Notes under the pieces: model-generated
Told to the model about the DNA's origin: nothing
What the model saw: only the letters and a program-made list of their open reading frames with translations
Database searches by the model: none
Assembly: GCF_019061365.1 (NCBI RefSeq)
Contig: NZ_JAHPPD010000004.1
Span: 1 to 58,815 of the forward strand
Direction of reading: 5' to 3'
Length of the DNA: 58,815 nt
Source: Lentilactobacillus dabitei
GTDB lineage: Bacteria; Bacillota; Bacilli; Lactobacillales; Lactobacillaceae
Program-made: the position numbers and the translations under genes
Shown here: in pieces, positions 1-58,815 of the stretch
How positions within the stretch are numbered: the stretch's first letter is position 1
Layout: every line of letters starts with the position of its first letter

Positions 1-249
1 GCTGGGATAATTTTTCATAGCTTAAACTCGCTTTTTACATAGAAGTATATCAAAAATCATAGATCTTGGACAGCTTCTAAGTACGGCGAATCTGGTTTAG
101 GATTAGCGATCGTTCATCAGCTGGTTAAGTCACATGGTGGTAAAATTTCAGTAGCATCCAAAAAGGGGAAGGGGTCGACATTTACGATTATTTTCTTTGA
201 CCAGACGGCTGCTGAAAAGAAAAAACACACGTCTGGGAGCAGTGATTAA
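1..249 (+). pseudogene. 3' remnant of a sensor histidine kinase (ATPase domain)
   Basis: The frame ending at TAA 247-249 encodes the end of a HATPase_c domain. The G2 box (ESGLGLAIV) is followed by HGG and a GKGSTF-type beta strand, and then a charged tail. The same frame is closed by TAG at 40-42. Bases 1-60 look like a kinase sequence with several indels: pieces resembling the F-box consensus (TRF.., RS..Q, SKYGESG) are spread over different frames. The 5' part lies outside the window, so this is either a decayed kinase gene or poor sequence at a contig end. A response regulator would be expected upstream. Confidence 0.6.
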
Positions 250-287
250 TTAGGTATCATATTTTATTAAAAAGGTGAGGTTTTACA

Positions 288-1622
288 ATGTCTTATATTA
301 AATTTGATAGCTCTAAACTTTCCAAGTTTGTCCATGAGAATGAATTACCTGAATTGCAAGCAATGATCAATGCTGCAAACGACGAACTTCGTCAGGGAAC
401 CGGAGCCGGAAGTGACTTCCGCGATTGGCTGGAGCTGCCAACCAAGTACGATCATGAAGAAGTTGATCGGATTCAAAAGGACGCTAAAAAGATTCAAAGT
501 GATTCAAAGTATCTCATCACTATCGGAATTGGTGGGTCATATTTAGGCGCCCAAATGGCCGTTAACTTTTTACACAAGAACTTTTATGAACGTAAAAATC
601 AAGCTACTCAAGTTGAATTTGTTGGTAACTCTCTGAGCTCATTGTATATGAACGATTTGCTGGAATTAGTTGGTGACGATGATTTCTCCATTAACATGAT
701 CTCTAAGTCTGGAACGACCACAGAATCAGCAATTGCTTTTCGGGTTTTCAGAGAGAAACTGATTGAAAAGTATGGAGAAAAAGAAGCCAATCAACGAATT
801 TATGTAACAACTGATAAAGCTCATGGGGCATTGCGTCACGAAGCTGATGTGAATGGCTGGGAGTCATTTATCATTCCAGATGGTGTTGGTGGCCGTTATT
901 CTGTTTTGACGCCGGTTGGCTTGCTACCAATTGCCGTTTCAGGCGGTAACATTGTTGATATCCTAAATGGGGCTGCTGATGCTCAAAATGCGTATACAGA
1001 TCCTGATTTGAAGAAGAATGATGCGTATCGTTATGCGGCTTTACGAAACATTTTGTATCGCAAAGGCTTCACAACGGAGATTCTTGAGAATTATGAACCG
1101 AATCTGCGGATGTTTGCCGAATGGTGGAAGCAACTTGCTGGTGAATCAGAAGGCAAAGACAATAAAGGGATTTATCCGTCATCAGCTAACTTTACGACCG
1201 ATCTGCATTCATTTGGTCAATACATCCAAGAAGGTCTGCGTAACTTATTTGAAACTGTCGTTAAATTGGATTCGCCGGTTAGCGATGTTACGATTCCAAG
1301 CGCAGAGAAGGATCTTGACGGTTTGAAGTACCTAGAGGGTAAGGATCTCGATTGGGTTAACACAAAGGCCTATGAGGGCGTTGTATTGGCTCATACAGAC
1401 GGTGGTGTGCCAGTGATGACTGTTCATCTGCCTGATGAGAGTGAATATTCCCTTGGTTACTTGATTTACTTCTTCGAGGTCGCCATCGCTATTTCTGGTT
1501 ATTTGAATGGCATTAATCCATTTAATCAACCCGGTGTGGAAGCTTACAAGACTAATATGTTTGGCTTGCTGGGTAAACCTGGATTTGAAGAAATTGGGAA
1601 GAAATTGAATAAACGGCTTTAA
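288..1622 (+). CDS. pgi: Glucose-6-phosphate isomerase
   Basis: A 444-residue protein of full family length for the short Gram-positive Pgi. It interconverts glucose-6-phosphate and fructose-6-phosphate in the cytoplasm. Near residue 80 is an [10 protein letters not shown] phosphosugar-binding loop, then SKSGTTTES (SIS-domain loop near 140), [11 protein letters not shown] near 200 and the helix containing QYIQEG. The ATG at 288 follows an AGGTGAGG ribosome binding site. The gene stands alone and ends in its own terminator. Identification is secure from several conserved blocks. Confidence 0.97.
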
Positions 1623-1628
1623 TCGAAA

Positions 1629-1658
1629 GGCACTGATGAGAAATCATTGGTGTTTTTT
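1629..1658 (+). terminator. Rho-independent terminator of pgi
   Basis: A nine-pair stem (1631-1639 with 1644-1652, two G-U pairs) closes a four-base loop and is followed by six T at 1653-1658. It begins 9 bases after the pgi stop codon. Confidence 0.85.
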
Positions 1659-1768
1659 CAATTTGGAAAAAAATAGACCCAAACTAGACCTGGACTTTTG
1701 ATTGGAAAATTCTATCTGGATTTGGCCCGATCGTTTTGCATATGAAAGGTTTTTGAGTGCATAAATAT

Positions 1769-1804
1769 AGCCACCAAACATTGAACTATCAACGTTTGGT
1801 GGCT
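1769..1804 (-). terminator. Strong hairpin downstream of tRNA-Glu
   Basis: GCCACCAAAC at 1770-1779 pairs perfectly with GTTTGGTGGC at 1794-1803, and A1769/T1804 adds one more pair. It sits about 30 bases past the 3' end of the minus-strand tRNA-Glu and is the natural candidate for its terminator. The following T-tract on the minus strand is weak (TATATTTA), so it could instead be a processing or protective hairpin. Confidence 0.5.
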
Positions 1805-1832
1805 TCTCTGTACTTGCATATTCATCAATCTA

Positions 1833-1906
1833 TCACCCGCACGGGGCTCGAACCCGTAACTCCGCCTTGAGAGGGCGACGTCTTAAACCAGTTTGACCAG
1901 CGGGCA
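1833..1906 (-). tRNA. tRNA-Glu (anticodon CTC)
   Basis: Cloverleaf on the minus strand. The anticodon stem TCGCC/GGCGG closes the loop CTCTCAA with anticodon CTC (1869-1871). The T arm ACGGG/CCCGT has loop TTCGAGC, the variable loop is short, and the D loop is somewhat enlarged. The acceptor stem has five Watson-Crick pairs, but the two terminal pairs are wobbles (U1-G72, G2-U71), which is odd for tRNA-Glu. No CCA is encoded (the discriminator A is followed by TAG). It reads GAG codons, which a standard UUC isoacceptor could also read. The odd acceptor end leaves some doubt that it is fully functional. Confidence 0.85.
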
Positions 1907-1928
1907 ATGCTATCAAACTCACTTAAAT

Positions 1929-1957
1929 AGTTTATCTAAATTGGCGGGGTTTGTCAA
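1929..1957 (-). promoter_or_regulatory. Promoter of tRNA-Glu
   Basis: On the minus strand TTGACA (1952-1957) is separated by 17 bases from TAAACT (1929-1934). The -10 element lies in a run (GATAAACTATTTA) that also occurs at the -10 of the divergent tRNA-Gln promoter. Confidence 0.8.
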
Positions 1958-1979
1958 CTAAGAAAGAATAAATATAATG

Positions 1980-2008
1980 TTGACAAAAAGCCAAAAAATC
2001 GATAAACT
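1980..2008 (+). promoter_or_regulatory. Promoter of tRNA-Gln
   Basis: TTGACA (1980-1985), a 17-base spacer, then TAAACT (2003-2008), 20 bases upstream of the tRNA. Same hexamers and spacing as the divergent tRNA-Glu promoter. Confidence 0.85.
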
Positions 2009-2027
2009 ATTTAGTTGTGATGTTCAT

Positions 2028-2099
2028 TGGGTATTCGCCAAATGGTAAGGCAACGGACTCTGAATCCGTAATTTACTGGTTCGACCCCAGTATACCCAA
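2028..2099 (+). tRNA. tRNA-Gln (anticodon CTG)
   Basis: The acceptor stem TGGGTAT/ATACCCA includes the U1-A72 pair typical of glutamine tRNAs. The anticodon stem ACGGA/TCCGT closes the loop CTCTGAA with anticodon CTG at 2060-2062. The T arm CTGG/CCAG has a TTCGACC loop. It decodes CAG. No 3' CCA is encoded, so CCA-adding enzyme is needed. It stands alone with its own promoter and terminator. Confidence 0.93.
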
Positions 2100-2134
2100 T
2101 AAGTGCTTTAGCTCGAATTTCATCTAAGCAGTGT

Positions 2135-2172
2135 AAAATAACGCCAACCCAATTTGGGAAGGCGTTATTTTT
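2135..2172. terminator. Bidirectional terminator between tRNA-Gln and the metalloprotease gene
   Basis: AAAATAACGCC (2135-2145) pairs with GGCGTTATTTT (2161-2171), and an inner CCC/GGG pairing tops the stem. The T-tract on plus and A-tract on minus let it serve tRNA-Gln and the convergent protease gene ending at 2180. Confidence 0.85.
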
Positions 2173-2179
2173 ATGCCGC

Positions 2180-3535
2180 TTACCAATAACCTAATAACTT
2201 GGTCAACTTTGCCCGGTTGATATCTCGTGATGACAACTCGGCGGTTTCGTAAGACCTGGCTGCATCCGGATCCTTGGGCTCGCTCCAAGAGTACTTGACT
2301 GGACTGGGCGTTGACTCAGATTCGTTGTCTGTTGGGGCATACATGATATCGCTCTGATAAGGGGTGTGGTATAGGCCCAATGCATGACCCAACTCATGGG
2401 TGACAACCGTTGTCCAATAATTAGTTTCCAAGCTTGTTGAGGTGGATTCTTGTTCAGTATTGTAGTCGTCTTTAATTTGCTGGCGAATTTGATCAAGTTG
2501 CGTGTTGTAGTCATTTCGAATTTGTTGATCGGTGGTATGGTGATGATTCTTCAAATCATTTATTTGTTGATTAATTTGATCTCGTTGGCTATCAGAATTT
2601 GCATTGTCCAACTGGGAAGTAAGTTGTTGCAGTTGATCTTCATATTGTTTCCGGTTAGCCTTCAGGTCTGCGTTCGTAGTTGCAAGAAGTTGGCTGGCTT
2701 GATCAGAGAGTGCTTTGATCTTCTGCTGGAACGCTGGGCTGAGGGTATTTGCACTCACGTAAGACTGATCATTGAAATGGCTTTGATCCACTTGTATCGA
2801 GGTACTGTTGAACAAGCCGTCCCAACCTGCCGCTGTGCCGTCACCAAATCCAACGGTCAGGGTGTTATTAGTTTTGCTGCCAATTGAAAATACGTCGGCG
2901 CCTAAAGCACTATTCCATTTATCAATTGCTGAGTTGACATTGCTTTGAAGGGCACTATCCTCAACGTAAATCGTTGCGTGATCGTGGAAAAAAACACCAG
3001 GAGCCGCAAAATTACCAACATTGTACTGCTTATTAAAAATAGTGGCATATTTACTGTAAGCATCTTTATTGAGACTTAACACCTGCTTGTCTGGTTGCAG
3101 ATCCGGGGTAGCTGAGATGAGTTGGTTCAGCTTTGATTTAGAAATCAAATTTGTTTGTTTGTTGCTGACTTTGGTTAAGTAGCCGCGCCAAACCCAGCCA
3201 GAGATTTTATGGTTAACGGTATTTTTGGCATAGTAATAAACCCGATATTTGCCGTGAACCTTAACTTTCTGTTGATAGGTGACCGTAAATTGTTTGTGGG
3301 CATATTTTAATAACCGAAACTTCTTATGAGCGAGTTTGGCTGAGTATGCATACGATCGTTTTGACTTGATCCCTTTCATTTGATAGGTGGCGGCGGGCCG
3401 AACCTTATGGCGCCAAACGATTTTGACGCTCGTTTTTGCCTCGGCAGTCGTTGAATGGATGCTCGTTGCCGCAAAACCCATTGTGAACAAGGCTGTCAAT
3501 AGCGTTGTTGAAATGAATTTAGTCCTGATTATCAA
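2180..3535 (-). CDS. Secreted matrixin-like zinc metalloprotease with coiled-coil insertion
   Basis: I place the start at a TTG (3535-3533) because GGAGG lies 7 bases upstream, giving 451 residues. Residues 1-33 form a signal peptide (basic start, hydrophobic stretch, AEA cleavage site). Residues about 35-125 are Lys/Tyr/Trp-rich, like the SLAP-type wall-binding regions of lactobacilli. The catalytic part resembles M10 matrixins, with HELGHALGLYH at 380-390 supplying three zinc ligands and Glu381, and a Met-turn near Met398 (DIMY). Residues about 270-365 are Gln/Asp/Lys-rich coiled coil inserted immediately before the zinc helix, which is unusual. The protein is probably exported and held at the wall. 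Substrate unknown. An in-frame ATG farther upstream (3628) would bury the signal peptide and lacks this ribosome binding site. Confidence 0.8.
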   Translation of the reverse strand: MIIRTKFISTTLLTALFTMGFAATSIHSTTAEAKTSVKIVWRHKVRPAATYQMKGIKSKRSYAYSAKLAHKKFRLLKYAHKQFTVTYQQKVKVHGKYRVYYYAKNTVNHKISGWVWRGYLTKVSNKQTNLISKSKLNQLISATPDLQPDKQVLSLNKDAYSKYATIFNKQYNVGNFAAPGVFFHDHATIYVEDSALQSNVNSAIDKWNSALGADVFSIGSKTNNTLTVGFGDGTAAGWDGLFNSTSIQVDQSHFNDQSYVSANTLSPAFQQKIKALSDQASQLLATTNADLKANRKQYEDQLQQLTSQLDNANSDSQRDQINQQINDLKNHHHTTDQQIRNDYNTQLDQIRQQIKDDYNTEQESTSTSLETNYWTTVVTHELGHALGLYHTPYQSDIMYAPTDNESESTPSPVKYSWSEPKDPDAARSYETAELSSRDINRAKLTKLLGYW

Positions 3536-3669
3536 CTTGATACCTCCTATTGTTAGATTAATACGGATTATTTTATCGCTCATCATAGCAAAAGCAATGT
3601 ATCTGATTTGCCAGTTAAGTGTGGCCATTGGTTTTGAGTAAAAAAATATTCGCTATTCGCGGACAGTGA

Positions 3670-3999
3670 TTATTCAAACGACAGATCAACTAAAAACTTA
3701 TTTCGTTTCGCCAAGTGAGAAGTTGTAATCCATAACTCATGATAACTGGAATCCTTAACCCTGGTTTGATCATGAAAATAATCGAGCAGTTCATTATTCA
3801 TTGACATGAACTCTGGGGCCATTCGATTAACCATCAGTTTGTGGGATGGAAAATAAATTTCAGGGTTGCCCAGCTTAACGTCATCATCTAAATACATAAC
3901 AATTGCATTGTCATACTGGCCAGGTTCGACGATCACCTTGTCAGGGTGGGCTTTGATATATGAAAGAACGTGGTAAAGTGTATCAGAATTGCTTGCCAC
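3670..3999 (-). CDS. Hypothetical protein, 109 residues
   Basis: Begins at a GTG with GGAGG nine bases upstream. The protein is soluble and acidic with no membrane segment or signal peptide. It contains a short helix (LYHVLSYIKAHP), a VIVEPGQYDNAIVMYLDDD strand region and a final basic patch (HLAKRNKF). I do not recognise a family with confidence. It lies between two unrelated single genes and seems monocistronic. A TGATACAAT extended -10 lies upstream at 4038-4046 on the minus strand. The good ribosome binding site and gene-like composition make it likely to be real. Confidence 0.65.
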   Translation of the reverse strand: MASNSDTLYHVLSYIKAHPDKVIVEPGQYDNAIVMYLDDDVKLGNPEIYFPSHKLMVNRMAPEFMSMNNELLDYFHDQTRVKDSSYHELWITTSHLAKRNKFLVDLSFE

Positions 4000-4037
4000 A
4001 GTGGGGTGCCTCCAATTCGATTGGGATTTCTAATTCC

Positions 4038-4046
4038 ATTGTATCA
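4038..4046 (-). promoter_or_regulatory. Probable extended -10 promoter of the 109-residue gene
   Basis: The minus strand reads TGATACAAT (TG, one base, TACAAT). No good -35 hexamer is visible. Confidence 0.4.
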
Positions 4047-4112
4047 AATCTGATCGGTTCATGATGAATTTGTTTTGATTTTTTAAAGCCCTGCGTTGTT
4101 AACGGCATTTTC

Positions 4113-4121
4113 TGATATGAT
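4113..4121 (+). promoter_or_regulatory. Probable extended -10 promoter of the serine hydrolase gene
   Basis: TGATATGAT lies about 75 bases upstream of the chosen start. The -35 region is weak. Confidence 0.4.
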
Positions 4122-4194
4122 TGGGTTATTAAAGTTCGATCTACCAGCTATTTCTAATTTAGAATGGCGAAATGGTCTTGAAAGGATAATGTCG

Positions 4195-5202
4195 ATGAAA
4201 TACAACGAAACAATTGCGAAAATGCATCAATTTGTCGATGATCAAATTGTGCCCGGGGTAACCTATGGCATTATCAATCAACACTCAGTTCTTTCCAGCT
4301 ACTTTGGTAATCAGGAGCTGGTCCCCGAAACACTCCCCTTGGAACAGGGGGAACTGTACGATTTGGCATCTTTAACAAAAGTAGTCGGGACGACCAATTT
4401 GATTATCAGACTGTTGGCACTGGGAAAATTGTCATTGGACGATTCATTGAGTCAGTATTTACCGCAATGGCAGTCACCACAGGTTACGGTCAGACACTTG
4501 CTCACGCACACTTCAGATATTGTTGGGTACATTCCCAACCGCAATCAGTTACCGAAAGATGAACTTATTCCAGCATTATTGAATCTTAAGAGTGGGCCCG
4601 ATATCGGCAAAGTCGTTCACTATCAGGATTACAATTTTATCTTCTTGGGGTGGATTGCATCTACAATTATGGGCGAACCGGTGCAGCAATTGGTTTCAGA
4701 ATACGTCTTGCGGCCTTTAGAATTACGACAAGCAACTTTTCATCCCCAAAATCCATTGGAGGTCGTTCCAACTGAGAAGTTACCTCAAGAAGGCCTGTTA
4801 AGGGGAAGCGTCCATGATCCAAAAGCTCGGATATTAGGCGCTGATTGTGGATCAGCCGGGTTGTTTGCAACATTAACCGACTTGGTTCACTTTTCGAAAT
4901 GGTTACTGGGTCAAATTCGTTACCCGGATTTCTTGTCAAAGACGTGGCTGGATCAATTGTTTGTCGATCAAACTCCAGACCACACCAAGAACCGCTCGTT
5001 TGGGTGGATTTTACGTGAGTATAATGGGCATCCATATATTTTGCATACCGGCTTTACAGGGACGCTGATTGTGATTGATCGAACCGCCCAACAGGCACTT
5101 GTGTTTCTATCAAATCGAGTTCATCCAAACGCCCTCAATAAGGCTTTTTTCCCATATCGCAGTGAGTTGATTCGGACATTCATCAGGGAAGCAAATGCAT
5201 GA
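4195..5202 (+). CDS. Serine hydrolase of the beta-lactamase / penicillin-binding protein fold (class C-like)
   Basis: 335 residues from ATG 4195, chosen because AAAGG lies 9 bases upstream. In-frame ATGs at 4096 and 4189 are poorer. Motifs are those of the family: SxxK as SLTK at 59-62, then HLLTHTSD, a YQDYNFIFLGW stretch in the place of the YxN element, and HTG (HTGFTGT) near the C-terminus. No signal peptide or lipobox is visible, so the enzyme appears cytoplasmic and may be an esterase or peptidase rather than a true beta-lactamase. The substrate cannot be told from sequence. Confidence 0.85.
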   Translation: MKYNETIAKMHQFVDDQIVPGVTYGIINQHSVLSSYFGNQELVPETLPLEQGELYDLASLTKVVGTTNLIIRLLALGKLSLDDSLSQYLPQWQSPQVTVRHLLTHTSDIVGYIPNRNQLPKDELIPALLNLKSGPDIGKVVHYQDYNFIFLGWIASTIMGEPVQQLVSEYVLRPLELRQATFHPQNPLEVVPTEKLPQEGLLRGSVHDPKARILGADCGSAGLFATLTDLVHFSKWLLGQIRYPDFLSKTWLDQLFVDQTPDHTKNRSFGWILREYNGHPYILHTGFTGTLIVIDRTAQQALVFLSNRVHPNALNKAFFPYRSELIRTFIREANA

Positions 5203-5278
5203 CGCCGTGATTGCCGCTAACTGGTATTTAGAACGGTTCTTGCAATATCGATTGCGAAAACAGGGGCCATTACCATAG
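5195..5278 (+). CDS. Possible 27-residue ORF overlapping the serine hydrolase stop
   Basis: ATG 5195 overlaps the previous stop codon, with AGGGA about 6 bases upstream, and the frame runs to TAG at 5276. The product would be basic and rich in aromatic residues. It has no recognisable family and could be chance or a gene remnant. Confidence 0.18.
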   Translation: MHDAVIAANWYLERFLQYRLRKQGPLP

Positions 5279-5340
5279 CCCAAGATCAGGCTGTAGTAAT
5301 GAACCCCTTATATTAATCACATCAGAATGTTTTTCGGGTG

Positions 5341-6045
5341 CTAGAATGTTTCGGCTACCTTCAACTGTTCTTGCTTGGAAATGTCAGCGTCCGGATACTT
5401 TCGTTTCAGCGCGTTAATCAAAACGTGTTTTGCAATTTGATTGTTTCTGGCTAAGATTGGTCCGTGGAAGTAAGTGCAATAAACGTTTTTATAGATCGCA
5501 CCCTCGGTTTTATCCTGACCATTATTCCCATGGCCTTCCAACACTTTTCCGAGTGGCCGTTCATCTTGGCCTAGGAAGGTGATACCTTGATGGTTTTCGA
5601 AGCCGTGGTATTGTTCACCGGTTTCTTCGTTTTCAATGACAACGTTTCCGATAAATCGATGGTCTTTTTGCTTGTCTGTGTAATGGTCCAAAGCGCCAAT
5701 GCCCAGCAGTTTTTCACCATTTGCGCCAATGTAGTAGTGTCCCAATAGTTGATAACCACCACAAATTGCGACAACTGAGCCATTGTCCTCAATGAAGTCA
5801 GTCAGGCCAGCTTTCTTTGTTTGGATGTCTTTTGAAACAATTGACTGTTCAAAATCTTGACCACCACCGAACACGATGATGTCATATTTGTCAGGATCAA
5901 ATGCTTGATCCAAACTGATTACTTCGGAAGTGAGCTCAACGCCCATCTTTTCAGCTAAATAATTGAGTACCAAGATGTTTCCCAGATCGCCGTAAGTATT
6001 CATCAAGTCACCATAGAGATGGCAAACATTCAGTGTATAAGCCAT
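5341..6045 (-). CDS. gatD: Lipid II isoglutaminyl synthase, glutamine amidotransferase subunit GatD
   Basis: 234 residues, a class I glutamine amidotransferase (CobB/CobQ-like GATase). It supplies ammonia for amidation of the D-Glu residue of lipid II to D-isoglutamine. The nucleophile is Cys95 in AICGGYQLLG and the partner His194 is in YCTYFHGPIL. The start ATG overlaps the murT stop by one base (TAATG), so the two are translationally coupled. MurT/GatD form a membrane-associated complex in staphylococci, streptococci and lactobacilli. Confidence 0.93.
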   Translation of the reverse strand: MAYTLNVCHLYGDLMNTYGDLGNILVLNYLAEKMGVELTSEVISLDQAFDPDKYDIIVFGGGQDFEQSIVSKDIQTKKAGLTDFIEDNGSVVAICGGYQLLGHYYIGANGEKLLGIGALDHYTDKQKDHRFIGNVVIENEETGEQYHGFENHQGITFLGQDERPLGKVLEGHGNNGQDKTEGAIYKNVYCTYFHGPILARNNQIAKHVLINALKRKYPDADISKQEQLKVAETF

Positions 6046-7391
6046 TAGTCAAGACCTCCTTTGATAAAACCTTTTGTAGCAAAGACTTTTCGCAAGTGCA
6101 GCATAGCCGTATAAGTGGCTAAAATATAGACTTTCTCGGTTGGGGCATTTGGAATCATCTCAACGACCTTGTCCAGATCTGGTTCAACCAAGTGTTTAGC
6201 CGGATCTACCCCAGCAACTTGAAGCCGGTAGGTGATGTCTTTGTAGCGCTCGCCACCTGTAATGAATTGTTTGATGTTCATTTTGGGAAGTCGTTCGAAG
6301 TCGCCATCCCAAATCCAACTGGTATCAATTCCGTCTGCGTAATTGGCATTCAGTAGACCAATAAACGTGAAAGGATCTTTATCGGTCGAAATCATGTCGA
6401 TCACTTGATTTAAACCAACAGGATTTTTAACTAGAATTAAAGTAACTTTCTTGCCGTCGACGTTGATCTCTTCTTGGCGGCCAAAAATGCTTTTTCCTTG
6501 GTGGAAGGCCTGCTGGGTTTGAGCAGGAGTGACCCCCATGAATCGGCCGACCGTGTATGCGGCTAATGCGTTATAGATGTTGTAGACCCCGCCAATCTCA
6601 ATTTTGATTGGCTCGCCATCGATTTCGAATTTTGACGACTTTGGGGTGAGTTCTACAATTTTATTGAGCGCGAAGTTTAATTCTGGCCGTTGATACCCGC
6701 AATTTGGGCAGAAATACTTGCCCAAGTTTGAATAACTGATGTAGCGATAGTGCAAAATGTGTTGGCACTGGGGACAAAGTACACCATCAGTGTTTGGGGT
6801 CGCCTTAATGTCGCCCTCGGGCTGATTAGCAAATCCATAATAGATCATGGGATTTGGGAGTTGTTTTGAATGGAAAATTGGGGCGTCACCATTGGCAATA
6901 ATCGTGGCATTTGGCGCCAACGCAACCCCGTTTAAAATCTTTTGGTAAGTCGTGTAGATTTCACCATAACGATCCATTTGGTCTCTGAAAATATTGGTGA
7001 AGACGAATGCTTTTGGTTTAATGTATTTTGTTACCATGATCACGTTGGCTTCATCAACCTCTAGAACTGCCAGCGGGCGCTTGTTTTTTGTCCGGGGCGC
7101 ATGAAGAAAGGTCGTGATAATTCCCTGTTCCATGTTTGATCCAGTCGGATTAGTCAGAATGTTTTCATACTTTTCCTTGAGAACTTGAACAGTCAAAGCG
7201 GTGGTTAGTGTTTTGCCGTTGGTTCCTGTGATGACGATCACATCGTAATTTCGAGCAAGATTTTGTAAAATATTTGGATCAATTTTTTTGGTGATTTTTC
7301 CAGGAAGCGAACTGCCACCCTTTAAGAACGTGTGTAAGAACCAGTAAGAAGACTTGCCGGCTGCAGTTGCAATTGAACTTTTCAATGACAT
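6045..7391 (-). CDS. murT: Lipid II isoglutaminyl synthase, Mur-ligase-like subunit MurT
   Basis: 448 residues. The Mur ligase central domain carries an ATP loop GTNGKT at 56-61. A four-cysteine zinc ribbon (Cys206, Cys209, Cys228, Cys231) inserted in the domain is a hallmark of MurT and absent from MurC-F. The C-terminal DUF1727 region includes the stretch around NYADGIDTSWIWD. It activates the D-Glu carboxylate and uses ammonia from GatD. An AAGGAGT site precedes the ATG. It heads a two-gene minus-strand operon divergent from tdk. Confidence 0.94.
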   Translation of the reverse strand: MSLKSSIATAAGKSSYWFLHTFLKGGSSLPGKITKKIDPNILQNLARNYDVIVITGTNGKTLTTALTVQVLKEKYENILTNPTGSNMEQGIITTFLHAPRTKNKRPLAVLEVDEANVIMVTKYIKPKAFVFTNIFRDQMDRYGEIYTTYQKILNGVALAPNATIIANGDAPIFHSKQLPNPMIYYGFANQPEGDIKATPNTDGVLCPQCQHILHYRYISYSNLGKYFCPNCGYQRPELNFALNKIVELTPKSSKFEIDGEPIKIEIGGVYNIYNALAAYTVGRFMGVTPAQTQQAFHQGKSIFGRQEEINVDGKKVTLILVKNPVGLNQVIDMISTDKDPFTFIGLLNANYADGIDTSWIWDGDFERLPKMNIKQFITGGERYKDITYRLQVAGVDPAKHLVEPDLDKVVEMIPNAPTEKVYILATYTAMLHLRKVFATKGFIKGGLD

Positions 7392-7527
7392 AAGATTTAC
7401 TCCTTAAACTAAGTACATATCGTACTAATCAAAGACTAAGTTTATCATACGGATGGCGGTTTGAACACGGTTTGGCTCTTTGTGGCTGAAAATTTTGATT
7501 AATATCGATATTCAAAGGGAATTTCTG

Positions 7528-7533
7528 TATAAT
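7528..7533 (+). promoter_or_regulatory. -10 element of the tdk promoter
   Basis: A perfect TATAAT preceded directly by TG, 35 bases upstream of the tdk start. No clear -35 hexamer. Confidence 0.5.
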
Positions 7534-7567
7534 GGAATAGAAGCTTTCAAGGAAAAAGGTGGAAATA

Positions 7568-8140
7568 TTGGCTCAATTATTTTATCGTTATGGTGCTATG
7601 AATAGTGGCAAAACGATCGAAATCATTAAAGTTGCTCACAATTATGAGGAGCAAAATAAAAGTGTTATTATTATGACTAGTGCCTTGGACACACGTGAGA
7701 AACAGGGGATGATTGAATCTCGAATTGGCCTGGAACGAAAGGCGGATCCAATTTCTGAAAAGACAAATATTTTCGAACGGGTTCAAGAACTCGATCCCCA
7801 TGCCAGTTGCGTCCTAATTGACGAAGCCCAATTTCTAACAAAGAAGCATGTGTTTCAATTGGCAGAAATTGTTGACGAATTGAACATACCAGTCATTGCA
7901 TTTGGCCTCAAGAACGACTTTCAGAACCATTTGTTTGAAGGATCCGAATACTTATTGCTATATGCAGATAAAATAGAGGAAATGAAGACAATTTGCTGGT
8001 TCTGCGGCAAAAAGGCCATTATGAATCTCAGATTTCACGATGGTAAGCCTGTGTATGAAGGCGAACAAATTCAAATGGGTGGTAATGAATCTTACTATCC
8101 AGTGTGCCGAAAGCACTATTACAATCCACCGATTAAGTAA
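7568..8140 (+). CDS. tdk: Thymidine kinase
   Basis: 190 residues, type II (TK1-like) thymidine kinase of the pyrimidine salvage pathway, making dTMP from thymidine and ATP. The P-loop is GAMNSGKT at 9-16, a DEAQFL Walker B motif is near residue 80, and a zinc-binding C-terminal part has CWFC and a later PVCRKHY. I chose TTG 7568 (protein begins [15 protein letters not shown] as in related lactobacilli) with AAGGTGG just upstream. A GTG at 7559 is an alternative. It is the first gene of a run with prfA, prmC and sua5, all closely spaced. Confidence 0.93.
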
Positions 8141-8159
8141 CAAAGTGAGGAATTATTAA

Positions 8160-9245
8160 ATGGATGAAATTTTCGACAAATTACAAGCTGTAGTTGATCG
8201 TTATGATGAACTGAATGAATTGATCAGTGATCCAGAAGTGATTGCGGATACTCAAAAGTTCATGAAACTGTCAAAAGAAGAGGCAGATCTGCGGGACACC
8301 GTGGCGGCCTTCAAGAAGTATCAAAAAGTGACGGGTCAATTAAACGACGACAAAGAGATGCTGCGAGAAAAGATCGATGATTCTGACCTGGAATCAATGG
8401 TTAAAGATGAAATTTCCGATTATACAGAACAGAAGGAAAAGCTTGAGAGTGAATTAAAGGTTATGCTGCTTCCAAAGGACCCCAATGATGACAAGAATAT
8501 CATCATGGAGATCCATGGAGCCGCTGGTGGGGATGAAGCCAGCTTATTTGCAGCCGATTTGTTTAGCATGTATTCCAAGTATGCTGAGCGCCAGGGTTGG
8601 CAAGTTGAAGTGGTTGATAAGAATGAAACCGAAGTCGGCGGATTCAAAGAAATTGCCTTGATGATTACCGGCGACAAGGTTTATTCAAAGCTGAAGTACG
8701 AAAATGGTGCCCACCGGGTTCAACGGGTGCCAGTGACTGAATCAGCCGGCCGAGTTCATACTTCCACCGCGACTGTTGGGGTGATGCCTGAAGAAGAGGA
8801 CGTTGATATTGATATTGACCCTAAAGATATTCGAGTGGATGTTTATCGTTCATCTGGTGCTGGTGGTCAGCATATCAACAAGACGTCATCTGCGGTTCGA
8901 ATGACCCATTTGCCCACAGGAATTGTTGTTGCCATGCAAGACGAGCGTTCGCAACAGCAGAACCGTGCCAAGGCAATGAAAATTTTGAAGGCCCGGGTTT
9001 ACGACTACTATTCACAACAAGAACAAGATCAATACAATGCTGAACGAAAGTCTGCTGTGGGAACGGGTGACCGCTCTGAACGAATTCGGACTTATAATTA
9101 TCCTCAAAACCGGGTAACCGATCATCGAATTGGATTGACCCTTAACAAATTGGATCGAATCATGAACGGTGAACTTGGTGAAATCATTGATGCGTTAATT
9201 TTGTCTGATCAAGCCAAGAAACTTGAGAATTTGACCAATGAATAA
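8160..9245 (+). CDS. prfA: Peptide chain release factor 1
   Basis: 361 residues, the usual RF1 length. It recognises UAA and UAG stop codons and triggers peptidyl-tRNA hydrolysis. The anticodon-like PVT tripeptide is at 191-193 (RF2 would have SPF) and the catalytic GGQ is at 235-237. It overlaps prmC by 8 bases. prmC methylates the GGQ glutamine of this very protein, so the pairing is functional. Confidence 0.97.
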
Positions 9246-10092
9246 TGCAGATAATGTGACTTATTTTGAAGCCCGGAAATGGGCTTCTTTTCGTGTTAAA
9301 GGGAATTCAAATATCGATATGTACGATGTGGATTTCATTCTTCGCCACCGCGCACACTTATCTGCGACCCAATTGTTAATTGATTATCAGCACAAAATGC
9401 CAAATGATCTGTGGCACACATTCCAAGAGGATATCAGTAAACTGATTGCAGGAATGCCACCTCAATATATTGTTGGCCAGGCAGCCTTTTATGGACTTAC
9501 ACTCACAGTTGGCCCAGCAGTGCTGATTCCCCGAGTTGAAACCGAAGAGTTGGTTGACTGGATTTTAGCCGAAACTCAGCAGAAATCTGGTCAACTTTCT
9601 GTGTTGGATATTGGAACTGGAAGTGGGGCAATTGCCCTTGCGCTTAAAAAGGAACGATCCCAGTGGCAAATGACTGCTAGCGATGTCTCTGATGCCGCAT
9701 TGCAAGTCGCCAAAAGCAATGCTGATCGGTTGAGCTTAAAGGTGAAATTTATTAACAGTGATGTGTTTGAGCAGATTGATTCACAATTTGACGTGATCGT
9801 CTCAAACCCACCGTATATTTCCCACAGTGAGACCAATTATATGGATCAAAGTGTCATCCATAATGAGCCGGATTTGGCTTTGTATGCTGAGGAAAACGGT
9901 TTGGCGATTTACAAGCAGATCGCTGCCGGTGCTGCCGCCCATCTAAAACCAGGTGGCCGACTTTTTGTCGAGATCGGGTTTCACCAAGAGGATGCAGTGG
10001 TCGCGATTTTTTCTGAAGCGATGCCAACCGCGACAATCAGTGTTAAGCATGATGCAGCTGGGCATCAGCGAATGGTTCAAGTAAGGAAATGA
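9238..10092 (+). CDS. prmC: Release factor glutamine N5-methyltransferase
   Basis: 284 residues. An N-terminal helical domain is followed by a SAM-dependent methyltransferase domain with DIGTGSG at 124-130 and the substrate-glutamine motif NPPY at 190-193. It methylates the Gln of GGQ in RF1 and RF2. The start ATG lies inside the end of prfA, so translation is coupled. Confidence 0.96.
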
Positions 10093-10102
10093 GGTTAATA
10101 AA

Positions 10103-11125
10103 ATGGAAACTTTAATGTTGAACGGCGATCAATTGGATACCGCCGCCAAAATCATTCAGCAAGGTGAATTGGTCGCTTTCCCAACCGAAACGGTATATGG
10201 GTTGGGAGCAGACGCAACCAATGAATCAGCCGTTAAAAAAGTTTATCAGGCAAAGGGCCGGCCAAGCGATAACCCATTAATTGTGACCGTGACAAGTGTT
10301 TCAATGGTGGGAACATATGTGGCTGGTTTTAGCGATGATGCCAAAAAGCTGATCAAACAATTCTGGCCAGGTTCCTTGACAATGATTTTTAAGCTCAAAC
10401 CGCATGCTCTTTCCAAAACGGTGACGGGTGGTCTTGACACTGCAGCTTTCCGTTTTCCGAATAACCAACTCACCTTGGATTTGATCACCAAAGCGGGGGT
10501 GCCAATCGTTGGCCCCTCAGCCAATACTTCCGGCAAGCCAAGCCCAACAACTGCCCAGCATGTTTATCATGATTTGAACGGTAAAATTGCAGCTATTTTG
10601 GATGATGGCCCAACAACGGTCGGAGTTGAGTCAACCGTCTTGGACATGTCAGTTGACACGCCATCAATTTTACGACCAGGGGCGGTCACTAAAGGAGATA
10701 TTGAAGCGGTGATTCAACGGCCAGTGATGGATGAATTGCATCATGTGGGCATGAGCCAGACGCCTAAAGCACCTGGGATGAAATATAAGCACTATGCCCC
10801 TGATGCTCAGGTCTATATCGTGGACCCGGACGATAACTGGCAGGAGGTTGCCGACTGGATTGGTGCCCATCATCAGCCAGTCGGTGTGATGGCGTTCAAT
10901 GATGTGATCAATTCGATTGATTGGCCGAAAAACACCGATGTCATTTCGTTAGGGGATGACGCAAAATCCGCTGCCCACGATCTTTTTGCAGAGTTGAGGG
11001 ATTTTGATAATCACAAACAATATAAAACTGTATTTGCGCAAGGCCTTAAACCAACTGGGATTGCGGAGGCCTACATGAATCGATTGAATAAATCAGCTGG
11101 GCAAATGCATTTTAAGCAGTTATAA
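10103..11125 (+). CDS. ywlC: L-threonylcarbamoyladenylate synthase (Sua5/YwlC type)
   Basis: 340 residues, two-domain Sua5 form. It makes threonylcarbamoyl-AMP from threonine, bicarbonate and ATP for t6A37 modification of ANN-decoding tRNAs. The YrdC domain shows FPTETVYGLG near residue 27, KGRPSDNPL, and SANTSG. The linker PGMKYKHYAP leads to the C-terminal Sua5 domain. It lies 10 bases after prmC with a GAGG ribosome binding site, in one operon with other translation-factor genes. Confidence 0.95.
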   Translation: METLMLNGDQLDTAAKIIQQGELVAFPTETVYGLGADATNESAVKKVYQAKGRPSDNPLIVTVTSVSMVGTYVAGFSDDAKKLIKQFWPGSLTMIFKLKPHALSKTVTGGLDTAAFRFPNNQLTLDLITKAGVPIVGPSANTSGKPSPTTAQHVYHDLNGKIAAILDDGPTTVGVESTVLDMSVDTPSILRPGAVTKGDIEAVIQRPVMDELHHVGMSQTPKAPGMKYKHYAPDAQVYIVDPDDNWQEVADWIGAHHQPVGVMAFNDVINSIDWPKNTDVISLGDDAKSAAHDLFAELRDFDNHKQYKTVFAQGLKPTGIAEAYMNRLNKSAGQMHFKQL

Positions 11126-11162
11126 TCAATCTGTACCACAATAAAATAGTGAGGTGTTGCAG

Positions 11163-12404
11163 TTGAATTACGATTACAAACAGCAGGATCCTGAACTTTG
11201 GGATGCATTTGCGAACGAAGAAAACCGTCAGGAACATAACATTGAACTGATTGCTTCCGAGAACATCGTATCAAACGCCGTTCGGGCAGCTCAGGGATCA
11301 GTGTTGACCAACAAGTATGCTGAGGGTTATCCGGGCCGTCGGTATTATGGTGGCTGTGAATACATTGACATCGTTGAGCAGTTAGCCATTGATCGGGCTA
11401 AGGAACTGTTTGGTGCTGAATACGCCAATGTTCAACCTCACTCAGGCTCTCAAGCCAACCAGGAAGTTTACGCTGCTTTATTGAAGCCTGGTGACAAGAT
11501 TTTGGGAATGGGATTAGATGCTGGTGGTCATTTAAGTCATGGGGCCAAGGTCAGTTTTTGTGGTAAGTTGTACGATTCTTATTCGTATGGACTCGATCCG
11601 AAGACCCAATTAATTGATTATGACGAGGTTGCTAAAATTGCCAAGGATGTTCAACCTCAATTGATCATTGCCGGTGCTTCAGCATATAGCCGAATTATTG
11701 ATTGGCAGAAGTTCCGCGACATTGCCGATTCCGTTGGTGCCTACTTGATGGTTGATATGGCACATATTGCCGGTCTTGTAGCAACTGGTTTGCATCCAAG
11801 TCCAGTTCCTGTAGCCGATGTTGTGACCACAACGACTCATAAAACATTACGGGGCCCTCGTGGCGGTATGATCCTTGCCAAAGCTAAGTATGCTAAAAAG
11901 CTCAACTCAGCCGTATTCCCCGGCAGCCAAGGTGGACCGTTGGAACATGTCATCGCTGGTAAAGCTGCTGCTTTTTACGAAGATCTGCAACCCTCATTTA
12001 AGCAGTATGGTGAACAAGTTATTAAAAATGCGAAGGCGATGGCTGATGAACTTCAAAGTTCAGCCAAAGTGTCAGTATTGACGGGTGGTACTGATAATCA
12101 TTTGATGACGATTAATCTCACTCAAACTTCTTTAAATGGAAGAGATTTACAAAATATCTTGGATTCGGTCCACATTACGACCAATAAAGAGTCCATTCCA
12201 AATGATCCATTGCCACCTTCAAAAACAAGTGGTCTTCGTTTAGGAACGCCCGCCATAACAACTCGTGGATTTGATGAAGAAGATGCCCGTCAAGTTGCCA
12301 AGTTGATTCTTCAAGTGATCGATAATCCAGAAGATGAAAGTAATTTACAAGATGTTGCTAATAAAGTAGAAGCATTAACTCAAAAACATCCAATTGAATC
12401 GTGA
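11163..12404 (+). CDS. glyA: Serine hydroxymethyltransferase
   Basis: 413 residues from TTG 11163, chosen because GAGGTG ends 6 bases upstream. GTG 11154 and TTG 11157 are less well spaced. It is a PLP enzyme converting serine and tetrahydrofolate to glycine and methylene-THF. The Schiff-base lysine is Lys227 in [23 protein letters not shown] and [11 protein letters not shown] are also conserved. It ends in a strong terminator, closing the tdk-to-glyA run. Confidence 0.96.
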
Positions 12405-12412
12405 TTTAGTGA

Positions 12413-12446
12413 AGCTCGAAACTAATTGTGGTTTCGGGCTTTTTTG
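12413..12446 (+). terminator. Rho-independent terminator of glyA
   Basis: A ten-pair stem, 12413-12422 with 12431-12440, one G-U pair, followed by a run of T to 12446. Confidence 0.92.
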
Positions 12447-12508
12447 TGAATTTAGCGACCACATGTGTGATACAATTATTTAGAAATATAAATAAGGAGT
12501 GGGAAATA

Positions 12509-13138
12509 ATGGGTAAGTTTCAAGTTATGGATCATCCACTGATTCAGCATAAGTTATCAATGATTCGGGATAAAAATTGTGGGACGAAGGAATTTCGTGA
12601 AATTGTGAATGAAATCGCAACTTTGATGGCGTTTGAAGTCTCGCGTGACATGCCCCTTGAAGATATTGATATTCAGACTCCTGAAGGCATTGCACATGCC
12701 AAACAAATTTCAGGCAAGAAGGTTGCCATCGTGCCAATTCTTCGGGCTGGAATCGGAATGGTCGACGGCATTCTGGACTTAATTCCTGCAGCTAAGGTTG
12801 GTCACATTGGGATGTATCGAGACGAGAAGACACTGGAACCTCACGAATACTTTGTCAAATTACCTTCTGATATTGAGCAGCGCCAAATTTTTGTTGTTGA
12901 TCCGATGCTTGCAACCGGTGGTTCTTCCATCATGGCCATTGATGCCCTCAAAAAACGTGGTGCCTCAAATATCAAGTTTGTTTGTTTAGTTGCCGCTCCA
13001 GAAGGGGTAAAAGCATTGCAGAAAGCTCACCCCGATGTTGACATTTACACGGCAGCCTTAGACGAGAAGCTAAACGATAAAGGCTATATTGTACCTGGCT
13101 TGGGCGATGCAGGTGACCGGTTATTTGGTACTAAGTAA
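12509..13138 (+). CDS. upp: Uracil phosphoribosyltransferase
   Basis: 209 residues, exactly the family length, from ATG 12509 with AAGGAG upstream. It converts uracil and PRPP to [15 protein letters not shown] is the PRPP-binding loop. The C-terminal [11 protein letters not shown] tail binds uracil. It is flanked by terminators on both sides and so is a single-gene unit. An extension upstream to 12428 would run through the glyA terminator and is not credible. Confidence 0.97.
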
Positions 13139-13161
13139 TTCGAAAATGATGATTGTTGTGG

Positions 13162-13187
13162 TGGAGCGAATGTAATCGCTCCATTTT
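13162..13187 (+). terminator. Terminator of upp
   Basis: TGGAGCGA (13162-13169) pairs perfectly with TCGCTCCA (13176-13183) and is followed by TTTT. Confidence 0.85.
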
Positions 13188-13371
13188 GTATTATCCAGGA
13201 TTTAATTTAGTAAAAAGCTGGCAAATATGATTCAAAGTCGTTTGATTTTATTAATGTTTTGTCAGCTCTTCGAGTTTGGTCGGTTGTGATTTCACGTTCA
13301 TAAACCTGACATGAGGTTGATAATTGTGTTAAGGGCGCGCTTTAAAAGGTGCGAAGATTACTAATATTGTT

Positions 13372-13400
13372 TTGAATTTTGTGATGATTGGTGGTATAGT
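13372..13400 (+). promoter_or_regulatory. Promoter of the ATP synthase operon
   Basis: TTGAAT (13372-13377), 17-base spacer, TATAGT (13395-13400) with an extended-10 TG. About 130 bases of leader precede atpB. Elsewhere in the 13190-13531 gap I see only an imperfect hairpin near 13213-13268 and no gene I believe. Confidence 0.75.
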
Positions 13401-13531
13401 TTCAATTGTATTTGGACAATATTGTGTGTCCATTACCATCGCAAAGTTTCACTTTGGTAATCATGTCTTCTTGACCAATAACCAGATTGATTTACTTGCG
13501 TATACTGTATCTTGGAAAGAGGTGAGATTTT

Positions 13532-14245
13532 GTGAGTGGAGGAACTCCTTCGACTTTTGAATTTTTGGGTCTGACGTTTAACGTGGGGAACATGATCTCC
13601 ATTTTAATCGCTTGTGCAGTTGTATTAGGCCTTGTGTATGCATTGTCAAGGCACCTTACTATGAAACCGGGTAAGGGTCAGAACGTTCTAGAATATGCTG
13701 TTGACTTCACTAATGGAATCGTGAATAGTTCGATTCCGGGTGCCACAAGCAAGTTTTTAGGGCTCTGGGGGTTTACCTTGTTTATGTTCATCATAATTGC
13801 GAATTTAGAGGGTCTATTTTTGCATATTGATGTATCAGGTGTAGCATATGTCAAAAGTCCAACTTCCGATCCGGTGGTGACGATGACTTTGTCTCTGATG
13901 ACGATGACGCTTGCACAATTCTTAGGAATTCGAAAGCTGGGTTATAAGGGACATTTTGAGAATTACTTGAAGCCATTTGTATTTTTCTTACCAATTAATC
14001 TGTTCGAGGAGTTTACTAATTTCTTGACGTTAGGTTTGCGACTATTTGGTAACATTCTTTCAGGTGAAATGCTTCTTGGCATCATCGTTGGCATGGCTCA
14101 TGGTGGGCCGGTCATTTGGATCGGTGCATTCATCCTGGAATTGGTTTGGACTGGTTTTTCAGTCTTTATTGGATGTATTCAGGCCTATGTTTTTGTAACA
14201 TTGTCCTCAGTTTACATTTCTCGAAAGATAGAACTAGAAGATTAA
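13532..14245 (+). CDS. atpB: ATP synthase Fo subunit a
   Basis: 237 residues, polytopic membrane protein with five or six hydrophobic segments. It forms the proton half-channels next to the c-ring. The essential arginine is in LGLRLFGNILSGEML. The start is GTG 13532 after AGAGGTGAG. It is first in the order a-c-b-delta-alpha-gamma-beta-epsilon. No atpI-like gene precedes it. Confidence 0.96.
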   Translation: MSGGTPSTFEFLGLTFNVGNMISILIACAVVLGLVYALSRHLTMKPGKGQNVLEYAVDFTNGIVNSSIPGATSKFLGLWGFTLFMFIIIANLEGLFLHIDVSGVAYVKSPTSDPVVTMTLSLMTMTLAQFLGIRKLGYKGHFENYLKPFVFFLPINLFEEFTNFLTLGLRLFGNILSGEMLLGIIVGMAHGGPVIWIGAFILELVWTGFSVFIGCIQAYVFVTLSSVYISRKIELED

Positions 14246-14267
14246 CAAAATTTTTTTAGATTATTAA

Positions 14268-14495
<228 letters not shown>

Positions 14496-14537
14496 TGACT
14501 AGTATCGCTAAATATACAAAGAAGGAGGTGCCAATTG

Positions 14538-15047
14538 ATGTTTTCATATTCGATAGTTGGAGCTCAGCTTTATGTTGGTGACATGCTGTTTGTGATGCTT
14601 AGTTTTCTTGTTTTAATGTGGTTGATCAAAATCATTGCATGGAAGCCAATCACTAAGATGATGCAAAACCGTTCAGATAAAATTGCCAGTGATATTGATT
14701 CTGCAAAAGAGTCACGGACTAAGGCTGCTGAATTAGCAGCAACCCGTCAAGCTGAATTGCAGAAAACCCGTGAAGATGCAAACAGAATTATTAACACCGC
14801 AAAGCAAAATGGACAACAACAACGTGAAAAGATCGTTGAAGATGCACGAAATGAAGCATCTAATCTTAAGAGTTCTGCTGAGAAGGATATTGAACAACAA
14901 CGACAAGAAGCTTTGGCTAATTCTCGAAAAGATGTGGCAAGCCTGTCTATTGAAATTGCAACTAAGATTATTTCAAAAGAATTAAACGCAGATGATCAAA
15001 AAGGGCTTGTTGATTCTTATATTGAAGGGTTGGGTAAGCAGAAATGA
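14538..15047 (+). CDS. atpF: ATP synthase Fo subunit b
   Basis: 169 residues from ATG 14538, seven bases after AAGGAGGTG (TTG 14535 would be too close). One N-terminal membrane helix is followed by a long charged coiled coil, the peripheral stalk that holds F1. It overlaps atpH by four bases (ATGA). Confidence 0.95.
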
Positions 15048-15586
15048 CATTAGATAGTATGACAGCTTCAAAAAAATACGCTAAAGCCATGTTCGAAGTT
15101 TTGACGAATACGAATGAACTCGAATCTGGTTACGCTGATTTGCAAGAGCTCAGAAAAGTGTTTGCTGCTAATCCTAAGTTGATTGATATTCTTGATGATA
15201 TTCGAGTTGCCGATAAGGACAAACAGTCCCTCCTCGCTCCTATCACCGAAAATGCTTCAGATTTTATTAAAAACTTTTTAAAAGTCGTTGCTGATTATCG
15301 TCGCTTTCCACAAATTTTGGATATTATTGATCAATTCCAAAAAGTATATGAAGATGATAAAAAGATCGTCAGGGCAGAAGTTGTTTCAGCAACTGAACTC
15401 AGTGATGATCAACGTGATCGATTAGCAAAGGCGTTTGAAAAACGGGTTGGAGCTGCCAAGGTTATTTTTGATACGAAAGTCGATTCATCACTCATTGGTG
15501 GTGTTATGATTAAGTCTTCTGATATGACAATTGATGGCAGTGTTAAGACACGAATTAATAAAGTTAAGGAATTATTGTTAAATTAA
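15044..15586 (+). CDS. atpH: ATP synthase F1 subunit delta
   Basis: 180 residues. N-terminal helical bundle (YAKAMFEVL) and C-terminal sequence [20 protein letters not shown] typical of the delta/OSCP family. It links the b stalk to the top of alpha3beta3. Translation is coupled to atpF through the ATGA overlap. Confidence 0.95.
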
Positions 15587-17179
<1,593 letters not shown>

Positions 17180-17198
17180 TTAAGGAGGGTGAGATTAC

Positions 17199-18113
17199 AT
17201 GGGTGCTTCGCTAAACGATGTTAAACATCGGATTACTTCTACAAAGAAGACGCGTCAAATTACGAATGCTATGGAAATGGTCTCACAAGCTAAGCTTAAC
17301 CAGATTCAGAAGCATACGAAGAGTTATGCGGAATATGCAAGCCAAATCAAATCTGTTGTATTACATTTAGCCCAGTCTCACATTTTGGATGGGTTAAGTC
17401 AGTCCTCAGGTCATGCAGCCGAAAATGATCAGTCTAAAGCTAAGAGAACGGCGTATTTGATTATAACTTCCGATCGAGGAATGGTTGGCAGTTATAACAG
17501 TAACGTTATTCGAGAAACCAACCAATTTATTGACGGCCATTCGGGTTCGAATGACTATCAGATATTAGCCGTTGGTGGAACCGGTTCTGACTTTTATCGG
17601 AAACGGGGAACTAACGTTGCATACGAATATCGTGGTGTGAGTGACGTGCCGACGTTTAATGAAGTTCGCCAAATTGTAAAAATGGTTACAACCATGTATA
17701 ACAAAGGTGAATTTGATGAATTATACGTTTGTTACGAACATTTCGTTAACCGTTTGATATCTCGGTTTAGAGCTGAAAAGATGCTTCCAATTGATGATGA
17801 AGCTATTCAAAGCCAAGCTAGCCAGGATATCGAGGTTAAGCCAATGACTGCTGAGTATGATGTTGAACCATCCGAAAAGGAAGTTTTAAATGTAATTCTT
17901 CCTCAGTATTCTGAAAGCTTGGTATATGGGGCAATTCTAGATGCCAAGACGTCAGAACACGCTTCTAGTTCAACTGCCATGAAGTCTGCATCTGATAATG
18001 CGGATGATTTGATTTCGTCACTGGAATTACAGTATAACCGGGCTCGGCAAGCTGCAATTACCACTGAAATTACCGAAATTACCGGTGGTCAAGAAGCTCT
18101 TAGTCAACAATAA
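17199..18113 (+). CDS. atpG: ATP synthase F1 subunit gamma
   Basis: 304 residues, central rotor shaft. Both terminal helices are present: the N-terminal [19 protein letters not shown] and the C-terminal [19 protein letters not shown], which form the coiled coil inside alpha3beta3. AAGGAGG precedes the ATG. Confidence 0.96.
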
Positions 18114-18120
18114 AATTTAG

Positions 18121-19572
<1,452 letters not shown>

Positions 19573-19588
19573 AGGAGGAGGATTCTAA

Positions 19589-20005
19589 TTGGCTGATAAT
19601 TCAGTTCTTACCGTTAGTATCGTTACTCCTGATGGAAATGTTTATGAGCATACTGCAAATATGTTAGTGGTTTCAACAAAGTCAGGACAAATCGGAATCA
19701 TGGCTAACCATGTCCCGATCATCGCAACCTTGGCTGTTGATGAAGCTCGAGTTAAGTATGATGATACTGAAGACAATATTGCTGTTAACGGTGGATTCCT
19801 TGAGTTTTCCAATAACATGGCAACCATTGTCGCTGATAGTGCCGAGAATCAACAAGATATCGATATTGCACGGGCTCAAAAGGCTAAGCAAAACGCTGAA
19901 CAGCGGATTGCTGCCGCTCGTCAACGCCAAGACAAAGCTGCTTTGGATCGTGCCCAAGTTGCTTTGCGGCGAGCAATTAATCGAATCAATGTTGCTAAAA
20001 AGTAA
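19589..20005 (+). CDS. atpC: ATP synthase F1 subunit epsilon
   Basis: 138 residues from TTG 19589 after AAAGGAGGAG. N-terminal beta sandwich (GQIGIMANHVPIIATL) and C-terminal helical hairpin rich in Ala, Arg and Gln, which inhibits ATP hydrolysis in related enzymes. Last gene of the operon, followed by a terminator. Confidence 0.95.
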   Translation: MADNSVLTVSIVTPDGNVYEHTANMLVVSTKSGQIGIMANHVPIIATLAVDEARVKYDDTEDNIAVNGGFLEFSNNMATIVADSAENQQDIDIARAQKAKQNAEQRIAAARQRQDKAALDRAQVALRRAINRINVAKK

Positions 20006-20010
20006 TTTTG

Positions 20011-20052
20011 AAAGACTGTGTTCAAGTTTAGGCTTGATGGCGGTCTTTTTTT
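20011..20052 (+). terminator. Terminator of the ATP synthase operon
   Basis: A 16-base stem (20011-20026 with 20033-20048, two internal mismatches, two G-U pairs) is followed by a T run to 20052. Confidence 0.88.
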
Positions 20053-20068
20053 GTTGTTTAAAGAATTA

Positions 20069-20158
20069 GAGATTGGAACAATAGACGTTTTGATCCCAGA
20101 ATTTATCTAAGTGGCTATGGCGATCTATGCGAATGATTACAAATTGGCAATTCATATA
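20069..20158 (+). repeat. Interspersed hairpin repeat, copy A (hairpin deleted)
   Basis: Matches copy C (38678-38872) at both flanks: the left flank through GTTTTGATC.CAGAATTTA, then directly the right flank from TATCTA.GTGGCTA through GATGATTAC. The 85-base hairpin core present in copy C is missing exactly between two TTTA tetramers. The rest of the gap 20159-20565 holds no gene or structure I can name. Confidence 0.75.
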
Positions 20159-20565
20159 TGTCCAAGCTGTTCGCATAAGGTGCTTGGTCAATGCAATTTT
20201 GGCTTTACATAATGGATGTGAGCAGTCCGTTGTAAGCAGCAGTTGGAGGAACATAGCCAACGGTACCCCTACTGGCATCGATTGAACAGAGAAGAGAAAC
20301 TCACGTTATCTGATCATTTAGGACAAACAAGCCACTCTCAGCATTAACGCCGGGGTACGAAAATAGTCAAATTTTAGCCGTAAATTCTTCGTATTGATTT
20401 GATATTATTTGGGACATCAGTTTTAGAAACATGGGGCTTATTGATATTGTGGATTCTATAACATAGTTTGCGGTTGATTGAAAATATGATTTCCGGGTTC
20501 TCCTAATTATGTCGGTGATTTGTAGGCGTTAATTGACTTTTTTTTCTAAAAGGAACCGAAAAGTT

Positions 20566-20594
20566 AAGACAAGTTTGCGTCTTTATGATATAGT
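20566..20594 (+). promoter_or_regulatory. Promoter of the DUF1146-murA unit
   Basis: AAGACA (20566-20571), 17-base spacer, TATAGT (20589-20594) with an extended-10 TGA, 24 bases before the first gene. Confidence 0.65.
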
Positions 20595-20618
20595 TGACTT
20601 TGAATTGGGGGAAGATGC

Positions 20619-20849
20619 ATGAGAACAATTGGAATTCAAGCTGTAATTACACTTGTTACATATTTTCTTTTTATTGCGATGGCATTTTGGAGTGTTCAAG
20701 AAATCCACATCGAACGATATATCCCAATGAGAGCTTTACCCGGCAAACTCCTGATCGTTTTACTTGCAGTCGCGATTGGGTATGGAGCCAGCTCTTTTTT
20801 CCTTTCTTTTATTGATAATATTCGTAATTTAATATACTTAGTAAAGTGA
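20619..20849 (+). CDS. DUF1146 (YwzB-like) small membrane protein
   Basis: 76 residues with two hydrophobic helices, about 8-28 and 44-66, separated by a polar segment ([12 protein letters not shown]). It matches the DUF1146/YwzB family, whose genes are regularly found just upstream of murA in Firmicutes. GGGGGAAG precedes the ATG and murA begins 16 bases later. The biochemical role is unknown; context suggests envelope synthesis. Confidence 0.85.
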
Positions 20850-20865
20850 TGTAGGAGGCGTTCTT

Positions 20866-22179
20866 GTGGAAAAGATTATTGTGCATGGTGGTAATCCACT
20901 GAAGGGAACTGTACATATTGATGGTGCTAAAAATGCGGTATTACCGATTCAAGCAGCTACTATTTTAGCAAGCGAAGGTCAGACAACCATTTCAAATGTA
21001 CCGTTGTTATCCGACGTTTATACGATGAACAAGGTATTGCGATTCTTGAATGTTAAGACGCATTTTAATGAAGATGCCAATGACATTACGTTTGATGCAT
21101 CTTCTCAACTTTCAAGTGAAGCACCTTTCGAATATGTTTCAAAGATGCGAGCATCGATTGTGGTGATGGGTCCGTTGTTGGCCCGGCTTGGCAAGGCAAA
21201 GGTTGCTTTACCAGGTGGGTGCGCGATTGGTTCGCGACCAATTGATTTACATCTGAAGGGATTTGAAGCATTAGGTGCTCAAATTGAACAACATGATGGT
21301 TACGTTGAGGCATGCGCTCCCAACGGACTTGTTGGTACAGATATCTATCTTGATTTTCCAAGTGTTGGTGCTACTCAAAACATCATGATGGCTGCAACCC
21401 TTGCAAAGGGTAAGACGGTGATTCAAAACGCCGCCCGCGAACCAGAAATTGTTGATTTGGCAAACGTCTTAAACAAGATGGGGGCAACCGTCATTGGTGC
21501 TGGAACTGAGCAGATTCGAGTTCAAGGAGTGGCTAAGCTCCATGGGACTGAGCATGCAGTTGTCCAAGATCGCATTGAGGCTGGGACCTTTATGATTGCA
21601 GCCGCTGTGACTAAAGGTGACGTCATGGTTGATGGCGCGATTGCAGAGCATAACAAGCCGTTGATCTTGAAAATGCGTGAGATGGGTGTTCAAGTGATCG
21701 AAACTGATGAGGGTGTTCGGATTATTGGACCAGATCAACTTAAACCGGTTGACGTTAAGACCTTACCTCACCCAGGCTTCCCAACCGATATGCAGCCACA
21801 AATGACTATCCTTCAGCTCTGTGCCAATGGTAGTAGTTCAATGACCGAAACGGTGTTTGAGAATCGTTTCATGCACATGGAAGAATTACGCCGGATGAAT
21901 GCGCAATACACAATTTCCGGGCGAACAGTTGTGATGCAGGGTCCAACCGACTTCAATGGCGCCGAAGTGGCAGCCAGTGATTTGAGAGCCGCTGCTGCCT
22001 TGGTGATTGCCGGATTGGTTGCATCAGGCTACACACAAGTTCGCAATTTACAATACTTAGATCGTGGATATCACGATTTCCACAAAAAATTAGCAAGTCT
22101 TGGCGCTGAAATCAAACGGGTTGACGTTCAAGATGACGACTCAATTATTCTTAATCAATCATTAAAGAATCGCTTATAA
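20866..22179 (+). CDS. murA: UDP-N-acetylglucosamine 1-carboxyvinyltransferase
   Basis: 437 residues from GTG 20866 after AGGAGG. Catalyses the first committed step of peptidoglycan synthesis, adding enolpyruvate from PEP to UDP-GlcNAc. The reactive cysteine attacked by fosfomycin is Cys119 in [11 protein letters not shown]. The N-terminal DGAKNA loop (Lys22, Asn23) binds substrate. As the copy beside the ATP synthase operon it is most likely the primary MurA (MurAA type); a second murA elsewhere is common in this group. Confidence 0.96.
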
Positions 22180-22190
22180 TTAATCAAATG

Positions 22191-22224
22191 GGGTTGAGAT
22201 CGTTATTGATCTCAACCCTTTATT
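22191..22224 (+). terminator. Terminator of murA
   Basis: GGGTTGAGATC (22191-22201) pairs perfectly with GATCTCAACCC (22208-22218), followed by TTTATT. Confidence 0.9.
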
Positions 22225-22257
22225 GCCTGAGATGGCATTCGAATCGTCATTTTTATG

Positions 22258-22266
22258 TGGTATAAT
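22258..22266 (+). promoter_or_regulatory. Extended -10 promoter of the mbl-rodA operon
   Basis: TGGTATAAT (perfect TATAAT at 22261-22266) lies 40 bases upstream of mbl. The -35 match is weak. Confidence 0.6.
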
Positions 22267-22305
22267 GTTTTTTTGAGATAAAAGTTTTCAGGAGGAAGTA
22301 CACAG

Positions 22306-23310
22306 ATGGCAAAAGACATTGGAATCGATTTAGGAACTGCCAACGTTTTAATTTACGTTGCAGGAAAGGGTATTGTATTAAATGAACCATCAGTTGTCGC
22401 GATTGACACACGGACCGGAAAAGTTCTTGCGGTCGGCTCCGAAGCCTATCGAATGGTCGGTAGAACCCCAAGTAACATTCGCGCAATCCGGCCACTCAAG
22501 GATGGGGTAATCTCTGATTTTGACATTACTGAAGAAATGCTGACTTACTTCATCAACAAACTGGATGTAAAGGGATTCATGTCTAAGCCAAAGATTATGA
22601 TCTGTGCGCCGACTAACGTTACTGAAATTGAACGAAACGCCATTATTCAAGCAGCAGAGAAGGCCGGTGGCGGCCAAGTTTATCTTGAAGAAGAACCCAA
22701 AGTTGCCGCAGTTGGTGCCGGAATGGATATTTTTCAGCCCCGTGGCAACATGGTGATCGATATGGGTGGTGGTACCAGTGATATTGCGATTATTTCTCTC
22801 GGTGATATCGTTGCCAGCAAGTCAATCCGGGTAGCCGGTGATCGGATGAACGTTGAAATCGCCAACTATATTAAACAGAAGCATAACTTGATTATTGGTG
22901 AACATACTGCTGAAAAAATTAAGATTGAAATTGGAACTGCCAAGAAAGACAAAGATGACGTTAAGAAGATGGAAGTTCGTGGCCGTGATGCCGTTTCTGG
23001 CATGCCTCGCGCAATCACCATCGACAGCAATGAGATTGCTGAAGCCATTCATGACACCGTTCAATTAATCGTAGACGGTGCAAAAGAGGTCTTGGAAGTT
23101 ATTCCACCCGAATTAGCTTCTGACATCGTTGACCGTGGCATCATGTTGACTGGTGGCGGCGCATTATTACGCAAGATTGATCAAGTGATTTCTGATGCGC
23201 TGACGGTCCCAGTGATCATTTCTGAAAAGCCACTTGATAATGTGGCTAAAGGAGCGGGGGTTCTGTTGGAACATTACATCAAGAATCCGAAGTTAAAGAG
23301 CAAAGAATAG
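22306..23310 (+). CDS. mbl: MreB-family cytoskeletal protein Mbl
   Basis: 334 residues, actin-fold ATPase. Phosphate loops are [14 protein letters not shown] (residues 4-17) and DMGGGTSDIA near 150. It forms membrane-associated filaments that direct side-wall synthesis. The window holds a second homologue (mreB, 52108) next to mreCD, so this one, between murA and rodA, is assigned as Mbl by position and sequence. GGAGG precedes the ATG. Confidence 0.9.
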   Translation: MAKDIGIDLGTANVLIYVAGKGIVLNEPSVVAIDTRTGKVLAVGSEAYRMVGRTPSNIRAIRPLKDGVISDFDITEEMLTYFINKLDVKGFMSKPKIMICAPTNVTEIERNAIIQAAEKAGGGQVYLEEEPKVAAVGAGMDIFQPRGNMVIDMGGGTSDIAIISLGDIVASKSIRVAGDRMNVEIANYIKQKHNLIIGEHTAEKIKIEIGTAKKDKDDVKKMEVRGRDAVSGMPRAITIDSNEIAEAIHDTVQLIVDGAKEVLEVIPPELASDIVDRGIMLTGGGALLRKIDQVISDALTVPVIISEKPLDNVAKGAGVLLEHYIKNPKLKSKE

Positions 23311-23325
23311 ATTTTAGGTGTCGCA

Positions 23326-23601
23326 TTGAAAAAAATTCTGATTGTTATTGTTCATGGTTATCAGCGCTTTATATCACCTTTATTTCCCCCTACATGCCGT
23401 TATTACCCAACTTGCAGTAGTTATATGGTGACGGCGCTACAAAAGCATGGGGCACTCAAGGGAGCCATTATGGGGATTGCACGGATTCTTCGCTGCCATC
23501 CTTTTGTTAAAGGTGGATATGATCCCGTGCCAGATCATTTCACAATTTTTAGGAATAAAGCTGCTCGGGACGAGTATCGTAAATCAATGCACTTAAAGTA
23601 A
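23326..23601 (+). CDS. yidD: Membrane protein insertion efficiency factor YidD
   Basis: 91 residues from TTG 23326. Family pattern is clear: an amphipathic N-terminus ([16 protein letters not shown]), the cysteines of [11 protein letters not shown], and [17 protein letters not shown]. It assists YidC-dependent insertion at the membrane. It lies 15 bases after mbl, in the elongation operon rather than beside rnpA as in many bacteria. No strong ribosome binding site is visible, so expression may rely on coupling. Confidence 0.92.
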
Positions 23602-23623
23602 TCTGTGAACAAGGAGAATAGAA

Positions 23624-23848
23624 TTGAGCAAAGCTAACAAGAGTATTAATGTTGAAATTAAAGATCACGCAGATTCAACTGGTCAAAACATCTCTGAGTT
23701 ATTTATTGGCAAAAAGTTGATTGGGACACTTAAAGAAGTGAGTGCCAATAAATTTGAAGCAGTTAATACCCATCAAGAACAATTCCACGTGAAAAGTTTC
23801 GAAGAGGGCGTGACGCTGTTAATTAAAGAATTCCATCTTCATCATTAA
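23624..23848 (+). CDS. DUF2969 family protein
   Basis: 74 residues from TTG 23624, with AAGGAG upstream. Small soluble protein with VEIKD.., GKKLIGTL and FHVKSFEEGVTLLIKEFHLHH, fitting the Lactobacillales family DUF2969. Function unknown. The invariant place between yidD and rodA suggests a link to wall elongation, but this is guilt by association. Confidence 0.8.
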   Translation: MSKANKSINVEIKDHADSTGQNISELFIGKKLIGTLKEVSANKFEAVNTHQEQFHVKSFEEGVTLLIKEFHLHH

Positions 23849-23874
23849 AGTTTTAAATTTAAGGAGGGTCTATT

Positions 23875-25077
23875 TTGGATACCAGTCGTAGGACGTCAAA
23901 AGACGATCAATCCCGGATAGACTGGGGAATAATCTTCTGTGTTTTAATGTTGGCCTGTATTGGGTTGGCTTCTATTTATGTTGCCGCAACTCATGATTCC
24001 AGTGCTACCAGCGTTTTAAGACAAGTGGTTTCCCAATTAGTTTGGTATGTGATCGGAATTGTGGCCGTTGTTGTCATTATGCAGTTTGATTCCGAGCAGT
24101 TATGGAAAGTGGCCCCAATTGTGTATTGGGGTGGGATTGTCCTTTTAGCCAGTGTTTTAGTTTTGTATAGCCGGGCCTATTACGCTAATACTGGGGCAAA
24201 AAGTTGGTTCTCCATTTTTGGGTTAACATTTCAGCCTTCAGAAGTCATGAAGCCAGCATACATTTTGATGATGGCGAGGGTTATTGTTCAGCATAATGAT
24301 AATTATCCCATCAGAACGGTCCGAAGTGATTGGTTGCTGTTGGGCAAAATGATCCTCTGGACAATTCCAGTTGCGGTTTTATTAAAACTGCAAAATGATT
24401 TCGGAACGATGCTGGTCTTCTTTGCAATTTTAGGTGGGCTGATCATCGTTTCTGGAATTACCTGGCGGATTATTCTACCGTCAATGATTGCGATTTTTGG
24501 CGTTGCCGGAACGGCACTGGCGCTCGTTATTCCTGAAGCTGGTCGCAGAATTCTTGAAAAAGTCGGTTTCCAAGCTTACCAATTCTCGCGGGTCGATACC
24601 TGGCTTCATCCATCCGCTGATACGAGTAATCAAGGGTATCAGCTGTGGCAAAGTATGAAAGCTATCGGGTCGGGTGGTATTTTTGGCACGGGGTTCAACC
24701 AATCCCATGTATATGTACCAGTTCGTGAATCAGATATGATTTTTTCAGTAATTGGTGAAAACTTCGGCTTTATCGGTAGTTGTATTTTAATTCTACTGTA
24801 TTTCTTACTGATTTATCAGATGATTAAAGTCACTTTTGACACGAGAAACGTTTTTTATGCGTACATTTCAACCGGTGTCATTATGATGATCCTCTTCCAT
24901 GTTTTTGAAAATGTGGGAATGAGTGTTGGCTTACTTCCGTTGACTGGTATTCCACTTCCATTTGTCAGTGCCGGGGGATCAGCGTTGATCGGAAACATGA
25001 TTGGGATTGGATTGATCATGTCGATGCAATATCACAATAAGAGTTATATGTTTGGTGAAGATAAAGAATTTTCTTAA
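23875..25077 (+). CDS. rodA: SEDS-family peptidoglycan glycosyltransferase RodA
   Basis: 400 residues from TTG 23875 after AAGGAGG. About ten transmembrane helices. It polymerises lipid II into glycan strands during side-wall growth, working with a class B PBP and the MreB filaments. SEDS signatures include GAKSWFSIFGLTFQPSEVMK, KLQNDFGTMLVF (with the catalytic-type Asp) and LTGIPLPFVSAGGSAL. RodA is preferred over FtsW because of the mbl neighbour. Confidence 0.93.
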   Translation: MDTSRRTSKDDQSRIDWGIIFCVLMLACIGLASIYVAATHDSSATSVLRQVVSQLVWYVIGIVAVVVIMQFDSEQLWKVAPIVYWGGIVLLASVLVLYSRAYYANTGAKSWFSIFGLTFQPSEVMKPAYILMMARVIVQHNDNYPIRTVRSDWLLLGKMILWTIPVAVLLKLQNDFGTMLVFFAILGGLIIVSGITWRIILPSMIAIFGVAGTALALVIPEAGRRILEKVGFQAYQFSRVDTWLHPSADTSNQGYQLWQSMKAIGSGGIFGTGFNQSHVYVPVRESDMIFSVIGENFGFIGSCILILLYFLLIYQMIKVTFDTRNVFYAYISTGVIMMILFHVFENVGMSVGLLPLTGIPLPFVSAGGSALIGNMIGIGLIMSMQYHNKSYMFGEDKEFS

Positions 25078-25090
25078 GGGGCGAATTATC

Positions 25091-25387
25091 ATGGATAAGA
25101 ATTATTATTGGACAGAAGAAGATAAGAGTGGGGTTGTAACAATTGGTTTAACTGATGAAGGCCGAAATGAGCTTGGCAACATTACGTTTGTTTCTTTGCC
25201 AAAGGTTAACGCCCAATTGACAACTAGCGATACCTTGCTGAATGTTGAAGCAGATAAAGCTGTTTCGGATATTGAGAGTCCAGTTGCCGGAACCGTTGTC
25301 GCCGTGAATAAACAGGCTGAAGACAACCCAGCACTTTTGAATGAATCTGCTAAGGACAAATCGTGGATTGTTAAAGTTCAGAAATAA
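25091..25387 (+). CDS. GcvH-like lipoyl-domain protein
   Basis: 98 residues from ATG 25091 after AAGGGG, shorter than true GcvH (about 125). A lipoyl domain with the modifiable lysine Lys56 in NVEADKAVSDIESPVAGTV. No other glycine cleavage genes (gcvT, gcvP) are in the window. Short GcvH-like (GcvH-L) proteins act as lipoyl carriers in sirtuin/macrodomain operons or as lipoyl relay proteins. Here it ends the rodA operon, an unexplained pairing. Confidence 0.82.
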   Translation: MDKNYYWTEEDKSGVVTIGLTDEGRNELGNITFVSLPKVNAQLTTSDTLLNVEADKAVSDIESPVAGTVVAVNKQAEDNPALLNESAKDKSWIVKVQK

Positions 25388-25392
25388 TTTCC

Positions 25393-25421
25393 TTGACGGT
25401 TAATGTTTTTCTAGGTAAACT
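25393..25421 (+). promoter_or_regulatory. Promoter of the Met T-box / metNIQ operon
   Basis: TTGACG (25393-25398), 17-base spacer, TAAACT (25416-25421). It starts only 6 bases after the previous stop codon. Confidence 0.75.
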
Positions 25422-25429
25422 AGGATTCA

Positions 25430-25716
25430 ATGAGTAAGAGATTAGATCCAAGATGAGTAATTAATCGAAGCTGCAAAGAGAGCTCCTAATGGTGAGACGG
25501 AGTCAGTGAAGATTTTTGAAGATGGTCTTGGCAAAATAATTGTTGGTGAGCGTCAGTGAACCAATAATGGGTGACGTCCATTATTTCGTTGAGTATGAAT
25601 CATACTCGTAGAGATTATCGTTGAGAAGCGATAATGAACTAAGGTGGTACCGCGAAAAGCTTTTCGTCCTTGTTAGCAATTAGTTAATTGCTAATGTGGA
25701 CGGAAAGCTTTTTTAT
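25430..25716 (+). promoter_or_regulatory. T-box riboswitch, methionine-specific
   Basis: A complete T-box leader. Stem I base CCAAGA/TCTTGG; specifier loop with AGTAA on the 5' side and GAAG then ATG (25522-25524) on the 3' side; distal AGAGAGC and GGTGAGA motifs. The T-box AAGGTGGTACCGCG is at 25641-25654 and the terminator stem AAGCTTTTCGTCC/GGACGGAAAGCTT (25657-25669 with 25698-25710) is followed by T's. Uncharged tRNA-Met would stabilise the antiterminator and switch on metNIQ. Confidence 0.93.
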
Positions 25717-25733
25717 ATTTAGGAGTGAAAACG

Positions 25734-26768
25734 ATGATTCGATTTAAAGATGTATCTAAACAATATAGTACAAAAGACGGTGGGTTAACGGCCGTTAATG
25801 ATGTAAACATCGAGATTAATGACGGTGAGATTTTTGGGATTGTCGGATACTCCGGAGCAGGTAAAAGCACATTAGTCCGAATGCTGGATGGACTGGAAGC
25901 CCCCTCGACAGGTGAGATCGATATCGATGGGACTGATATTGCCAAGTTAAATGGCAGTGCCCTTCGAAAACAACGTCAAAAAATTGGCATGATCTTCCAG
26001 CATTTTAATCTGTTATGGTCACGGACGGTAATCGATAACGTTGCCTTGCCACTAGAGATTGCTAAGGTTCCCAAAGCCAAGCGGGTTCAACGCGCTGAGG
26101 AGTTAATCAAGTTGGTCGGTTTAGAGGGCCGCGAGCATTCTTATCCCTCTGAATTATCAGGTGGACAAAAACAACGGGTTGGCATTGCCCGGGCGCTGGC
26201 CAATGAACCGACAATTCTAATTTCTGACGAAGCCACGAGTGCTCTGGATCCTGATACGACAAACGAGGTATTGGAATTGTTGTTGAAGATCAACAAAGAA
26301 ATGAACTTAACCATCCTTTTGATTACCCATGAGATGCATGCGATTGCGAAGACATGTGACAAAGTGGCAGTGATGGATAGCGGCCGAGTCGTTGAAAGCG
26401 GGACAGTGTTTGAAGTCTTCCGTCATCCACAGCAACAGGTTACCAAAAACTTTGTCAGCGAAGAATTTACAACCCAAAAGGGTGACACAACGATGACTTT
26501 GGAAGAATTGGTAAAGAAGTATCCTGAAGGGCAGTTGATCCGGTTAGTCTTTCACGGGCCGCAAGCAGAGCTGCCAATCGTGTCAGATGTTATCAAACGT
26601 TACCCGGATCTCACAATCAGTATTATTTCTGGTGCCATCCATCAAACTCAAGAAGGGGCACTAGGATCGTTGGATCTCCAATTTGTTGGGGACGAGACCA
26701 AAATTAATGATGCGCTTGAGTACCTTAAAAAAATGAGAGTTGGAACCGAGGTGATTCATCATGAGTAA
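25734..26768 (+). CDS. metN: Methionine ABC transporter, ATP-binding protein MetN
   Basis: 344 residues from ATG 25734, 8 bases after AGGAG. ABC ATPase with Walker A GYSGAGKST, signature LSGGQKQR and Walker B ILISDEATSALD. The C-terminal NIL domain (from about residue 265) senses methionine and causes trans-inhibition in the E. coli homologue. Met specificity is supported by the ATG specifier of the T-box leader. Overlaps metI by 8 bases. Confidence 0.95.
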   Translation: MIRFKDVSKQYSTKDGGLTAVNDVNIEINDGEIFGIVGYSGAGKSTLVRMLDGLEAPSTGEIDIDGTDIAKLNGSALRKQRQKIGMIFQHFNLLWSRTVIDNVALPLEIAKVPKAKRVQRAEELIKLVGLEGREHSYPSELSGGQKQRVGIARALANEPTILISDEATSALDPDTTNEVLELLLKINKEMNLTILLITHEMHAIAKTCDKVAVMDSGRVVESGTVFEVFRHPQQQVTKNFVSEEFTTQKGDTTMTLEELVKKYPEGQLIRLVFHGPQAELPIVSDVIKRYPDLTISIISGAIHQTQEGALGSLDLQFVGDETKINDALEYLKKMRVGTEVIHHE

Positions 26769-27456
26769 TACAACCGGCCTTAAGTCATATTTTCAATTCC
26801 ATAATGTGGATTGGTCGGCAATGATGTCAGCCACTTGGGAAACAATTTGGATGACATTGTTATCGATGGTTGCCGTGGTTATTTTTGGTATTATTTTAGG
26901 CCTCATTCTCTATGAAACCCGTAGCAAATCAGGTTGGGGCTTTAAAGTTATTAATTGGGTCGTTGGTTTACTGGTTAATATTTTTAGGTCAATTCCATAT
27001 ATTATTTTGATTATTTTGCTGTTGCCGGTATCCAAGACCCTGGTTGGGACAATCATCGGGCCCAAAGCTGCGTTGCCGTCCCTAATTGTTTCCGCAGCGC
27101 CATTTTATGCTCGGATGGTCGAGTCGTATTTCCGAGAAGTGGATTCCGGAGTTATCGAAGCCGTTGAATCGATGGGGGCAACAACTTGGGGTGTGATTAC
27201 CAAGGTGTTGCTGCCCGAGAGTAAACCGGCGTTGATCGCAGGCGCTACGGTGACCACAATTTCGTTAATTGGCTATACCGCCATGGCTGGGGCAATTGGT
27301 GCTGGTGGTCTTGGCAACCTTGTTTACCAAGAAGGGTTCCAAGCATATAACAACACCGTGACGTTAGTTGGAACGGTTATTATTTGTTTATTTGTTTTTG
27401 TTGTTCAATTCGTTGGTGACCGGTTCGTGAAGTGGACCGATAAACGGACATTATAA
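26761..27456 (+). CDS. metI: Methionine ABC transporter, permease MetI
   Basis: 231 residues, five transmembrane helices. The cytoplasmic coupling (EAA) loop EAVESMGATTWGVITKVLLPES contacts MetN. The start ATG is inside metN, so expression is coupled. Confidence 0.95.
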   Translation: MSNTTGLKSYFQFHNVDWSAMMSATWETIWMTLLSMVAVVIFGIILGLILYETRSKSGWGFKVINWVVGLLVNIFRSIPYIILIILLLPVSKTLVGTIIGPKAALPSLIVSAAPFYARMVESYFREVDSGVIEAVESMGATTWGVITKVLLPESKPALIAGATVTTISLIGYTAMAGAIGAGGLGNLVYQEGFQAYNNTVTLVGTVIICLFVFVVQFVGDRFVKWTDKRTL

Positions 27457-27471
27457 TTTGGAGGTTTTCGT

Positions 27472-28302
27472 ATGAAGAAGAAATTATTGAGTTTAGTTGC
27501 AGTATTATTCAGTGCGGTGTTGTTAGTTGGGTGTTCTTCCTCAAACAGTCAGAGTAAGAAAACAACGACCTTAAAGATTGGTGCCTCAGCAGTTCCTCAT
27601 GCTCAAATCTTGAGACATGTTGCGCCACAACTTAAAAAGGAAGGGGTTACGCTAAAAATTACGACCTTCCAAGACTATGTAATGCCTAATAAAGCACTGG
27701 CCAATGGGGAATTGGATGCGAACTACTTCCAGCATGTGCCGTTTTTGGATCAGTGGAACAAGGAAAATCATGGTTCTTTAGTGAATGCCGGTGGGGTTCA
27801 TTTGGAGCCGATTGCCGTTTTCTCTAAGAAAGTTAAGAAGCTTCAAGATCTTAAGAAAAATGCCACAACTATTGTCAGCAGTAATACCCCCGATTATGGC
27901 CGAGTTTTGACATTGTTTAAAGATGCCGGTTTAATCACAATCAAGAAGGGCGTCAATATTACATCAGCTAACTTCAGTGATATTGCTTCAAACCCTCGTC
28001 ACTTGAAGTTCAAGCACAGTTACGAACCAAAGCTGTTACCAACTATTTATAAGAACGGTGAAGGCGATGCGGTTGTCATCAATGCCAATTACGCTGTTCA
28101 AGCTGGGTTGGATCCACGAACTGATTCAATCACCATTGAAAAGAGCAGCTCGCCATATGTCAATATTATTGCAACTCGCAAGGGTGACCAAAACAAGCCA
28201 GCCATTAAGAAGCTTGTTAAAGCCCTCCAGTCAAAGAGTACTCAAAAATGGATTTACCACCATTACAAGGGTGCCGTTCTACCAGTTAAGAATGTAAAGT
28301 AA
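27472..28302 (+). CDS. metQ: Methionine-binding lipoprotein MetQ
   Basis: 276 residues. Lipoprotein signal with lipobox LLVGC (Cys21), then the NlpA/MetQ fold (KIGASAVPHAQIL, FQDYVMPNKALANGELDANYFQH). It captures L- or D-methionine outside the membrane and delivers it to MetNI. Ser/Asn-rich spacer after the lipidated Cys. GGAGG precedes the ATG. Confidence 0.95.
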   Translation: MKKKLLSLVAVLFSAVLLVGCSSSNSQSKKTTTLKIGASAVPHAQILRHVAPQLKKEGVTLKITTFQDYVMPNKALANGELDANYFQHVPFLDQWNKENHGSLVNAGGVHLEPIAVFSKKVKKLQDLKKNATTIVSSNTPDYGRVLTLFKDAGLITIKKGVNITSANFSDIASNPRHLKFKHSYEPKLLPTIYKNGEGDAVVINANYAVQAGLDPRTDSITIEKSSSPYVNIIATRKGDQNKPAIKKLVKALQSKSTQKWIYHHYKGAVLPVKNVK

Positions 28303-28315
28303 TTCGCTTTCAATT

Positions 28316-28379
28316 AAGAGCCGACCACTATATACTTGATTTGTAACCGAAATCATTTAATAGAGGGGGCGGCTTTTTT
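28316..28379 (+). terminator. Terminator of metNIQ overlapping the next start codon
   Basis: AAGAGCCG (28316-28323) pairs with CGGCTTTT (28370-28377), followed by T's to 28379. The 46-base loop has an inner TGATTT/AAATCA hairpin and the GAGGGGG ribosome binding site of the next gene, whose TTG start (28378) sits in the T-run. Confidence 0.5.
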
Positions 28380-29247
28380 GAAAGAAAAAAATGTATTTCA
28401 TGTAAATGGCTTTATTGGATTGATTTGTGTTCTGATTCTGCTGATTTTGGGCGGTTACATGTTATGGAATGGCAGCCAGTCCAGTTCGGTATTGACCGTC
28501 ATTTCGGGTAGTGTTGTAATCATTCTTGATTTATTATTTGCAAGTTCGCTGACAATTATCCAACCAAATGAAGCCAAGGTACTCACCTTCTTTGGTCGAT
28601 ATATTGGTACAATCCGCACGTCTGGATTATTCATGACGGTGCCTTTAACAGGCAAGCAGACAATTTCTTTGCGGGTGCGTAATTTCAATAGTTCAATTAT
28701 TAAAGTGAATGATTCAAAGGGTAATCCAGTTGAAATCGCGGCCGTTATTGTTTATCGAGTCGTTGATTCAGCCAAAGCAATTTTTAGTGTTGAAGATTAT
28801 GAACAGTTTGTGGAAATCCAAAGTGAATCAGCGATCCGGCATATCGCAAGCCAATACCCATATGACAGTTTCGATGAGGATACGGATAAATTGACGTTAC
28901 GTGGCAATTCAACTGAGGTCTCAAAAGCCCTTCAAAAGGAGTTGCAGGAACGGTTGGACGTGGCCGGTCTGGAAATTGTTGAAACCAGATTGACGCACTT
29001 GGCTTACGCAACGGAAATTGCCAACGCAATGTTACAAAGACAACAAGCAACCGCAATTCTGTCAGCCCGAAAGATTATTGTCCAAGGAGCGGTTGCCATT
29101 TCAGAAGATGCCGTATCCCAGTTGCAGCATGATTTAGGAACCAGTGTGACTGATGAAAAACGGATGCAAATGATTAATAATGTCCTGGTATCGATCATTA
29201 CCGAACGAGGAACCCAGAATGTCATTAATACTGATAATCTAGAGTAA
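28378..29247 (+). CDS. SPFH / band 7 domain membrane protein
   Basis: 289 residues from TTG 28378, 8 bases after GAGGGGG. Two N-terminal hydrophobic helices (about 9-28 and 36-56) are followed by a band 7 domain (TIIQPNEAKVLTFFGRY, VEIAAVIVYRVVDSAKAIF, QSESAIRHIASQYPYD, ITERGTQNVI). SPFH proteins form oligomeric membrane scaffolds, often tied to protease control or membrane stress. No NfeD or FtsH partner gene is adjacent. The start overlaps a terminator-like hairpin, which could link its translation to metNIQ read-through. Confidence 0.88.
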   Translation: MKEKNVFHVNGFIGLICVLILLILGGYMLWNGSQSSSVLTVISGSVVIILDLLFASSLTIIQPNEAKVLTFFGRYIGTIRTSGLFMTVPLTGKQTISLRVRNFNSSIIKVNDSKGNPVEIAAVIVYRVVDSAKAIFSVEDYEQFVEIQSESAIRHIASQYPYDSFDEDTDKLTLRGNSTEVSKALQKELQERLDVAGLEIVETRLTHLAYATEIANAMLQRQQATAILSARKIIVQGAVAISEDAVSQLQHDLGTSVTDEKRMQMINNVLVSIITERGTQNVINTDNLE

Positions 29248-29283
29248 CGGCAACCACTTTGTTGGCAATTTAATTTATACGAC

Positions 29284-29407
29284 GAGATTGAGACGAAAGG
29301 CGATTTGATCCCAGCATTTAACGGAAAGGATCAATTATTCCTAATTTTGGAATAATTGATCCTTTTTGTTAAATGACGGAGATCAGCCGTTTGTCACAAG
29401 TTTTATC
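29284..29407 (+). repeat. Interspersed hairpin repeat, copy B
   Basis: A 27-base arm (29315-29341) pairs fully with 29349-29375 across a 7-base loop, with two G-U pairs. It is flanked by GAGATTG..GATTTGATCCCAG on the left and GATCAGCCGTTTG..TTTTATC on the right, as in copy C. Located between the SPFH gene and the exporter operon; it may also end SPFH transcription. The rest of 29248-29532 holds nothing else I can name. Confidence 0.85.
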
Positions 29408-29532
29408 AGAAAGTTAAGTTGCATTTATAAACACTTTGCCGACTCATGTCTCAACCTCGCCATTTTTTGTCAGATAATCATTGTCATGACGGCTTCTTAC
29501 AGAGAGGACCGCCACAATTTGATTTGGTAGTG

Positions 29533-29581
29533 TTGACAATTTATAGCTCTGCATATATAGTTAGTTACATAAGTAATCAAC
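29533..29581 (+). promoter_or_regulatory. Promoter and palindromic operator of the exporter / GntR operon
   Basis: TTGACA (29533-29538), 17-base spacer, TATAGT (29556-29561). Overlapping the -10 and start site is an imperfect palindrome (29560-29581) with core TTAC-ATAA-GTAA at 29565-29576 and outer GTT/AAC. Its place suggests repression by the operon's own GntR protein. Confidence 0.7.
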
Positions 29582-29599
29582 CAACGCGGGAGGAATATC

Positions 29600-30352
29600 A
29601 TGACAACCGAAATCGTACGCACAAAAGATTTGCATAAAATATATGATCAAAACGGCCCCAAACCATACGAAGCACTGAAAGGGATTACCTTTTCCGTCCA
29701 ACAAGGTGAATTTGTTGGAATCATGGGAGCTTCCGGTTCTGGGAAAACCACTTTGCTGAATATTATGGCAACCTTAGACCAGCCAACCAGCGGATCTGTT
29801 GAAATTGATGGTAAAGATGTGACTAATTTAACCGCTAACCAAATGTCAGATTTCCGTTCAGAAAAATTAGGGTTCATTTTCCAAGATTTTAACTTGCTAG
29901 AAACTTTGACAGCTCAGGAAAATATTGCTTTGCCGCTTTCGTTGCAAAATAAAAAACCAGGCGAAACGAAACAGGCAGTTGAAGCAGCCACCAAGAAATT
30001 AGGGATTGATGATCTGTTGTCCAAATATCCAACTCAGTTGTCAGGTGGTCAAAAGCAACGGGTGGCCGCTGCCAGAGCTTTGGTTGCCAATCCATCAATT
30101 ATTTTTGGTGATGAGCCAACCGGTGCCCTTGATTCAACCAATGCTCGGGAACTCCTGGATACCTTGACGAACATCAATCAGCAAGGGGTCTCAATTCTCC
30201 TAGTGACTCATGATCCGTTTTCAGCTAGTTTCTGTAAGCGAATTTTGTTTATTAAAGACGGCAAGATCGGCGACGAAATTGATGCTGATGGGAAGAGTCG
30301 AAATGAGTTCTACCAACAAATTCTCGAAAAGCTTGGAACTTTTGAACAATAA
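29600..30352 (+). CDS. BceA-type ABC exporter ATP-binding protein
   Basis: 250 residues. ABC ATPase of the MacB/LolD/BceA group with Walker A GASGSGKTT, Q-loop FQDFNLLETLTAQENI, signature LSGGQKQR and Walker B IIFGDEPTGALD. With the large permease downstream it fits the antimicrobial-peptide (BceAB/VraDE) exporter family. No BceRS two-component system is adjacent; a GntR regulator lies downstream instead. GGGAGGA precedes the ATG. Confidence 0.9.
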   Translation: MTTEIVRTKDLHKIYDQNGPKPYEALKGITFSVQQGEFVGIMGASGSGKTTLLNIMATLDQPTSGSVEIDGKDVTNLTANQMSDFRSEKLGFIFQDFNLLETLTAQENIALPLSLQNKKPGETKQAVEAATKKLGIDDLLSKYPTQLSGGQKQRVAAARALVANPSIIFGDEPTGALDSTNARELLDTLTNINQQGVSILLVTHDPFSASFCKRILFIKDGKIGDEIDADGKSRNEFYQQILEKLGTFEQ

Positions 30353-30373
30353 TTAACTTCTAAGGAGCACATT

Positions 30374-32203
30374 ATGTTATTTAAAATTTCATTATCAGGT
30401 GTCAAATCTCGGTGGAAAGACTACCTGGTCCTTTTTTCAGGCATGATGATCACCACTGCCATTTTCTACATGTTCGAGGCCATCTCGACCAATGATAAGT
30501 TCACCACCAGTAGTCCGGTTGGTCAGAATGCCAAATTTGTCTTCATTTTTGGGTCAATTCTATTGGCAATTATTACACTGGTGTATGTGTTCTACGCCAA
30601 CAACTTTTTGATGAGTATGAGAAAACATGATTATGGTCTCTTCATGATGCTGGGAGCCAAGTCAAAGGTCATCAGCAAGTTAATTATTTTGGAAACTTTA
30701 GTGATTGGGTTGGCTTCTACTTTTGTTGGCATTATCCTGGGAGTTGGGTTTACCAAAGGACTCAGTGGCCTATTGAGTAGCCAAATCCATGTTTCATTAA
30801 CTAACTTTTCTGCTTTTTATATGCCAGCCGTGTGGGCAACCTTGATTTTGTTTTTGGTGTTGTTTGTAATCGCCGGGTTGGTCAACGCCCGAACTTTCAC
30901 GAAGACATCTGCTCTTAATCTGTTACGGTCTAATCAAGAAAGTGACTGGAAAGATCCAAAGAAACGGACGCTTTTCGTTCAAGCCGTTGGCGGATTAGTC
31001 TTGCTGGCGATCGGTTATTACGCTATGTATGATATTAATCACCTTCAACTGTTGGCAATCGGGATTGGGTTAATTACCATTGTCCTTGGTACCTATTTTG
31101 TGTTCAATTCCTTCTTTGTCATGATTTTGGAAGCCGTTCAACGCTCAAACACCAGCTACAAAGGTCTTAACAACTTTACAATTTCTCAGTTAAAGTTTAG
31201 AATTCGTGACTATACGAAGATTCTTTCAGTCGTTTCGTTACTGTTTGCTTTGGCACTCGGGGCAATTACGGTTGGAATTGGTTTTCAACGAATGGTACCG
31301 ATGATGGCCGCCGGTAACAATGCCTATGCGGTTGGTCTGACTAATCCATCTCCTAAAATGAAATCATTAGTTGGCGACATTGACGGGAAGGCTCAGGTCA
31401 CTTATCAGCAAAAAGTTGATCCCGGAAGCAAAAGTGTTTATTATCGGGCAAGTCAGTTTGAAGCGCAGCCATTCAAATACGCTCACTTTACCAATCAGGC
31501 CCAGTTAAAATCAAAAATTGATAATGCCAGTCTGACTCAACTGAAAGACCGCGCATCCACAGCCTATGCCGGCCTTAACAATTTACAGGCACCGTTAACC
31601 AGAAATTTACGGATTAGGCTGGTTTCTGATACCACTTTTAATCGGATTAATGCCAAGGCCAATACTTTGTTATTAGTTCGGGTAAATGACATGGATGCGG
31701 CTGCCACGACGCTTTCAAAAATTACCAATCTCCAAACCCGGCAATACGGCAAGAAGGTCAGTGAAGGTCTTGGCGTTGGTGGGGCGTATGAAACCTACCA
31801 GCTACTGAAGGGTGTCTTTGGGAGTTTGGAATTCATGGGCATTTTCCTTGGGATTGCTTTTCTTGCAATGCTGGCCAGTTGCTTAATGTTTAAGATTTTA
31901 AGCGGGGCAGCCAGTGATAAAGCCAGGTTTGAGATGCTCAATAAGATTGGGGCCAGGAAATCCGTTCTTAATCGTTCCATTGCCGTTCAGATCCTGGGAC
32001 TGTTTATTCTTCCGGCTGTGTTAGGCATTATTGACGTGGCCTTTGGCTTACAAATGTTTATTAAGGCCAATCTGTTACACGGCGCCTATCAAACATTTGG
32101 CTGGTCGGTCCTCGGGTTTAGTATTCTCTATCTAATCTACTATGGGATTACAGTGATGATCTATAGCAAAATTGTCGTACCGAAGACAAAGGTGGAGAAA
32201 TAA
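30374..32203 (+). CDS. BceB-type FtsX-domain ABC permease
   Basis: 609 residues, about ten transmembrane helices in the BceB layout (1 + 3 ... 3 + 3). A large extracellular domain lies at about 310-465 between helices 7 and 8, which in BceB homologues recognises peptide antibiotic-lipid complexes. FtsX core regions are present at both halves. Partner of the preceding ATPase, 21 bases apart. Likely role: resistance to or sensing of envelope-active peptides; the ligand is unknown. Confidence 0.87.
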   Translation: MLFKISLSGVKSRWKDYLVLFSGMMITTAIFYMFEAISTNDKFTTSSPVGQNAKFVFIFGSILLAIITLVYVFYANNFLMSMRKHDYGLFMMLGAKSKVISKLIILETLVIGLASTFVGIILGVGFTKGLSGLLSSQIHVSLTNFSAFYMPAVWATLILFLVLFVIAGLVNARTFTKTSALNLLRSNQESDWKDPKKRTLFVQAVGGLVLLAIGYYAMYDINHLQLLAIGIGLITIVLGTYFVFNSFFVMILEAVQRSNTSYKGLNNFTISQLKFRIRDYTKILSVVSLLFALALGAITVGIGFQRMVPMMAAGNNAYAVGLTNPSPKMKSLVGDIDGKAQVTYQQKVDPGSKSVYYRASQFEAQPFKYAHFTNQAQLKSKIDNASLTQLKDRASTAYAGLNNLQAPLTRNLRIRLVSDTTFNRINAKANTLLLVRVNDMDAAATTLSKITNLQTRQYGKKVSEGLGVGGAYETYQLLKGVFGSLEFMGIFLGIAFLAMLASCLMFKILSGAASDKARFEMLNKIGARKSVLNRSIAVQILGLFILPAVLGIIDVAFGLQMFIKANLLHGAYQTFGWSVLGFSILYLIYYGITVMIYSKIVVPKTKVEK

Positions 32204-32235
32204 CGTGATGAAAAGAAAAGGTGGGACGATGTGGA

Positions 32236-32604
32236 ATGCAATTTGAATTTAACAGTTCAGAACCGATTTATCGTCAGGTTGCCGAACAGATTGAAGATGC
32301 AATTGCTTCTGGCGGATTTGAAGAAGGGGCGCAAATTCCATCGACAACCGAGATTTCAAAAGAGTTCCATATTAATCCGGCAACTGTCCTGAAAGGGATG
32401 AATATTGCCGTTTCAAAGCAGTTAATTGAAAAGCGGCGAGGATTAGGAATGTTCGTCAAGCAGGGATCCAGACAGCGGATAGTAGAAGCTAAACGCGATG
32501 GCTTCTTTGACGCGTTTATCGTTAATTTGGTTCGTGAGGCGCGTAATTTGAATATTTCTGAAGAAGAGCTACTAGATTTAGTGAAACGAGGTTATAGTCA
32601 ATGA
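32236..32604 (+). CDS. GntR-family regulator, YtrA subfamily
   Basis: 122 residues from ATG 32236 (MQFEFNSSEPIYRQVAEQI), with AAAGGTGG upstream. N-terminal winged helix (IPSTTEISKEFHINPATVLKGMNIAV; GLGMFVKQGS wing) and only a short helical C-terminal dimerisation part, as in YtrA regulators that control ABC transporter operons. It overlaps the next ATPase gene by 4 bases. Most likely represses its own operon through the palindrome at 29560-29581. Confidence 0.9.
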   Translation: MQFEFNSSEPIYRQVAEQIEDAIASGGFEEGAQIPSTTEISKEFHINPATVLKGMNIAVSKQLIEKRRGLGMFVKQGSRQRIVEAKRDGFFDAFIVNLVREARNLNISEEELLDLVKRGYSQ

Positions 32605-33479
32605 GTATGTTGGAAGTCAATCACGTCTCCAAGTCATATGGGTCCAAAAGTGTCATTGCGGATGTGAATTTAGCCTTTGAGGAAAATAAAATTTATGGGC
32701 TTTTGGGCCGCAATGGGGCTGGGAAAAGCACATTGCTCAATATTATTACCGACCGGATTTTTCCCAGTTCCGGCGAAGTTAAAATTGATTCAGAAAACGT
32801 TGCCGACAATGATTCAAAGCTCGGCTTGATGTACTTAATGAGTGAAGTTGATTTGTATCCAAATGGCGCGAAGCTTTCCCAGATTGTTAAGGACAGTGAG
32901 TTGATATATGGCGGGTTCAATCATAAATTAGCTGACAAAATGATTGCCGAATTTAAAATTGATATGGGACAAAAGTTTGGTAAATTATCGACTGGTTATA
33001 ATTCAATCTTTAAGCTAATCCTTGCACTGTGTCTGCCAGTCAAATTTGTCATATTGGATGAGCCGGTTCTTGGGTTGGATGCGAATCATCGAGAACTATT
33101 TTATACAGAATTACTTGATTCCTATGCTGACAATCCACGGACATTTATTTTGTCGACTCACTTAATTGAAGAGGTTGCCAATATTATTAGTGACGTGATT
33201 ATTCTCGATCAGGGTCGAATCATTTTAAATCAGCCGGTTGAAGATGTGTTGGCAAAGACTCATTCAGTTGTTGGCCAAAAAAATGAGGTCGAAGAATACA
33301 CGAAGGGGCTCAATGTTGTTGGTCATGATGATATGGGAAATATCCGTGCTAACTATGTTTATGGCGACCTGGATGATCGCCGGTTACCTGATACCGTTCA
33401 GCTATCTAATTTTGATCTCCAAAAACTTTTTGTCTTTTTAACTAATCAATATGAGGGGAGCAAGCGACATGAAAACTAA
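32601..33479 (+). CDS. YtrB-like ABC transporter ATP-binding protein
   Basis: 292 residues. Walker A GRNGAGKST and Walker B FVILDEPVLGLD. The signature is degenerate, LSTGYNSIFKL instead of LSGGQ, as is typical of YtrB-type ATPases paired with GntR regulators. An added C-terminal part of about 80 residues is not part of the ATPase core. It starts in the GntR gene's stop region and overlaps the permease gene by 11 bases, so the three are tightly coupled. Confidence 0.88.
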   Translation: MSMLEVNHVSKSYGSKSVIADVNLAFEENKIYGLLGRNGAGKSTLLNIITDRIFPSSGEVKIDSENVADNDSKLGLMYLMSEVDLYPNGAKLSQIVKDSELIYGGFNHKLADKMIAEFKIDMGQKFGKLSTGYNSIFKLILALCLPVKFVILDEPVLGLDANHRELFYTELLDSYADNPRTFILSTHLIEEVANIISDVIILDQGRIILNQPVEDVLAKTHSVVGQKNEVEEYTKGLNVVGHDDMGNIRANYVYGDLDDRRLPDTVQLSNFDLQKLFVFLTNQYEGSKRHEN

Positions 33480-34239
33480 GCAAGTGATTAAATATCTTTT
33501 CAAGAAGCAGCTCCCCTTGATTGGGGTGGTTTATTTAACACTAATCGCCTTGATCATTATCTTGCCATTTCTGTTGTCGGTCATCTCAGGAACCCTTTCA
33601 AGCTTCTCAATTGTGGATCAATTACGGGGAGGCTCGGTTTCGGCCGTATTTGGATTTTACATTTTCGTGATCTCGACGTTGTCATATGAGAACTTCAAAT
33701 TTCTTATTCAAAATGGCGTTTCCAGAAGCACCTTTTTTGAGGCGCAGTTAAGCGTTAACGGGTTGTTAATTTTGATTGGGAATACGTTTAATTTACTGTA
33801 CGGCTATTTATTCCTGTCGCCAATCACCGATAACGCGCCCTTTAATCTATTCACGAGGGTATATGATACCTACTTTTCGAACCCCTTCGTCAATGGGGTG
33901 CTCAACTTTGTGATGAGTGCTTTAATGCTGGTGGTTGGCTCATTGCTTGGAATGGTCATTGGTAATTTTCTGACGCTGTTTTCAAAGGTTGCGCAACGGT
34001 TAATTTTAATTATTGCCCCAATTACTGGTGGCGTTGTTCTGTTATTTATCTTTAAAGCGATGATTGATTACCGATTCCGAATGAGTTGGGTGGTCAATTT
34101 TGCGAAATTGGTATTAGGATACCAAAGCAGTGGTGCATACAATCCCTTTGCCCTGATTATCTCGTTGATCATTTTTGGCGCCATTTTGATTGCCATCACT
34201 CGGCTCTTGTTTGCGAGGAAGCAATTAAAGCGGGACTAA
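33469..34239 (+). CDS. ABC-2-like membrane permease of the GntR-linked transporter
   Basis: 256 residues from ATG 33469 after GAGGGGAG. Six hydrophobic segments by eye. No specific family motif beyond ABC-2-like membrane topology. Last gene of a five-gene operon beginning at 29600. Substrate unknown. Confidence 0.8.
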   Translation: MKTKQVIKYLFKKQLPLIGVVYLTLIALIIILPFLLSVISGTLSSFSIVDQLRGGSVSAVFGFYIFVISTLSYENFKFLIQNGVSRSTFFEAQLSVNGLLILIGNTFNLLYGYLFLSPITDNAPFNLFTRVYDTYFSNPFVNGVLNFVMSALMLVVGSLLGMVIGNFLTLFSKVAQRLILIIAPITGGVVLLFIFKAMIDYRFRMSWVVNFAKLVLGYQSSGAYNPFALIISLIIFGAILIAITRLLFARKQLKRD

Positions 34240-34294
34240 TGGTTAATTAGCCAATAAAAAACCAGTTTTCAATATATCCCGTGACCGGTTTCCA

Positions 34295-34303
34295 TGTTAT
34301 AAT
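34295..34303 (+). promoter_or_regulatory. Extended -10 promoter of ddl
   Basis: TGTTATAAT: TG, one base, perfect TATAAT (34298-34303). No clear -35, as is common for extended -10 promoters. Confidence 0.65.
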
Positions 34304-34347
34304 TAAGTTTCTGGAAACTATACGAATATACGAATAGGGTGGAAATC

Positions 34348-35481
34348 ATGGCAAAGAACAAAAAGCAACACGTTGGCTTGATCTTTGGTGGCAATTCTTC
34401 TGAGCACGATGTTTCCAAACGATCAGCCCACAACATCTTTGACGCTATGGACAAAGATAAGTACAAAGTGAGTCTCTTCTTAATGACTAAAAGTGGCTAT
34501 ATTTTAGGCAACGAGGCATCTGCAAGGGTATTCAATGGTGAACCTGAAGATGTCGTGGCCAAAGAGGAACTTGCAAAGCTTGATCACAAGAACCCACTTG
34601 CTCCGGTGATTAATTTAGGGGAAGTGTCAAATATCGACGTTTTCTTCCCAATTATTCATGGTAACTTAGGTGAAGACGGAACGATTCAAGGATTGTTACG
34701 GTTACTTCAGAAGCCATATGTTGGCACCGGCGTCTTGGGATCCGCAATGTCATTTGATAAAGACATTACCAAGAAAATCCTGCAGCTCGTTGGCGTTCGG
34801 ACGACGCATTATGAAGTCATTACGCCAATGACCAGTGAACAATATACTTATCAGAAGTTGAGTGATGAGCTTGGCAAGACATTGTTTGTAAAGCCAGCCA
34901 ATCAAGGGTCTTCGGTGGGGATTCATAAGGTTGAAAATGAAACCGACTACCTTGAAGGCGTTCGCGATGCTTTCCGTTATGACAGCAAAGTTCTGGTCGA
35001 AGAAGCTATTGAAGGGCCTGAGGAACTGGAAATTTCCGTGCTGGGGAATCATCACCCAATTGTCTCTAAAGTAGGGGCAATTAAAGTGCCGAAAAGTGAT
35101 GCATTCTATACTTATGACAACAAGTTTGTGGACGCAAGTCATGTGGAATTTGATGTTCCTGTTGATATTTCTGATCGATTAGCTGAAGAAATCACCAAGA
35201 TGGGATTGGAGACTTATCGCGCTTTGGGGCTGAAAGGGATGGCCCGAATCGACTACCTTGTTTCTCAGGATAGTGTTCCATATGTCAGTGAAGTCAACAC
35301 ATTGCCTGGATTCACCAACATTAGCTTGTATCCACAGTTATTTGCTGCTTCAGGGATTTCATACACTGAATTGATTGATCGTTTGATTCAATTGGCAATC
35401 GAAGAATTTGAACGTCAAAGTAAAATCTTATATGATTTCAAACCATTGGATCCAAAAGACCAGATTATCAAAAAGAATTAA
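34348..35481 (+). CDS. ddl: D-alanine--D-alanine/D-lactate ligase
   Basis: 377 residues from ATG 34348, 5 bases after AGGGTGG. ATP-grasp ligase (FGGNSSEHDVS, HGNLGEDGTIQGLL, VKPANQGSSVGI, SEVNTLPGFT). In the omega-loop motif AFYTYDNKF the last residue is Phe260, at the place of Tyr216 of E. coli DdlB and close to Phe261 of Leuconostoc Ddl. Phe here marks enzymes that make D-Ala-D-Lac, the basis of intrinsic vancomycin resistance in many lactobacilli. Depsipeptide activity is inferred. Confidence 0.95.
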   Translation: MAKNKKQHVGLIFGGNSSEHDVSKRSAHNIFDAMDKDKYKVSLFLMTKSGYILGNEASARVFNGEPEDVVAKEELAKLDHKNPLAPVINLGEVSNIDVFFPIIHGNLGEDGTIQGLLRLLQKPYVGTGVLGSAMSFDKDITKKILQLVGVRTTHYEVITPMTSEQYTYQKLSDELGKTLFVKPANQGSSVGIHKVENETDYLEGVRDAFRYDSKVLVEEAIEGPEELEISVLGNHHPIVSKVGAIKVPKSDAFYTYDNKFVDASHVEFDVPVDISDRLAEEITKMGLETYRALGLKGMARIDYLVSQDSVPYVSEVNTLPGFTNISLYPQLFAASGISYTELIDRLIQLAIEEFERQSKILYDFKPLDPKDQIIKKN

Positions 35482-35496
35482 TAAGTTGAATAAATG

Positions 35497-35544
35497 AAGC
35501 TGGCCGACGATGAAACAGTTTGTTTGATCGTGACCAGCTTTTTT
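35497..35544 (+). terminator. Terminator of ddl
   Basis: AAGCTGG (35497-35503) pairs with CCAGCTT (35534-35540), extended by GACGAT/ATCGT further in, followed by a T run. This rules out a start for the next gene upstream of it. Confidence 0.85.
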
Positions 35545-35559
35545 ATATGGGATGGGAAT

Positions 35560-37065
35560 ATGAATAGTGATCGATGGGTACCTTTCTTAACAATATTATT
35601 TGTTTGCGTCATGACCATGCTCAAATGGATTCAAAACGGCCTTCACAGTAGCTGGTTGTTGATGATCTTGCTGTTAATCTTTATTGGGATGTTGGGTTCA
35701 GTCATATTTATCAGCTTGCCGAGAGGGTTTAATCAACCCAAACTAACATTAAAAAAGTTGATCGGCCTGTACTTAGCGGTTATTTGGTTGGCAATTCTTT
35801 GGCTGCCACTGGGGCTGTTTGGGTTCACCAATTTTATCAAAGCCGCAATTCCAGTTTCGGGGGCAATGTTTACCTGGATTACGGTTAATCGCCAGGCGAT
35901 CATCATTTTCTTAGTGTTCTTATACATACTCGCGTTCGGGTTGACGATGAAGGTTCACAAGGTTCTAGTTATTTTACTTTCAGGAAATGAAGCCAGCTTC
36001 ATTAGAGCCCTCAAGTTAGCATGGCGGGATGATTCCTTTGGCGATTGGGTTCGCTCTTGGTTGGTAATTCTAGAAATGGTGATCACTGTTTTTGTGATCA
36101 TTACTGGCGTAACTGTCGTTAACCAATTGATATCCAATCAGATAATTTGGTTCGTTTCCAAAGGGCTCATCAATTTGGTGGTACCGTTAGTCGAATTGAA
36201 GACGATGTTGAGATTGTTTGCCAGCTCGATCCATTTCGATTGGAAGTCTGGCCGGTTGTGGTTATTTGGTGGGGCCAGCCTCTTGTTGATCACCGTCATT
36301 GGGGCCGCAAATGTTAACAATGGCCGGCAACCGCAGCCTCAAACGATTATCGTTCATCGGGGTGTCATTGATCACAACGGGACTGGGAATACGATTGCAG
36401 CGTTGAAAAAAAGTAGTCAATTTCATTTCCCATACGTCGAGATGGATATTCAAGAAACCAAGGATCATTACTTTATTTGTGCCCATGATGATACCGTTTC
36501 GATTCCTCATAAAGGTCCGCAAGAGATTAATACATTAAGTCTTAAAACGGTGAAAAAATACCATCGAGTTGAGCTGTTTGGCGATTATTTAAAGACCGCC
36601 AATCGATTAAAGCAACCCTTGATCATTGAACTAAAAGTGACCAATCAATCTGACGAACAAATGGGAACCAGGTTTGCTGATCAATATCGCGCTGGACTGC
36701 AACGGTTACCTCATCGCGTGCATTCAATCGGTTATTCATATCTCCGCCAAATTAAACGGCAACTGCCACATACTCAAGTTGGGCTGGTCACAATGCTGAA
36801 CTTTGGTGACATGTCCAAACTGAACGTCAATTTTTATACGTTAGAACATTATACGGTGAGTGACTATCTCATTCAGTCTGCTGACATCGATCAGCGGCAA
36901 ATATATACCTGGACGGATAATAGCCGGTTGGGAATGTTTCGGTCGGCAATTATGGGCGCTAATGGTCAAGTGACGGATCAAGCACAAAAGCTGGCCCACT
37001 TGAAGATCAATTTAGATCGTGATCGTTGGGTCCTCTTATTAAATTATTTGTTGGATTATCTATAA
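35560..37065 (+). CDS. Membrane-anchored glycerophosphodiester phosphodiesterase
   Basis: 501 residues from ATG 35560. Residues 1 to about 250 contain roughly seven hydrophobic helices of the GDPD membrane domain. From about 262 comes the TIM-barrel GDPD domain with His266 (VHRG), Glu294 and Asp296 (EMD) and His309 (AHDD) as metal and catalytic residues. It hydrolyses glycerophosphodiesters, possibly including teichoic acid or lipid head groups outside the cell. The ribosome binding site is weak (GGGATGGG close to the start). Single gene between ddl and tag. Confidence 0.88.
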   Translation: MNSDRWVPFLTILFVCVMTMLKWIQNGLHSSWLLMILLLIFIGMLGSVIFISLPRGFNQPKLTLKKLIGLYLAVIWLAILWLPLGLFGFTNFIKAAIPVSGAMFTWITVNRQAIIIFLVFLYILAFGLTMKVHKVLVILLSGNEASFIRALKLAWRDDSFGDWVRSWLVILEMVITVFVIITGVTVVNQLISNQIIWFVSKGLINLVVPLVELKTMLRLFASSIHFDWKSGRLWLFGGASLLLITVIGAANVNNGRQPQPQTIIVHRGVIDHNGTGNTIAALKKSSQFHFPYVEMDIQETKDHYFICAHDDTVSIPHKGPQEINTLSLKTVKKYHRVELFGDYLKTANRLKQPLIIELKVTNQSDEQMGTRFADQYRAGLQRLPHRVHSIGYSYLRQIKRQLPHTQVGLVTMLNFGDMSKLNVNFYTLEHYTVSDYLIQSADIDQRQIYTWTDNSRLGMFRSAIMGANGQVTDQAQKLAHLKINLDRDRWVLLLNYLLDYL

Positions 37066-37112
37066 TTTTGCCCCTCTTTTACGTATTTCCTATATAGGAG
37101 GTGCAATTTAAT

Positions 37113-37658
37113 ATGACAAAACGATGTGCCTGGGCGACCAAGAGCCCAGAATTGATGATTTATCATGATACAATTTGGGGTAAACCAACCAAGGAGTTAA
37201 ATGAGCTTTTCCGTGGCTTTTGTCTCGAAACGATGCAGGCCGGATTAGCATTTCAAACGGTTCTTAAATTTGAAGATGGCATGAATGAGGCCTTCCATCA
37301 CTTTTCAATTGATTATCTCGCCGGCTTGACTGATCAAGACGTTGCCCGGTTATGCGAGAATCCAAAGATCATTAGAAACCATTCAAAAATTGCCGGGATG
37401 ATTCATAATGCAAAAGTGATTCAACAAAACTCGCAGCAGTTTATTGACAATACGTGGGAACCTGTGAATTACATGCAACTGGACCACCTGTTGTCGGAAG
37501 AAGATCCTGTCCCAGATTTTCACGAGTTCACTAAACAGTTTGTGAATAGCTTCAAAAAAATGGGCTTGAAGCGAATTGGACCGGTTACGGTTTATAGCTA
37601 CTTGCAGGCGGTCGGCGTGGTTAATGACCATATTCTCCAATGCAGATTTCGGTCGTGA
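37113..37658 (+). CDS. tag: DNA-3-methyladenine glycosylase I
   Basis: 181 residues from ATG 37113, 8 bases after AGGAGGTG. Removes 3-methyladenine from alkylated DNA in base excision repair. The zinc-binding residues of Tag are present: Cys5, His18, His173 and Cys177, matching E. coli Cys4, His17, His175 and Cys179. The region FCLETMQAGLAFQTVLKF corresponds to the base-binding part, although the usual LEGAQAGLSW is altered. Confidence 0.92.
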   Translation: MTKRCAWATKSPELMIYHDTIWGKPTKELNELFRGFCLETMQAGLAFQTVLKFEDGMNEAFHHFSIDYLAGLTDQDVARLCENPKIIRNHSKIAGMIHNAKVIQQNSQQFIDNTWEPVNYMQLDHLLSEEDPVPDFHEFTKQFVNSFKKMGLKRIGPVTVYSYLQAVGVVNDHILQCRFRS

Positions 37659-37685
37659 CTTTTTGCTGTTATTGTGAAATTTTGG

Positions 37686-37714
37686 TTGATATCTGCATGT
37701 GAATATAATATGAT
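37686..37714 (+). promoter_or_regulatory. Promoter of the XRE-TPR regulator gene
   Basis: TTGATA (37686-37691), 17-base spacer, TATGAT (37709-37714). Confidence 0.7.
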
Positions 37715-37767
37715 ATCTAGGTTGTGTAGTCAGCGCATCAACTTAAAATCGGGGGTAAAAGTTAGAT

Positions 37768-38679
37768 ATGACTATGAAAATTTCCGGATCGATGATTAGA
37801 AAAGCCAGGAAGCAAAGGGGGCTCTCTCAAGTTCAACTTGCTGAAGGTATTTGTACGCAAGCAACCATCAGTGGGATCGAGACACAGAATACTTGTTCCA
37901 GTTTTGAAATTTTATGTAAGGTGTGCGACCGATTAAAATTGGATTTGACGCAGGTGACCAGTAATCCTGAGTATGGTGACAAATTATTTTCACTAATTGA
38001 TGAAAGTATGCGTCACAATCGGTTTCAAAAAGCAAATCAATTCATTAAGCAAATTTCTTTTGACAAATTAACTAGCAAGGCATCCCGAGGTCGCTACTCT
38101 TGTTACCTTGGTTACATCAACTTGTTCATTGATGACGATATGAATGAAGCGATTTACAACTTTAACGTCATGTTAACGCGATATTCAGCCACTGACTATA
38201 CCTTTTATCAAGCTTGGGCAAATTTAGGGCTGGGTCTGGCTTATCAGAATCAAGGCAAGCCGTTGCGAGCACAAGAATATATCGAAGTTAGTACCGAAAT
38301 TCTAAAGAAACTCAAGAGTGACGAAAAACAGGACCTGTTTGCAATTGTGGACTTGTATGTCAGAATTATCGACTTGTATTTAGATATTGAGAATTACGAT
38401 TGTGCGCTAGAATTAATTAAGGACATTTCAGGTAAACTCACCCAAGCTGATTTGATTTATAAATTAGATGTTTTAGCTGAACAGGAGTCCAAATGTTACT
38501 ATGCGAAAGGGCAGGTTGTCTGTGGAACCATGAAACAATTTGCTGCATTTTTTATCTCCCAACTAAGGGGAAATACTGAATTGTCTGAAAAAATCGTTAA
38601 GCATAATCAGGCGCATATTGTTGAAATAGTTAAGCAGGAATTGGCTAAAACTGAAGGATTACCAACACTCATTAAATGA
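37768..38679 (+). CDS. XRE-type HTH regulator with TPR-like C-terminal domain
   Basis: 303 residues. The N-terminal helix-turn-helix (about 6-63: SMIRKARKQRGLSQVQLAEG, TISGIE) is followed by about 230 residues of helical repeats of the TPR type. This architecture is shared with Rgg/PlcR/PrgX-family regulators that bind short peptides. Unusually Cys-rich for such a protein. No small peptide gene is evident next to it, and it is monocistronic, so its target and ligand are unknown. Its stop codon overlaps the first base(s) of hairpin repeat copy C. Confidence 0.85.
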   Translation: MTMKISGSMIRKARKQRGLSQVQLAEGICTQATISGIETQNTCSSFEILCKVCDRLKLDLTQVTSNPEYGDKLFSLIDESMRHNRFQKANQFIKQISFDKLTSKASRGRYSCYLGYINLFIDDDMNEAIYNFNVMLTRYSATDYTFYQAWANLGLGLAYQNQGKPLRAQEYIEVSTEILKKLKSDEKQDLFAIVDLYVRIIDLYLDIENYDCALELIKDISGKLTQADLIYKLDVLAEQESKCYYAKGQVVCGTMKQFAAFFISQLRGNTELSEKIVKHNQAHIVEIVKQELAKTEGLPTLIK

Positions 38680-38872
38680 GACTGCGATAATCGGCGTTTT
38701 GATCTCAGAATTTAACGAAGAGGACCAACTATTCCAAAATCAGGAATAGTTGGTCCTCTTCGTTAAATGGCCGAGATCAGCCGTTTGGCGCAGCTTTTAT
38801 CTAGGTGGCTACGACGATCCAAGTGGATGATTACGGATTGAAAATTGATATAAATCTCAGCCTTATTTGGGC
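38678..38872 (+). repeat. Interspersed hairpin repeat, copy C (full length)
   Basis: A perfect 26-base inverted repeat, 38710-38735 with 38743-38768, around a 7-base loop. An outer GATCTC/GAGATC pair (38701-38706 with 38773-38778) and further imperfect complementarity extend the stem. The right flank (to about 38872) matches copy A. A weak hairpin plus T run (about 38855-38886) follows. The remaining gap to 38998 shows nothing else. Confidence 0.88.
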
Positions 38873-38998
38873 CTGATATTTTTTTGCTGAATGGTGTTTT
38901 GAAAATCATGGCTTATCTGTCAAACCAGAATCATTAAAATTCAAATAGCTGATCCTCATGACTCCAATCAACCGACAGTGGCCACCTCAACTCATATC

Positions 38999-39478
38999 CT
39001 AAACTCGTTTACTTGGGTTCTTCGCGGGCTTATTATCCAAATCGGTTCGGACAACTAACACATCACAAATTGCGGTTCTAGTGACATACTCAGTTACTGA
39101 ACCAATCAATAACCGTTCAACGGCATTTAAACCAGTTGCGCCGATCATGATTAAATCGATGTTTAGATTCTGTGGCAAATCACGTGCAATTACAGTCTTT
39201 GGTGCGCCATATTCAATTGAGTAGTCAACGTCCTTGATGCCAGCTTGTTTAGCTTCATCAATGTACTTGTCTAGTGTTTGTTTGGCAGTATCAGTCACTT
39301 GTTCAACCATTGAGGTATCAAAACTGGAAATGTTTTGGAAAGCCCTGGTATCAACAATGTGAACAAGGTGAAGTGATGCATCATTTCGTTTTGCAACTGC
39401 AACGCCTTTTTTGAAAGCTAACTCCGCTTCGTAGGAACCATCAACGGGAACTAGAATTTGTTTGTATTGTTGTAACAT
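38999..39478 (-). CDS. Universal stress protein (UspA family)
   Basis: 159 residues from ATG 39478. Single Usp domain with ILVPVDGSYEAELAFKKG at the start and the ATP-binding pattern GATGLNAVERLLIGSVTEYV (G-2x-G-9x-G-S) near the end, so an ATP-binding type. Role in stress survival is known only in general terms. Own promoter upstream. Confidence 0.93.
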   Translation of the reverse strand: MLQQYKQILVPVDGSYEAELAFKKGVAVAKRNDASLHLVHIVDTRAFQNISSFDTSMVEQVTDTAKQTLDKYIDEAKQAGIKDVDYSIEYGAPKTVIARDLPQNLNIDLIMIGATGLNAVERLLIGSVTEYVTRTAICDVLVVRTDLDNKPAKNPSKRV

Positions 39479-39510
39479 TGTACCCACCCCACATTCATCT
39501 ATTTAATTCA

Positions 39511-39538
39511 ATTGTACGTTATTTTTTCTAAAATACAA
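39511..39538 (-). promoter_or_regulatory. Promoter of the universal stress protein gene
   Basis: On the minus strand TTGTAT (39533-39538), 16-base spacer, TACAAT (39511-39516). Confidence 0.6.
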
Positions 39539-39551
39539 AGAAATAAATATG

Positions 39552-39845
39552 CTAACGATTGGGATGGTTGATAATATTCATGATAACTGCCTCTAAAATC
39601 GTCCCGGCGGCAGTCCCACAGAGCAGCACGACCAAGGTAAAAATATCATTTTGCCAGAACAAGGCGACAACACCCAGAATGGCAACAATGATAAATGTGA
39701 TGCCACCCGTTTTTGCGGCCGAGGTCATGCGTTTGTTCTCGCGAACGTTGATGCCAAATAATTTTTGATTCAAGTGAGATAGTAAATAGTAGGCGATAAA
39801 TGCCGCGATAACAATAACCACGACGACTAACAAATTAATAATCAT
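39552..39845 (-). CDS. Small membrane protein, 97 residues
   Basis: Three hydrophobic helices (about 2-23, 46-64 and 68-90) with a basic loop (NVRENKRMTSAAKT) after the first. No family recognised with confidence. It begins 13 bases after the rarA stop, so it is probably co-transcribed with rarA. Confidence 0.72.
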   Translation of the reverse strand: MIINLLVVVVIVIAAFIAYYLLSHLNQKLFGINVRENKRMTSAAKTGGITFIIVAILGVVALFWQNDIFTLVVLLCGTAAGTILEAVIMNIINHPNR

Positions 39846-39858
39846 TTTTTACTCCAAA

Positions 39859-41136
39859 TTATTTTCGGCCAGCAGACTGGCGTAGTTTTTTGTATTGTTC
39901 TTTAAAAGCCGTTTCAATCCGACCATTGCTCTTTGGCCGATAGTACTGGGCATTCTTGATCTTATCTGGGAGATATTGTTGCTTGACCCAATCATTAGGA
40001 AAGTCATGCGGGTATTTGTATTCGACTCCACGCCCTAATTTGGCAGCACCCTTGTAGTGGGCGTCCTTTAAGTGGAGAGGGACATCTCCGTAGTTGCCGG
40101 AACGAACATCTTCCAACGCACTGTCAATCGCCGTCATAGCCGAATTGGACTTGGGGCTTAAGCAGAGTTCGATGATGGCATTTGCCAGAGGGATCCGCGC
40201 TTCAGGAAGCCCTAATTGCTTTGCAGCAGTGGTCGCCTCAACGGTTCGCTCACAAGCACCAGGGTTTGCCAAACCGACATCTTCATATGCAATGACGAGT
40301 AACCGCCTGATTAATGAGATCAGGTCACCGGATTCAATTAACCGGCTGGCATAGTGAAGGGCCGCATCGGTATCCGATCCTCGGATGGATTTTTGAAATG
40401 CAGAAATCACATCATAGTGGGCATCACCATCTTTATCTGAACTAAGTGCTTTTCGTTGCAAACATTCTTCAACAATTGGCCGGGTGATGTGTATTTTAGC
40501 GTCCTTATTCGGTTCCGTTGACTTAACTGCTAATTCAAGTGCGTTTAGCGAACTTCGCAGATCCCCGTTAGTTGCCGTTGAGAGGAATTTGAGCGCGTCA
40601 TCGTCAATCTCTACCTTGAAGTTGCCGAGACCGTTGTCAGTGTCTGTCAGTGCGCGATGAAGGGCCTGCTCAATATCGGCAGGAGATAGAGGATGAACTT
40701 CAAAAATTTGAGCTCGACTTCTAATGGCAGGATTGATATTGATATAGGGATTTTCAGTTGTCGCCCCAATCAGGATGATTGAACCATTTTCCAATAATGG
40801 CAATAAGAAATCCTGTTTCGTTTTATCGAGCCGATGAATTTCATCCAGTAGTAACACAACGGTCCCGCTCATTTTGGCCTCTTCGGCTACGATTTGAAGA
40901 TCCTTCTTGGTATCTGTGGCTGCGTTCAGCATTCGAAATGCGTACTTAGTTGAGCCGGCAATTGCGCTGGCAATACTGGTTTTTCCAGTGCCCGGGGGAC
41001 CATATAAGATCATTGAGGACAGCATTTTGGCTTTAACCATTCGGCTGATAATTTTTCCAGGGCCAACTAAATCCTGTTGACCGACGATATCTTCAATTTT
41101 AGTTGGCCGCATTCGATAGGCTAACGGTTGTTGCAT
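39859..41136 (-). CDS. rarA: Replication-associated recombination protein RarA (MgsA)
   Basis: 425 residues from ATG 41136, with AGGAGG 6 bases upstream. AAA+ ATPase of the clamp-loader clade with Walker A GPPGTGKT at 46-53, Walker B LLLDEIHR and sensor region IGATTENPY. The C-terminal tetramerisation domain is present (GDVPLHLKDAHYKGA). It acts at stalled replication forks. Confidence 0.94.
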   Translation of the reverse strand: MQQPLAYRMRPTKIEDIVGQQDLVGPGKIISRMVKAKMLSSMILYGPPGTGKTSIASAIAGSTKYAFRMLNAATDTKKDLQIVAEEAKMSGTVVLLLDEIHRLDKTKQDFLLPLLENGSIILIGATTENPYININPAIRSRAQIFEVHPLSPADIEQALHRALTDTDNGLGNFKVEIDDDALKFLSTATNGDLRSSLNALELAVKSTEPNKDAKIHITRPIVEECLQRKALSSDKDGDAHYDVISAFQKSIRGSDTDAALHYASRLIESGDLISLIRRLLVIAYEDVGLANPGACERTVEATTAAKQLGLPEARIPLANAIIELCLSPKSNSAMTAIDSALEDVRSGNYGDVPLHLKDAHYKGAAKLGRGVEYKYPHDFPNDWVKQQYLPDKIKNAQYYRPKSNGRIETAFKEQYKKLRQSAGRK

Positions 41137-41175
41137 AAGATACCTCCTAAGTGATAACAAAGATGACTCTTAACC

Positions 41176-41184
41176 ATTATATCA
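41176..41184 (-). promoter_or_regulatory. Extended -10 promoter of rarA
   Basis: Minus strand reads TGATATAAT, 40 bases upstream of the rarA start. No good -35. Confidence 0.6.
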
Positions 41185-41197
41185 GTAAAAGAGGGCA

Positions 41198-41229
41198 TAA
41201 AAAAAGCGCTTTGCAATCGCAAAACGCTT
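41198..41229 (-). terminator. Terminator of rpsD
   Basis: AAGCGCTTTGC (41204-41214) pairs with GCAAAACGCTT (41219-41229), one mismatch-like pair. On the minus strand a T run follows. Confidence 0.88.
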
Positions 41230-41238
41230 GGTGATGAA

Positions 41239-41850
41239 TTAACCCAACTTGTTGTAGTATTCAACAATAAGTGATTCATCGATTTCAGCATCAAGTTCTT
41301 CTCGTTGTGGGAGACGAACTAATGAGCCTTCAAGCTTATCAGCATCGAAGCTAACGTATTGTGGACGACCCACAACAGCTTCAACAGCATCCTTGATAAC
41401 TTGGAGATCTTTAGACTTCTCACGAACAGAGATTACTTGACCAGGTTTAACTTCGTATGATGGAATATCAACACGCTTGCCATCAACGGTGATGTGACCA
41501 TGATTTACAAGTTGACGAGCTTGGCGACGAGTTGTAGCCATACCCAAACGGTAAACCATGTTATCCAAACGTTCTTCAAGCATAATCATAAAGTTAACAC
41601 CATGCTTACCTTCACGAATTTTACCGGCACGAACGAATAAGTTACTGAATTGACGTTCAGTAAGTCCGTACATGTAACGTAATTTTTGCTTTTCGTGTAA
41701 TTGTAAACCATATTCTGAAAGCTTTGAACGACGGCCTTGACCGTGATCACCAGGAGCATAAGGACGACGATCGAGTTCCTTACCAGTACCTGATAAAGAT
41801 ACTCCTAAACGACGTGAAATTCTCCAACTTGGACCTGTATATCTAGACAT
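41239..41850 (-). CDS. rpsD: 30S ribosomal protein S4
   Basis: 203 residues from ATG 41850 ([16 protein letters not shown]), GGAGG 7 bases upstream. The longer reading into the leader is not credible. S4 nucleates 30S assembly by binding 16S rRNA. The S4 RNA-binding domain follows [25 protein letters not shown]. This is the form without the zinc-binding N-terminal cysteines. In Bacillus S4 represses its own mRNA; the long leader here fits that. Confidence 0.97.
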
Positions 41851-42020
41851 AAGTAATCCTCCAATATTTTTTTGGAGTAAAATAAGCCGTTGCAAACTTA
41901 GTATTCGTGCATGTTGCTTTGCTCTTTCGCTCAAGCAGCCGATTGAGTTACTTGCAGAACCAATTAAATGGCAACAACATGTTGACGAGCTTACCGTCTA
42001 CTGCTGCGTTATTTTACACA
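41851..42020 (-). promoter_or_regulatory. Long structured leader of rpsD (probable S4 autoregulatory leader)
   Basis: About 170 untranslated bases lie between the promoter and the start codon. They include a GCTTGAGCGAAAGAGCAAAGC hairpin-forming region (about 41917-41937 on minus). B. subtilis rpsD has a comparable leader bound by S4. That this one is an S4 target is inferred from position, not from a checked structure. Confidence 0.5.
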
Positions 42021-42026
42021 AACACC

Positions 42027-42055
42027 ATTGTATAAAGAATTCTATCCTAAGTCAA
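42027..42055 (-). promoter_or_regulatory. Promoter of rpsD
   Basis: On the minus strand TTGACT (42050-42055), 17-base spacer, TACAAT (42027-42032). The -35 lies inside the last codons of the msrC-like reading frame. Confidence 0.82.
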
Positions 42056-42505
42056 CATGTTTAACGAATATCTCAGCAAATTCGGCGAGCATCTCTTCGT
42101 CATCCCCAATGAAACGGTTGACGATGGGAGAATCGATATCCAACACGCCAATTGGCTGCTTATTTTTAAATAACGGGACGACGATTTCTGAACGTGAGTT
42201 GGCATCACAGGCAATGTGGCCTGCAAATTGATGCACATCAGCCACTCGTAATGGTTTTTTCTGAGTTAATGCTGCTCCACAAACACCACTGCCATTTTAA
42301 TGTGCATGCAGGCAACGTTACCTTGGAAGGGACCCAGGATTAATTCATCGTTGGCTGGCATATATCGATAAAAGCCGGCCCAATTAATGTCTGTGAGTGA
42401 CTGATTTAGGAGAGCTGACGCATTGGCCATGTTGGCAGTCAAATCCGTTTCGCCGGTTAATAACGCATCCAGTTGCTGATTCAGTAAATTAGTTGTTTTT
42501 TGCAT
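42042..42505 (-). pseudogene. msrC: Frameshifted free methionine-(R)-sulfoxide reductase (GAF domain, MsrC/fRMsr)
   Basis: Two minus-strand frames together make one fRMsr protein. The first, from ATG 42505, runs through GPFQGNVACMHIK and then meets a premature stop. The other frame resumes with NGSGVCGAALTQKKPLRVAD and ends at TAG 42042. The join is at an A run of four on the coding strand (T's at 42295-42298); one extra A would restore the frame. All three family cysteines (ACMHI, GVCGA, HIACDA) are otherwise intact. So it is a very recent mutation, a sequencing error, or slippage. Confidence 0.85.
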
Positions 42506-42551
42506 AAGTTCCTTCCTCACTTTAAAAAAATCTGGTGAAACGTATCTACTA

Positions 42552-42560
42552 TGATATAAT
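42552..42560 (+). promoter_or_regulatory. Extended -10 promoter of ezrA
   Basis: TGATATAAT with perfect TATAAT at 42555-42560. A leader of about 100 AT-rich bases follows before ezrA. Confidence 0.6.
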
Positions 42561-42668
42561 TCAGGTTAGATCACTTTTAATTAATTATTAATACATAATA
42601 TATTGTTTTGTGGATTTTTTCCATATTAATGGTCATTTAATATCTTTATTTCTGAAGGATGGGATCGA

Positions 42669-44402
42669 ATGCTTACTTTGCTGATTGGAATTATTGTGGT
42701 GGTTGGGGCTTGTTATCTTGGATTTGTATTTTATCAACGACGAACAATCAAGATGGCAACGGACGTTTATGAGAACAAACGAGATCTGAATAAGATTCCG
42801 CTGGATGATGAATTTGCCCTTGCTAAAAAGCTTAACTTAACGGGTGAATCGCAAAAAAAATATGATCAATTGTACAACAAATACCAACATTACAAGAATC
42901 AACTATTACCCAGCATTGATGAGGGGATTGCTGAGGTTAAAGATGATGGCAAAGGGATTAATTTTATCAAGACCAGAAATGACTGGCAAAACGCCAACCA
43001 AGCGATTGAAGACGCTAATTCCGAATTAAAAGAAATTCAGGCTGGCTTAGCCCAGTTATATGATCTTAACAAGCAGCATTATCTGGCACTTGAAGAGCTT
43101 GAGAAAAAATATAAGCGACTTCGCGAAGAACTGCTGAACAAAAATGAATCATTTGGGACCAGTATCGATCATTTGGAAAAGACACTTGCTGATATTGAAG
43201 GGACGTTTGATGAATTTACTCAACTGACTAAAAGTGGGGATCCCAACAGTGCTGAGGAAGTCTTATCTGATTTAAATGCTTCGACCTCAAAGCTAGAATC
43301 TTATATGGAACGGATTCCAAAGCTGAATTCCATGTTGACCAAAGAATTCAACGATCAACTGCAAGAAATTCAAACCGGTTATCACGAGTTAAAGACTAAA
43401 CATTACAACTTTCCAAAGGATAACTTCCCACAGACAATCGAGCGGGTTCGTACGCAGATTAAAACGAGCCTCAAACAGTTGGAGAATCTTGACGTAGATG
43501 TTGTTGCTAAGTCAGTTGATGATATTGCCGATTCAATTGATCACTTATATGACGCGTTGGATCTTGAACTAAAAGCCCGGCCACACGTTGAGAAGAATAC
43601 CAAAGTGATTGGCGAATACATTGCGCATGTCCGCAAGCAAAATAGCGACTTGGCACTCCGACTGGAAAGTTTGAATAAAAGTTACGTGTTGAATCACCAA
43701 GAAATTGAGAATAATCATCAGTATGACCAACAGATTGCCATAATTGAAAAGCAATATGCCAAGCAGACTCAGGCAATCAAGACCAGTCAAGCTGTTTTTT
43801 CAGTGATCTATCAAGAGCAACAAAAAATGATGAAAGATCTTGGCCAAATTGAAGCCTTACAGAAACAGTTATTTCAGTCAACAATTCAATTGCCAGGCAA
43901 AGAAAAGCAGGCCCGTAGCTCACTTGCCAAATTTGATCTGGAAATGCGCAACAAAAAGCGGCGGATTGACAATCATAATTTGCCAGGACTTTCTGACGAC
44001 TACCAAGACGCCTTTGCGGCAGTTGTTCGGGAAATCAATCATTTAAATGATGCAATGAGCCAGCCACAAATTGACATGGATGATATTTCCAAGCAAGTGA
44101 TCATTATTCGGTCAGACATGGATACGTTGGACGATAAGACAAATAAGCTGATTGATGATGCAACATTGGCTGAACAGACCATTCAGTATGCTAATCGGTT
44201 TGTCAGCTCTAGTCCAGAAATCGCCTCTGCCAGCAAGCAGGCCCAACTCTATTTTGATCAGAAGTATGACTATCAAAAGAGTTTGGATACGATTTCAAAA
44301 GCGCTTGAAAAACAGTCATCTGGGATGTTTACGAAGATTCGGGACGACTATTTTGCGGCTAAAAAGCGGGTTGGATCGACAAAGAAAAGGGACGATCATT
44401 AA
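42669..44402 (+). CDS. ezrA: Septation ring formation regulator EzrA
   Basis: 577 residues, usual length. One N-terminal transmembrane helix (about 2-22) with a short outside tail, then a cytoplasmic region of spectrin-like coiled coils rich in Glu, Gln, Lys and Leu. EzrA links FtsZ rings to the membrane and to wall enzymes and prevents extra Z rings. Single gene with its own promoter and terminator. Confidence 0.92.
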   Translation: MLTLLIGIIVVVGACYLGFVFYQRRTIKMATDVYENKRDLNKIPLDDEFALAKKLNLTGESQKKYDQLYNKYQHYKNQLLPSIDEGIAEVKDDGKGINFIKTRNDWQNANQAIEDANSELKEIQAGLAQLYDLNKQHYLALEELEKKYKRLREELLNKNESFGTSIDHLEKTLADIEGTFDEFTQLTKSGDPNSAEEVLSDLNASTSKLESYMERIPKLNSMLTKEFNDQLQEIQTGYHELKTKHYNFPKDNFPQTIERVRTQIKTSLKQLENLDVDVVAKSVDDIADSIDHLYDALDLELKARPHVEKNTKVIGEYIAHVRKQNSDLALRLESLNKSYVLNHQEIENNHQYDQQIAIIEKQYAKQTQAIKTSQAVFSVIYQEQQKMMKDLGQIEALQKQLFQSTIQLPGKEKQARSSLAKFDLEMRNKKRRIDNHNLPGLSDDYQDAFAAVVREINHLNDAMSQPQIDMDDISKQVIIIRSDMDTLDDKTNKLIDDATLAEQTIQYANRFVSSSPEIASASKQAQLYFDQKYDYQKSLDTISKALEKQSSGMFTKIRDDYFAAKKRVGSTKKRDDH

Positions 44403-44421
44403 CATCGATGATTTGGATATG

Positions 44422-44464
44422 AGGACCCCTGGTAAAAGGTTGATTTGCCAGGAGGTCTTTTTTT
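44422..44464 (+). terminator. Terminator of ezrA
   Basis: GACCCCTGG (44424-44432) pairs with CCAGGAGGTC (44448-44457) with a one-base bulge, followed by a run of T. Confidence 0.85.
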
Positions 44465-44519
44465 GTTTCCAATATCATGATGATTACTGATAATTGCTAA
44501 AAGTTAGGGCACACCTGGC

Positions 44520-44548
44520 TTGTTCCGAGCCCACTTTGGGTGTATCAT
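44520..44548 (+). promoter_or_regulatory. Promoter of the cysteine desulfurase-thiI operon
   Basis: TTGTTC (44520-44525), 17-base spacer, TATCAT (44543-44548) preceded by TG. Confidence 0.6.
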
Positions 44549-44603
44549 CATGAGAGTTATATTTGTTGGAGTCGAACCAATAAATTAGAGAAGAAGGTTT
44601 CAA

Positions 44604-45749
44604 ATGATTTATTTTGACAATAGTGCAACAACCCAAGCACTGCCAGAAGTACTTGACACATACAATAAGGTGAGTGAGAAAGTTTGGGGGAATCCCTCCA
44701 GCCTTCACAATTTTGGTGAACAGGCATTTAATCTGCTTGAACAATCCCGGAAGCAAATCGCTGATTTATTGCATGTCCATTCAGATGAAATCTATTTCAC
44801 GAGTGGTGGCACTGAAGGCGACAATTGGGTGATTAAAGGAACGGCAATTGCTAAGCGGGAATTCGGAAAACATATCATTACCACTTCTGTTGAACATGCA
44901 GCTGTTCATAATTCAATGGAACAGCTGAAGCAATTGGGTTATGAGATTACGTATTTGCCAGTTGATAAAAATGGTCGCGTTTCAATTGACGACTTGAAGC
45001 AGGCAATTCGTCCCGACACAATTTTGGTCTCTATTATGGCTATTAATAATGAAATTGGCACGATTGAGCCCATCCAAGCCGCTGGTGAATTATTGAAAAA
45101 TTATCCAAAGATTCATTTTCACATTGATGCTGTCCAAGGCTTGGCTAAAGGGATTCAAGAGATGATCTTTAACGATCGCGTGGATTTTGTTGCCTTTTCC
45201 GGGCACAAATTTCACGCACCACGGGGAACGGGCTTCATTTACGGTCGCCGAGGTCGACGGATCGCCCCACTTATGAATGGTGGTGGTCAGGAAAAGAATC
45301 AGCGTTCAGGAACTGAGAATTTACCCGGAATCGCTGCCATGGCTAAGGCAGTTCGGCTTGTATTGGAAAAGGAGCCGGCTGCCATTAAGATAGAACGGCA
45401 AATCAAGCAACTTATCATCGATCACATTAGTCAATTTGATAAAGTCGTCATTTTTTCAAAGAATGATGCGACCTTTGCTCCCCACATTTTGTGTTTTGCA
45501 ATCAAGGGTGTCCGCGGTGAAACAATCGTGCATGCGTTTGAGAAGTACAATATTTTTATCTCAACCACGAGTGCTTGTTCGTCGAAGAGTCATGATGAAT
45601 CCGGTACTTTAAATGCCATGAATGTTCCAGAAAATATTGCCACTAGTGCTGTCAGAATTTCACTAGGTGACCAGAACACTCTCGAAGAAGCCAAACAATT
45701 CATTAAAGTATTTGATCAGTTGTATGAAGAATTTGACAAATTAAGTTAG
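44604..45749 (+). CDS. Cysteine desulfurase (NifS/IscS family, NifZ-like partner of ThiI)
   Basis: 381 residues, class V aminotransferase fold. PLP lysine Lys202 in [12 protein letters not shown] and persulfide cysteine Cys325 in [10 protein letters not shown]. It takes sulfur from cysteine. Only 8 bases separate it from thiI, as with nifZ-thiI in Bacillus, where the dedicated desulfurase charges ThiI for 4-thiouridine formation. No scaffold or other iron-sulfur genes are nearby, supporting a tRNA thiolation role. Confidence 0.93.
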
Positions 45750-45757
45750 GAGCAGCT

Positions 45758-46975
45758 ATGCACTATACAGAAATTATGGTTCGTTACGGAGAACTTTCAA
45801 CCAAGGGTAAGAATCGAAAAGACTTTATCAAACAGCTTGGTAGAAACGTTCGGGCCGTTTTGCATCCATTCTCAACATTGGAAGTCAAAGCACAACGAGA
45901 TCGACTGCACGTTGCGTTACATGATGAAAATGACAAGCAAGTGATTGCCGCCCTTCAAGGGGTGTTTGGAATTGAAAACTTTTATCCTTCTATCCAGATC
46001 GATAAGGACATGGATGTGATTAAAAAGACAGTCGTCCAAATGGCCCAAGAACAGTACACACCCGGGGCAACATTCAAAATTAATACCCGCAGACAAGATA
46101 AGAGCTTTGAATATGATACCAATCAGATTAACAATATTTTAGGTGATCATGTACTGTCAAATATTGATGGGATTTCTGTTGACGTCAAGCATCCAGACAT
46201 TTCAATTCGCGTCGAGATTCGGATGAATGGTGCCTTCATTTCCTCAGAAATTATTCATGGTGCCGGTGGGTTACCAGTTGGTACCGGGGGCCGGGCAACA
46301 ATGATGCTTTCAGGCGGAATCGACTCCCCAGTTGCTACTTATTTGGCAATGAAGCGCGGTGTTAAAATTGATATGATTCATTTTTACAGTCCGCCATATA
46401 CCAGTGAGCAGGCCCTTAATAAGGCCAAGCAATTGACCTCGGTTTTGGCCAAGTATTCGGGTAATATTCAATTTATTCAAGTGCCATTTACAGAAGTGCA
46501 AGAAACAATTAAGGAGAAGGTTCCAGAGGGCTACTTAATGACAATCCAACGGCGGATGATGCTGCGGATTGCTGCTAAAATTACTCAGAATCGCCATTGT
46601 AGCGGTGTATTCACTGGTGAAGCTTTGGGTCAGGTGGCTTCACAAACACTGGAGAGTATGCAGGCAATTAATGACGTAACGACACTGCCAGTTTTGCGGC
46701 CGCTGGTTTCGATGGACAAGGAAGATATTATTAAGATCTCAAAGAATATTAATACCTTTGATTTATCCATTCTACCTTTCGAAGACTGTTGTACGATCTT
46801 TACACCACCAGCTCCCAAAACGCGTCCTAGCTTAGAAAAATCTCGGAAGTTCGAAGGCTATATTGATGTTGACGGTCTGATGAAACGGGCAATCGATGGC
46901 ATTCAAATTACCGATATCAAGGCTGGGCAAGAGTTCATGAACCAAGATCAAGATGTCTTTGCTGAACTGCTATAA
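45758..46975 (+). CDS. thiI: tRNA 4-thiouridine synthase ThiI
   Basis: 405 residues. N-terminal ferredoxin-like and THUMP domains (to about 165) bind tRNA. The PP-loop [11 protein letters not shown] near 183 adenylates U8. There is no C-terminal rhodanese domain, as in Bacillus, so sulfur must be delivered by the adjacent cysteine desulfurase in a different way from E. coli. AGGAG precedes the ATG. Confidence 0.95.
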
Positions 46976-46988
46976 TTATTTTAGATAC

Positions 46989-47017
46989 TTGCGCATTAGC
47001 GATGATTGGGCTACATT
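46989..47017 (+). promoter_or_regulatory. Promoter of tpx
   Basis: TTGCGC (46989-46994), 17-base spacer, TACATT (47012-47017). Confidence 0.5.
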
Positions 47018-47056
47018 AGTCAGTAAGATTAGTTAACCATCAAAGGAGTGTTCTTG

Positions 47057-47566
47057 ATGCAAGTCACGATAAATGGTAAAGAAGAAGATATGTATGGCAA
47101 CCCACCGGAAGTTGGTGAACAGTTGCCGAAGTTTAAGCTGGAAGATGCCAATGGTAATAAAGTGAAAACAGCCGACATTATTGGCCGGATCACATTGCTA
47201 TCAACTGTGCCAGATATTGACACACCAGTTTGTTCAGTTGAGACCCGTAAATTCAATCAAGAGGCTGACAAATATCCTGATGTTAACTTTTTGACTGTTT
47301 CAAATAACACAGTGGCTCAACAAAAAGATTGGTGTGCTGCTCAAGGTGTCGAGAATTTACAAATGTTGTCTGATGAAAATCTTTCATTAGGTTACGCAAT
47401 GAAGTTGTACTTACCTAACTTTGGCGCACTGGCTCGAACCATTTTCATCACGGATGCAACTGGTAAGATTGTTTACCGACAAATCGTACCAGAAATTGGC
47501 GATGAACCAGATTATCAAGATGCACTGGACGCTTTAGGAAAAATTGCCAAGCGTGTTGACGATTAG
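47057..47566 (+). CDS. tpx: Thiol peroxidase
   Basis: 169 residues from ATG 47057, 8 bases after AAGGAG. Atypical 2-Cys peroxiredoxin. The peroxidatic Cys59 is in DTPVCSVETRKFNQE and the resolving Cys93 is in QQKDWCAAQG. Reduces hydrogen and alkyl peroxides using thioredoxin, which suits a catalase-poor lactic acid bacterium. The last codons carry the -35 of the downstream valS promoter. Confidence 0.94.
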   Translation: MQVTINGKEEDMYGNPPEVGEQLPKFKLEDANGNKVKTADIIGRITLLSTVPDIDTPVCSVETRKFNQEADKYPDVNFLTVSNNTVAQQKDWCAAQGVENLQMLSDENLSLGYAMKLYLPNFGALARTIFITDATGKIVYRQIVPEIGDEPDYQDALDALGKIAKRVDD

Positions 47567-47584
47567 TCAATAGTTCGGTAAGAT
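47556..47584 (+). promoter_or_regulatory. Promoter of the Val T-box / valS
   Basis: TTGACG (47556-47561) lies inside the final codons of tpx; a 17-base spacer leads to TAAGAT (47579-47584). Confidence 0.7.
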
Positions 47585-47599
47585 TAGAGTTAAATTAAA

Positions 47600-47822
47600 G
47601 CATTGAGCAAGAGAGTAGCTCACAATTCAGTTTCAGAAAGAAAATCGTTGATGAGAGATTTTTACTGATTGTTCCGTGAAAGTAACTTGCAAGCTACCCG
47701 TTCGAATTTTGAGGGCGGGTCGGTTAATCGACCGTTAACATGATCATTAAGTGGGGCATAATTGCCCAATTTAGGTGGTACCGCGAACGCTTCGTCCTAA
47801 TTGTAGGATGAAGTGTTTTTTT
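47600..47822 (+). promoter_or_regulatory. T-box riboswitch, valine-specific
   Basis: Stem I base GCAAG/CTTGC (47607-47611 with 47686-47690). The specifier loop has AGAGTAG on the 5' side and GAAA followed by GTA (47682-47684, Val) on the 3' side. The T-box AGGTGGTACCGCG is at 47773-47785. The terminator CGCTTCGTCCTA/TAGGATGAAGTG (47788-47799 with 47804-47815) is followed by T's. Uncharged tRNA-Val would allow valS transcription. Confidence 0.93.
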
Positions 47823-47862
47823 GTTACATAAGATATCAAGAGACCAAGAAAGGGGTAACAAC

Positions 47863-50544
47863 ATGGCAGAAACAAACGACAAGCGATCAACTGAACAAAC
47901 AGAAATGTCAACTAAATATGATCCAACCGCCATTGAAAAGGGCAGATATAACGAATGGTTGGACGAAGGGGTATTCAAACCAAGTGGGGATAAGAAAGCG
48001 AAACCATTTTCAATTGTTTTACCACCACCAAATGTTACTGGAAAGTTGCATCTTGGCCATGCCTGGGACACAACTTTGCAGGATATGATTATTCGGCGGA
48101 AGCGAATGCAGGGTTATGACACCCTCTGGTTACCAGGAATGGATCATGCCGGTATTGCCACCCAAGCCAAAGTTGAAGCAAAATTACGTGAACAAGGAAT
48201 TTCCCGTTATGACTTAGGTCGAGAAAAGTTTATTGAAAAGGTTTGGGAATGGAAGGATGACTTTGCTGCGACTATCAAGGAACAGTGGGCTAAGTTAGGC
48301 CTCTCCTTGGATTATAGTCGTGAACGCTTTACTTTGGATAAGGGATTATCCAAAGCCGTTCGCCGTGTATTTGTGGACCTTTACAACAAAGGGTTAATTT
48401 ACCGTGGCGAGTATATCATTAACTGGGATCCTCAAGCCCGGACTGCATTGTCTGATATTGAGGTTATTCATAAAGACGATAAAGGTGCCTTCTATCACGT
48501 TAAATATCCATTTACTGATGGCACAAAATTTAATGGTAAAGATTATATCGAGATTGCAACCACCCGTCCCGAAACGATGATGGGTGATACTGCCGTTGCG
48601 GTTAACCCGAGCGATGAACGTTATAAGGACTTGGTTGGTAAAAAGGTGCTCGTCCCACTGATTAACCGGGAAGTACCAATTATTGCCGATCAATACGTTG
48701 ACCCTGATTTCGGAACTGGGATGGTTAAGATTACGCCAGCCCATGATCCAAATGACTTCAAAGTGGGTAATCGGCACGACTTACCCCGGATCAACACGAT
48801 GAATGAAGATGCAACCCTGAACGAAAATGCTGGTAAGTACGAAGGCATGGATCGTTTTACCGCTCGAAAGGCGATGGTGAAAGACCTTCAGGATCAGGAT
48901 CTAATGATTGCCATCGATCCGATTGTCCATTCCGTTGGTCATTCTGAGCGAACTGGGGTTCAGGTTGAGGCCCGTTTATCGACTCAGTGGTTTGTGAAGA
49001 TGAAGCCATTGGCAGAACAAGCGCTGAAAAACCAAAATACAGACGACAAGGTTAACTTCTTCCCAGACCGGTTTGAAGGGACGTTTGAAACTTGGATGGA
49101 AAACGTTCATGACTGGGTTATTTCCCGTCAACTGTGGTGGGGGCATCGGATTCCTGCCTGGTATAACAAAAAAACTGGGGAAACCTATGTTGGTATGGAA
49201 GCTCCAAAAGATTCTGAGAATTGGCAACAAGATCCAGATGTTTTGGATACCTGGTTCTCATCAGCATTGTGGCCATTTTCAACCATGGGTTGGCCTGAAG
49301 ATACTGAAGACTTTAAACGTTATTTCCCGACCGATACGTTGGTCACCGGTTATGACATCATTTTCTTCTGGGTTTCTCGGATGATTTTCCAAAGCTTAGA
49401 ATTCACGAAACGTCGACCCTTTAAAGATGTCCTCCTTCACGGATTGATTCGCGATTCCCAAGGCCGGAAGATGTCCAAATCGCTTGGAAACGGCATTGAT
49501 CCAATGGATGTCATTGATAAGTATGGTGCTGATGCTCTCAGGTGGTTCTTATCAAATGGTGGCACGCCCGGACAAGACCTCAAGTTCACTTACGATAAGA
49601 TGGATTCCGCTTGGAACTTCATCAACAAGATTTGGAATGCAAGCCGCTATGTTATCATGAATTTGGATGGCATTGATCAACCAACGCTTCCTGACAAATC
49701 TGAATGGCAATTATCTGATCGTTGGATTTTAAGCCGATTAAATGCGACTGTTAACAAGGTTAATGAACAGTTTGAAAAGTATAATTTTGGTGAAGCTGAT
49801 CGGGCACTTTATGATTTCATCTGGTTTGATTTCTGTGACTGGTATATTGAGATGAGTAAGGAAGCCTTGAACAGTGATGATGCTAAGCTCAAAAAGAATA
49901 CTCAAAACATTCTAGCTTATGTTTTGGATCAAACTTTGCGCTTATTGCAGCCAATTATGCCGTTTGTAACTGAGTATCTTTGGCAGAAAATGCCACATGT
50001 TGGCAAATCACTTGTTACGGCAGCCTTCCCTGAAAACCACGCTGAGTTTGATGATGCTCAATCAGAAAATGAAATGCAGTCGCTGATTGACTTGATCAAG
50101 GCTGTTCGGAATATTCGGAGTGAAGCAAATGCCCCACTCTCTTCACCAATTGATATGTTGATTCAAACCGATAATCAAACGCTTCAGGAAATCTTTGAAA
50201 CCAATCGTGATTACATTGATCGGTTCTGTCACTGCAAGGAACTCAAGATTGGGGCCACAATTGACGCACCTAAGCTGTCAATGTCTGCTGTGATTACCGA
50301 TGCGACAATCTTTGTTCCATTGGCCGAGTTGGTTGATTTGAATGAGGAAAAAGTTCGGGTTCAAAAAGATGTTGATAAATTTGAAGCCGAGGTTGCCCGT
50401 TCAGATAAGAAATTGGCTAACAAGAAATTTGTTGAAAATGCTCCTTCCGCTGTTGTCGATGAAGAAAAGCAAAAGAAAGCTGATCATCAATCAAAATTGG
50501 ATGCTGCTAAGGAACGGTTGACGCAGATTACAAATGAGTTATAA
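47863..50544 (+). CDS. valS: Valyl-tRNA synthetase
   Basis: 893 residues from ATG 47863 after AAAGGGG. Class I synthetase with HIGH-type motif HLGH at 63-66, CP1 editing domain in the middle, KMSKS ([11 protein letters not shown]) near 540 and a C-terminal coiled-coil arm (about 830-893) typical of ValRS. Charges tRNA-Val; controlled by the Val T-box. Longer upstream starts fall inside the leader terminator. Confidence 0.97.
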
Positions 50545-50583
50545 ATTTGGATAACCTACTGACTAAGTGGGAATATGCAATGT

Positions 50584-50626
50584 CGAGGCTGGAAGCAAAA
50601 CGGTGGTTTTGCACCAGCCTCGTTTT
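50584..50626 (+). terminator. Terminator of valS
   Basis: CGAGGCTGG (50584-50592) pairs perfectly with CCAGCCTCG (50614-50622), topped by GCAAAAC/GTTTTGC, then TTTT. Confidence 0.9.
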
Positions 50627-50638
50627 GAGGAGAAATCG

Positions 50639-51961
50639 ATGATTAACACTTATGAAGATGCACTCAAATTTATTCATGGACGCAGTAAATTCAAAAAAAT
50701 TCCCACGTTAAAACGTATGAGAACCTTTTTAGATGAATTAGGGTCTCCCGATAAAAAGGTGAATGCGATCCATGTTGCTGGAACGAATGGTAAAGGATCA
50801 ACAGTTGCCTTTCTGCGAAACATTTTACAGGCCGACGGTAACGTGGTTGGCACTTTTACGTCACCATTTTTGGTCAAGTTTAATGAGCGAATCAGCGTTA
50901 ATGGGATACCATTACCTGATGCGGAGATCCTCAGATTGGTTCAAAAAATTTACCCAACTGTTCAGAAGTTGGATCAGACTTTGCCGGAAGGTGGCCCAAC
51001 GGAATTTGAGATCATTACTGCCATGATGTTTTCGTACTTTGCTGAAGGACATGCGGATGTTGTGATTGTGGAAGTTGGATTGGGTGGCTTATACGATTCG
51101 ACGAATGTCATCGTTCCCAAGGTTTCTGCGATTGTGACGATTGGCTGGGATCACATGCATATATTAGGAGATACCCTTCCTAAAATTGCCTATCAAAAAG
51201 CTGGCATCATTAAGCCGAGGGTTCCGGTGGTGGTTGGCCGGATCGATTCTGAGCCGTTAAAAGTGATCAAGGGTGTCGCCCGAAAAAAGAAGAGTCCCAT
51301 TTCAATATTAGGAGACGGTTTTAAGGTCGCTGCATTAAAAGAGCATGATTGGTTGCAGTCATTTAGCTTTAATTCTGGCAAATACCGGTTCGCCAAACTT
51401 TCAACCACTTTGATTGGTGATTATCAAGCTGATAACGCTGCGGTGGCTATTCAAGCTTATCTAGCTTATCAAGAAGTAATGGATCAAGCTGTCAGTGAAT
51501 CGAGCATTATTGACGGAATCGGAAATACCCAGTGGGCTGGGCGGTTTGAACGGGTTTCTACTGATCCAACTATCGTGTTAGACGGGGCCCATAACATTTC
51601 TGCCGTTGATGAGATTGTCAAAATGCTCCAAAATGATTTTGCTGATCACAAAGTGTATATCTTGATGGGGATTTTGGCTGACAAGCAGGCTGATAAGATG
51701 GTTCGTAAAATGGCCACTTTTGAGAATGCCGAAATCATCCTGACTCATTTTGCCGGTCCAGGAAAACGCCAAGCGGCTGATCCTGAAGCCTTAGAGCAAA
51801 AAGTGGGTCAAACGCCGGATGATATTTTGACAATTGCGGATTGGTGGCAGGCCATTGAAACGATCAAGCCCAAGCTTAACGCCAATGATATCCTTTTAAT
51901 TACGGGTTCTTTATACTTCATTTCCGATGTTCGAGAGTACCTCAAATTGAATTCCAAATAA
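50639..51961 (+). CDS. folC: Folylpolyglutamate synthase / dihydrofolate synthase
   Basis: 440 residues from ATG 50639 after GAGGAG. Mur-ligase-like fold with P-loop GTNGKGST near 50, LGGLYDSTNV and LDGAHN. Adds glutamates to folates, helping to retain them in the cell. The valS terminator lies just upstream, so it may have its own weak promoter or depend on read-through. Confidence 0.95.
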   Translation: MINTYEDALKFIHGRSKFKKIPTLKRMRTFLDELGSPDKKVNAIHVAGTNGKGSTVAFLRNILQADGNVVGTFTSPFLVKFNERISVNGIPLPDAEILRLVQKIYPTVQKLDQTLPEGGPTEFEIITAMMFSYFAEGHADVVIVEVGLGGLYDSTNVIVPKVSAIVTIGWDHMHILGDTLPKIAYQKAGIIKPRVPVVVGRIDSEPLKVIKGVARKKKSPISILGDGFKVAALKEHDWLQSFSFNSGKYRFAKLSTTLIGDYQADNAAVAIQAYLAYQEVMDQAVSESSIIDGIGNTQWAGRFERVSTDPTIVLDGAHNISAVDEIVKMLQNDFADHKVYILMGILADKQADKMVRKMATFENAEIILTHFAGPGKRQAADPEALEQKVGQTPDDILTIADWWQAIETIKPKLNANDILLITGSLYFISDVREYLKLNSK

Positions 51962-52014
51962 TATCTTAAATAAGTCTTTGATTAAATGGATTTCATTTAT
52001 TTTTTGATACGGTA

Positions 52015-52023
52015 TGATATACT
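52015..52023 (+). promoter_or_regulatory. Extended -10 promoter of the mreBCD-minCD operon
   Basis: TGATATACT: TG, one base, TATACT (52018-52023), about 85 bases upstream of mreB. The -35 match is poor. Confidence 0.55.
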
Positions 52024-52107
52024 TGTTTCGTTAAACAATAATAATCAATAAATCTATAATAAATAAACTAAAAATTGTGAATGATAGACAACGAAGGGAT
52101 GGATAAC

Positions 52108-53115
52108 GTGTTCGGATTTGGGGAAAAAAACATAGGAATTGATCTTGGAACCGCAAATACAATTGTGTACGTCGAAGGTAAGGGCATTGTGCTTCGTGAA
52201 CCTTCAGTGGTTGCTAAGAGTACTAAAAACGGTGAAATTATTGCCGTAGGAGAAGAGGCTCGGGCCATGATTGGGCGAACGCCAGCAAGTATTCAGGCAG
52301 TTCGGCCAATGAAAGATGGTGTGATTGCTGATTATGATACCACCGTTGCCATGATGAAATATTTCATCGAAAAGGCACTTGGTCATTCATCCGGCAAGCC
52401 TTACGTTATGGTTTGTGTTCCAACTGGAATTACCGCCGTTGAAAAGCGGGCAGTGATCGATGCCACTCGGGTTGCCGGCGCAAGAGATGCATACGTGATT
52501 GAAGAGCCGTTTGCTGCCGCAATTGGTGCTGGATTGCCCGTAATGGATCCGACCGGAAGCATGGTTGTTGATATTGGTGGTGGAACCACTGACGTTGCCA
52601 CAATTTCACTTGGTGGAATTGTTTCAAGTCGGTCTGTTCGAATGGCTGGCGATAAATTAAACGAGGCAATTTCTCAGTATGTCCGGCAAAAGTACAATTT
52701 ACTGATTGGTGAACGGACTGCCGAACAATTGAAAATTGATATTGGTTCTGCTTCTCCTAAGGCTGCCAAAGAAATTGAAGCCGTTCCTATTCGTGGTCGG
52801 GATTTAGTTACTGGTTTGCCAACCACTGTTGAAATTAGTGGCACTGATGTTAACAAGGCCATCAATGAATCCGTTGCGGCGATTATTGCAACGATTAAGG
52901 AAACCTTGGAAGAAACATCTCCCGAAATTGCCGCTGATGTAATTGATCACGGGATTGTTTTGACCGGTGGTGGTGCATTGCTCAAAAATATCACGGATGT
53001 GATTGCTGAAGCAACCCAAGTTCCCGTCTCAATTGCTACTGATCCACTTGACTGTGTTGCGATCGGAACTGGAGAATCACTTAAGAGTATTAACGTTATG
53101 AAGAAAAAACAATAG
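52108..53115 (+). CDS. mreB: Rod shape-determining protein MreB
   Basis: 335 residues from GTG 52108, giving [18 protein letters not shown] as in other MreB proteins, with GGGATGG upstream; ATG 52099 is possible. Actin-fold ATPase with loops GIDLGTANT and [10 protein letters not shown]. Forms dynamic filaments with MreC, MreD and RodA that guide wall synthesis. First gene of mreBCD-minCD. Confidence 0.95.
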
Positions 53116-53122
53116 TAACGAC

Positions 53123-53149
53123 GCCTAATTTTTGTTAGGCTTGTTTGTT
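53123..53149 (+). terminator. Small hairpin between mreB and mreC
   Basis: GCCTAA (53123-53128) pairs with TTAGGC (53135-53140), followed by TTGTTTGTT. Possibly a partial attenuator that lets more mreB than mreC be made. Confidence 0.45.
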
Positions 53150-53173
53150 AATGAATAACGAATGGAGGCAATT

Positions 53174-54022
53174 ATGCAAAAATTTTTCTCCAGTCGAAAG
53201 CTTGTTATTGTCATAGTATGTTTAATCATTAGTTTTGGCTTGATGACTGTATCAGTCGCTATTCGAAACAAACGGAGCACTCCGCCAATGATCCAGCAAT
53301 TCGGAAATGACATTGTTGGATTTGCGGATAGAGTTGTTGCTGTCCCAATGAATGGGGTTCAGCACGGTTTTGTCTCAGTTAAAAACTTATTGAACACATA
53401 CCAGGAAAATCAACGACTTAAGTCAAAGGTTGACCTGCTTGCTCAAACACAAGTCAAGGATCAAACGCTGGAACGAGAAAATAAACAACTAAAGCGTCAA
53501 CTCAATGTTGGGAGTACCTTAACCGGCTACGAAAAGATTAATGCAGCTGTGATTACAAGAACCCCATCTTCATGGGCAAGTCAGGTGATCATCAATAAGG
53601 GACAGGCAGCAGGTGTCAAGAAAGATATGCCAGTTATTGCAGGTCCCGGCTTGATTGGAACGATTGCCGAAGTTAACAAAACCAACAGTAAGGTGGTATT
53701 GATTTCAAATACTGCTGAAAATTCCAACCGGTTTGCTATCCAAATAGTTGGATCAGATTCAAAGGTGGTCAATGGGATCATCACGTCGTATGATTCCCAG
53801 TCTAATCGGATCATCATGGGAAACATTACTTCTAAAGCCAAGCTGGCCAAAGGCGATCGTGTTTCAACCAGCGGGCTCGGCGGTACGATTCCTAAGGGTA
53901 TCTATGTTGGAACGGTTTCTAAGATTGCTGAAGATGATTATGGCCTAGCCAAGAAAGTTTATATCAAACCAGCTGCCAACCTGAACGACATCGAAGTTGT
54001 TTCGGTTGCAGTTCGAGAGTGA
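53174..54022 (+). CDS. mreC: Rod shape-determining protein MreC
   Basis: 282 residues from ATG 53174 (GGAGG upstream). N-terminal transmembrane helix (about 8-30), coiled coil (about 70-110) and extracellular beta-barrel domains (GPGLIGTIAEV, GLGGTIPKGIYVGTV). Dimeric scaffold that connects MreB inside to PBPs outside. Confidence 0.94.
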   Translation: MQKFFSSRKLVIVIVCLIISFGLMTVSVAIRNKRSTPPMIQQFGNDIVGFADRVVAVPMNGVQHGFVSVKNLLNTYQENQRLKSKVDLLAQTQVKDQTLERENKQLKRQLNVGSTLTGYEKINAAVITRTPSSWASQVIINKGQAAGVKKDMPVIAGPGLIGTIAEVNKTNSKVVLISNTAENSNRFAIQIVGSDSKVVNGIITSYDSQSNRIIMGNITSKAKLAKGDRVSTSGLGGTIPKGIYVGTVSKIAEDDYGLAKKVYIKPAANLNDIEVVSVAVRE

Positions 54023-54036
54023 TAGGGGGCAAATCA

Positions 54037-54561
54037 ATGAAACGAAAGATTCCTATCGCGATCATTTTTGTTGTCGGCCAATTTTTAGCTTTCTTTATGG
54101 ACGGTTCTATCAGTCAAATCTTGTCTGGTACCTTGTTCAAATATCCCAACACAATGGTTCCGTGCTTGACGATGATGTGGTTGATATTAGCTGCATTTTT
54201 CGGCAATAGTAAGAAGCTTCATTTAAGTGTCTGGGCAGCAATTATTGGGTTTATTTTTGATATGTATTATACTGGCATTTTGGGCGTATACGTTTTCATT
54301 TTTCCACTGGTTGTCTACCTTTGCCAGGTAATCTATCAACAATTACCGTCAAGCTTCATGAGTGGTTTCTTGGTCTATTTCATAGGAATCACTGTATTAG
54401 TAACTTTGGGATTTGTTGCGAATGCTTTCATTGGCCAAGCGTCGACTTCGGTCTCACAATTTTTGGTAAATACGTTAGCACCTACGCTGGCTCTCAATCT
54501 TGTCTTTTTAGCGATTCTGTATTTTCCGATTGAGACATTGTATAGGACTCATAGGCGCTAG
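54037..54561 (+). CDS. mreD: Rod shape-determining protein MreD
   Basis: 174 residues from ATG 54037, 7 bases after AGGGGG. Five to six transmembrane helices. Integral membrane partner of MreC. Family motifs are weak, but order and topology are decisive. Confidence 0.9.
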   Translation: MKRKIPIAIIFVVGQFLAFFMDGSISQILSGTLFKYPNTMVPCLTMMWLILAAFFGNSKKLHLSVWAAIIGFIFDMYYTGILGVYVFIFPLVVYLCQVIYQQLPSSFMSGFLVYFIGITVLVTLGFVANAFIGQASTSVSQFLVNTLAPTLALNLVFLAILYFPIETLYRTHRR

Positions 54562-54575
54562 GAGGGGTTTAAAGC

Positions 54576-55259
54576 ATGCAAGATGCAGCAGTGTTGAAGG
54601 GTACAAAGGATGGTTATGAAATCGTTCTGGATGAGAATTCAAATGCTGAAGATATTTTTTCTTCGTTGAGAAAATTATTGAATAGCTTGAAGACTCAAAC
54701 AGCATCAACTCATCCGCAAACAATTTCATTCGATATTTATACTGGGATGCGGTTATGGTCTGCAGATGATCGGTCAAAAATCGAGACAATCTTTTCGGAT
54801 TATCCCTACTTTTCCGTGCATAAGATAACATCGGATGTGATTACCAAAGATCAATCTGCTCAGATGTTGGAACAACTCAGCGTCCACGTGATTGACCGGA
54901 TCATTCGAAATGGCCAAGAGGAGCATATTCAAGGCGATGTCTTATTCCTGGGTAAAGTTCACGAGGGCGGTAAATTACTTGTCAGTGGTAACATCTATGT
55001 TCTTGGTGACGTCAAAGGAATTATTCAAGCCGGAGCACCCGATTTTGAAGATAAAATGATTATCGGGGATGTACATAATGCACAACAGGTTCGAATTGGC
55101 GAACAATTCGAGATTTTAGACGATACAAAGCGTAAGATGAATAGTGGAACCGTTATTTACGTCAATGATTTGCACGTGCTCGATTACGGAAACGTTGAGG
55201 ACTTAAAGCAGATTAACCCTAAGTTCTTTAATCAGATAGGAGGAGTCATTAATGGGTAA
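54576..55259 (+). CDS. minC: Septum site-determining protein MinC
   Basis: 227 residues. The N-terminal domain (to about 100) inhibits FtsZ assembly; the C-terminal right-handed beta helix (GDVLFLGKVHEGGKLLVSG, VLGDVKGIIQAG) dimerises and binds MinD. Start after GAGGGG. Overlaps minD by 8 bases. Confidence 0.92.
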   Translation: MQDAAVLKGTKDGYEIVLDENSNAEDIFSSLRKLLNSLKTQTASTHPQTISFDIYTGMRLWSADDRSKIETIFSDYPYFSVHKITSDVITKDQSAQMLEQLSVHVIDRIIRNGQEEHIQGDVLFLGKVHEGGKLLVSGNIYVLGDVKGIIQAGAPDFEDKMIIGDVHNAQQVRIGEQFEILDDTKRKMNSGTVIYVNDLHVLDYGNVEDLKQINPKFFNQIGGVING

Positions 55260-56058
55260 GGCTTACGTTATAACTTCAGGTAAGGGAGGGGTTGGCAAGA
55301 CCACATCTTCTGCCAACATTGGAACCGCCCTGGCAATGCTTGGCAAAAAAGTATGCCTCTTAGATCTTGATATTGGGTTGCGTAACTTGGATGTTGTTCT
55401 TGGTCTGGATAATCGGATTATGTATGACATTGTTGACGTTGCAACCGGTCGAGCTAAGTTGGCTCAGGCGTTGGTGAAGGACAAACGGTTCGACGATTTG
55501 CTTTATCTGTTACCTGCTGCTCAAAATACTGATAAGTCAGCATTGAATCAAGATCAAGTCAAAGAAATTGTGGATGAACTAAAACCGGATTTCGACTTTA
55601 TTTTGATCGACTGTCCTGCCGGAATTGAGCAGGGATTTATGAACGCAATTGCCGGAGCAGACAGTGCAATTATTGTCACAACCCCTGAAATTTCGGCTGT
55701 CCGAGATGCCGATCGGGTGGTTGGCTTGCTAGAACAACACCCATTACAAGAACAACCGCGTTTAATTATCAACCGAATTCGGCAGCATATGATGAAGGAT
55801 GGTTCAGTGATGGACGTGGATGAAATTACTCACCATCTAGGCGTTGAATTGTTGGGCATTGTTTTAGATGATGATGCGGTCATTACCACGTCAAACAAGG
55901 GTGAACCGGTTGTCTTGCAACCAGAAAATCCTGCCGGTCAAGGTTATCGAGATATTGCCAGACGTCTTGTAGGCGAATCAGTCCCTCTGATGGAGCTTAA
56001 GGATGAAGTTAAGCCAACGTTCTGGCAAAAAGTCACTCATTGGTTCAAGAAAAGCTGA
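55252..56058 (+). CDS. minD: Septum site-determining protein MinD
   Basis: 268 residues. ParA/MinD ATPase with deviant Walker A GKGGVGKTTS near 10, switch I and DCPAGIEQGF Walker B region. The C-terminal amphipathic membrane-targeting helix (FWQKVTHWFKKS) is clear. Brings MinC to the membrane to block division away from mid-cell. Last gene of the mre-min operon; no MinE or DivIVA here. Confidence 0.95.
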   Translation: MGKAYVITSGKGGVGKTTSSANIGTALAMLGKKVCLLDLDIGLRNLDVVLGLDNRIMYDIVDVATGRAKLAQALVKDKRFDDLLYLLPAAQNTDKSALNQDQVKEIVDELKPDFDFILIDCPAGIEQGFMNAIAGADSAIIVTTPEISAVRDADRVVGLLEQHPLQEQPRLIINRIRQHMMKDGSVMDVDEITHHLGVELLGIVLDDDAVITTSNKGEPVVLQPENPAGQGYRDIARRLVGESVPLMELKDEVKPTFWQKVTHWFKKS

Positions 56059-56065
56059 AAACAAC

Positions 56066-56094
56066 TTGACGATATCTAACAAAACGTTTATCAT
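56066..56094 (+). promoter_or_regulatory. Promoter of the His T-box transporter operon
   Basis: TTGACG (56066-56071), 17-base spacer, TATCAT (56089-56094). It begins 8 bases after the minD stop. Confidence 0.75.
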
Positions 56095-56099
56095 GAGTT

Positions 56100-56378
56100 T
56101 TAATTAATTAAAGAGTATTAAAGACTGTGATCAGAACCGTGAATTGGATTAGTTTACAGAGAGCTTATCAAGGTGGAAGTTAAGCAACTAACCAATTTGC
56201 CTCACGTCTGGGAGTCGTTTTTCTGAATTGAGTAGGAAAAAGCGGTAAGCGCGTTATTGCTGGAGTTTAGTATTAAACTCATTGAGGTCTTTCACACGAG
56301 TGGGAGACGAAATTGAGGTGGAACCACGATCACAATCGTCCTCTTAAGTCATTTTGTTGGCTTAAGAGGATTTTTTTA
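56100..56378 (+). promoter_or_regulatory. T-box riboswitch, histidine-specific (module 1)
   Basis: Stem I has base CAGA/TCTG (56132-56135 with 56207-56210), an upper stem 56144-56154 with 56186-56195 and distal AGAGAGC and GGTGGAA motifs. The specifier is CAC (56203-56205, His), placed exactly like ATG in the metN leader (same distance from the upper stem, one purine before the base stem). The T-box GAGGTGGAACCACG is at 56315-56328. The terminator CCTCTTAAG/CTTAAGAGG (56340-56348 with 56361-56369) is followed by seven T's. Confidence 0.9.
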
Positions 56379-56380
56379 TG

Positions 56381-56487
56381 ATTAATACTAAACCCCGTGA
56401 GACGGCAACTGTGAAGTTGTTGCAAACTGAGGTGGAACCGCGAAAACCATCGTCCTCTTGAGATTAATTTCTCGAGGGGACTTTTTT
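56381..56487 (+). promoter_or_regulatory. Second T-box antiterminator/terminator module without Stem I
   Basis: A second T-box GAGGTGGAACCGCG (56429-56442) with a small CAACT/AGTTG hairpin before it and a second full terminator (56453-56463 stem with 56470-56481, then T's). Only about 50 bases separate it from the first terminator, with no room for a second Stem I or specifier. Transcription must pass both switches to reach the transporter genes. Confidence 0.85.
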
Positions 56488-56503
56488 ATTGGAGGAATGT
56501 CAA

Positions 56504-57148
56504 ATGATTCAATATATCGAACAAATTTTACCAGCATTGTTATCAGGTACCAAAATGACGTTATTGATCTTCTTTTGGACATTAATTGCCTCAATTCCAT
56601 TGGGTGCCTTGGTTGGCTTGGGGTTGATCCAAAAATTCAAGCCGTTGGTTTGGCTGCTAAATATTTATGTTTGGCTAATGCGTGGGACGCCGTTGTTATT
56701 GCAATTGATTTTTGTATTTTATGGATTACCAATTTTAGGAATTATTTTCCAACGTTATGATGCCGCCTTGTTTGCTTTTATCCTTAATTACACTGCTTAT
56801 TTTGGTGAAATTTTCCGTGGTGGTTTCCAATCTGTTCCAAAGGGTCAATTTGAAAGTGCTCGAGTTCTCCGATTGAGTTATGGCCAGACCATCCGCAAGA
56901 TTGTAATCCCTCAAGTTTTCAAGATTGTCTTACCATCAATTGGAAATGAAGTTATCAATTTGGTGAAGGATTCCTCATTAGTTTACGTTATTGGTTTGGG
57001 CGACCTGTTGAGAGCCGGAAATGTTGCAACTGCAAGGGATGTCACTCTGCTGCCTCTGATCTTAGTTGGGATCATTTACTTGGCACTTACAGCAGTTTGC
57101 ACGATTGTTTTGAAAATGATTGAAAAACGCGAAAATGTTTGGCAATAA
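56504..57148 (+). CDS. Amino-acid ABC transporter permease (probable histidine transporter)
   Basis: 214 residues from ATG 56504, 8 bases after GGAGG. Polar amino acid (HisM/GlnP) permease family with about five transmembrane helices and an EAA-type loop (FESARVLRLSYGQTIRKIVIPQ). The CAC specifier of the leader makes histidine the likely substrate, as for the hisXYZ-type transporters predicted in Firmicutes. It is the only permease gene, so it would work as a homodimer. Confidence 0.9.
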   Translation: MIQYIEQILPALLSGTKMTLLIFFWTLIASIPLGALVGLGLIQKFKPLVWLLNIYVWLMRGTPLLLQLIFVFYGLPILGIIFQRYDAALFAFILNYTAYFGEIFRGGFQSVPKGQFESARVLRLSYGQTIRKIVIPQVFKIVLPSIGNEVINLVKDSSLVYVIGLGDLLRAGNVATARDVTLLPLILVGIIYLALTAVCTIVLKMIEKRENVWQ

Positions 57149-57166
57149 CTTGAGGAGGGAATTTAA

Positions 57167-57802
57167 ATGTTAGAAATCAAAGACTTAACGAAAAAGTTCG
57201 GCACCAAGACTGTGATTGATGACCTCTCGATGACTGTCAAAGATAATGAAATCATGGCAATCGTTGGACCCTCTGGAGCTGGGAAAACGACGCTATTGCG
57301 ATGCATCACTGGACTAGAGTCGGTGAACCAAGGACAGTTTTTCTGGAATGGGACCCAGTTTGATCCGACCAACACGGATCAAAAAGAAACGATTATTGGC
57401 GTTGTTTTCCAAGATTACCAACTGTTTCCCAACTTGACCGTGATGGGCAATATCACACTGGCCCCGACGATGGTCAAAAAGTTACCGTTGGCTGAAGTTC
57501 AGAAAACAGCTCGCGAGCTGTTGGCTAGATTGGGGTTGGAAGGTAAAGAAGACTTATATCCGTTCCAATTATCCGGTGGCCAAAAGCAACGGGTTGCCAT
57601 TGTTCGGGCTTTGGCAATGAATCCTAAAATTCTTTGTTATGATGAACCTACATCAGCCTTGGACCCAGCCTTGAGAGATGAAGTTGCCGAAATTATTTTA
57701 GGCTTAAAGAAACAACAGATGACTCAGATTGTGGTTACCCATGATATGGATTTCGCCCAAAATGTCGCTGACGAAATCAAACGGGTGGAGCAAATCGATT
57801 AG
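57167..57802 (+). CDS. Amino-acid ABC transporter ATP-binding protein
   Basis: 211 residues with Walker A GPSGAGKTT, Q-loop FQDYQLFPNLTV, signature LSGGQKQR, Walker B ILCYDEPTSALD and H-loop VVTHDM. It ends soon after the H-loop, about 30 residues shorter than usual for this family (about 240). All catalytic motifs are intact, so this is a short subtype rather than a broken gene. GAGGAGGGA-like site upstream. Confidence 0.9.
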   Translation: MLEIKDLTKKFGTKTVIDDLSMTVKDNEIMAIVGPSGAGKTTLLRCITGLESVNQGQFFWNGTQFDPTNTDQKETIIGVVFQDYQLFPNLTVMGNITLAPTMVKKLPLAEVQKTARELLARLGLEGKEDLYPFQLSGGQKQRVAIVRALAMNPKILCYDEPTSALDPALRDEVAEIILGLKKQQMTQIVVTHDMDFAQNVADEIKRVEQID

Positions 57803-57816
57803 AAAGAAGGATGTTT

Positions 57817-58668
57817 ATGTCAAAACTTTTAAAACGAAGTCCACTGATCATCGTCCTTCTGCTGATTGTTTTGGGATTATCAGGTTGTCGTTATGAAAAT
57901 CGACAAAAGATGAATACTAATCCTGACACTTGGTCAGTTGTGTCCAAACAAAAGAAAATCGTGGTCGGATTGGATGACAGCTTCGTGCCAATGGGATTTC
58001 AAACGAAAAGTGGCAAGGTTGTTGGCTATGATGTTGACCTAGCCAGAGCCGTCTTTAAACTGTATGGCATCAAGGTTGATTTTCAACCAATTGATTGGTC
58101 AATGAACGTCACGGAACTCCGGAATGGCACGATTGACCTTATCTGGAATGGTTTCTCAATCAATCCGCAACGGGAAAAGAAATTAACTTTTAGTAAGCCT
58201 TATCTAAAGAATGAGCAGGTTTTGATATCTAATAAGAAAAACCACATCACCCGCTTTGCAGACATGAAAGACAAGGTTGCGGGGGTTCAAGCAGGATCGG
58301 CTGGCGCAATGGATATCGATAATCAACCTAAATTGCTTAAAGATCGGATCAAAGGGCACTCTCCGATCTTGTATGATTCGTTTACTGAAGCCTTTATTGA
58401 TTTGAATGCGAACCGAATTCAAGGCTTGCTGATTGATAGTATTTATGCAGGTTATTACATTGGTCACCAAAAGAATCGCGCAAGTTATCAAAGCATTCCC
58501 AGTGAATTCCCATCTGAATATTATGGTGTCGGGATGAGAAAAGGTGACACCGAGCTGAAGCAAAAAATTGATGCTGGCCTCGATAAACTTGCGAAGAATG
58601 GTGAACTTCACAAGATTGATATGAAATGGTTCGGGACGGATCGTGATAGTACGTTGATTAATAAATAG
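57817..58668 (+). CDS. Amino-acid-binding lipoprotein of the histidine-type transporter
   Basis: 283 residues from ATG 57817 (ATG 57811 abuts the GAAGG site). Lipoprotein signal with lipobox LSGC (Cys24). Family 3 solute-binding fold: VVGLDDSFVPMGFQ, GYDVDLARAVFKLYG, FSINPQREKKLTFSKPYL, AGVQAGSAG. Binds the amino acid outside the membrane for the preceding permease and ATPase. Confidence 0.92.
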   Translation: MSKLLKRSPLIIVLLLIVLGLSGCRYENRQKMNTNPDTWSVVSKQKKIVVGLDDSFVPMGFQTKSGKVVGYDVDLARAVFKLYGIKVDFQPIDWSMNVTELRNGTIDLIWNGFSINPQREKKLTFSKPYLKNEQVLISNKKNHITRFADMKDKVAGVQAGSAGAMDIDNQPKLLKDRIKGHSPILYDSFTEAFIDLNANRIQGLLIDSIYAGYYIGHQKNRASYQSIPSEFPSEYYGVGMRKGDTELKQKIDAGLDKLAKNGELHKIDMKWFGTDRDSTLINK

Positions 58669-58673
58669 TTGTT

Positions 58674-58704
58674 GAGGAACTGGCGGTCGTCAGTTTCTTT
58701 TTTT
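58674..58704 (+). terminator. Terminator of the histidine-type transporter operon
   Basis: GAGGAACTG (about 58674-58682) pairs with CAGTTTCTT (58691-58699) around a GC-rich loop, followed by T's. Confidence 0.8.
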
Positions 58705-58755
58705 GTGGAGATGAGTCCAGAGAAAAAGCTTCACATCGTAAGCATTAAATAACTG

Positions 58756-58781
58756 GACGTCTACTTCGTAGACGTCTTTTT
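58756..58781 (+). terminator. Second strong terminator hairpin
   Basis: GACGTCTAC (58756-58764) pairs perfectly with GTAGACGTC (58768-58776) around a three-base loop, followed by five T's. No gene precedes it within 75 bases; it is either a back-up terminator or the end of a small RNA. Confidence 0.75.
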
Positions 58782-58815
58782 GAGTACCATAGAATTATTA
58801 ATTAAGTATGAGGTG

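Follow-up and report, generated by a model that had tools for sequence, protein, structure and literature searches.

A hairpin-bearing repeat of Lentilactobacillus, probably an IS1182-type mobile element that takes the place of stem-loops at gene ends

The window, a stretch of 58,815 nt from Lentilactobacillus dabitei (contig NZ_JAHPPD010000004.1), contains two long hairpins that differ in one arm and, to match, in the other. This raises the question whether such hairpins are terminators, structured RNAs or parts of a mobile element, and by which process their arms are kept alike.

Structure and distribution of the repeat

A listing of copies with their flanks and an alignment revealed that the hairpins at 38678 (copy C) and 29284 (copy B) form the left portion of a longer unit, a small mobile DNA repeat of about 175–195 bp with the termini GAGRCTGGGACA...TGTCCCAGCCTC, of which B and C are two copies. 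The element starts with GAGACTGGGACA, followed by a 26-bp hairpin enclosed by the conserved TTTGATCCCAGAATTTAA and TTAAATGGCCGGGATCAGCCG, and finishes with TGTCCCAGCCTC, often with a T next; its second half occurs in a few types. With 175–195 nt it offers no room for a transposase gene, and none is present. The extents given in the preliminary description, 29284–29407 for B and 38678–38872 for C, were corrected to the approximate units given below, while both assignments as copies hold. The features of the window are:

20069..20168, + strand: element copy A, hairpin lost, left end and right half directly fused (right end an estimate based on the sequence)
29284..29458, + strand: element copy B, full length, left end GAGATTGAGACG, right end ATGTCTCAACCTC, then a T-rich stretch (ends approximate)
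29315..29375, + strand: hairpin of B, inverted repeat 29315–29344 / 29346–29375, 90% complementary, two G-U pairs on the + strand
38677..38679, + strand: TGA stop codon of the HTH_3-domain gene upstream (37768–38679), its last two bases being the first bases of element C
38678..38864, + strand: element copy C, full length, left end GAGACTGCGATA, right end AAATCTCAGCCTT (from copy listing and alignment, ends read from the sequence, C end approximate)
38710..38768, + strand: hairpin of C, arms 38710–38735 / 38743–38768 of 26 nt, 100% complementary, 7-nt loop AAAATCA

B and C share 78% identity across 124 nt. Their arm difference, GATCAATTATTCC in B and GACCAACTATTCC in C with a matching change in the 3' arm, was found as stated before, and arms of 26–27 bases, perfect in C and G-U compensated in B, were borne out by the inverted-repeat search and the RNA fold. 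The inverted repeat of B exhibits three departures, two G-T (G-U) pairs and one loop position, and the RNA fold of its + strand contains 27 paired bases without a break. Compared to 200 shuffles, the folds reach z values of −10.98 (C) and −10.44 (B). B and C do not, however, represent covariation at a single locus; each is a separate copy with a site of its own. A search of the element against Rfam gave no family at the gathering score, and the 13 below-threshold matches on C were mostly microRNA-type hairpins.

Elsewhere in the window, two similar stretches with an AA.TGAGGTGGAACC.CG core lie 114 bases apart at 56310–56348 and 56424–56462; they have no Rfam match at the gathering score, and we take the core to be T-box-like. 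A 35-nt inverted repeat (74%) at 1924–2013 is located between two divergently placed tRNA genes.

BLAST of the L. dabitei genome gave 72 matches, among which the same place was often counted once per strand. Among 60 genomes (L. dabitei, 23 of the same genus and 36 others of the family or order) 12 matched, including L. dabitei; none of the 36 other Lactobacillales genomes contained the element, and all matching genomes lie in Lentilactobacillus. Among the matches listed by a pattern scan with an 18-mer were L. rapi, parakefiri, otakiensis, kefiri, parabuchneri, sunkii, parafarraginis and fungorum as well as a few other organisms. The element profile found nothing in the latter except 22 nt around the 18-mer at one locus (L126), which was excluded from all counts. 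In total, the loci analysed (L numbers) contain 172 distinct profile hits, 171 of them in Lentilactobacillus. The hairpin is present in 137 copies: 42 from L. dabitei, 56 from L. rapi and 39 from elsewhere.

A covariance model built from 47 high-scoring copies added at least five strong matches on other contigs of L. dabitei, resulting in at least 47 hairpin-bearing copies there, compared to at least 56 in L. rapi. With this model, matches at 1e-24 or better were obtained in 15 of 24 Lentilactobacillus genomes, and three more match only weakly. The further copies that were sought genome-wide and in relatives thus exist, in dozens per genome. The raw counts of the model (129 in L. dabitei, 144 in L. 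rapi) were discarded as inflated in favour of the lower bounds: a check on 36 loci revealed double reports, one per strand, for most copies and scores of 50–70 bits for some other stretches. G+C-richer matches in this range away from known copies (L012 1865–1995, L023 1157–1406, L037 1114–1480, L014 1712–2330 and others) are perhaps other palindromes or an effect of rough calibration. Eight L. plantarum plasmids match over half of the query, and the one that was read carries a full copy. A phage search gave no element match. In openly licensed papers, no title or beginning of an abstract was found to describe the element.

Gene ends and alleles with and without the element

Neighbouring genes were predicted with a simple gene caller. 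Both neighbours were called for 114 of the 137 hairpin-bearing copies, orthologous copies in different species being counted apart; the rest lie near locus ends or have a neighbour missing. The gaps with an element are convergent in 62, tandem in 49 and divergent in 3 cases, compared to 48, 213 and 98 among 359 element-free gaps (p 1.4e-20). Elements are seen to lie shortly behind stop codons: the median distance from the same-strand stop codon to the element is 13 nt, and in 13 of 92 copies, C among them, the stop codon extends 1–3 bases into the element. That all copies lie downstream of plus-strand genes in the same orientation, as had been claimed, is correct for the window and only in part elsewhere, where a same-strand gene precedes 98 of 114 copies and the 49 tandem gaps divide into 36 with the element in the orientation of the gene and 13 with it reversed.

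To compare sites between species, the flanks of 28 L. dabitei copies were searched in L. rapi and those of 35 L. rapi copies in L. dabitei by BLAST. Of 54 comparable sites, 32 bear the element in both species and 22 in one; 13 further pairs, found first with the element in both species, were kept outside this count. Alleles without the element, which the preliminary description had proposed to look for in relatives, could therefore be observed directly, and in place of the element the other species often possesses another stem-loop, up to which the flanks extend. Clean junctions were obtained in seven cases (L053/L238, L067/L235, L123/L234, L133/L227, L078(3482)/L233, L085/L232 and L069(950)/L246). 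Here the other allele is a different terminator-like stem-loop reached on both sides by the flanks of both species, and the A tract ahead of it and the T tract behind it are often kept. L012/L208, L015/L201, L040/L204 and L007/L209 have stem-loops in L. rapi too, with less clean right borders; the right border is not clean in L015 and L040, and in L007/L209 the downstream flank is unmatched. L035/L213 is not comparable and forms no part of this evidence.

The folding of the empty alleles was compared with that of other gene ends. A fold-energy test was added since the test for the longest perfect stem ignores G-U pairs and single mismatches. Of the 20 empty alleles of sufficient length, 16 fold at −18 kcal/mol or lower; the other gene ends do so in 83 of 152 cases (Fisher p 0.03), with medians of −23.2 and −18.9 (Mann-Whitney p 0.005), and stretches inside genes in 69 of 150. 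The empty alleles exceed the gene ends moderately, the latter being equipped with terminators in any case. L078(4678)/L233, counted among the 20, proved on inspection to be an element copy that has diverged; its removal leaves 15 of 19 and p 0.051. In L119/L222 the empty allele bears a stem-loop similar to the hairpin of the element. Counting perfect stems gives a smaller excess: stems of at least 9 bp occur in 6 of 20 empty alleles and 13 of 152 gene ends, with medians of 6.0 and 5.5.

Outside the element ends, flank complementarity of at least 8 bp was found in 3 of 83 copies (14, 10 and 8 bp), with 0.34 expected. For one of these, L111, the stem-loop is intact in L. dabitei; it resembles an element hairpin and precedes an IS-interrupted element copy. 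As in IS1272-type replacement, an unrelated stem-loop is thus seen at the empty site and is lost or reduced at the filled one, with exceptions such as L005/L193, where the element lies beside a retained terminator. Target duplications were not noticed in an unsystematic look. The mark left by insertion would be a replaced stem-loop, as published for IS1272.

Pairing of the arms and inversion of the loop

Alignment of the arms by a mismatch-neutral procedure gave 3567 pairs in the 137 hairpins, of which 3191 are Watson-Crick, 234 G-U, 57 A-C and 85 other. After removal of copies with more than seven mismatches, totals of 223 G-U, 52 A-C and 68 other mismatches were obtained. In this per-copy alignment, mismatches present in one copy only are 39 G-U, 41 A-C and 39 other, while by subtraction those common to at least two copies are 184 G-U versus 11 A-C. 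Recent changes occur without RNA-strand preference, older shared ones with it. A previous fixed-column count (57 G-U to 48 A-C among rare mismatches) was unsafe owing to indels and was replaced by this alignment.

The hairpin varies in its middle yet remains paired. Among the 47 high-scoring copies, whose selection is biased towards the consensus, 98.7% of the cells pair, and 177 cells are changed on both sides compared to 46.7 in shuffles. In the outer stem there is no covariation, pairing being 0.739 with both real and shuffled partners (275/500 shuffles). Among 25 close orthologous pairs of L. dabitei and L. rapi the loop is inverted in four, exactly in C/L043 and L042/L198 and approximately in L016/L051 and L018/L210. 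The loop AAAATCA of C is the inverted form of TGATTTT in its L. rapi ortholog, and L042/L198 combines an exact inversion with zero arm difference. The inversion in L010/L056 is exact as well and was left uncounted on account of a gap in one assembly. In L004/L112 the arms are wholly exchanged with unchanged flanks. Of the arm changes in the same 25 pairs, 68 are one-sided and 14 two-sided; compensation is therefore partial in the short term. That diverging arms keep their pairing, as expected beforehand, is consequently true across the 47 copies and true only in part between close orthologs.

Template switching between inverted repeats is reported to homogenise the arms and to invert the spacer (PMC8604942). 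Both are seen between the orthologs here; the reported cases are Saccharomyces coding sequences. The likeness of the arms is best explained by such template switching at the DNA level, a cause favoured because loops are flipped between orthologs and because singleton mismatches have no strand preference. Of the two causes suggested at the outset, a selected structure or conversion, the second is better supported, while the G-U excess among shared mismatches fits RNA selection, which may have acted on the older copies.

Relationship to the IS1182 family and competing explanations

IS1272, a member of the IS1182 family, is reported to target unrelated inverted repeats and to replace them without target duplication, in four cases immediately downstream of genes, and has 16-bp terminal inverted repeats (PMC5678879). 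A search with PF05598 (DUF772) revealed transposases in 8 of 24 genomes of the genus, namely L. rapi and seven others, and the three proteins tested all lie above the NF033551 cut-off for IS1182. Four of the eight DUF772 loci bear GAGGCTGGGACA and a fifth, L254, the variant GGGGCTGTGACA; in L254 and L255 the end sequence is found on both sides of the transposase. The right-end consensus of the element, GAGGCTGGGACATAT, agrees over 12–14 nt with the IS ends GAGGCTGGGACATAAGTCCC (L249, L255) and GAGGCTGGGACAAAAGTCC (L248, L252). In the genome G005, the C-terminal part of the transposase was hit eight times, and seven of these hits continue into TGTCCCAGCCYC; at L262 this IS end, the one in view, is fused with the outer 3' arm of a hairpin of the element. 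The likeness to IS1272 concerns the IS1182-family transposases of the genus and their element-matching ends, the letters of the IS1272 end itself being no part of the comparison. In contrast to this autonomous IS of 1.9 kb, the element is geneless and has a long internal hairpin.

The transposase and the element do not always coincide. The L. dabitei genome (224 contigs) gave no DUF772 hit and no match to the L. rapi transposase, G006 and G015 are rich in model matches and have no such transposase, and G010 contains an IS with these ends and only three weak model matches to the element. Loss of the partner after amplification, or its being missed in the draft, would explain the missing transposase in L. 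dabitei. The common end is also short, only 12–14 nt, which counts against the link. The end AGACTGGGACATACCTCC of L. rapi was considered as that of an autonomous parent and rejected: it leads into a palindrome, and L215 contains a palindromic repeat related to it, so that it was read as another repeat rather than an IS. In L249, L254 and L255 the reading frame of the IS1182-type transposase stays open across the right inverted repeat of the IS and takes its stop codon from flanking DNA. The IS1182 copy of L254 is bordered by TGAACTGAA and TTCAGTTCA, which resemble the outer arms of a palindromic GAACTGAACCCC repeat, so that another element has apparently inserted into a palindrome here. Other palindromic repeats (L214, L216, L217, L215) have the same end TGGGACATACCTCC and different hairpins, which suggests a modular set of element families.

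The hairpin also houses a second IS with the ends GAACTGAACCCC and GAAGTGAACCCC, whose start is similar to plasmid genes annotated as IS3 family ISWco1. All 16 intact ends of this IS in L. dabitei (9 and 7) abut the hairpin loop. Two diverged ends differ: L156 is a short palindrome in a hairpin loop, and L154 lies in no evident hairpin. Of three inspected among nine IS ends in L. rapi, two are in hairpin loops and one (L187) is not obviously so. Most ends of this IS are contig ends of L. dabitei too (L146–L156, L166–L172). Short palindromes GAACTGAACCCC...GGGGTTCAGTTC without an IS body occur in L177, L178, L183 and L184, the one in L178 within the loop of a terminator-like hairpin.

With a probability of about 0.7, we regard the element as a non-autonomous, MITE-like member of the IS1182 family that spreads by stem-loop replacement. 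That it is mobile rather than a chance terminator, as suspected from the outset, is supported by its dozens of copies per genome, the filled and empty sites in a close relative and the ends common with IS1182-family IS. The probability was lowered because no family transposase was found in L. dabitei. EFAR repeats of Enterococcus, about 170 bp long with two stem-loops, are inserted into stem-loops and keep part of the target stem at their ends. The likeness of the present element to these repeats of another genus is one of description only. EFAR repeats are named as MITEs in PMC3733652.

A structured RNA, a terminator or a stabiliser of mRNA 3' ends, kept by selection on base pairing in the transcript and spread only secondarily, would account for the strong covariation in the 47 chosen copies, the 184 to 11 excess of G-U over A-C among shared mismatches, the location after stop codons and the tandem orientation of 36 versus 13. 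We nevertheless consider it unlikely, since singleton mismatches are even (39 G-U, 41 A-C), loops flip, in one pair without any arm change, the outer stem does not covary and no Rfam family is matched at the gathering score. Quite unlikely is a MITE moved by some other transposase, in which case the likeness of GGCTGGGACA to IS1182 ends would merely reflect that such ends are common in stem-loops of these genomes. It is in accordance with the three element-rich genomes in which no IS1182 gene was found, and with another palindromic repeat of L. rapi that bears the same end; it accounts poorly for the end adjoining the transposase in five of eight DUF772 loci and in seven of eight C-terminal hits of G005, and for the IS copy that sits in an element hairpin (L262).

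Like a REP sequence moved by an IS200/IS605-type (RAYT) transposase, the element is palindromic, intergenic and repeated, and it serves as target of an IS3-family IS, as REPs are reported to do for IS1397 and ISKpn1, which insert specifically into the palindromic repeat (PMC1525189). Here, however, the target is an element of about 190 bp of another kind and the IS is ISWco1-like. A unit of about 190 nt is also much longer than the 20–40 bp given for REPs (PMC3733652), and its ends match IS1182 instead. RAYT-associated REP units bear a GTAG or CGTC tag. A REP origin is thus very improbable.

For the preferred IS1182-type element, spread appears to proceed by taking the place of stem-loops at gene ends. 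An IS1182-family transposase would recognise the common ends GAGRCTGGGACA and insert the element into an existing stem-loop, usually the terminator of a gene, whereby the inner stem would be discarded and the outer arms sometimes left. Together with the neighbouring T tract the element may then act as a new terminator, and for this reason the insertions would be tolerated. Polymerase template switching across the palindrome would copy one arm onto the other and flip the loop, and is presumably the main keeper of arm likeness. The hairpin is in turn a target, for the ISWco1-like IS3-family IS in its loop and in one case for the IS1182-type IS itself. Only tentatively, and with somewhat more doubt than confidence, we extend this to a nested ecology, in which an IS1182-type MITE overwrote dozens of terminators in several species and its self-palindromic hairpin, with a loop flipped by template switching, became an insertion site both for an IS3-type IS specific to loops and for the parental IS.

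The compared sites provide natural before/after allele pairs for stem-loop-replacing transposition, of which, to our knowledge, few cases are documented. Dozens of orthologous hairpins allow arm homogenisation and loop inversion to be counted, and strong covariation in a palindrome need not imply a selected RNA structure. For the host, the findings suggest that a mobile element may supply genes with their terminators and sometimes with the stop codon.
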